Shown: positions 1-37,585 of the stretch, piece by piece
Position numbering within the stretch: the first letter of the stretch is position 1
Layout of the letters: every line of letters starts with the position of its first letter
Assembly (NCBI GenBank): GCA_029258725.1
Contig: JAPDKE010000050.1
Span: forward strand, 1-37,585
DNA: 37,585 nt
Origin: a bacterium
GTDB lineage: Bacteria; Hydrothermota; UBA3072; JAPDKE01
Reading direction: 5' to 3'
The notes under the pieces: model-generated
What the model saw: only the letters and a program-made list of their open reading frames with translations
What the model was told of the DNA's origin: nothing
Databases searched by the model: none
Made by a program: the position numbers and the translations under genes

Positions 1-655
1 GGGCGGTTATGCTTTCGGTTCCGAGTTTCTCATGGAGACCGAATCTCTTTCTGAATTCCTCTCTCTTTTTTATAAAATCAATAAACTCGTGTACCTCTTT
101 CCATGTACGCTCGGGAAGAAAAACAGAGGAAAGAGAAACCCGCGGGACTGCTTTCCTTTCTTCTGTTTCCTCAACCTTCCTCTCTGGAAATTTCACCTCT
201 ATAATTTTATGCATGAGTTCGCATGGAACCTCCACCATGGGATAGATATCTCTCATGCGTCTGTAGCGGAAATAACCTCCTGCATCCTCCACGAACGTCA
301 CTATTCCTGAACGCACAAGTTTTGAATCCCTGTCCAGATATTTCACCTTTCCGATGGATTCACCATTTCTCCAGAGAAGGTTGAGCACATCGGGAATCCT
401 CAGCATGTTTTCTCCATGAACATATCCATAAGCCAGAAGGGTAAGCAGTATTGCCTTCTCATCCCTTGAGAGTTTGTGTTTCCTTGCAAGAACAAAGAGG
501 GGCTCCCTGGAACGGCGGAAGGCATTTGCATAACGAGTCAGAATTTTCTCCCAGTTTACTTCCTCCACCCTTCTCCACCTTCTCAAACGCAAGGGTTCCA
601 TGGATGCCACAACCTTCTCATACCATTCTTTTAAAAGTTTTTCGGTTATCTTCAT
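1..655 (-). CDS. Probable AAA+ ATPase, N-terminal part (runs off the window)
   Basis: The reading frame is open from ATG at 655 to the window edge (218 codons, no stop), so only the N-terminal part is visible. It begins MKITEKLLKEWYEK. Residues about 50-115 hold an alpha-helical/winged-helix-like pattern (FVLARKHKLSRDEKAILLTL, later a hydrophobic LVRSGIVTF strand). This resembles the N-terminal domain found before the ATPase module of one group of AAA+ proteins. No Walker motif is visible yet, because it would lie beyond base 1. The start is supported by AAAGGAGG 6 bases upstream. The ATG overlaps the stop of the preceding regulator gene in an ATGA junction, so the two are translationally coupled. 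The family call is an inference from pattern; an unrelated helical protein is possible. Confidence 0.5.
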   Translation of the reverse strand, partial: MKITEKLLKEWYEKVVASMEPLRLRRWRRVEEVNWEKILTRYANAFRRSREPLFVLARKHKLSRDEKAILLTLLAYGYVHGENMLRIPDVLNLLWRNGESIGKVKYLDRDSKLVRSGIVTFVEDAGGYFRYRRMRDIYPMVEVPCELMHKIIEVKFPERKVEETEERKAVPRVSLSSVFLPERTWKEVHEFIDFIKKREEFRKRFGLHEKLGTESITA

Positions 656-1263
656 CTTTTTCCTCCTTTTTCAACCAGTTGAGCATAAATTATGTGGCTT
701 ACGGGAAGATAAAAGGGATGGGAGCCATTGTTTTCCACAGCATATCCCTCAATTACAAATCCATCTCCGTTCTCATCCATGAATATCTCATGAACATGCA
801 TGACATACTCCCTGCCATTTGAAAGGACGATTCTCACAGGAACAAAATCCTCACACGCCATATTGAGCGTTAAGAGAACATCATAATTCACATCCTTGAG
901 TGAAATTGATGTAAACCCCTCCAGCTGGACTCCCATATCCGCAAGTATTTCCTCAATTATATCTCCTATCTCGGTTCCCCTCAATTCCTCCTGTGCAATT
1001 TTGAGAGCCTCTATTCTCTCGCGAGTAAAAAGAATCTCACAGGGAACACTGCGATTGCTTCCAGGAATATAATATCTTCCGTCCCTGTCCTTTTCAAGAT
1101 GCACCCTCCTTTTTATTATATCGAGATACCTCCGGGCAGTTCTCTCACTCCTGTCAAACCTTGCTGCAATCTCCTGCGTGGAATACCTCTCTCCCCGGAA
1201 GAAATCCAGGAGCAAATCATAGATGTCCCAGAAGAGGTCAATAAAATGGGATTTCTCTTTCAT
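652..1263 (-). CDS. HTH/WYL-like transcriptional regulator
   Basis: A 203-residue protein. Residues about 12-55 form a DeoR/HTH_11-like helix-turn-helix (YSTQEIAARFDRSERTARRY), followed by a short wing ending in RYYIPG. Residues about 78-110 (FTRERIEALKIAQEEL) match the helical linker of WYL-type regulators. The C-terminal 75 residues (strands around VPVRIVL, FVIEGYAV, HPFYLPVSHI) resemble the Sm-like WYL fold, although the W-Y-L triad itself is not obvious. WYL proteins usually bind DNA and sense nucleic acid or nucleotide ligands. The start at 1263 follows AGGAGGTGAGTTT. The gene lies directly upstream of, and overlaps by 4 bases, the putative AAA+ gene, so it probably regulates its own operon. 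Confidence 0.62.
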   Translation of the reverse strand: MKEKSHFIDLFWDIYDLLLDFFRGERYSTQEIAARFDRSERTARRYLDIIKRRVHLEKDRDGRYYIPGSNRSVPCEILFTRERIEALKIAQEELRGTEIGDIIEEILADMGVQLEGFTSISLKDVNYDVLLTLNMACEDFVPVRIVLSNGREYVMHVHEIFMDENGDGFVIEGYAVENNGSHPFYLPVSHIIYAQLVEKGGKR

Positions 1264-1298
1264 AAACTCACCTCCTTTCTTTTTGAGTTTCTATTTTT

Positions 1299-1326
1299 AA
1301 TATAACAACTTTTTATAATTTCGCAA
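1299..1326 (-). promoter_or_regulatory. Candidate sigma-70 promoter for the WYL-like/AAA+ operon
   Basis: On the minus strand TTGCGA (1326-1321) is followed after 16 bases by TATATT (1304-1299). It lies in a strongly AT-rich gap 36 bases before the ATG at 1263, with a good Shine-Dalgarno in between. Similarity to the -35/-10 consensus is the only evidence. Confidence 0.4.
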
Positions 1327-1436
1327 CCCAGAAAAAACATTTTTATGCATTTTTTTATTCCAGAAAAGCATATTTTGGGGCTTATCTTTAAAAATTTTGA
1401 CATTTAATGACCGAACTTTATCAGGATTTGGAGATT

Positions 1437-1458
1437 TAAAAGGGGGCGTGGAGCCCCC
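1437..1458 (-). terminator. Intrinsic terminator after the lipoprotein gene
   Basis: A perfect 6-bp stem GGGGGC/GCCCCC (1453-1458 and 1442-1447) with a 5-base loop lies 8 bases after the stop codon of the lipoprotein gene. On the minus strand it is followed by TTTTAAAT, a short T tract. This is a weak but typical Rho-independent terminator and separates the lipoprotein gene from the WYL-like operon. Confidence 0.65.
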
Positions 1459-1465
1459 GGAATTT

Positions 1466-2047
1466 TTACAGTTCTTCCTTTACATCGTGAATCAGGGTGT
1501 ATCCCTTGAGGGTTTCGCCTGTGGAGGTATAGAAGTTAACTCCCACGTAAACCTTCTGTTCACATATCATTGACCCGTAGGCAAAACCCCTGAGCATGAG
1601 CCCGAGAAGGTATGGGTTCTGCACTGCCTGTTCTATCTTTTTCTGCATTTCATCCGAGGTGAAGTAGTTCTTTGCCTTTCTGTAAAGACCCTCTCCAGCC
1701 TTTCCCCATGGATAGCACAGAACCTTCTTCCCCTCCAGTTTTCCCCTCACAAAGTCCTCTTTCCTTATCTTCCTTCTTTCCTTATAATAAAACGTATCAA
1801 CCTGCATTATCGGGAATGCCTCACTCCCTGCTGCTCCTATGGAGGCATGGGTGTAAACCTTGAGGTGCAGGTAAACATAAAAGAGTGCCTCTCCATCTGC
1901 TCTGGTCGGTCTTCCGAGGGAATCAACCAGGACAAAGTTGCACACAAGGTCTCCCTTATCGTTTTTTGCAACAACCCTGAGTTCCTCAGGTGGGAGTTCC
2001 CTTGCACAGCCAAAGAGAAGGATAAGGAAGGGCAAAAGTTTTCTCAT
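1466..2047 (-). CDS. Predicted lipoprotein of unknown function
   Basis: A 193-residue protein starting MRKLLPFLILLFGCARE: two basic residues, a hydrophobic stretch, then a lipobox-like LFGC with the modifiable cysteine at position 14. Signal peptidase II processing and membrane anchoring are therefore likely. The rest is a mixed alpha/beta chain with no motif I recognise; it ends in alternating hydrophobic strands (KVYVGVNFYTS, YTLIHDV). The start follows AAGGAGGTGAAGC. It stands alone between a divergent promoter region and its own terminator, so it is probably monocistronic. Confidence 0.7.
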   Translation of the reverse strand: MRKLLPFLILLFGCARELPPEELRVVAKNDKGDLVCNFVLVDSLGRPTRADGEALFYVYLHLKVYTHASIGAAGSEAFPIMQVDTFYYKERRKIRKEDFVRGKLEGKKVLCYPWGKAGEGLYRKAKNYFTSDEMQKKIEQAVQNPYLLGLMLRGFAYGSMICEQKVYVGVNFYTSTGETLKGYTLIHDVKEEL

Positions 2048-2132
2048 GCTTCACCTCCTTTCTGGATGAATTTAACATCCTTTTCGGGCAATTTGCGTCC
2101 GGTGGGGGATTTTTCTGGAAATTATTTAAATC

Positions 2133-2161
2133 TTGCAAGAGTTTGATATTGATGTTATAAT
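2133..2161 (+). promoter_or_regulatory. Promoter giving a nearly leaderless MNT mRNA
   Basis: TTGCAA (2133-2138), a 17-base spacer, then a consensus TATAAT (2156-2161). The usual +1 would fall near 2168, about 3 bases before the ATG at 2171. No Shine-Dalgarno lies between them, so the mRNA would be essentially leaderless. Confidence 0.6.
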
Positions 2162-2170
2162 TTGAATGCG

Positions 2171-2467
2171 ATGGTAAAAAACCGGGAAGAACTGCTGAAA
2201 CTACTGGAAAAACACATGGTAGAATTTAAGAAATTCGGGGTGAATAACCTTGGCATCTTTGGTTCATTTGCAAAAGGAAACCCCGGAGACAATAGTGATG
2301 TGGACATTCTGGTAGAATTTCAGCCGGGTAAGAAGACTTTTATAAACTTCATGCACCTGGCGTTCTATCTGGAAGGATTGCTGGAGAGAAAGGTTGAACT
2401 TGTAACCCCTGAAAGTCTCAGCCCATATCTTAAACCTTACATCATGAAGGAGGTGATATTTATTTAA
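2171..2467 (+). CDS. MNT-type minimal nucleotidyltransferase (antitoxin-like)
   Basis: A 98-residue protein of the DNA polymerase beta-like minimal nucleotidyltransferase family. GIFGSFAKG (residues 28-36) followed by SDVDILVEF (42-50) gives the GSxxxG...SDxD signature, with metal-binding Asp43 and Asp45. In MNT/HEPN toxin-antitoxin modules such proteins AMPylate and silence the HEPN RNase partner. The C-terminal pattern (ERKVELVTPESL...IMKEVIFI) is typical of these proteins. An in-frame TTG exists at 2162, but I chose ATG 2171 because the promoter -10 ends at 2161. No intact HEPN gene follows, so it appears orphaned. It is the only confident plus-strand gene in the window. Confidence 0.85.
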   Translation: MVKNREELLKLLEKHMVEFKKFGVNNLGIFGSFAKGNPGDNSDVDILVEFQPGKKTFINFMHLAFYLEGLLERKVELVTPESLSPYLKPYIMKEVIFI

Positions 2468-2710
2468 AAGAAACGTAAATTAAAGGAAATGCCTATGGAA
2501 AGCATACTTTCTTTCTATTATAGCAGGAAAAATCTTAGATATTATTGAATATATCCTCCAGTGGCTACGGATCATTTTAACAGGGGGTATAAGAATAGAG
2601 TTGGATTATAAAAACGCCTTCTCTCCTGGACATTGGGGGACAATTGATGTTAAACGCCCTTAAATGTTTACTTACCAATAATATTTCATAATAAAACTCA
2701 TCGTAAATTT
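2468..2710. other. AT-rich stretch with no intact gene
   Basis: About 240 bases directly after the MNT gene, where a HEPN partner would be expected. All forward frames are broken by stops. One frame reads an amphipathic piece (AGKILDIIEYILQWLRI) that loosely recalls the first HEPN helix, but neither the expected RX4-6H motif nor a start codon is seen. Possibly the wreck of a partner gene; otherwise nothing recognised. Confidence 0.35.
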
Positions 2711-3042
2711 GTGATTCATTTTTCAAATTTCGAATTTGTTCCCGAATTTCCAATTAAAGAAATAGAATTTAAAATACTTCATTATGTAGTAGAAACTAAT
2801 CCTGCGTCATATCTCAGCGAATTCTTTCTTGAGCCTTTTCAGGATGAAGTGAAATATATCAAGATAGAAGTAAAACCAGAAAACGGTATTCCTGGGAAGA
2901 ATTCCGTAGGTTATTGGACAATGTATCCGTGAACGCCATTTTGTCTTTTAAACACAGAACTGCATTGGACAACAAGGAAAGAATATTTAAAGTAAAATTT
3001 CCTTTCTTTGAAAGTGTAAAACAGATTGTAAGGAATTTTTAA
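2711..3042 (+). pseudogene. Decayed ORF pair of unknown family
   Basis: A GTG-started frame (2711-2932, 73 residues, including ILHYVVETNPASYLSEFFLE) ends at a TGA. A second frame (2929-3042, 37 residues, VNAILSFKHRT...SVKQIVRNF) begins on top of that stop. Read together they look like one protein interrupted by a frameshift. No Shine-Dalgarno is present, base composition is AT-rich, and I recognise no family. It could also be non-coding sequence that happens to be open. Confidence 0.25.
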
Positions 3043-3100
3043 GGACTAAGTTTTATGGAAAATGCCAGGTAGTAAAGGGATTTTCACACTTTGCTGTTTT

Positions 3101-3130
3101 GCAGCATGAGACTTGAAAATCTCATACTGC
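3101..3130. repeat. Inverted repeat (11-bp arms, 8-base loop)
   Basis: Arms GCAGCATGAGA (3101-3111) and TCTCATACTGC (3120-3130) pair with one mismatch, which becomes a G-U wobble in minus-strand RNA. It covers the 3' end of the PIN remnant. No T tract follows on either strand, so it is not a normal intrinsic terminator. It may protect a 3' end or mark a deletion end. Confidence 0.5.
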
Positions 3131-3235
3131 TGATGAACCAAGTAATTCTTTCAGTTCTCTATCAAGGGTAAACACAAAACCCGTGTGTGTAAGTATGGAA
3201 TACAAAGCTGAGGTATCAAGAAACACGCGCTTCAT
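3122..3235 (-). pseudogene. PIN-domain (VapC-like) toxin remnant with internal deletion
   Basis: Only 37 codons remain. The first 15 residues, MKRVFLDTSALYSIL, are the classic PIN N-terminus with the first catalytic Asp. They run straight into GFVFTLDRELKELLG, which looks like the last PIN motif (the Asp of the T-x-D-R element). Normal PIN toxins are about 125-140 residues, so roughly 90-100 central residues, including the middle acidic residues, are missing in frame. The ATG overlaps the stop of the upstream gene in an ATGA junction, as in toxin-antitoxin pairs. A nuclease this short should be inactive. Confidence 0.6.
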
Positions 3236-3801
3236 TTCCCATACAGGATTTTATCATGCTTTATGGAAACATCAGGTTCAGGGTCCTCAAGCACACCAAT
3301 CATGGAAAGCAGTTGTTCTCTTTCTCTTATCTCCTGAGGATCTATTTCAATCCATACCGGATTTCCTCCGCGTGTAATGCCAAGATTTATTCCTTTCTTT
3401 AAAGAAACCACCATATCCTCCCGGGATTGCTTGTTCAGTGTTCTCCGCACTTTTTTATCAGGCAGGCCTTTTGGATAAATTTCCTTAAGGAATCTATCAA
3501 GGGCTTTATAAAAATCATCATTTCTTCTTTCCATTCCGGCAATTCTGGCAAAATAAAGGAGCAATTCTTTTCTCGGGATTTTTTTACCATTAAGATATTC
3601 CTTAAGTTCACGAAAGGCTTCTTCAATCTGAGGTTCAGAAGATATAAATGAAGGGGAAACCGAGGATATCCTTCTGCGTTTGATGTGTTCCAGTAAATAA
3701 TAAATTCCCTGAGAGAATTTCTTAACCTTTTTGGGCTCCTTTTCATACTTTTCCATCAGCAACGATATAACCTTTTCCTTTATTCCCTCATTCTTGCCCA
3801 T
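3232..3801 (-). CDS. Uncharacterised protein, possible antitoxin partner of the PIN remnant
   Basis: The frame is open from 3840, but the real start is ATG 3801: AGGAGGTG lies 5 bases upstream and the promoter -10 covers the earlier candidate. The product is 189 residues, highly charged and mostly helical in appearance (EGIKEKVISLLMEKYEKEPK, then FREL/LLLYFARIAGMER). A C-terminal segment GNPVWIEIDPQEIREREQLL is followed by an acidic stretch. I recognise no family. The position directly upstream of, and overlapping, a PIN toxin start suggests an antitoxin role, but the protein is larger than usual VapB antitoxins (about 70-90 residues). With the toxin broken, any present function is unknown. 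Confidence 0.55.
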   Translation of the reverse strand: MGKNEGIKEKVISLLMEKYEKEPKKVKKFSQGIYYLLEHIKRRRISSVSPSFISSEPQIEEAFRELKEYLNGKKIPRKELLLYFARIAGMERRNDDFYKALDRFLKEIYPKGLPDKKVRRTLNKQSREDMVVSLKKGINLGITRGGNPVWIEIDPQEIREREQLLSMIGVLEDPEPDVSIKHDKILYGK

Positions 3802-3819
3802 TTTTTCACCTCCTGATAA

Positions 3820-3848
3820 AATATAATGCGCTACGTACACCCTGTCAA
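3820..3848 (-). promoter_or_regulatory. Strong sigma-70 promoter for the antitoxin-like gene
   Basis: On the minus strand a perfect TTGACA (3848-3843), a 17-base spacer, and TATATT (3825-3820). The predicted +1 is near 3813, leaving a short leader that carries AGGAGGTG before ATG 3801. The promoter sits just after the stop of the deacetylase gene. Confidence 0.7.
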
Positions 3849-3868
3849 GGAAAACGCTTCACACAACC

Positions 3869-4684
3869 TCACCACTCCTCCAGCCCCAGGAGGGTTGAGA
3901 CAGGGACGGGTTCTATGCCGCGGGCTCTTAAAGAATCAATGAGTTCCGGAAGCATCTCGGTTGGAAAATCCTTCTTCCTCAAACTCCCAACATGCATGAG
4001 AATTATACTCCCGGAAAGGTCCCGGGATAAAAGAAACTCAAGCATTTCTTTTGAGGTCATGTACTTTGGAGAAAGGGTATCATCAAGCCAGTCTATTGTA
4101 TCATAAGTCCACCTTATCTCCCAGTAACCAAGCCTCCTTGTCCAGTTTACTATCTCTCTATTCTCCTCCCCGTATGGAGCCCTCCACAATCTTGCAATGG
4201 GCTTACCCGTTAACCTCATAAATATCCTTTCGGTCTCATAAAGTTCATCATAAAGAAAACCCGGTGTAACCCCGGGAAGTGTCTTCTGCCTTCTCGTTTT
4301 TTCAAACTCCGTTAAATGCGGGTGATGGGTTGTGTGGTTCCCCACCTCATGCCCCTCCTCCACTATCCTTTTGACAACCTCAGGATAAAGTTTCATAAAT
4401 CTCCCCGTGAGGAAAAACGTTGCCTTAACATTCTTCTCCCTCAATATCCTCAGTATATCATCTGCAAGATTTGCATGATAATCACCATCAAAAGTGAGCG
4501 CACACATTCCCCTTTTCCCCCGGGTTATGGGAAAAGGAGGTGGAATGGGGCGGGTGTGATGTTCAATATTTAAGGAAACAAAGGAAAGACAAACAAGGGA
4601 GGAGGCAACAAGGAAGAGAACCCAGAGAACAAAATACCTGAAGAAAACAGGAAGGTTTGACCGGAAAATGCAGTAAAAATACAA
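3869..4684 (-). CDS. Polysaccharide deacetylase (NodB/CE4 family), membrane-anchored
   Basis: 271 residues. A hydrophobic segment at about 14-38 acts as signal anchor, so the catalytic domain should face the periplasm or cell surface. NodB motifs in order: TFDGD (64-68), HTTHHP with the metal pair His117/His121, RAPYGEEN, DTIDW, and the C-terminal LMHVG. CE4 enzymes remove N- or O-acetyl groups from peptidoglycan, chitin-like or exopolysaccharide chains with a divalent metal. Motif 1 is TFDGD rather than TFDDG, which shifts the second Asp. The start is a TTG at 4684 with GAGG just upstream; no ATG precedes the hydrophobic segment. It follows sufS by 26 bases and is last in the glgA/ATPase transcription unit. 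Confidence 0.85.
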   Translation of the reverse strand: MYFYCIFRSNLPVFFRYFVLWVLFLVASSLVCLSFVSLNIEHHTRPIPPPFPITRGKRGMCALTFDGDYHANLADDILRILREKNVKATFFLTGRFMKLYPEVVKRIVEEGHEVGNHTTHHPHLTEFEKTRRQKTLPGVTPGFLYDELYETERIFMRLTGKPIARLWRAPYGEENREIVNWTRRLGYWEIRWTYDTIDWLDDTLSPKYMTSKEMLEFLLSRDLSGSIILMHVGSLRKKDFPTEMLPELIDSLRARGIEPVPVSTLLGLEEW

Positions 4685-4710
4685 AATCCTCAGGAATAAA
4701 GAAGTTCTTT

Positions 4711-5895
4711 TTACCCCATGAGGTCCTTCAAGGTGGAGAGGAGAACCTCAACATCCTCCTCGGTGCTGTAGAGATAAAAAGAAGCCCTTACCGTTCCCCG
4801 GTCCCTTTTTAGAATATACCTGTGGAGTGGATGGGCACAGTGAAGACCCGACCTCACCGCTATCTTCCCCATCTCCCATAAAAGCATTGCAACCTGATGC
4901 GGAGGCATTCCGGGAACCTCAAATGGAACAACCCCTGTCTTCTTTTCAGGGTCATGGGGACCAAAAACGGTCGCTCCAAGTGAAAGAAGCCCCTCTATGA
5001 GCATACCGGTGAGTTTTCGCTCGTGTTCCTCAATCCTCTCAAGCCCCACCTTCATCAGATATTCCGCAGCCACCCCGAGACCTATGCCACCCGCTATGTT
5101 TGGAGTCCCTGCCTCAAACCTCTCAAATGGATGGGTAAGGGTATAGGAATCTTCATAAACCGCCTCTATCACCCCTCCACCCAGGAAGGGAGGATGAAAC
5201 AGATCAAAGTGATCCTCCTTTATGTAAAGAACACCGGTCCCTGTGGGTCCAAGCATCTTGTGCCCTGATGCTGCAAAGAAGTCAACCCCTATTTCCTTAA
5301 GATTGACCTTGAGATGGGGTGCACTCTGTGCACCATCCGCAAGAACAAGGGCACCCTTTTTATGCGCTATCTCAACAATCTCCTCAAGCGGGGAAACCGT
5401 TCCAAGAACATTTGAAACGTGATTCACGGCAACAATCTTTGTCTTTTCATCTATCACCTTTTCAAAATCGGAAAGTTCAAAAGTTCCATCTTCCTTGGGT
5501 CTGACCTTCCTCACCTCAACCCCATACCTTTCCCCTATTCTCAACCAGGGAAGATAGTTTGAGTGATGTTCCACAAGGGTTGTTACTATGTTATCTCCAT
5601 TCTCCCACTCAAGACCAAGGGCAATTAAGTTGATCGCCTCGGTTGTGTTCTTTGTGAATACTATCTCCTCACGCTTTACACCCAAAAGTTTTGCAACCTT
5701 CTCGTGTGCAAGTTCATACTCCTCCGATGCACGCTCGGAGAGTTCGTAAACTCCCCTTTCTATATTCGCATTGTAAACCTCGTAATACTCCCTCTCTGCA
5801 TCAACAACCTGTCTGGGTCTCAAAGAAGTTGCAGCAGAATCAAGATAAACAACACCGGTTTCAAGTATTGGAAAGTCCTTTCTTATATCGTTCAC
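4711..5895 (-). CDS. sufS: Cysteine desulfurase, SufS/CsdA type (group II)
   Basis: A 394-residue PLP enzyme of aminotransferase class V that converts cysteine to alanine and passes the sulfur as a persulfide for Fe-S cluster assembly. Visible features: an N-terminal YLDSAATS motif, His110/His111 (VEHHSN) stacking on PLP, DGAQSAPH with Asp187 and Gln190, the Schiff-base lysine Lys213 in SGHKMLGPTG, and the catalytic Cys353 in RSGLHCAHPLH. This last motif is the RxGxHCA form typical of group II desulfurases. Length is normal (about 400). The start is GTG 5895, with AAAGGAGG 5 bases upstream; the nearby ATG at 5900 runs into a stop. No other suf genes are adjacent, so the sulfur acceptor is not evident here. 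Confidence 0.93.
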   Translation of the reverse strand: MNDIRKDFPILETGVVYLDSAATSLRPRQVVDAEREYYEVYNANIERGVYELSERASEEYELAHEKVAKLLGVKREEIVFTKNTTEAINLIALGLEWENGDNIVTTLVEHHSNYLPWLRIGERYGVEVRKVRPKEDGTFELSDFEKVIDEKTKIVAVNHVSNVLGTVSPLEEIVEIAHKKGALVLADGAQSAPHLKVNLKEIGVDFFAASGHKMLGPTGTGVLYIKEDHFDLFHPPFLGGGVIEAVYEDSYTLTHPFERFEAGTPNIAGGIGLGVAAEYLMKVGLERIEEHERKLTGMLIEGLLSLGATVFGPHDPEKKTGVVPFEVPGMPPHQVAMLLWEMGKIAVRSGLHCAHPLHRYILKRDRGTVRASFYLYSTEEDVEVLLSTLKDLMG

Positions 5896-5906
5896 CTCAT
5901 CCTCCT

Positions 5907-6527
5907 TTACTCTTCACCCACACCACCAAACATAATCCCCACGGATAAAACCCATGAGGACGGATTCATATCAGGTCCTCCGGTACAGTTTGAACCATCC
6001 TCAAACCTCCAGTCCGGCTGGGATGGAGAGTATATATACATTCCCCTGAGGGAAAGGAAGCAGAATGGAGAGAGTTTTACAATCAACCCTGCACCACCCA
6101 TAAACCCTATACCCCCGGCGGAAATTCTCGTTGTTCTTCCAGGGTCATCAAGAACCTCATCAAAACCTGCATCTCCAAGTGGTTCATGCATGAAGATACT
6201 TGTTCCAATACCACCAATCCCGAGTTCAACCATGCCAAAGAGTTTCCAGAACGGGTAGATGTATCCAACCTCAAAAAATCCTCCTCCACAGGAGACCTCC
6301 GCAAAAAGGCTGTCCCCCTCAGCATGCATGCTTGAGCCAAAACCAAATCCTCCAATGAGGAAGTTGTTTATTATCGCAAAACCTCCTCCCCCACTTCCCC
6401 ATCCTGAGGATGGAAAACCCTCAATTTTCCCCGCAAAAGCCTGATTTAGAGTCTGTGCATCATATCCAACCGAAAAATATGAAAAACCTCCCATACCTCC
6501 TGAAATGGAAAGTAGCAAAAGCATCAT
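5907..6527 (-). CDS. Secreted Gly-rich beta-barrel-like protein
   Basis: 206 residues. The N-terminus MMLLLLSISGGMGG is a very short hydrophobic signal without basic residues. The mature part is Gly/Phe-rich with alternating strands (GGGGFAIINNFLIGGFGFG, FLSLRGMYIYSP, WVLSVGIMFGGVG). The C-terminal strand pattern resembles small outer-membrane barrels, but I cannot name a family. The start ATG 6527 lies 1 base after the stop of ATPase subunit D, with AAGGAAGG upstream inside subunit D; a stop lies a few codons upstream in frame, so no longer signal is possible. It is in the ATPase transcription unit, followed after 11 bases by sufS. A role in the envelope is inferred only from composition. 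Confidence 0.6.
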   Translation of the reverse strand: MMLLLLSISGGMGGFSYFSVGYDAQTLNQAFAGKIEGFPSSGWGSGGGGFAIINNFLIGGFGFGSSMHAEGDSLFAEVSCGGGFFEVGYIYPFWKLFGMVELGIGGIGTSIFMHEPLGDAGFDEVLDDPGRTTRISAGGIGFMGGAGLIVKLSPFCFLSLRGMYIYSPSQPDWRFEDGSNCTGGPDMNPSSWVLSVGIMFGGVGEE

Positions 6528-6528
6528 C

Positions 6529-7152
6529 TTACCCTTCCTTTCTTATAACATCCTTTATTCTCATAAGCCTGGTTATGTTTCCCCTCTCCATCTCCGAGAG
6601 TTTCATCTGGATGTACTTTACCGTATCTTCAAGATTTGGAATGAGTATGTATTCAAGGGCATTCACCCTTCTTCTCGTCTTTTCCATCTCATCCGCAAGC
6701 AGTTGCAGTGCCTTTTCATACTCGGCAAGTTCAACAAGCCTTTCAACCATTTTTTCAAGACGTTCAAGGGCAAGGTCAAGTTCGGGAGATGTCCAGTAAA
6801 AACTGTAAGTTACAAGTTCTCCCTCAAAGTGCTTTTCAAAAACCGGGATTCTCACATTCATCACCATCTTTTTCCTGAAATCTATGGTAAACGAACACGC
6901 GGGGAAAAGCAGAGCATCCTCAACCGCAAAGTCCTCCATTGAAGCCCTTGCAAAGAGAAAACGCTGGATTGCCTGGGTGAACTCCCTTTCCACCTCCCGC
7001 CTCAGAGTCCTCACCTTTTTCAAAAGCTCCTGTATAACCCTCATCAACTCATCCTGTTTCTCCTTCAGGAGTTTGTGCCCCCTCCTTGCAAGGGCAAGCC
7101 TCTTTTTAAGGTTCAGCAATTCCATCCGGGTGGCACTAACCGGAAGAACCAC
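6529..7152 (-). CDS. atpD: V/A-type ATP synthase subunit D (central stalk)
   Basis: 207 residues, largely two long antiparallel coiled-coil helices. The N-terminus [20 protein letters not shown] is the diagnostic signature of V/A-ATPase subunit D, and the C-terminus [19 protein letters not shown] is the matching conserved end. It forms the rotor shaft with subunit F inside the A3B3 ring. The start is GTG 7152 with AGGAGG 7 bases upstream. It overlaps the end of subunit B by 17 bases. Gene order A-B-D is the usual one for bacterial V-type operons. Confidence 0.95.
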
Positions 7153-8536
7153 CCTCTACCTCCTTCCTGAAGCGCTCGTAATACTTATCAAGATATTCCT
7201 CCCTTATTCTCTTCAACTCGGACCTGGGAAGCATGGTTAGAAGTTTCCATCCAAGGTCAAGGGTTTCCTCAACCGAGCGGTCCTCATACTCTCCCTGGGA
7301 GATATACTCCCTCTCAAAACGCTCGGCAAACTCAACATAGAGTTTGTCCATCTCTGAAAGTGCAGCCTCTCCAAGAATCATTGCAAGTTCCTGCGCCTCC
7401 TTACCCCTTGCATACGCCGCATATAACTGGTTGTAAAGGTCAGCATGGTCCTCCCTCGTCTTCCCCTTACCTATACCCTTGTCCTTGAGCCTTGAAAGGG
7501 AGGGAAGAACGTCTATGGGAGGTGATACCTTCTTCCTGTGGAGTTGCCTTGAAAAGATTATCTGCCCCTCGGTTATGTATCCAGTGAGGTCAGGAATGGG
7601 ATGGGTCTTGTCGTCCTCGGGCATGGTCAAAACCGGAAGAAGCGTTATGGAACCCTTCTTCCCCTTTATCCTTCCTGCACGCTCGTATATGCTTGCAAGG
7701 TCGGTGTAAAGGTATCCGGGATAGCCCCTTCTTCCAGGAACTTCTTTCCTTGCTGCTGATATCTCCCTCAACGCCTCACAGTAGTTGGTCATGTCCGTGA
7801 GAATAACGAGAACATGTATGTCCTTATCAAACGCAAGATACTCTGCTGCAGTCAATGCAGCACGCGGGGTTGCAATTCTCTCTATTGCAGGGTCATCTGC
7901 AAGATTCAAAAACATCACAACCCTTTCCAGTGCACCCGTTCTTGTGAAGTCCTGAATGAAGAACTCAGCCTCCTCATAGGTTATCCCCATCGCACCGAAG
8001 ACAACCGCAAACTTTTCCTCCTTCCCCAGGACCTTTGCCTGTCTTGCAACCTGTGCAGCAAGACGGTTGTGGGGAAGTCCTGAACCTGAGAAGAAGGGAA
8101 GTTTCTGCCCCCTCACCATCGGATTGAGACCATCTATTGCCGATATTCCGGTCTGGATGAACTCGTTGGGATATTCCCTTGCATAGGGATTTATGGGTGC
8201 ACCATTTATGTTCCTTTTAACCTCGGGTATTATCGGAGGTCCACCATCCTTCGGTCTTCCAAGACCATCAAATATCCTTCCCAGAATATCCATGGAGAGG
8301 GGAATCTCAATTCCCTTTGCGAGAAATCTCACCTTTGTCTGCCCCAGGTCTATCCCCTGGGTTCCCTCAAACACCTGGACAAGCGCCTTGTCAAAGTGGA
8401 CCTCAAGAACCTGTCCCCTTCTCACCTCACCCGATGGGAGTTCTATCTCAACCAGTTCCCCATACTTTGCTCCCTCAACCCCCTCAACCAGCATGAGGGG
8501 ACCGGATATATCTCCTATGCTCCTATACTCTTTCAT
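7136..8536 (-). CDS. atpB: V/A-type ATP synthase subunit B
   Basis: 466 residues, normal length. The regulatory, non-catalytic nucleotide-site subunit that alternates with subunit A in the hexamer. Seen: an N-terminal beta-barrel (residues 1-75), then [20 protein letters not shown] and [18 protein letters not shown], where the canonical P-loop Gly-Lys-Thr is replaced by SGSGLPHN as expected for B subunits. The conserved VVFGAMGIT and [14 protein letters not shown] follow. It starts with ATG 8536 inside the 3' end of subunit A (14-base overlap), implying coupled synthesis of A and B in equal amounts. Confidence 0.97.
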
Positions 8537-10295
8537 GAACTCCCTCCATTTTCTCCTTTAACTGAAGGTCAATCTCACGCTCTATCTCCTCTATTTCCTT
8601 CTCTATTCTGTCCTCGGGAACATACTTCATCCTTCCTATCCTCTCAAGCACCGGAAGCCCGTAGAGTTCCTTAACCGTAACTCCTCTCTCTATTGCACGC
8701 TTTGCGGTCTCATAAAATTTCAGAATCGTGCGGAGCATGAGATACTGCTTCTTTATGGATGTATAGGTATCAACCTCATGGAAGGCATTCTGGTGCAGGA
8801 AGTCCTCCCTTATCATCCTTGCAGCAAGCAGAATTAACTGGTCGCGCTGGGAGAGCGCATCCACTCCGACCAGCCTCACTATCTCCTCCAGTTCCGCCTC
8901 CTCCTCAAGCAGTTTCATTGCGTCGGATGACAGGTCCATGAAGTCAGGGGAAACGTTTTTCTTCACCCATTCCTTTATGTTCCCGGTATAGAGAGAATAG
9001 GAGGTGAGCCAGTTTATTGCAGGGAAGTGCCTTGCATAGGCAAGTCGTGCCTCAAGGCTCCAGAAGACCTTGACAACCCTTAAGGTTGCCTGAACAACCG
9101 GGTCTGAGAGGTCTCCACCGGGAGGGGAAACCGCCCCAACAACCGTGAGTGCCCCTTCCCTTTCAGGAGAACCCAGGCACTTCACCCTCCCTGCACGCTC
9201 ATAGAAGGACGCAACCCTTGCTGCGAGATATGCAGGATAACCTTCCTCTCCGGGCATCTCCTCAAGCCTTCCCGATATCTCCCTCATCGCCTCCGCCCAC
9301 CGGGAGGTTGAGTCAGCCATGAGTGCAACCGTATATCCCATGTCCCGGTAATATTCTGCAATGGTTATTCCGGTGTAAACAGAGGCTTCCCTTGCAGCAA
9401 CGGGCATGTTTGAGGTATTTGCTATGAGGACCGTCCTCTTCATCAGGGGCTGACCGCTCTTTGGGTCCTTCAGTTCCGGAAACTCTATGAGAACATCCGT
9501 CATCTCATTGCCTCTCTCACCGCAGCCTATGTAAACTATTATGTCCGCATCCGACCACTTTGCCAGCTGGTGCTGGGTCACGGTCTTTCCTGAACCGAAG
9601 GGACCTGGAATACACGCCGTTCCTCCCTTTGAGACCGGGAAGAACGTATCTATAACCCTCTGACCGGTGTACATCGGAATCTCAGGTGGAAGTTTTTCCC
9701 GGTAAGGTCTCGGTATTCTCACAGGCCAGCGCTGCATGAGTTTTATCCCTTTTTCCCCATCCTTTGTTCTCACAACCGCAACCGTGTCCTCAACCGTAAA
9801 TTCTCCCTCCTTTATATCAACCACTTCCCCCTCAATCCCCGGAGGAACCATTATCCTGTGTTCTATCAAAACTGTTTCCTGAACCTTACCTATTATATCC
9901 CCGGGCTTTACCTCATCTCCGGGCTTTTTAACCGGGACAAACCCCCACTTTTTCTCCCTTGAAAGTCCGGGAAGGTGGAGACCACGGGTTATGAAGTCCC
10001 CCGCCTTTTCCCTCAAAACATCAAGAGGTCTCTGGATTCCATCAAAAATGGATTCCATCAATCCGGGACCGAGTTCCACAGAAAGGGGTGAACCCGTGGG
10101 AAATACCGGGTCTCCAACTCCAAGCCCTCCTGTCTCCTCATAAACCTGTATGGATGCCCTGTCTCCCCTTAACTCTATCACCTCTCCCATGAGTCTTTCC
10201 TCACCCACGTAAACCACATCGTACATCCTCACCCCTTCCATACCCTCGGCAACTACAAGTGGTCCTGATACCCTTATTATTCTTCCTTCCTTCAT
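8523..10295 (-). CDS. atpA: V/A-type ATP synthase catalytic subunit A
   Basis: 590 residues. Domains: N-terminal beta-barrel (1-75), the A-specific non-homologous insertion (about 110-190), and the nucleotide-binding domain with Walker A GPFGSGKT (231-238). Downstream lie [11 protein letters not shown] (catalytic Glu in GERGNE), a [19 protein letters not shown] signature, and a helical C-terminal domain. It hydrolyses or makes ATP at the A/B interface in the cytoplasmic head. The A-subunit insertion separates it from F-type beta subunits. It starts ATG 10295, overlapping the stop of subunit F by 4 bases. Confidence 0.97.
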
Positions 10296-10606
10296 TCCTC
10301 TCCTCCCAGGGTTATTCCTGCTGCCTTTTTCATTATCTCCTTAAGGAGTTCAATCCCTATCCCCTTTGACCCGGTAACCCCTGGAAGGGGAACCAGGGCG
10401 GGATAGGGTCTTTCCCTGTATTCCTCTATCAAATCCTTTATTCTTGAATGCAGTTCCTCAGAGTAAAACACAATTCCATAATCCCTTGAGAGAACATCCC
10501 GCATGATGGAAGGAGCATCCTTCATCTCCTCAACAGGATAGACATCCGCCCCTATCGCCTTCATTGGATAGACCATGTCCTTTTCACCAACAAACGCTAT
10601 CTTCAT
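10292..10606 (-). CDS. atpF: V/A-type ATP synthase subunit F
   Basis: 104 residues with the small Rossmann-like pattern of subunit [21 protein letters not shown] at the N-terminus, [10 protein letters not shown] in the middle, [16 protein letters not shown] near the C-terminus. It binds subunit D on the central stalk and tunes ATP hydrolysis. It lies in the conserved order E-C-F-A-B-D and overlaps subunit C and subunit A by 4 bases each. Confidence 0.93.
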
Positions 10607-11601
10607 ACCGCTATCCTCTCCCTTATTACCTCCTGAGGAACCCTGTTTATCTTTCCTGAAAGGACTATCCTCAGGTTCTTTATCTCCTGCTCCTTTTTTC
10701 CCCAGTAACTGACAAGGACCTCGGGGCCCATGTAGTGATACCGGGTGATGGAAAGGTATCTTAAAAGAAACTCCTCCATGAGCCTTTCAAATCGCAGGAA
10801 AGAGTTCTCCCTTTTGAGATAGGAGTAGCCATCCTCAACAACCTCACGATAGGGGAAGCGTGAGATAAAATGCAGGAAAGAGTCCATTCCCGCATCACAC
10901 GCAGCCATGAATTCCTTTTCCGGGAGAAATCCTCCAGGCATGTAAACCCACCTCATCTTCTCCCTCTCATCCCTCACATCCAGCCTGAGGACAGTTCTTA
11001 TGTTCACCAGGTCGGCAACGCACCTCCAGTAGTTTCTCATGAACGGAAACTCAAGGGAGGTGAGATATTCAAACATGCAGCGGTCAACAGCATGGTCAAG
11101 CATGTCCATGCGGTATTTTTCATAGTAGGCAACCACCCCGCGCTCCACCGCAACCTGAAGATGAGAAGGAAGTTTGTCGTATCTTTCATCCTGGAATATC
11201 CTTTCCATCTCCGCAGGTGGTATGTTTCCGAAGGGGGTCAAAAGATGGGATAGATTCATTTCCTTTATCTTCGCCTTGAGCATTATCCTTAAATTGTGGT
11301 AGTCAAAAGGGGTCCTGAGATAGACAAGATATTCAGGGTCAACCATGAGACGCTCAAGCAACCCGTGCACCCTTTCCCTTTCTCTTACAAGCATCCTTTC
11401 GTATTCATGAGGGGATGAGAGTTCGGGAAGATAGGCAGAGTAATCGGAATCTGCAAGGGTGCGGAGTGCATCATCCGGGGTCTCTGCCTCTATAAGCCTC
11501 TCCCACCTTGACCGGTCCAGGAGCCTCTGCTCAAGGCTCCTTATAACCCCCATTGCGTATGCGTATCTTTCGTCTTCAATGAGTCTTTCAGGATATATCA
11601 T
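10603..11601 (-). CDS. atpC: V/A-type ATP synthase subunit C (d-like rotor cap)
   Basis: 332 residues, all-helical, normal length for subunit C (V-ATPase d homologue), the funnel that joins the D/F shaft to the K ring. Recognisable from YAYAMGVIRSLEQRLL, YLRTPFDYHNLRIMLKAK (a conserved family motif) and PEVLVSYWGKKEQEIKNLRI near the C-terminus. ATG 11601 lies within the end of subunit E (14-base overlap), and the stop overlaps the subunit F start. Confidence 0.93.
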   Translation of the reverse strand: MIYPERLIEDERYAYAMGVIRSLEQRLLDRSRWERLIEAETPDDALRTLADSDYSAYLPELSSPHEYERMLVRERERVHGLLERLMVDPEYLVYLRTPFDYHNLRIMLKAKIKEMNLSHLLTPFGNIPPAEMERIFQDERYDKLPSHLQVAVERGVVAYYEKYRMDMLDHAVDRCMFEYLTSLEFPFMRNYWRCVADLVNIRTVLRLDVRDEREKMRWVYMPGGFLPEKEFMAACDAGMDSFLHFISRFPYREVVEDGYSYLKRENSFLRFERLMEEFLLRYLSITRYHYMGPEVLVSYWGKKEQEIKNLRIVLSGKINRVPQEVIRERIAV

Positions 11602-12166
11602 GGAAAAGTATCTTCACCACCTCTGCTTCTGTCTTTTCTCTGAGTTCCCTCAGGATTGCGTCGGTGGAAAGGTTCACATCCACGCGCTCTCCCACAAGTA
11701 TGAGTCCTCCTTCTATCTTTTCCGTGTATTCCTCCGCCGGGAACTTTAATCCCTTCTCCCGGTTGAGTTCAACCCCAATTCCCTTGAGCCTCTTTTTATC
11801 ATCCAGGGCTATCATTATCTTTTCGGTTCCGGTTATGAAGTTCTTCATTATCAGGCTTTTGTAGAAACTCCTGTATTCCTTCTTCGGAAGTTTCTTCAAC
11901 TCCTCCACCACCCTCTTATAAACCCTGTCTATTATCTCGCGCTTCTTTGCAAGTATATCCTTCTTTATCTGCAGTCTCTCTGCACTCAGGATTCTCTCCC
12001 TTTCCGCCTCCGCAAGTTTCTTTATCCTTTCCTTCTCTGTGCGCTCAAGCCTTTTAAGTTCCTCCTTCCCGCGCCCTTTTATCTCCTCCGCGCGCTCCTT
12101 GGCCTTTTTCAGGATTTCCTCTCTCTTCTTTTTTGCCTCATCAAGAATTTTTTTACTTACCTTCAT
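11588..12166 (-). CDS. atpE: V/A-type ATP synthase subunit E (peripheral stalk)
   Basis: The frame is open from 12241, but the first residues there are read out of subunit K. ATG 12166, 2 bases beyond the K stop codon, is the sensible start (192 residues). Residues 1-85 are a charged coiled coil (KERAEEIKGRGKEELKRLER). The C-terminal half has the mixed alpha/beta head of subunit E, ending IEGGLILVGERVDVNLSTDAILRELR compressed into a typical GGxxLxxxxxxxxxNTLxxRL-like motif. It pairs with the G/H-like subunit as the stator that holds the A3B3 head. The Shine-Dalgarno is weak (GTAAAGAG), so translation probably depends on coupling to subunit K. Confidence 0.9.
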   Translation of the reverse strand: MKVSKKILDEAKKKREEILKKAKERAEEIKGRGKEELKRLERTEKERIKKLAEAERERILSAERLQIKKDILAKKREIIDRVYKRVVEELKKLPKKEYRSFYKSLIMKNFITGTEKIMIALDDKKRLKGIGVELNREKGLKFPAEEYTEKIEGGLILVGERVDVNLSTDAILRELREKTEAEVVKILFHDIS

Positions 12167-12170
12167 CTCT

Positions 12171-14582
<2,412 letters not shown>

Positions 14583-14592
<10 letters not shown>

Positions 14593-14903
14593 ATCTCCTT
14601 CAGTTTTTTCATCACAAACTCAACCGCCTCCTCAACCCTATCCCTTGTCTTTCTCTCTATCTCCTTCTTTTTCTTTTCCGCCTCCTCTCTCATCCTTTCC
14701 CTCTCCTCCTCTGCCTCCCTTCTTGCACGCTCCATTTCCTTCTCCTCAAGTGCCTTCATCTTTTCCATGAGTTTTTCCTTCTCCTTTTCAACCCCCTCCT
14801 CCGCCTCCTCAATTATCTTCCCTGCCTCAACCTCTGCCTGCTCAATTATTTTCTTCGCCTTCTCCTCTGCCTCTTTTATCTTTTTTATGAGTTCAACCTC
14901 CAT
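14583..14903 (-). CDS. V/A-type ATP synthase subunit G/H-like (peripheral stalk coiled coil)
   Basis: A 106-residue, almost entirely charged coiled coil (IKEAEEKAKKIIEQAEVEAG, then EEERERMREEAEKKKKEIER) ending in a small amphipathic helix FVMKKLKEIWE. This is the look of the AhaH/NtpF stator subunit, which dimerises with subunit E. Start ATG 14903 follows AAAGGAGG by 7 bases; an in-frame ATG at 14921 lies inside that ribosome site and is rejected. It overlaps the 3' end of glgA by 11 bases and precedes subunit I, the usual place for this subunit. Confidence 0.85.
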
Positions 14904-16242
14904 TCCATACCTCCTTTGCATCCCGGTAAAGTTTCAGGTATTCCTCTGCTGACTTTTTCCATGAAAAATCAGAGAGCATGCAGTTTTTTCTCATCTCGTA
15001 GAATTTTTCCTTCCTGTATATCTCAACGGCATTTTTTACACAGGATAGAAGTGCCTCGGGGGTGTATTCCTCAAAGAGAAATCCCCTTTCAGGGGTTATC
15101 GTATCTGCAAGCCCTCCTGTCTTTCTTCCTACGGGTATGGTGCCGTATCTCATTGCTATGAGCTGTCCGAGACCACAGGGTTCAAATCTTGAGGGCATGA
15201 GGAAGTAGTCGCATCCAGCGTATATTCTTCTTGAAAACCGGGCATCAAATGCGATTTTTACATAAAGTCTTCCCTTAAATCTTTGCTCAAGTCTCTTGAG
15301 TTCCTTTTCGTATTTTTCCTCTCCTGTTCCCAGGACTATGAGGTTTATTCCCATGTTTACAAGCCTTGAAATTGCGGGAATAAGGATATCAAGACCCTTC
15401 TGCTCAACGAGCCTTGAGATGAAACCAAAGAGGGGTCCTTCGTGTAAAATTCCTGTCTCCTCCATGAGTTTTTTCCTGCATTCCTCCTTTCCCTCTGGCT
15501 TTTCAACCGAATAGTTTGCAGGAATGTGCTCATCCTTTTCAGGATTCCATACCTCGTAGTCTATTCCGTTGAGTATTCCTCTGAGGTCCTTCCCCCTCTT
15601 CTTGAGTTCCTCATGCAGTCCTGCCCCGAATTCAGGGGTTGTTATTTCCCTTGCATAGGTTGGACTTACGGTATTGAGGAGGGTGGATGCAAGGATGCCG
15701 GTGCGCATGAGGTTTATATTTCCATCAACCAGATAGGAGGAGTAGTTTTCTTCCGGTATTCCCGTTTTTTTCATGTCCTCCTTGGGAAAGATTCCCTGGT
15801 ATGCAAGGTTGTGGATGGTGAAGACAGATGGGGTGTCTTTAACATAGAGGGGAAGGAATGCGGTGTGCCAGTCGTGGAAGTGGTAAACATCGCATCCACC
15901 GAGTTTTTTCACGTAATTGCAGGCTGCCCTGACAAAGAAGGAAAATCTTAAAAGTTCATCTCCTCCGTAAACTTCCTTTCTCGGGAACAGTTCTCCATCG
16001 TCAAGGAAGTAATGTTTTACTCCATTCTCTTTCCTCATGCGGATTTTCACCTTTTTCATGTCTCCCAGGAGGGGGACTTCTATCTCGTCCACCTGGGGTG
16101 CCTCAACTGTATAAACGGGAAGGAAGACCCATACCTCCTCCCCCATGGAGGCGAGTGATTTAGAAAGGGAGCTTACAACATCTGCAAGCCCCCCGACCTT
16201 TGCATAAGGGTATAATTCAACTGCAAGAAATGCTATTCTCAT
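14893..16242 (-). CDS. glgA: Glycogen synthase (ADP-glucose type, GT5)
   Basis: A 449-residue GT5 glycosyltransferase that extends alpha-1,4-glucan from ADP-glucose. The N-terminus MRIAFLAVELYPYAKVGGLA contains the KVGGL nucleotide-sugar motif (Lys15). VYHFHDWHTAF and FTIHNLAYQGIFP are typical GlgA blocks. The C-terminal Rossmann domain carries FISRLVEQKGLD and SRFEPCGLGQLIAMRYGTIP with the catalytic Glu. It is slightly shorter than the usual 470-490 residues. The frame is open upstream to 16419, but the conserved start and the promoter place translation at ATG 16242. No Shine-Dalgarno precedes it. It leads the ATPase gene cluster, an unusual partner. Confidence 0.94.
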   Translation of the reverse strand: MRIAFLAVELYPYAKVGGLADVVSSLSKSLASMGEEVWVFLPVYTVEAPQVDEIEVPLLGDMKKVKIRMRKENGVKHYFLDDGELFPRKEVYGGDELLRFSFFVRAACNYVKKLGGCDVYHFHDWHTAFLPLYVKDTPSVFTIHNLAYQGIFPKEDMKKTGIPEENYSSYLVDGNINLMRTGILASTLLNTVSPTYAREITTPEFGAGLHEELKKRGKDLRGILNGIDYEVWNPEKDEHIPANYSVEKPEGKEECRKKLMEETGILHEGPLFGFISRLVEQKGLDILIPAISRLVNMGINLIVLGTGEEKYEKELKRLEQRFKGRLYVKIAFDARFSRRIYAGCDYFLMPSRFEPCGLGQLIAMRYGTIPVGRKTGGLADTITPERGFLFEEYTPEALLSCVKNAVEIYRKEKFYEMRKNCMLSDFSWKKSAEEYLKLYRDAKEVWNGG

Positions 16243-16252
16243 GGATGGTGGG

Positions 16253-16281
16253 ATTATATAGAAAAAGAGAGGAAAGGTCAA
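16253..16281 (-). promoter_or_regulatory. Promoter for glgA and the ATPase operon (near-leaderless)
   Basis: On the minus strand TTGACC (16281-16276), a 17-base spacer, and a consensus TATAAT (16258-16253). The ATG at 16242 comes only 10 bases after the -10, so the expected leader is about 0-5 bases. The intervening CCCACCATCC has no Shine-Dalgarno. The -35 begins 7 bases after the stop codon of the upstream gene. Confidence 0.7.
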
Positions 16282-16288
16282 GGTTGAA

Positions 16289-16883
16289 TTATTTTCCCAG
16301 ATACCAGTAAAAGCACACAGCGGCGAGGGGACCGGTGAAAGCAGGTCTTCCCCAGCAGAGATACTCCTTGCGATATACCCAGCCAATGATAAATGAACCT
16401 CCCCGGTTTCCAGATTCATCGTGGAATTTTATCGTTGCCTGGCAGGTAAAATCTCTACCTGTATATTGTCCTGCAGAGAGGAAATCCTCGTAGGTATAGC
16501 GTGAATAAATGCTTCCGAGATTTAAAGAAATCTTATCCCCTATCTGGAGATTTCCCTTTATTCCATAACCATATCCCAGTAAAGCATGGTAAAAAACCGG
16601 TCCGGATGTAAGGGTTATATAAGGATACTCCCACAGTTCCTTTCTTACATCAAAGGAAACATAGGGAATACCGAGTGAAATCCCTGCCTCCCATCCATTA
16701 CCAAGCCCCCTTCTTGCAAAAATGATGGAATTTTCAAAATATGGTGTTCCCTCACCTTCTCCTCCCATGCTTCCTCCCACCCCAATTCCCACAATTTTCT
16801 CTCCCGGCTCCAGCACCCTGGCAGCGCAAAAAGGCAGCACACATCCCTGAAAAAAAAAGAAAGAGAAAAGAAAACTTTTTCAC
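16289..16883 (-). CDS. Secreted beta-barrel-like protein, frameshifted at a homopolymer
   Basis: A GTG at 16883 with AAGGAGGGTGATT upstream begins a signal peptide (VKKFSFLFLFF). The mature part (RVLEPGEKIVGIGVGGSMGG onward to 16289; strands such as WEAGISLGIPYVSF, LLGYGYGIKGNLQIG, GGSFIIGWVY) lies in another frame. The two are separated by nine A on the plus strand (16850-16858). With eight bases the frames join as a normal signal peptide ending near PFCAA; with nine, translation from 16883 stops at 16752 after 43 codons. Without the shift the mature frame would need the GTG at 16840 and would lack a signal. Family unknown; an outer-membrane or surface protein is likely from composition. It is last in the radical SAM-pur-GGDEF unit. 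Confidence 0.6.
16850..16858. repeat. Mononucleotide tract (A9 on plus, T9 in the mRNA sense)
   Basis: Nine identical bases inside the signal-peptide coding region of the 16289-16883 gene. They sit exactly between two frames that would join if one base were lost. Tracts this long are prone to replication and RNA-polymerase slippage. Confidence 0.85.
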
Positions 16884-16915
16884 AATCACCCTCCTTAACA
16901 TATACCTTCTCATTT

Positions 16916-18442
16916 TCAATACCTCACCCTGTTTCTTCCCTCTTCCTTTGCACGGTAGAGGGCGGTGTCTGCCTTCTTTATAACCTCCTCCCTTCCCATA
17001 CCAGCCCCGGGGAAATGGGAAACACCAAGACTCACAGTAACCTTTATCCTTCCACCACCCCACTCAAATGGATGCTCCTCTACCCTCGCCCTTATAACCT
17101 CAGCAACCCTGACAGCATCCTTGAGGGAGGCACCTGCAAGAACACAGGCTATCTCCTCCCCTCCATACCTGGCAACAACATCAGTTTTCCTCACACAGCC
17201 TTTAATCACCTTTGATATCTCCTTCAAGACCTCGTCCCCTGCCTGATGCCCGTAGGTGTCGTTTATACGCTTGAAATGGTCTATGTCTATCATTATGAGA
17301 GAAAACTCCTCACCCTTTCTAACGAGTTTCTCAAGATACTCCTGAAAATACCTGTGATTGAAGAGACCCGTCAACCCATCCCTTATTGCCCTTTCCTTCT
17401 CCTTCTCATAAAGAAAAGACTTCTCAATCGCAGTTCCCGCAATCTCGGAAAGAAAGGAAAGAATAGTGAGGTCCTTCTCACCAAACTCCCTCCTTGATAA
17501 TACTATAATTCCACCATTTTTTACAGGAAAAGGTGCAAAAAGCAGGGATACACCGGATGCCACAATCCCCGGGAAAATCTCACTCTCCCTTTTGACATTG
17601 TTATCCCTTACAGGTATCCCGTGCTCAAGGGCAATGGTCGCAAAACATGGACTCTCCTCCACCCTCATCTGCTCATCCCCAAATACCTCAATGAATCCGT
17701 TTCTTAAAATGAATATAAACACCGAACTTCCCGGGAATAATTCATGTGCAGTTAATTCAAGTTTCTCAATCACATCGGGAAACTCAATCTCACCCCCAAC
17801 CTCCTTTGCAAGCTCCTGGAGCAACCTGAATTGAAATGCCTCTATCATGTATGCGTCTATGTGCCGGTACAGGGATATAAGAGTTGCAAGGAACCCCGAA
17901 AATGCCTCAAGTTTTTCCTTCTCCCTCTGGGAAAAGTAAAACGCCTCAGGAGAATCCACAACAAGAATACCTGCAAGTTCATCACCTATGAGCACCGGAA
18001 CCGCACACAGGGACCTCACCTTCCCTTTTTCCTCGTAATACCCCAGGGAAAAAACATCCTCATAGAACTCATCCACGACAAGGGTTTTCCTCTCCTTCCT
18101 CACCCAGTCAAGAGGTCCACCGGGAGAGAGAACTTCTTTGAGCTTCACCTGACTCACACTTCCCCTTAATCTGAAACCGTCTTTTTCTTTAAGATAAAAC
18201 GCGGCTGTCCCCGGCTTCAAAACACCATGAACTATCTCAACAACCTCCTGGACTGTTTTGAGAAAGTGCCTCGCAAAGAAAAAAGAACCCTTTATCTTCC
18301 TCACATCCGCAACCCCGTAAAGGGCGGAGATTGGGAGGGAAAGATAGGAGGAAAACTCCCGCTCTATTTTCTTCCTTTTCCTCCTCTCAAAAACATAAAG
18401 CGCAAGCGCACCAAGAGTGAGCACTATGAGAAAATACATCAT
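16916..18442 (-). CDS. Diguanylate cyclase with GAF-like sensor domains (GGDEF)
   Basis: 508 residues. One N-terminal membrane helix (residues 3-18), then two GAF-like regions (about 50-195 and 205-340), then a GGDEF domain (350-508). The active-site loop is RYGGEEI (425-431), a functional GGEEF variant. The inhibitory site RxxD is present (RKTD, 418-421), five residues before GGEE. The core also shows IRDGLTGLFNHRYF and MIDIDHFKRINDTYGH. It should make cyclic di-GMP from two GTP, controlled by an unknown GAF ligand and by product inhibition. It starts ATG ATG at 18442, overlapping the purQ stop by 4 bases. The coupling to purine (GTP precursor) genes is notable. Confidence 0.93.
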   Translation of the reverse strand: MMYFLIVLTLGALALYVFERRKRKKIEREFSSYLSLPISALYGVADVRKIKGSFFFARHFLKTVQEVVEIVHGVLKPGTAAFYLKEKDGFRLRGSVSQVKLKEVLSPGGPLDWVRKERKTLVVDEFYEDVFSLGYYEEKGKVRSLCAVPVLIGDELAGILVVDSPEAFYFSQREKEKLEAFSGFLATLISLYRHIDAYMIEAFQFRLLQELAKEVGGEIEFPDVIEKLELTAHELFPGSSVFIFILRNGFIEVFGDEQMRVEESPCFATIALEHGIPVRDNNVKRESEIFPGIVASGVSLLFAPFPVKNGGIIVLSRREFGEKDLTILSFLSEIAGTAIEKSFLYEKEKERAIRDGLTGLFNHRYFQEYLEKLVRKGEEFSLIMIDIDHFKRINDTYGHQAGDEVLKEISKVIKGCVRKTDVVARYGGEEIACVLAGASLKDAVRVAEVIRARVEEHPFEWGGGRIKVTVSLGVSHFPGAGMGREEVIKKADTALYRAKEEGRNRVRY

Positions 18443-19143
18443 GAAAAGAACCTCACGGCATTCTCAAAAACCTTAATCCCCTCTCCCCCACGCTCGGTGT
18501 GATGGAAAAATATGTTTCTCTCTGGATGGGGCATGAGTCCAAGAACCCTTCCTGTTGTATCAACAAGCCCTGCAATATCATCCACGGAACCATTCGGATT
18601 TTCCTTATAAACAAGCGCAACATGTTTCCCATCCCAGAGTCTTCTCCTTACATTCTCATCCCTCACCGATAACCTTCCCTCTGCATGCGCTATGGGAACC
18701 CTTAAGGTTTCAATTCCTCTAAGAAATGGTGTTTCCTCATTCACAACCTCAAGTTCAACCCACCTGTCAATAAACCTTCCCTGGCGGTTAAATCCCAGGG
18801 TTATTGCCCTCTCCTCCCATCCCGGTATGAGACCGGAACGGACAAGAATCTGGAATCCATTGCATATACCGAGAACAAGCCCTCCCTTTTCTATAAAGTT
18901 CCGGACCTCATCGTAAAGGAACTTTCTTATCTCAAATGAAAAAACAGTCCCCGCCCCGAGATAATCCCCATACGTGAATCCACCGGGAAATACAAGTATC
19001 TGATAATCGCGCAAAATTGAAGGATTTTCCCTCAACCTGAATATGTGAACGTCCCTCACCTCCGCCCCTGCAAGTTTGAATGCAAAACCGGTTTCCATAT
19101 CACAGTTGGTCCCGGGTCCCCTCACCATGCATACCTTCACCAT
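18439..19143 (-). CDS. purQ: Phosphoribosylformylglycinamidine synthase, glutaminase subunit PurQ
   Basis: 234 residues from ATG 19143 (AAGGAGGGG upstream; an earlier in-frame ATG at 19161 lies within purSL). A class I glutamine amidotransferase: VRGPGTNCDMET at the N-terminus, nucleophile Cys94 in GICNGFQIL, and the His206/Glu208 pair in MPHPERN. It supplies ammonia to PurL in step 4 of purine synthesis. Length matches the small PurQ form (about 225-235). It overlaps purSL by 7 bases and the cyclase gene by 4. Confidence 0.95.
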   Translation of the reverse strand: MVKVCMVRGPGTNCDMETGFAFKLAGAEVRDVHIFRLRENPSILRDYQILVFPGGFTYGDYLGAGTVFSFEIRKFLYDEVRNFIEKGGLVLGICNGFQILVRSGLIPGWEERAITLGFNRQGRFIDRWVELEVVNEETPFLRGIETLRVPIAHAEGRLSVRDENVRRRLWDGKHVALVYKENPNGSVDDIAGLVDTTGRVLGLMPHPERNIFFHHTERGGEGIKVFENAVRFFS

Positions 19144-21944
19144 TTTATCCCCTCCTTCCATGCACGCTCCACCTCATCCATTGGAAGTCTTAAAACCTCC
19201 ACCCCACCATAGAGGAAGACCGCATCCTCTCCTCCCACCCTTCCAATCCATGCATGGGGAATACCGGAAAGAAGCTCGTCCACCCTTCCCTTATCCCTCT
19301 CATCCACCTCCGCAACCCATCTTGTGTTTGATTCGGAGAAGAGAATTATATCAGGTCTTTTTGCCCTTTCAGTTGCAGGGATACAGGAGAGTTCAGCACT
19401 AAATCCCTTCCTTCCACCTATCCCCATCTCACAAAGCGCAACCCCGAGCCCTCCTTCGGAGATATCGTGAAGTGAAAGAAAGAGTCTTTCCTGAGTGCAC
19501 CGGGAAACCCTCTCCATAATATCTTTTGCCTCAGAATAAACCCTGGGAACAAGCCCGTCTTTTCTTCTCAGGTACCTGAAGTACTCACTCCCACCAAGTT
19601 CCCTTCTCGTCTCACCTATAACAAGTATAAGGGCTCCATCACGCTTGAAGTTTGTGGTCAAGGCACAGGATAGATCTTCAAGGATGCCTATGGAGGATAT
19701 AAGAAGGGTTGGAGGGATTGAAATCTTCTTCCCCTCCGCCTCAAACTCGTTGTGAAGCGAATCCTTACCCGATATGAAGGGAACTCCAAAAAGTTTTGCA
19801 AAGTCATAGCATCCCCTACACACCATCACAAGGTCACCAAGAACATAAGGGTCATTCACATCCCCAAAAGAGAAATTGTCCAGCAGTGCACTTCCTTCAA
19901 GTCTCCCACCACAGGCAATGAGATTCCTCAATGCCTCATCTATAACCGATGCAGCCATCCAGTAGGGTTCTATCTCACCATACGATGGGTTTATCCCGTG
20001 CGCAATTATAACCCCTCTTTCCTTTGAAAGAACAGGTCTTATTATGGCTCCATCGGATGGCCCATCGTTTCCGCAGAGAGGTTTTACAACACTTCCACCC
20101 TGAACCTCATGGTCATACTGCCTTACAATCCACTCCTTTGATGCAACATCAGGAGAGGAAAGGATGGATAAGAGCGCCTCCTTTAAGGGGGGTGGGTCAA
20201 AATCCCCATCGGGAATTTCTCTTTTCCTGTAGGTTGCCCGTTTAAGTGTTAAAGGAACCCCACCATGGAGGAAATCCATGTCAAGTTCGCATACCTTCTC
20301 TCCCTTATACCTGACAACAAGTTTCTTTGTATCCGTAAACTTTCCTATGGGTGTTGCCTCAACCCCCTCCTCCCTGAAAATCTCAAGCAATCTTTCAAGT
20401 TTCTCGGGAGGAACTGAAAGAACCATCCTCTCCTGGGATTCGGAAATCCATATCTCGGTATAGGAAAGCCCCTCATACTTCAGGGGAACATGTGAGAGTT
20501 CAACCTCAGCCCCGCAGTCGCGCCCCATCTCCCCAACAGCAGACGAAAATCCACCGGCACCACAGTCGGTTATGGCACGGTAAAGTTCCTCATCCCTTGC
20601 CCTCAACAGCGCATCAAGCAGTTTTTTCTCCTCTATCGGGTTTCCAATCTGGACCGCCCCACCCGAGACCTTCTCTGACTGCTCGTCAAGTTTCATGGAT
20701 GAAAATGTCGCACCATGAATCCCATCCCTTCCCGTCCTTCCTCCCACAACCACGATAACATCTCCCGGTCTCACCTCCTTCTTTAAAAATTTTCTCGGAA
20801 TAATCCCGACACTCCCGCAGTAAACAAGGGGATTTCCCAGAAATCCGGGATGGAAGGAAACAGACCCGTTTACGGTGGGAATCCCCATCCTGTTCCCGTA
20901 GTCCCTGACGCCGGCAACAACACCCCTTGCTATCCTCCTTGGATGGAGGACCCCGGGGGGGAGTGCTTCAGGTGGGGTATCAAGGGGAGCAAAGCAGAAT
21001 ACATCCGTATTTGCAACAGGCTTTGCTCCAAGCCCTGTCCCCATTGTGTCCCTTATAACCCCTCCTATTCCGGTCCCCGCCCCACCATAGGGCTCAAGGG
21101 CAGATGGGTGGTTGTGGGTCTCAACCTTGAATGTAACAGCATACTCATCGTCAAACGCAATTGCCCCGGCGTTATCCTTGAAGACAAGCAGACACCAGGG
21201 GGCATTCACCTCCTCGGTTGCCTTAACTATGTACTCGTAAAATATTCCCGGTATCACCTTCCCCTCAAACTCTATCGGGCTCTTGAAGGTCTTGTGGTAA
21301 CAGTGCTCACTCCATGTCTGTGCAATGGTCTCAAGTTCTATGTCCGTGGGGTCTCTTCCCAGGCTCTTATAGTATTCCTTTATCTTTCTCATCTCCTCAA
21401 GGGAAAGAGAGAGCATGCCCTCCTTAGAAATCCTTATCAATTCTTCATCAGATGCATTGAGCAGGGGAACGGTTATGAGTTTGAAGGTATAGGGAGAGGG
21501 TATAAAGAAGACATCGTCCCCCTTAACCTCCCTCTCAATCGTGGGATTCATCAAAACCTTTTCCTTTATCCTCTCAAGTTCTCCAGGGGAAAGTTCTCCC
21601 TCAATTATGTACTTCCTTCCGGTCTTTACATCCTTTACACGAATCCCGCATTCAACAAGAAGGTCTTTTAAGGTAAGGGCAACGGGGTCCATAACCCCGG
21701 GGTGATAGGTTACTGTAATACCCTCCTCCCCGAACCCTCCTGCCTTCATTTCCTTCTCAACCGGGTCAAGGATGTAATCCTTAAACACGCGCTCAAGTTC
21801 CCCTTCATCCACCTCCCCCGATATCCAGTAGACCTCATAAAGTTTCACGTTCCTTACCTCAATGCCCAGGAGGGAAATTTCTTCCTTTACCGCAAGACCA
21901 AGAAAATCAGGAAAACCCTCGCGTGTTCTTATCTCTATCCTCAA
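19137..21944 (-). CDS. purL: FGAM synthase PurS-PurL fusion
   Basis: 935 residues, against about 720-750 for stand-alone small PurL. The extra N-terminus holds two PurS-like repeats (about 1-65 and 78-140; the second includes HPGVMDPVALTLKDLLVECG and PTIER). The PurL part follows: TWSEHCYHKTF with the catalytic His, VETHNHPSALEPYGGAGTGI, GTGLGAKPVANTDVF, and the second-half ATP region SGKDSLHNEF. It makes FGAM from FGAR, ATP and ammonia delivered by PurQ. The start is TTG 21944, with GGGAGG 8 bases upstream, overlapping the previous gene in a TTGA junction. Fused PurSL proteins are known, so this is a variant rather than an error. Confidence 0.93.
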   Translation of the reverse strand: MRIEIRTREGFPDFLGLAVKEEISLLGIEVRNVKLYEVYWISGEVDEGELERVFKDYILDPVEKEMKAGGFGEEGITVTYHPGVMDPVALTLKDLLVECGIRVKDVKTGRKYIIEGELSPGELERIKEKVLMNPTIEREVKGDDVFFIPSPYTFKLITVPLLNASDEELIRISKEGMLSLSLEEMRKIKEYYKSLGRDPTDIELETIAQTWSEHCYHKTFKSPIEFEGKVIPGIFYEYIVKATEEVNAPWCLLVFKDNAGAIAFDDEYAVTFKVETHNHPSALEPYGGAGTGIGGVIRDTMGTGLGAKPVANTDVFCFAPLDTPPEALPPGVLHPRRIARGVVAGVRDYGNRMGIPTVNGSVSFHPGFLGNPLVYCGSVGIIPRKFLKKEVRPGDVIVVVGGRTGRDGIHGATFSSMKLDEQSEKVSGGAVQIGNPIEEKKLLDALLRARDEELYRAITDCGAGGFSSAVGEMGRDCGAEVELSHVPLKYEGLSYTEIWISESQERMVLSVPPEKLERLLEIFREEGVEATPIGKFTDTKKLVVRYKGEKVCELDMDFLHGGVPLTLKRATYRKREIPDGDFDPPPLKEALLSILSSPDVASKEWIVRQYDHEVQGGSVVKPLCGNDGPSDGAIIRPVLSKERGVIIAHGINPSYGEIEPYWMAASVIDEALRNLIACGGRLEGSALLDNFSFGDVNDPYVLGDLVMVCRGCYDFAKLFGVPFISGKDSLHNEFEAEGKKISIPPTLLISSIGILEDLSCALTTNFKRDGALILVIGETRRELGGSEYFRYLRRKDGLVPRVYSEAKDIMERVSRCTQERLFLSLHDISEGGLGVALCEMGIGGRKGFSAELSCIPATERAKRPDIILFSESNTRWVAEVDERDKGRVDELLSGIPHAWIGRVGGEDAVFLYGGVEVLRLPMDEVERAWKEGIKW

Positions 21945-22711
21945 ATTGCAAGCCTCCCTGATACCGATACAAACCTGTTCCTGCCTGCTGTTCCTCCTTC
22001 AATATGTATCTTGAAGAATCCAGCGTGTATCCTCACACCTATCACTCCCCTTCCTGCTGCAGTGAACCTGCGTGGTGTTCCTCCATCGTAGTAGCCGGAA
22101 GAAGAAAGAAGGTCAAATCCACCGGAAAGATAGGGGGCAAGGAAGACAAATTTTTTCGTTAGCGCTATGTAAACCGAATGGGTCACAGCGGTGTAGGTTC
22201 CCGTATGCGTTCCTGTCCCGAAGTCAAAGTCAAATTCAAGCCTGTGCCTTGCATACTGATAGGAAATGGAAATGCCCGGGCAGATGGGGGAATCCCTGAG
22301 AAAACCAATCCTCACACCACCGAAGAATCCAGGCACCCGGGAGCGGATGAAGTGTCCCGGTAAACTCACCTTTTGAATCACAGGGGCACATGCCCCGAAG
22401 AAGAGGTCTATTGACCCATATCCACCCACTCCCGGTGTAAATCCCCTTCCTCCCCACAACCCCATGTCAAACCTGACAGAGACAACCGGAATGCTTGCGG
22501 ATACATCAACCGGGAAGGAATCGGATGGTGGTGACAGTCTTAAATTGTAGGGGAAAACAGCAACCCCAAGCTCAAAGTGAGGGATTCCTCCACGGGTGTT
22601 TCCTGAATAGACAAGGGGGGATGTGAGGCTTGCCCATATCGCCTTATCAAGCTGCTGGTAAAAATTGATAACATCATCCCTTGTTGCTGTGTAAAAAAAC
22701 AAAAATATCAT
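21941..22711 (-). CDS. Secreted beta-barrel-like protein of unknown function
   Basis: 256 residues from ATG 22711, chosen because GGGAGGTG lies 5 bases upstream and the ATG overlaps the radical SAM stop as ATGA. The N-terminus MIFLFFYTATRDD is an unusually short hydrophobic leader. The remainder alternates hydrophobic and aromatic strands (HFELGVAVFPYNLRLS, FFGGVRIGFLRD, KFVFLAPYLSGGFDLLS, HAGFFKIHIEGG), as in small outer-membrane barrels. No named family recognised. It sits between a radical SAM gene and purSL with coupled translation on both sides, which says little about its role. Confidence 0.55.
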   Translation of the reverse strand: MIFLFFYTATRDDVINFYQQLDKAIWASLTSPLVYSGNTRGGIPHFELGVAVFPYNLRLSPPSDSFPVDVSASIPVVSVRFDMGLWGGRGFTPGVGGYGSIDLFFGACAPVIQKVSLPGHFIRSRVPGFFGGVRIGFLRDSPICPGISISYQYARHRLEFDFDFGTGTHTGTYTAVTHSVYIALTKKFVFLAPYLSGGFDLLSSSGYYDGGTPRRFTAAGRGVIGVRIHAGFFKIHIEGGTAGRNRFVSVSGRLAI

Positions 22712-23604
22712 ATCCACCTCCCTATGAATGGCTGAACGTACCCATAAAGACCGAGTTCCTGGAATTTTTTTCTTGCTCTCTCGTATTCCTCGCGGGTGAT
22801 GGGTCTTGAAAGTTCGGGAAAGTTGCGCGCCCTGAAGACAGGATGATACTGGGACATGAGGCTCACATAAACCTCTCCCTTGAGTTTATCCTTGATAAAC
22901 TCAAGTGTATCCTCGGTCCCTGATATTCCCTGGGGAAGGATAAGCAACCTCACAAGCACTCCTTTCTTTCCAATCCCTGCCTCCTCCCTCCAGGGTCCTG
23001 TCTGCCTCCACATCTCATATACAGCCTCCCGATTTCTCTTTGCGTATTCCTTAACCCCGGAGTACCTCTCCCCTGCCTCATCACTTGCATACCTCATGTC
23101 AGGCATGTATATGTCCACAATGCCTTCAAGTTTTTTTATTATTTCCACCTTCTCATACCCAAAGGTATTATAAACGAGGGGAATTTTCAAGCCTTTTTCT
23201 CTTGCTTGAGCAAGTGCAAGCAAAATGTGGGGAAGGTAATGGGTGGGGGTAACCAGGTTTATGTTGTGTGCCCCCCTTTCCTCAAGGAGGAGCATCATTC
23301 TTGCAAGCTCAGGAATGGATACCTCGTAACCTTCCCTGAGCCAGGATATTGAATAATTCTGGCAGTAAACGCACTTTGAGGGGCAACCTGAGAAGAATAT
23401 TGTTCCTGAGCCTGAAAAACCTGAAATTGGAGGTTCTTCACCAAAGTGCAAATGAAAACTTGATACAATGAGACCGGCATCCACCCCGCATCTCCCCACC
23501 TCACCCTTCAGTCTATTAACCCTGCACTCATTGGGGCAGATATCGCATGACTCAAGCCTTTCCCAGAGTTCCTCTCCCCTTTCCCTTATTTCCCGAGGTT
23601 CCAT
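22708..23604 (-). CDS. Radical SAM protein, PflX/pyruvate formate-lyase-activase-like (COG1313 type)
   Basis: 298 residues. The 4Fe-4S/SAM motif CPSKCVYC is complete (Cys74, Cys78, Cys81 numbered from ATG 23604), embedded in GTIFFSGC. An N-terminal Cys cluster (Cys20, Cys23, Cys27, Cys39 in LESCDICPNECRVN...GRCGV) is typical of PflX-like proteins and may bind another cluster. Later blocks HNINLVTPTHYLPHIL, VYNTFGYEKVE and LSRPITREEYERA match that group. The substrate is unknown. ATG 23604 has no Shine-Dalgarno and lies 4 bases after the T tract of the ribosomal terminator; the in-frame GTG at 23643 lies inside the hairpin. Confidence 0.85.
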   Translation of the reverse strand: MEPREIRERGEELWERLESCDICPNECRVNRLKGEVGRCGVDAGLIVSSFHLHFGEEPPISGFSGSGTIFFSGCPSKCVYCQNYSISWLREGYEVSIPELARMMLLLEERGAHNINLVTPTHYLPHILLALAQAREKGLKIPLVYNTFGYEKVEIIKKLEGIVDIYMPDMRYASDEAGERYSGVKEYAKRNREAVYEMWRQTGPWREEAGIGKKGVLVRLLILPQGISGTEDTLEFIKDKLKGEVYVSLMSQYHPVFRARNFPELSRPITREEYERARKKFQELGLYGYVQPFIGRWI

Positions 23605-23608
23605 ATAT

Positions 23609-23651
23609 AAAAAACGCACGGGCGGTGCCAGGGGGTGATGCACCGCCCGTG
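23609..23651 (-). terminator. Strong intrinsic terminator of the ribosomal operon
   Basis: A perfect 12-bp GC-rich stem (CACGGGCGGTGC at 23617-23628 against GCACCGCCCGTG at 23640-23651) with an 11-base loop. On the minus strand GCG and then TTTTTT (23614-23609) follow. It lies 18 bases past the rplQ stop and abuts the radical SAM start codon. Confidence 0.92.
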
Positions 23652-23669
23652 GAGGGGGAAAATGGTTTG

Positions 23670-24023
23670 TTACTGTATAAGTTCAATAAGTGAGAGTTCT
23701 GCTCCGTCTCCTCTTCTTCTTCCCACCCTCACAATGCGGGTGTAACCTCCGGGACGCTCCTTATACCTGGGTGCTATCTCCTCAAAAAGTTTCTTCACTG
23801 CATCTCTGTCGTGTATGAGTTTCATCACCTCCCTCTTTGAATGGAGGGAGGGGTCCTTTGCCCTGGTTATGACACTATCAGCAAGCCCCTTCAAAGCCTT
23901 TGCCTTTGGGGTTGTGGTTATTATGGACCCATGCTTTATGAGGGATATAAGAAGGTTCCTCAACAGGGCTTTTCTGTGCTCTTTTGTGCGCTGCAGTTTC
24001 CTGGTCTTCTTTCTGTGCATCAT
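23670..24023 (-). CDS. rplQ: 50S ribosomal protein L17
   Basis: 117 residues: HRKKTRKLQRTKEHRKALLRNL at the N-terminus shortened here to its key HRKK...RKALLRNL block, ITTTPKAKALK, and the C-terminal GGYTRIVRVGRRRGDGAELS. All are L17 signatures. It is the last gene of the alpha operon. The start is one of two adjacent ATGs (24023 or 24020) overlapping the rpoA stop. Confidence 0.97.
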   Translation of the reverse strand: MMHRKKTRKLQRTKEHRKALLRNLLISLIKHGSIITTTPKAKALKGLADSVITRAKDPSLHSKREVMKLIHDRDAVKKLFEEIAPRYKERPGGYTRIVRVGRRRGDGAELSLIELIQ

Positions 24024-25003
24024 TTTTTCGCTCCCTTCTCTTTTATTTTACTCAAATCCATCCCCAGATGCAAGCCCCTTGCTTCAAGAATTTTTATCAA
24101 TTCATTGAGGGACTTCCTGCCGAAGTTCTTGAGCTTCAGGAGCTTATCAGGGGTATATTTCACCAGGTCTCCAACCGTGTTTATTCCGTTTGCCTTTATC
24201 GCCTTGAATGCCCTGGTCGGAAGTTCAAGTTCATCAACAGGCTGTGCAAGCATTTTTCTGAGTTTTTCAATCTCCTCATCATACTCAACCTTCTCCTCCT
24301 CCTCAAACACCTCCTGGGTAACGAAGAGGTCCATGTGGTCCTTCAGAATCTTTGCCGCTATGTTCACTGCCTCTTCAGGGAAAACGCTCCCATCGGTCCA
24401 CACCTCAAGTATGAGTTTATCAAAGTCGGTGCGCTGTCCGACCCTTGCAGGCTCAACCCTGTATCTCACCCTGGTAACAGGTGAAAAGTTCGCATCAAGG
24501 AAAATGGTCCCTATGGGCATCTTCCTGTCCCTCAGCATCTCCGCAGGAACGTATCCCCTTCCCACATCAACCTTTATCTCCATCTCTATCTTTCCTTCCT
24601 CGGTAAGGGTGGCGATGTGCTGTTCCGGATTAACAACCGTGAGTCCCTGAGGAGTCTCTATGTCCCCTGCCTTCACCTCGCCCTTTCCTTTTCTGGAAAG
24701 GGTTGCCGTTTTTGGCATCTCCCCTCCAATAACCCTGAACCTCACCTTTTTCAGATTCAGGATTATCTGAGGGACATCCTCAAGGACTCCCGGTATGGTC
24801 GAGAACTCATGCAGGACCCCATCTATCCTCACGGCAGTTATTGCAGCCCCCTGAATGGAGGAAAGGAGTATCCTTCTTAAGGAGTGTCCTATGGTTATCC
24901 CGAATCCCCTCTCAAGTGGAGAGAGAACAAATCTTGCATAGTTCTCGCGCTTTTCCTCCACCTGGAGTTCCTTTGGCATCTGAAGGGGCTTTATCTTTAT
25001 CAT
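24020..25003 (-). CDS. rpoA: DNA-directed RNA polymerase subunit alpha
   Basis: 327 residues. The N-terminal dimerisation/assembly domain (about 1-235) includes FVLSPLERGFGITIGHSLRR and RVRYRVEPARVGQRTDFDKL. After a flexible acidic linker comes the C-terminal domain (about 255-320; VDELELPTRAFKAIKANGIN, LKLKNFGRKSLNELIKIL), which contacts UP elements and activators. Length is normal. ATG 25003 follows AAGGAGGAAGGTGG. Position between rpsD and rplQ is canonical. Confidence 0.98.
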   Translation of the reverse strand: MIKIKPLQMPKELQVEEKRENYARFVLSPLERGFGITIGHSLRRILLSSIQGAAITAVRIDGVLHEFSTIPGVLEDVPQIILNLKKVRFRVIGGEMPKTATLSRKGKGEVKAGDIETPQGLTVVNPEQHIATLTEEGKIEMEIKVDVGRGYVPAEMLRDRKMPIGTIFLDANFSPVTRVRYRVEPARVGQRTDFDKLILEVWTDGSVFPEEAVNIAAKILKDHMDLFVTQEVFEEEEKVEYDEEIEKLRKMLAQPVDELELPTRAFKAIKANGINTVGDLVKYTPDKLLKLKNFGRKSLNELIKILEARGLHLGMDLSKIKEKGAKK

Positions 25004-25015
25004 CCACCTTCCTCC

Positions 25016-25645
25016 TTATTTGGAATAGAGCTCCACTATAAGGTGCTCCTGTATCGGGAAGGTTATGTCCTCCCTCCTGGGAAGGTCCACAACCTCTCCC
25101 TTCATTGCCTTTTTATCGAGAGAGAGCCACCTGGGAACCTCTATATCCCTTTCAAGTGCATACTTTATAACATGAAGGTCTTTACTCTTCTCTCTCACTG
25201 CAATAACATCCCCCTTCTTTACAAGATATGAGGGGATGTCAACCTTCCTTCCATTCACCTCTATATGCCCATGAGCCACAAGCTGTCTTGCCTGAGGACG
25301 GGATACGGCAAATCCCAGTCTGTAAACAACATTGTCAAGTCTTCTTTCAAGCAGGGAGAGAAGTATCTCTCCTGTAACTCCCTTCTTTTTCGCAGCCTTG
25401 AGGAAGTAATTCTTGAACTGACGCTCACTCACACCATAAATCCTCTTCACCTTCTGCTTCTCCCTCAACTGCAGACCGTACTGGGTCAATTTACTTCTGT
25501 GCTTCTTGGGTCTCTCTCCAGGAGGCATCACCCTTTCACCCTTTTCAAATGGGCACTTCTCACTGTAGCATCTCTCTCCCTTGAGGTAGAGTTTCATTCC
25601 CTCTCTTCTGCAAAGTCTGCATCTTGGTCCCGTGTATCTTGCCAT
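25016..25645 (-). CDS. rpsD: 30S ribosomal protein S4 (zinc-binding form)
   Basis: 209 residues from ATG 25645 (AGGAGGGTTTA upstream; the longer frame to 25675 overlaps rpsK). [16 protein letters not shown] carries Cys9 and Cys12; Cys26 and Cys31 complete the zinc site. The S4 RNA-binding domain ([34 protein letters not shown]) follows. It binds 16S rRNA early in assembly and may autoregulate the alpha operon as in other bacteria. It shares one base with the rpsK stop (TAATG). Confidence 0.97.
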
Positions 25646-26031
25646 TAAACCCTCCTCTTCTTTGGCGGTCTGCAACCGTTATGGGGGATTGGTGTTACAT
25701 CCCTTATTGCTGTTATCTTCAAGCCCGTCTGCTGGATAGCCCTTATTGCCGCCTCCCTTCCCGGTCCGGGTCCCTTCACCCACACCTCAACATTCCTCAT
25801 TCCCAGATGGTATGCCTCCTTTCCTGCACGTTCCGCTGCCTGCTGGGCGGCAAAAGGTGTTCCCTTCTTCGTTCCCTTATACCCTATCCTTCCCGCAGAA
25901 TACCAGGTGATGGTATTCCCCCGCTCATCGGTTATTGTTACTATCGTGTTGTTGAAGGTTGCATGTATGTGAACTATTCCATTCTGTGGAGCCTTCTTTA
26001 CCTTTCTTCTTCCCCTTCTCTTCCTTGCCAT
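25645..26031 (-). CDS. rpsK: 30S ribosomal protein S11
   Basis: 128 residues: [18 protein letters not shown], the [20 protein letters not shown] block and the C-terminal [18 protein letters not shown] are diagnostic. It forms the 30S platform near the mRNA exit. GGAGGTGAG precedes ATG 26031, 9 bases after the rpsM stop. Confidence 0.98.
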
Positions 26032-26040
26032 CTCACCTCC

Positions 26041-26427
26041 TTATCCTTTCCTCATCTTCTTTTTCTTCAACGCAATCTGACCCTTCCTGGGTCCTTTCCT
26101 GGTTCTTGCGTTGGTCCTGGTCCTCTGCCCTCTGACAGGCAATCCTCTCAGGTGCCTTATTCCCCTGTAGCACTTTATCGCAATCAGTCTCTTTATATTC
26201 TGTGTAACCTCCGCCCTGAGCGCTCCCTCAACCTTATACTCTGCCTCTATTATCTTCCTTATCGCCTCTATCTCCTCCGCAGTCAGGTCCTTCACCTTCT
26301 TCATCGGATCCACACCAGCACGCTCCAGGATTTTTGAGGATGAGGTTCTCCCTATCCCGTAGATATAGGTGAGGGCTATCCAGATGTTTTTGTTTCCTGG
26401 AAGGTCAACGCCTGCTATTCTCGCCAT
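26041..26427 (-). CDS. rpsM: 30S ribosomal protein S13
   Basis: 128 residues: [32 protein letters not shown], and the basic C-terminal tail [21 protein letters not shown] head protein contacting the A and P site tRNAs and bridging to the 50S subunit. It lies between rpmJ and rpsK as in the canonical alpha operon. Confidence 0.98.
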
Positions 26428-26430
26428 ATC

Positions 26431-26544
26431 TTACCCCTGCCTCTGTTTGTGTTTTGGGTTTTTGCATATGACCCTCACCACCCCCTTTCTCCTTATTATC
26501 TTGCAGTGAGGGCACATCTTTTTAACGCTTGCTCTTACCTTCAT
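26431..26544 (-). CDS. rpmJ: 50S ribosomal protein L36 (zinc-binding form)
   Basis: A 37-residue protein starting [20 protein letters not shown]. Cys11, Cys14, Cys27 and His32 form the zinc ribbon of the C+ type. Its ATG overlaps the infA stop as ATGA, and it lies in the canonical place between infA and rpsM. Confidence 0.96.
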
Positions 26545-26756
26545 TTCAGCCTCCTTATGATTCTCCCCTTTGTCAGGTCATAGGGGGAGAGTTCCACAAT
26601 CACCCTGTCTCCGGGAACTATCTTTATGTAATGCATACGCATCTTCCCGGAGACATAGGCAAGAACCTTCATCCCGTTCTTCAACTCCACCCTGAATCTC
26701 GCATCAGGTAACGCCTCAACGACTGTCCCTTCCATCTGTATTCCCTTAGTTCCCAT
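26541..26756 (-). CDS. infA: Translation initiation factor IF-1
   Basis: 71 residues forming one OB-fold (S1-like) domain: [40 protein letters not shown], and the C-terminal [13 protein letters not shown] motif. It occupies the A site during initiation. The start at 26756 lies within the end of adk (11-base overlap). A methionine aminopeptidase gene (map), common at this place, is absent. Confidence 0.97.
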
Positions 26757-27387
26757 GGCTCTCTATCACATCCACTATTCTTGCATAAACCTCTTCTACA
26801 GCCCCATTTCCGGGTATTTTCCTCAAAACACTGAGTTCTTCGTAGAAGGAAACAAGGGGCTCGGTTTCTTTTTTGTATACCTCAAGCCTTTTTCTCACAA
26901 CCTCTTCTTTGTCGTCCTCCCTCTGATAAAGCCTCCCCCCGCATATATCACATCTTTCATCCTCTGCGGGAGGATTCGTTATTAAATTATATATTGCTCC
27001 ACAGTTTTCGCAAATCCTTCTTGAAGAAAGTCTCTTAACAAGCAGTTCCTCAGGAATATCTATGAATACAACATGGTCCAGTTTCTGTCCCCTGCTCTCC
27101 AGATACTCCTGCAGAGCCCTTGCCTGCTCCAGGCTCCTTGGAAAACCATCAAGAATAAACCCCTCCCTCGTATCATCCTCTTCAAGCCTTTTCTCAATTA
27201 TCCCGGTTATCACCTCATCAGGAACTAACCTGCCTGATTCAACATACCTTTTTATCCCCTCATCCACCTTCGCACGCTCCCTTAAAATATCACCCGCAAC
27301 TATCATTGGAATTCCATACTGCTCCGAGAGGAGCTTTGCCTGCGTCCCCTTTCCTGCCCCTGGAGGTCCAAGCAGGACTATTCTCAT
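26746..27387 (-). CDS. adk: Adenylate kinase (zinc-LID form)
   Basis: 213 residues. P-loop GPPGAGKGT (7-15), the AMP-binding FILDGFPRS block (77-85), and a LID with four cysteines (Cys126, Cys129, Cys146, Cys149) that bind structural zinc, as in Gram-positive and thermophile enzymes. It interconverts ATP + AMP and 2 ADP. Its ATG overlaps the secY stop by 4 bases. Confidence 0.98.
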
Positions 27388-28694
27388 CTCCTTCTCCCCC
27401 TTATTCTTCCCTTCCTCATGAATCCCTCGTAGTGCCTCATCAAGAGCTGTGCCTCTATCTGCTGGACCGTATCAAGCATCACTCCAACAACTATGAGGAG
27501 GGATGTTCCACCAAAGTAAAAGGGAAGGTGGTATTTCGTTATTAGAATTGTGGGAAGGATTGCTATCATTGCAAAGAAGATGGCACCCGGAAGGGTGAGT
27601 CTTGTCATCACTTTATCTATGTAGTCTGCTGTGGGTTTGCCAGGTCTTATCCCAGGGATAAATCCGCCGTATTTTTTCATATTATCCGCAAGTTCCTGGG
27701 GGTTTATCACTATGGATGTATAGACATAGGCAAAGAGAATTATGAGCAGAACATACAGGGTATTGTAGAACCATCCACCGGGGGTGAAGAGGTCAACTAT
27801 TCCCTGAGCCCATGGGTAGCGCTGGAAGAGCTGCGCAAAACTCGGAACAAACATGAGGGCAGACTGTGCAAAGATTATCGGGATTATACCTGCTGCATTG
27901 AAGTTAAGGGGAAGATGGGTGCTCTGACCCCCATAGACCCTTCTTCCAACAATCCTTTTTGCATACTGAACAGGTATTCTTCTCTGCGCCTGGGTTATAA
28001 TAACAACGGCTGCTGTGACCAGAACCGCAAAAACACCAAAGGCAAGGGCAAATGTCCATGACTTCGCTCCGGATTTGAGCATCCTCCAGAAGGAGAGCAT
28101 CTGGTTCGGGAACCTCCCAAGTATTCCTGCCATAATCAGGAGTGATATTCCATTCCCTATTCCCTTCTCGGTTATGAGTTCTCCAATCCACATGATGAAT
28201 ATCGTTCCCGCAGTCATTGTGATTATCGTGCAGAACCTGAAGAAAAATCCGGGGTTGGGAACAACCGGTATATCTCCAACCTTTATGCTTTCAAGGAATA
28301 CGGAAATTCCAAGGGACTGGATGAATGCAATTGCAACCGTGAGATACCTTGTGTGCTGGTTTATCTTCCTCCTTCCCTCCTCACCCTCCTTTATAAGCCT
28401 CTGGTAGTAGGGAATTGTCGCACCCAGGATCTGGAGGATAATTGACGCGGAGATATAGGGCATTATTCCCAGGGCAAATATCGTTGCCCTTGCAAGGTTT
28501 CCACCAACAAAGATATCGTAAAGTCCCAGGAGTGTCCCCCTCATCTGCTCAAAGTACATCTTCAAAACCTGCGTATTCACCCCCGGGACGGGAATATGAC
28601 CACCAAGTCTGTAAACGGCTATCATTAAAAGGGTAAATAATATCTTTTTTCTTAAGTCGGGGATCTTCCAGACGTTACGAACCGATTCTAACAG
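27384..28694 (-). CDS. secY: Protein translocase subunit SecY (CTG start)
   Basis: The first ATG (28625) would remove the conserved N-terminus. The in-frame upstream codons read (M)[17 protein letters not shown], exactly the usual SecY beginning, starting with CTG at 28694. AAAGGAGG lies 5 bases before that CTG. The full protein is then 436 residues, normal for SecY, with ten membrane helices; [10 protein letters not shown] opens the plug region, and [14 protein letters not shown] and [16 protein letters not shown] are conserved blocks. It forms the Sec channel in the inner membrane. The start overlaps the rplO stop by 20 bases. Confidence 0.96.
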
Positions 28695-29121
28695 CCTTTC
28701 CTCCTTTCTCCTCTATTGCCTTCAGGGCAGATTTTGAGAATGCATGGGCGTGGACCTCCAGTTTCCGCTCGAGCGTTCCATCTCCAAGAATCTTCACCGG
28801 CCCCTTCTTCACAAGCCCTTCCTTTTTCAGCATTTCAAAGTCCACAACAGTTCCATCCTCAAACCTGTTCAGGTCCTTTATGTTCACAACCTCGTATATC
28901 ACCTTGTTTGGATTCTTAAATCCACGCTTGGGAACCCTGCGGGTAAGGGGCATCTGACCTCCCTCAAACCACAGGGGGAGGCTTCCTCCGCTCCTCGCCC
29001 TCTGTCCCTTTGTTCCACGTCCTGCGGTTTTACCCTTCCCTGAACCGGGTCCCCTTCCAACCCTTTTTCTCTTCTTTACCGCACCCTCTGGTGGTTTTAA
29101 TTCATGTAATTCAATCCCCAT
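28675..29121 (-). CDS. rplO: 50S ribosomal protein L15
   Basis: 148 residues: [40 protein letters not shown] and RVPKRGFKN are the L15 N-terminal signature. A late assembly protein of the 50S subunit. It overlaps rpmD by 11 bases and secY by 20. Confidence 0.98.
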
Positions 29122-29302
29122 CCATCTCCTCCACTTTTACCAGATGTTTTACCTTTTCAATCATTCCCCTTATCTGGGGAGTATCCTTATGAACAACAAC
29201 CCTGTGGAGTTTTCTCAAACCAAGTGCCTTTAATGTTCTCTTCTGCCTCCAGGGTCTGTCTATAGGGCTTCTTATGAGTTCTATCTTAAGCAGTTTCGCC
29301 AC
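29111..29302 (-). CDS. rpmD: 50S ribosomal protein L30
   Basis: 63 residues: [40 protein letters not shown]. The start is GTG 29302 with AAGGAGGTGGGAAG upstream, 17 bases inside rpsE. Small L30 of normal length. Confidence 0.96.
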
Positions 29303-29849
29303 CTTCCCACCTCCTTCTTCCCTTCAGTATCTCTTCAACCGTCTTTCCCCTCAGTCTCGCATACTCCTCAGGGCTCTTCAGCTGGGAAAGAGCAACGAGT
29401 GTCGCCTTCACAACATTGTGAGGAGTTGTTGAACCTATAACCTTTGTGAGAACATCCTTCACTCCTGCAAGCTCAAGAACTGCTCTCACTGCGTTACATG
29501 CTATAACTCCGGTTCCAGGAGATGCTGGTTTTATTATCACCCTGGATGCACCAAATTTTCCAAAAACGTCATGGGGAATTGTCGTTCCAACAATAGGAAC
29601 CCTCATGAGGTGCTTTCTTGCATTCTCCGTTGCCTTCCTCACCGCATCCGGAACCTCGTGTGCCTTTCCATGTCCAAAACCAACAACTCCGTGTCTGTCA
29701 CCAACAACGACATACGCAGTAAACCTCATTCTCTTACCACCCTTCACGGTCTTTGATACCCTTCCTATATAAACTGTTCTTTCTTCAAGTTCAAGGTCGC
29801 GCGGGTCTATCCTTTCTTTTAACCTTAACTTCTTCAGCAATTGCTTCAT
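29286..29849 (-). CDS. rpsE: 30S ribosomal protein S5
   Basis: 187 residues: the double-stranded RNA-binding-like N-terminus with [20 protein letters not shown] and [20 protein letters not shown], then the C-terminal [20 protein letters not shown]. Its contact with S4 and S8 controls decoding accuracy. ATG 29849 follows AAAGGAGGCAGA. Confidence 0.98.
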
Positions 29850-29859
29850 TCTGCCTCCT

Positions 29860-30228
29860 TTAAAATTTCAGTCCACCTTCCCTTGCCCCTTCCGCAAGGG
29901 CACGAACCCTTCCATGGTACCTGTATCCAGCCCTGTCAAATGCCACCTTTTCTATTCCCCGCTCCAGTGCAAGTTTTGCAAGCAGTTTTCCAACCTCCTT
30001 TGCCTGCTCGGTCTTCTTCATTCCCTTTATCCTGTCCCTTATCTCGGGTGAAAGGGTGGATGCAGCAACAAGGGTATGCCCCACGGTATCATCTATTATC
30101 TGGGCATAGATGTGCTTCAACGACCTGAAGACGCAGAGCCTTGGTCTTTCGGGTGTTCCGAATATCTTTTTCCTCACCCTCATGTGTCTCTTTTTTCTCT
30201 TCAATCTCTTCCTCTTGTTCTTATCCAT
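29860..30228 (-). CDS. rplR: 50S ribosomal protein L18
   Basis: 122 residues: basic N-terminus, [20 protein letters not shown], and the C-terminal [20 protein letters not shown]. It binds 5S rRNA with L5. It starts 1 base after the rplF stop. Confidence 0.98.
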
Positions 30229-30229
30229 A

Positions 30230-30766
30230 TCACACTCCCGTCTTTCCTGCTTTTCTTCTTATGTACTCACCAGCATATCTTATCCCGGTCCCCTTGTAGG
30301 GCTCGGGAGGTCTTACCCTTCTGATAATTGCAGCCTGCTCTCCCACCTTTTCCTTGTCTATACCGGAAACAACCACTCTTGTGGGAGAATCAAGTTTTAT
30401 CTCAACCCCTGGAAGGGGTTCTATTTCCACAGGATGGCTGTATCCCACATTGAGAATGAGTTTCTTACCCTGGAGCTGTGCCTTGTATCCCATTCCTATT
30501 ATCTCAAGTTCCTTCTTATACCCCTGGGTGACGCCTATGATCATGTTGTTTATAAGTGTTCTTGTGAGACCGTGGAGGGACTTGTGGAATCTTGAATCGG
30601 TGGGTCTTTCAACCCTTATCTCGTCCCCCTCACGTTTTATTATCATATCAGGATGGAACTCCCTCTCAAGGGTTCCCAGGGGTCCCTTCACCGTAACCTT
30701 GTTTCCCTCTATTTTTACCTCAACTCCTTTTGGAATGGGTATCGGGAGCTTCCCTATCCTTGACAT
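30230..30766 (-). CDS. rplF: 50S ribosomal protein L6
   Basis: 178 residues with two tandem L6 folds: [18 protein letters not shown] at the start and [20 protein letters not shown] at the C-terminal signature. It lies at the base of the L7/L12 stalk near the GTPase centre. GGTAGGAGGAGAGA precedes ATG 30766. Confidence 0.98.
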
Positions 30767-30775
30767 TCTCTCCTC

Positions 30776-31168
30776 CTACCAGATTTTGCAAAGGAGTTCA
30801 CCACCCACCTTCTTGCGCTTTGCCTCCCTGTCGGAGAGAACTCCCCTGGATGTTGAAAGTATAGCAATTCCGAATCCACTCTTCACCACCGGTATTTCCC
30901 TCCATCCCACATAAACCCTTCTTCCGGGCTTTGAAACCCTCTCCAGTCCCGAGATGGCACTCTCGCCATCCACCCACTTAAGGGTGATGTTTATGATACC
31001 CTGCTTGTTGTCCTCTATGTACTCATAGTTTGCTATGTATCCCTCCTCAAAGAGAATCCTCGCAATGGCAAGTTTGAGTTTTGAAGCAGGGATTGAAACC
31101 CTCTTTTTACGCGCCATTATGGCGTTCCTTATCCTGGTGAGCATATCAGCAATGGGGTCTGTCATCAT
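30776..31168 (-). CDS. rpsH: 30S ribosomal protein S8
   Basis: 130 residues: [14 protein letters not shown] at the N-terminus and the C-terminal [21 protein letters not shown] primary 16S binder, and in other bacteria the translational repressor of the spc operon. Two adjacent ATGs (31168 and 31165) follow AAGGAGG. Confidence 0.98.
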
Positions 31169-31181
31169 AACCTCTTCCTCC

Positions 31182-31367
31182 TTACCAGCTTGCCTTTCTC
31201 ACACCAGGAATCTCGCCCTTAAGGGCGAGTTCCCTGAAGCATATCCTGCAGAGACCGAAGTCCCTTAAATAACCCCTCGGTCTCCCGCAGCGTTTACATC
31301 TGTTTCTTTTTCTTACCTTAAACTTGGGCTCCCTTTTCCACTTTTCTATCTGTGCCTTCCTTGCCAT
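31182..31367 (-). CDS. rpsN: 30S ribosomal protein S14, zinc type
   Basis: 61 residues, the short zinc-binding form. Cys24, Cys27, Cys40 and Cys43 in [20 protein letters not shown] coordinate zinc. It shares one base with the rplE stop (TAATG) and has GGAGG upstream. Confidence 0.97.
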
Positions 31368-31933
31368 TACCTCCTCCTGAATGGAAGACCCATTTCCTCA
31401 AGCAATGCCCTTGCCTCCTCGTCCGTTTTCGCAGTCGTGACGATGGTTATATCCATTCCAAAAACATGCTTGACCTTGTCGTACTCTATCTCCGGGAAGA
31501 TGAGCTGCTCCTGGACACCAAAGGTATAGTTTCCTCTTCCATCAAAGGAGTTGGGATTCAATCCCCTGAAGTCCCTTATCCTGGGGATGGCTGCGGTTAT
31601 GAGCCTGTCCAGGAATTCATACATCCTGTCCCGCCTGAGGGTAACCTTCACTCCCACAGGCATTCCCTTCCTTATCTTGAAGTTTGATATGGATTTTCTT
31701 GCCTTCCTCACAATGGGCCACTGTCCGGTGATAAGTGCAATGTCGTTCATCACATATTCAAGGAGCTTCGGGTCCCTTGCAGCCTCCCCTATTCCCGTAT
31801 TCACAACAATCTTTTCAATTTTCGGGACCTCAAGGGGATTTTTGTATTTAAAACGCTTCATGAGAGCTGGAACAACATGTTCCAGGTAGTGTTTTTTGAG
31901 TCTTGGTATGTATTTTCCGTTTTCCCTGCTCAT
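31367..31933 (-). CDS. rplE: 50S ribosomal protein L5
   Basis: 188 residues from ATG 31933, which overlaps the rplX stop (ATGA) and has GGGGAG 6 bases upstream. An earlier in-frame ATG at 31948 has poorer support. Signatures: [39 protein letters not shown], and [20 protein letters not shown]. It binds 5S rRNA and the P-site tRNA. Confidence 0.97.
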
Positions 31934-32250
31934 ATTATCTCCCCGCATTTCTTGCAGTATCTTACCTTTGTCCCATCCTCAAGAAACATCATACCGACCC
32001 TTGTTGGCTGGTTACACTTGGGACACACGAGCATGAGGTTGGAGATGTGAATGGGAGCCTCCTTCTCTATTATTCCTCCGGCCTCACCCATCCTTCTTGG
32101 TCTTGTATGCCTTCTCACGAAGTTCACTCCCTCCACTATCGCACGCTCCTCCTGCGGGAAGACCCTCAGGACCTTCCCTCTTTTCCCCCTGTCGTCACCT
32201 GATATTACCTGGACTATATCTCCTCTTTTTATCCTGAACTTCTTCCTCAT
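31930..32250 (-). CDS. rplX: 50S ribosomal protein L24 with zinc ribbon
   Basis: 106 residues. The KOW motif [20 protein letters not shown] lies near the N-terminus. A C-terminal zinc ribbon (Cys76, Cys79, Cys99, Cys102 in VCPKCNQP...YCKKCGE) is present, as in several thermophile L24 proteins. An assembly initiator of the 50S subunit near the exit tunnel. Confidence 0.97.
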
Positions 32251-32615
32251 ACGACCTCCGATGCAAGTGAGATTATCTTCATGAATTTCTTCTCCCTGAG
32301 TTCCCTGGCAACCGGACCGAAGATTCTTGTTCCCTTTGGCTCACCATACTGGTCTATAAGAACGCAGGCATTCTCGTCAAACCTCACATAGGAGCCATCC
32401 TTCCTGCGCTGTTCTTTTTTTGTCCTTATAATCACCGCCCTGTGAACGGTCCCCTTTGGAATGGGGCTTCCAGGAATCGCATCCTTTATGGTAACAACAA
32501 TGACATCTCCGAGCCTTCCATACTTTCTTCTTGAACCGCCAAGAACCTTTATGCACATCGCCTCTTTTGCTCCGGTATTATCCGCAACAACGAGTCTTGT
32601 GTATTCCTGAATCAT
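32247..32615 (-). CDS. rplN: 50S ribosomal protein L14
   Basis: 122 residues, the canonical length: [40 protein letters not shown], and the C-terminal [20 protein letters not shown]. It contributes to the 30S-50S bridge B8. It overlaps rpsQ and rplX by 4 bases each. Confidence 0.98.
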
Positions 32616-32887
32616 GCTACCACCTCCTCCTCCGGTCTCTTACCCTTTTCAATAATCCTCACCAGTCTCCATCTCTTTCTCCTTGACAGGGGGCGGGTTT
32701 CCATTATCTCAACCACATCCCCTTCCCTTGCCTCATTGTTCTCGTCGTGAGCCATGAACTTCTTTCTCTTCTTTATATATTTCTTAAACCTTGGATGCAT
32801 CACAATCCTTTCAACCTCAACCACAATGGTCTTATCCGGTTTATCGCTCACAACCCTTCCCACCATCGTTTTCCTTTTGCCTCTCAT
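32612..32887 (-). CDS. rpsQ: 30S ribosomal protein S17
   Basis: 91 residues, an OB-fold protein: [40 protein letters not shown], and [21 protein letters not shown] primary 16S binder in the 30S body. It overlaps rpmC by 4 bases. Confidence 0.98.
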
Positions 32888-33078
32888 ACCTTCACTCCTT
32901 TTTCTCTGGCTATCGTGAGAACCCTTGCTATTTCTCTTCTTACCTGTTTAAACCTCGCAGGATTCCTGAGGTTCCCGAGACTGCGCTGGAACCTCAGGCT
33001 TAAGAGTTCCTCCCTCAGTTCATGAAGGTATGATTTGAGTTCTTCCTCATTCATTTCCCTTATTTCCTTCGCCTTCAT
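32884..33078 (-). CDS. rpmC: 50S ribosomal protein L29
   Basis: 64 residues, two helices: [20 protein letters not shown], then [20 protein letters not shown]. It lies at the tunnel exit where SRP and trigger factor dock. It overlaps both neighbours by 4 bases. Confidence 0.97.
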
Positions 33079-33491
33079 AGCACTCCTTCCCTCTTTACGA
33101 ATCTTGTCTTTACAGGGAGTTTTGAGGCTGCAAGCCTGAACGCCTCCCTTGCATCCTCCTCACTCACTCCTGCAAGTTCAAACATTATTCTCCCTCTTTT
33201 AACAACCGCCGCCCAGTAGTCCACATTTCCCTTACCCTTACCCATTCTTGTCTCTGCAGGCTTTCTGGTTATGGGCTTGTCAGGGAATATCCTCATCCAG
33301 AGTTTTCCACCACGCTTGAGATACCTGGTTATTGCAACTCTTGCAGCCTCTATCTGCCTTGCAGAGACCCAGGCGGATGTAAGTGCCTGGAGTCCGTATT
33401 CTCCAAAGTCAAGCTGGGTTGCTCCCTTTGACCTTCCCTTTAACCTTCCCCTCTGCTGTTTTCTGTACTTTACCCTTGATGGCATCAACAT
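33075..33491 (-). CDS. rplP: 50S ribosomal protein L16
   Basis: 138 residues: [37 protein letters not shown], and the [20 protein letters not shown] block. It organises the A-site tRNA pocket. ATG 33491 has GGAGG 6 bases upstream; ATG 33485 (MPSRV) is the homology-favoured alternative. Confidence 0.97.
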
Positions 33492-33492
33492 C

Positions 33493-34119
33493 TTACACCT
33501 CCACCTCTCCCTTGAATATCCAGACCTTCACCCCGATGGTTCCTGCGGTTGTGACTGCGGTTGCGGTGGCGTAGTCTATATCCGCCTTCAGGGTCTGGAG
33601 GGGAACCCTTCCTTCCCGGTACCACTCTTTTCTTGCTATCTCAGCCCCTGCAAGCCTTCCAGCACACTGAACCTTTATTCCCTTTGCACCAGCCCTCATT
33701 GCATTCTGAACCGCGCGCTTCATCGCCCTTCGGTATGCAACCCTTCTTTCTATCTGTCTTGCTATGGAGTTTGCGACAATAACCGCATCAAGTTCGGGAA
33801 CCGGAATCTCCTTCACATCCAGAAATATCTCACGCCCTATGAGTGCCTTTATCTCCTCCCTCAACCTCTCCGCCTCCTGTCCCTTCTTTCCGATAACCAC
33901 TCCTGGACGCGCCGTGTGTATCGTTACCTTCATCTTCTTGGGTTTCCTTTCTATCTCTATTCTGGATATGTATGCATCCTCAAGCCTCTTTCTCAGATAA
34001 TCCTTTATTATTAAATCCTCCTGCAGAAATTTATCAAAATTCTTCCCGGCAAACCAGCGGGAATACCAGTCCTTTGTTATTCCAAGCCTGAAACCTATGG
34101 GGTGTGTTTTCTGACCCAA
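33493..34119 (-). CDS. rpsC: 30S ribosomal protein S3
   Basis: 208 residues: [20 protein letters not shown], the KH motif [20 protein letters not shown], and the C-terminal [20 protein letters not shown]. It has mRNA helicase activity at the entry channel together with S4 and S5. The start is TTG 34119, fixed by the conserved GQK and by AGGAGG just upstream at the end of rplV. Confidence 0.97.
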
Positions 34120-34120
34120 T

Positions 34121-34483
34121 TTACCTCCTTTCTTTCCCTTCTTTTTCTTCTACAACAACGGTTATGTGTGATGTCCTCTTCCTTATGATTACCGTCCTTC
34201 CCATGGACCAGGGTCTTATCCGTTTGTACATGGGACCACGGTCCACCCTGAGGTCCTTCACGTAGAAGTCCTCTGGTTTAACCCTTATCTCTCCAGCCTT
34301 GTTTATCGCATTCGCAACGGCGTGTTCTATCGCCTTTTTCAATATCCTTGCAGGCTTCTGGGGAAGGAACTCCAGGATGGCGAGTGCCTCGGGAACAGGC
34401 TTTCCCTTGACAAGTTCCACAACCCTTCTCGCCTTCATGGGTGACATTCTTACAAATCTCTGATAGGTTCTTCCTTCTATCAT
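34121..34483 (-). CDS. rplV: 50S ribosomal protein L22
   Basis: 120 residues: [20 protein letters not shown], the beta-hairpin region [20 protein letters not shown] that reaches into the exit tunnel, and [10 protein letters not shown]. It overlaps the rpsS stop by 4 bases. Confidence 0.98.
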
Positions 34484-34776
34484 CCTTTCCTCGCTTTCCT
34501 TTCTGCCTCTGCCTTCTTTCCACCGTGCCCGGTGAACTTTCTCGTGGGTGCAAACTCACCGAGTTTGTGACCCACCATCTCCTCTGTAACATACACCGGG
34601 ATAAAGTCCTTCCCGTTGTGGACCTCAAAGGTGAACCCGACAAACTCCGGAGGGATGGTTGACCTTCTTGCCCATGTTCTTATGGGCTTCTTTTCCCCAG
34701 TTTCAAGCATCTTTTTTACCTTCTTAAGCAATTTGGGATCAACATAAGGTCCCTTTTTCAAAGACCTTCCCATCAC
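34480..34776 (-). CDS. rpsS: 30S ribosomal protein S19
   Basis: 98 residues: [38 protein letters not shown] and [21 protein letters not shown] head protein forming a complex with S13. The start is the first of two adjacent ATGs overlapping the rplB stop. Confidence 0.98.
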
Positions 34777-35597
34777 TTCCTCCTCTGGACTATGAATTTA
34801 TCTGAGGGTTTGCGTTTCTTCCTTGTCTTGTATCCCTTGGTCGGCATACCCCACGGGCTCACAGGATGCCTTCCACCGTGAGACCTTCCCTCACCACCAC
34901 CGAGGGGATGGTCAACCGGGTTCATTGCCACTCCGCGAACATTTGGTCTCCTTCCAAGCCACCTGGACCTTCCAGCCTTTCCTATGGTCACCATGTCGTG
35001 GTCAACGTTTCCGACCCTTCCCACGGTGGCGTAGCAGTCCTGATGGATGAGCCTTATCTCACCCGAGGGCAGCCTTATATGGGCATACTTCCCTTCCTTT
35101 GCAAGAACCTGGGCTGCCGTTCCTGCAGCCCTCACAAGTTTTGCCCCCCTTCCGGGGACGAGTTCTATATTATGGATTTCTGTTCCAAGAGGAATATTCC
35201 TTATCGGAAGTGCATTTCCAACTTTTATCGGGGCATCGGGCCCGGACATTACGGTATCCCCGACCTTGAGTCCATCAGGCCAGATGATATATCTCTTTTC
35301 TCCATCAACATACTGGATGAGGGCTATCCTTGCAGAACGGTTGGGGTCGTATTCTATGCTCACAACCTTCCCTTCTATTCCATGCTTATCCCTCTTCCAG
35401 TCTATTATCCTGTACCTTCTCTTATGCCCTCCACCCCTCTGCCAGCAGGTTATTCTTCCGGTGTTGTTTCTTCCACCGGTCTTCTTCAGGGGTTCGGTGA
35501 GGGAGGGCTCGGGCTCTTTTCTGGTTATCTCCTCAAAGGTTGGTGCCCTTCTGAATCTCTGACCTGGTGTTACGGGTTTTAGCTCTTTTACTCCCAT
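34773..35597 (-). CDS. rplB: 50S ribosomal protein L2
   Basis: 274 residues: [40 protein letters not shown], and the C-terminal [20 protein letters not shown], where the conserved His supports peptidyl-transferase function and subunit association. Length is canonical. It starts 1 base after the rplW stop. Confidence 0.98.
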
Positions 35598-35598
35598 T

Positions 35599-35886
35599 TT
35601 ACACTCCCTCGAAGAGGTTTATCACATCACCTTCCTTTAAGGTAACAATCGCCTTCTTCCAGGATTTTCTTCTTCCCTCTATCCTTCCCCTTCTTGCAGG
35701 CTTCCCTTTCACATTTATCGTTCTCACCTTCTTCACCTTCACCTTGAAGAGCTCCTCAACAGCCTTCTTTATCTCGTGTTTGTTTGCATCAGGATGCACC
35801 TCAAAGACATACTGATTGAGTTCCTTGAGCCGGGTTGCCTTCTCGGTTATAACCGGTCTTATTATTACTTCTCTCGGCTCCTTCAT
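35599..35886 (-). CDS. rplW: 50S ribosomal protein L23
   Basis: 95 residues: [40 protein letters not shown], and [20 protein letters not shown]. The docking site for trigger factor and SRP at the tunnel exit. GAGGAGGTGTTTGG precedes ATG 35886, which overlaps the rplD stop. Confidence 0.98.
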
Positions 35887-36506
35887 CCAAACACCTCCTC
35901 AAGTTTCTTCAATCCACTTTCAGTAATAACGAGATTCCTCGCCCGCAGCACATCGTATGCATTTGCCTTGTGTGCCTCAAGGATGGTCAGGTTTTCTATG
36001 TTTCTTGCAGATTTATAAAGGATGGGGTCATAGTCACCGTAAAGAAGGAGGGTCTTTTCACCATAGACCCCTATATTTTTGAGGATTTCTGCAACCCTTC
36101 TGGTTCTGGGTTCTTCAAGTTTTATGTCCTCAATAACAAAAACCTTGCCCTGGGATGCACGATGGGAAAGTGCGGAGTAAAGGGCAAGGCGCTTCACCTT
36201 TGCAGGAACGGAGTAGTTGTAATCCCTGGGTTTTGGTCCATGAACCACCCCTCCATGTCTCCACTGGGGTGCCCTTATTGAGCCATGACGCGCACGTCCG
36301 GTATGCTTCTGTCTCCAGGGCTTCCTGCCTCCGCCTCTCACTTCCCCGCGGGTCTTGGCGCATGCGGTCCCCTGTCTCCTGCGCGCCATGTACATCTTTA
36401 TCACTTCCCACACGACACCCTCGTGTGGCTTTACTCCAAAGAGTTTCTCGGGCAATTTTATCTTTTTCTTTTCCTGTCCTTCAAGACTCAGGAGTTTTAC
36501 CTCCAT
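35883..36506 (-). CDS. rplD: 50S ribosomal protein L4
   Basis: 207 residues: the loop [20 protein letters not shown] and [20 protein letters not shown] that extends into the exit tunnel, then the C-terminal alpha/beta body. In several bacteria L4 also represses its own operon. It begins 3 bases after the rplC stop. Confidence 0.98.
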
Positions 36507-36509
36507 TTC

Positions 36510-37124
36510 TTACCCCTTTTTCCTTATTATCACCCATGAGTTTCTTGCACCCGGGACACCGCCCTTCACCGCAACTATTCCCTGCTCCCTGTCCACCTTC
36601 ACCACCTCAAGATTTTTTATCGTAACCCGTTCATTTCCCATTCTTCCAGGGAGTTTTTTACCCTTCCAAACCCTTCCCGGGTCGGTCGTTGCTCCAACGG
36701 AACCCGGAATCCTGTGGAACTTGGAGCCATGGCTCCTGGGTCCACCGGCGAATCCATGGCGTTTCACAACTCCCTGAAATCCGCGTCCCTTCTCCCATCC
36801 GGTAACATCCACCTTCTCACCTTCTTTGAGAATATCCACATCTATGCGCTGACCAGGTTCAAACTGAGATGAGTCATCAACCCTGAACTCAACTATCTTC
36901 TTAAGGGGAGGAAGTCCTGCCTTTTTGAATATTCCCATCATCGGCCTGTTTGCACGCTTTGCCTCCTCAAATCCCAGGGCTACTGCCTCGTATCCATCCT
37001 TTTCCTTTGTTCTCCTGTAAACCACAAAATTCGGTCCCGCCTTTATGAGCGTTACGGGAACGACCGTCCCGTCCTCCCTGAATACCTGTGTCATTCCTAT
37101 CTTCTTACCAACAAGCCCTGGCAT
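36510..37124 (-). CDS. rplC: 50S ribosomal protein L3
   Basis: 204 residues: [60 protein letters not shown]. An early assembly protein close to the peptidyl-transferase centre. AAAGATGCC context with an AGGAGG upstream supports ATG 37124. Confidence 0.98.
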
Positions 37125-37134
37125 CTTTCCTCCT

Positions 37135-37440
37135 TCAGTACTTTATCTCAACATCAACACCTGCAGGAAGGTCAAGTTTCGTGAGTGCCTCAACCGTCTC
37201 ATGGGTGGGTTTTAAGATGTCTATCAGACGCTTATGGATTCTTACCTCAAACTGCTCCCTTGACTTTTTGTCAATGTGTGGGGAGCGGAGAACGGTATAG
37301 AGGGTGCGCTTTGTCGGGAGGGGAACGGGTCCCCTCACCTCGGCACCCGTGTTTTTTGCAACCTCAACTATTTCCTTACAGCACTTATCAAGGATTCTGT
37401 GGTCGTATGCCTTCAGTTTTATCCTTATCTTCCTTGCCAT
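37135..37440 (-). CDS. rpsJ: 30S ribosomal protein S10
   Basis: 101 residues: [40 protein letters not shown] and [18 protein letters not shown]. First gene of the S10 cluster and NusG/NusB partner in antitermination. It follows tuf by 2 bases, with GGAG inside the tuf 3' end as the ribosome site. Confidence 0.98.
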
Positions 37441-37442
37441 GG

Positions 37443-37585
37443 TTACTCCAGTATTTCGGTTACCACTCCGGCTCCAACGGTTTTACCACCTTCTCTTATT
37501 GCGAACCTCAATTCGCGCTCCAGAGCAACAGGATACATGAGCTCAACCTCAAGCTCCACATGGTCACCAGGCATAACCATCTCAA
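37443..37585 (-). CDS. tuf: Elongation factor Tu, C-terminal end (partial)
   Basis: The last 46 residues of EF-Tu, cut by the window edge. The frame reads [20 protein letters not shown] and ends [17 protein letters not shown], the conserved end of EF-Tu domain 3. EF-Tu delivers aminoacyl-tRNA to the ribosome. Its position just before rpsJ follows the usual str-S10 order. Confidence 0.97.

Follow-up and report, generated by a model that had tools for sequence, protein, structure and literature searches.

Among described phase-variable genes, opa of Neisseria carries its CTCTT repeats in the leader (PMC3960869). At the level of transcription, Escherichia coli RNA polymerase slips at T runs of at least seven, deletion slippage at T8 giving about 10% of the in-frame reporter (PMC6260861), and transcriptional slippage in dnaX of Thermus thermophilus takes place on a run of nine A's (PMC1088944); transcriptome-wide, insertions dominate at homopolymers and deletions are seldom linked to them (PMC5574713). 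In GeneTack practice, a singleton frame transition is put down to an indel mutation or a sequencing error, and clusters of transitions are candidate cases of phase variation or recoding (PMC3711429). A literature search on simple-repeat phase variation in metagenome assemblies gave no hits. We analysed a window of 37,585 nucleotides in which a gene on the minus strand changes frame at a run of nine T's (the T9 tract). The features of the locus are as follows.

16889..16896, minus strand: ribosome-binding site AAGGAGGG, 5 bases upstream of the GTG, read from the sequence
16752..16883, minus strand: leader frame as written, 43 codons, from the GTG start at 16883 through the signal peptide VKKFSFLFLFF to a TGA at 16754-16752
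16850..16858, minus strand: T9 tract, located within the signal peptide's hydrophobic core and marking the frame break, read from the sequence
16841..16849, minus strand: Gln-Gly-Cys, a lipobox-like putative lipidation site directly after the T9 tract, from alignments and leader lists
16289..16849, minus strand: predicted lipoprotein body (QGCVLPF...ARVLEPGE...YLGK, then TAA), 187 codons, constrained and out of frame with the leader
16916..18442, minus strand: upstream neighbour, a GAF-GGDEF diguanylate cyclase whose stop lies 32 bases ahead of the leader start
14893..16242, minus strand: downstream neighbour, glycogen synthase GlgA

The first-pass annotation had described a GTG at 16883 that opens a signal peptide behind a good ribosome-binding site, a stop after 43 codons and a secreted body separated from the leader by the nine-base run, and all of this was confirmed. 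The leader frame translates as VKKFSFLFLFFSGMCAAF... up to the TGA, and the Gln-Gly-Cys that follows the tract continues in the body frame as VLPFCAARVLEPGEKIVGIG. No stop interrupts the body frame between 16879 and the TAA at 16291-16289, and it has no start codon upstream of the tract; its first is a GTG at 16840, which lies beyond the tract and also beyond the lipobox Cys. According to a hexamer coding model trained on the same genome, the frame switches at the tract, with a score of +5.7 for the leader and, over the same 31 codons downstream, scores of +6.3 for the body frame and -18.6 for the leader frame. The two parts belong to a single gene that is split at the T9 tract, and a net deletion of one base would be needed to bring them into a common frame. 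Translation starting inside the body, at GTG 16840 or later, was dismissed as a route to a functional product, since the signal peptide would then be missing. The tract was also considered as an intrinsic terminator and discarded, since no stem lies upstream of it. The split gene stands alone amid housekeeping genes. Elsewhere in this bacterial window, positions 7136-14592 hold genes of a V/A-type rather than F-type ATPase, and an S10-type ribosomal operon is close by.

The same genome contains three further members of the family, on contigs C8, C29 and C3, all of them intact. The C8 paralog is the closest (63% identical), with the leader MKKLPFLFLFLQGC followed by LLPFYPASVLEPGE; the leaders on C29 and C3 are MKTFLPLVLFPFLYGC and MRKSVFFFLIFSGC, followed by PLPFHSGRMLSPGE and VFTFHSGRMLEEGE, respectively. 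The leader DNA of the C8 copy is nearly identical to that of the window copy and has TTTTCCTT at the position of the T9 tract, eight bases that include two C's and keep the frame. A profile search across 147 genomes of the phylum retrieved family members in 14. Almost every member begins with a hydrophobic leader, followed by a Cys and a brief conserved segment, and more than 20 of these relatives are single reading frames, intact at the leader. The common layout of these short proteins is a signal peptide, x-G-C and then LPF..(A/G)RVLEPGE, the Gln-Gly-Cys site being kept as x-G/N-C across the family in alignments and leader lists. A basic start, a hydrophobic core and a lipobox Cys are present, split by the tract in the window copy and whole in the paralogs, and the -3 residue is Phe or Leu, the canonical Leu not always being found. 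The position of the Cys suggests that the family members are lipoproteins, a more precise statement of the earlier and correct description of the body as secreted. Searches of Pfam, NCBIfam and PDB chains returned no match, and the family is undescribed in these resources. A single-sequence AlphaFold model, computed with no alignment, predicted strands but with a mean pLDDT of 34, too poor for a structure search. Neither this model nor the database searches confirmed the beta-barrel-like character proposed in the first-pass annotation.

No leader T run longer than eight was found in any homolog, the longest being an in-frame T8 in one relative from another genome. Among the sequences compared, which come from the same genome and from other genomes of the phylum, the T9 tract is private to the window copy; a search for further genomes from the species, its genus or its family found none. 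Two other arrangements were observed among the relatives. In genome G026, the family is tandemly expanded within 9 kb of contig C31 (L018, L032, L037, L040), where the copies share almost the same leader and first residues (MRRIIGFFGLVLIFTNCVTLFHSARVLEP) and the bodies have diverged, a pattern that suggests leader shuffling or gene conversion. In genome G010, a relative on contig C94 (L002 1426-1803) stops at 125 aa, with the remainder in another frame and no homopolymer at that point.

In order to assess the constraint on the body, we compared the window copy with its C8 paralog and with outgroups. The dN/dS of the body between the two copies was 0.36 (0.25/0.70), and no second stop or frame break was found in the 187 codons. 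Relative-rate votes against distant outgroups gave 23 departures for the window copy and 31 for the C8 copy, a rough test given an alignment that is weak past the first 60 residues except for the C8 pair; by this rough measure, the window lineage does not appear to have accelerated after the loss. The relaxed constraint and further lesions that mark a pseudogene were not seen in the body, and a very young pseudogene is possible. Taken together, the lack of a second lesion, the dN/dS and the absence of excess departures argue that the window copy was selected until nearly now; the readings compatible with this are a slip of very recent date, an error in the sequence, a reversible switch and a leaky allele. 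The alternatives that had been named from the outset beside a switch, namely decay, assembly error and polymerase slippage, were the right ones to weigh.

A selected phase variation, in which slipped-strand mispairing would alter the tract length and toggle the lipoprotein on and off, accounts for the constraint on the body and for several other traits of the locus: a slippage-prone tract (T9, 16858-16850) lies at the frame change, like the Opa repeats (PMC3960869) it falls within a surface-type protein's signal peptide, and an intact relative of the same kind exists elsewhere in the genome. We nevertheless consider it very unlikely. The tract is absent from all relatives, so that a tract conserved with varying phase was not found: no homolog leader has a run above eight and that of the C8 copy is interrupted. 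The first-pass annotation had itself proposed to compare the tract in related genomes and had named an intact frame without any homopolymer as the outcome that would speak against a switch; this is what the C8, C29 and C3 paralogs and the more than 20 copies in the phylum show, and its phase switch is left unsupported. The isolation of the gene among housekeeping genes also argues against a switch, as does the census of repeats in the genome. A search of the whole 2.11 Mb found four A/T runs of nine, the T9 tract among them, and none of ten or more; the other three, at C1:144242, C7:62360 and C11:67719, are in frame within intact genes (GTPase-like, ABC transporter ATPase and TPR-like, named by eye from translations). 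When codons were shuffled in a 422 kb sample, 19 T8 runs were expected in genes and 6 observed, and for T runs of at least nine 11 were expected and none observed. The sample consists of 20 stretches, three of which were picked for holding A9 runs and bias it toward long runs, so the depletion of T runs is, if anything, understated. A/T runs of at least eight were strongly depleted in the sampled genes, at a G+C content of 42.5%. Other contingency tracts were likewise not found: no tandem repeats with units of 2-8 were detected in the sample at the thresholds used, and the four G runs of eight in the genome are in frame or intergenic, with no visible break. The genome also has MutS and MutL genes with unbroken reading frames, a further point against phase variation. 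As far as is visible, the genome avoids slippage sites rather than using them.

The location of the tract within a leader had been presented as the classic design of a switch, but it proved not to be special. Among 40 genic T runs of at least seven, some possibly in mis-predicted genes and three counted from one gene, 15 fell within the first 35 codons versus 10.5% expected, an approximately 3.6-fold enrichment (p = 6e-6). T runs cluster near gene starts because signal peptides are rich in Phe and Leu, and the position of the tract within the leader speaks only weakly for design. In a lineage that otherwise purges long A/T runs, one paralog could have gained a T9 slip site in its leader and become a new contingency locus, switched by replication slippage and kept at a low basal level by RNA-polymerase slippage; this seems to us highly improbable. 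Further frame breaks in the sample were sought with a hexamer scan, which picked up antisense shadow frames and was too noisy to serve for any estimate of rates. On contig C8, a gene resembling an LVIVD-repeat lipoprotein (6786-7723, minus strand) is split into two ORFs near 7330-7290; this break is a one-base loss outside homopolymers, and the intact C8 paralog lies about 1 kb away.

The constraint on the body would also be explained if slippage of RNA polymerase, or a +1 slippage of the ribosome, at the T9 tract produced some full-length lipoprotein and kept the gene functional, a process that may add to a recent slip or a sequence error. Precedents exist on the T runs slipped by the E. coli enzyme (PMC6260861) and on the A9 of Thermus dnaX (PMC1088944). 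Since the former loses bases at T8, some leaky full-length protein from the T9 allele is plausible by analogy. A functional rescue of this kind appears unlikely, however: a net loss of one base is needed and deletions are rarely tied to homopolymers transcriptome-wide (PMC5574713), the tract lacks the conservation typical of programmed recoding sites, the RNA structure downstream is nothing special (z = +0.5) and the other A9 runs lie in genes that need accurate reading. A conserved slippery site with its frame arrangement, as in programmed recoding, was not seen among the homologs, which are single intact frames. Programmed ribosomal frameshifting was dropped as a leading idea, a +1 step being needed at an unconserved site with no stimulator structure.

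We therefore regard it as likely that the frame is broken in this copy alone, at a homopolymer that arose by accident, through either a recent slip or a sequence error, with no selected switch. A frame break found in a single copy, with its homologs intact, is read as an indel or an error following GeneTack practice (PMC3711429). C-to-T changes in a signal peptide rich in Phe and Leu would have created an uninterrupted T run, which, one base out of register, would break the frame in the assembly. The break would be either a replication slip, whether a nascent null allele or a polymorphism carried by a minority or the majority of the sampled population, or an error in the sequence. If a slip occurred, it was probably recent; the T9 allele would give no protein, or at most a small leaky amount of the full-length form, and the C8 paralog may cover the function of the broken copy. 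Two observations go against a slip or an error: the T9 tract is among the longest homopolymers of the genome and is positioned like classic contingency tracts, and an undecayed body is equally expected of a reversible switch or of a gene rescued by slippage. Within this preferred reading, a sequencing or assembly error in the homopolymer, the true gene being intact, carries real weight while falling short of an even chance. It agrees with a constrained body in a lineage that has not accelerated and with the draft state of the assembly (53 contigs), in which the one-base break of the LVIVD-repeat gene shows that such faults, real or technical, exist elsewhere. Against it, the other three A/T runs of nine are in frame and the four G8 runs are without visible break, which argues that homopolymers are not generally misread here.

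These results indicate that a convincing-looking 'phase switch' can come about by chance. The Phe and Leu codons of signal peptides gather T runs, and a one-base slip or error then mimics the anatomy of a contingency locus; paralogs, a genome-wide census of runs and the constraint on the body are the checks that separate chance from a switch. Should its length prove variable, the tract would be the sole candidate for a slippage switch observed in this genome.

Compared with the Opa genes of Neisseria (PMC3960869), the window copy is alike in having a slippage-prone signal peptide and an off frame that stops soon after. The Opa repeats are, however, long and common to all copies of the family, whereas the run is found here in one copy only, in a genome that otherwise avoids such runs. 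As in the transcriptional slippage genes dnaX of Thermus thermophilus (PMC1088944) and tssM of Citrobacter rodentium (PMC4256274), its frame changes at a stretch of about nine A/T bases; it differs from both in that the run is unconserved and that a base must be lost, not gained. The singletons classed by GeneTack as 'pseudogene' or 'H-pseudo / error' (PMC3711429) resemble it in that one member is out of frame at one site, the homologs are intact and the frameshift site is not conserved. Unlike them, the body in the window is without further decay, which argues that the break is very recent or technical.
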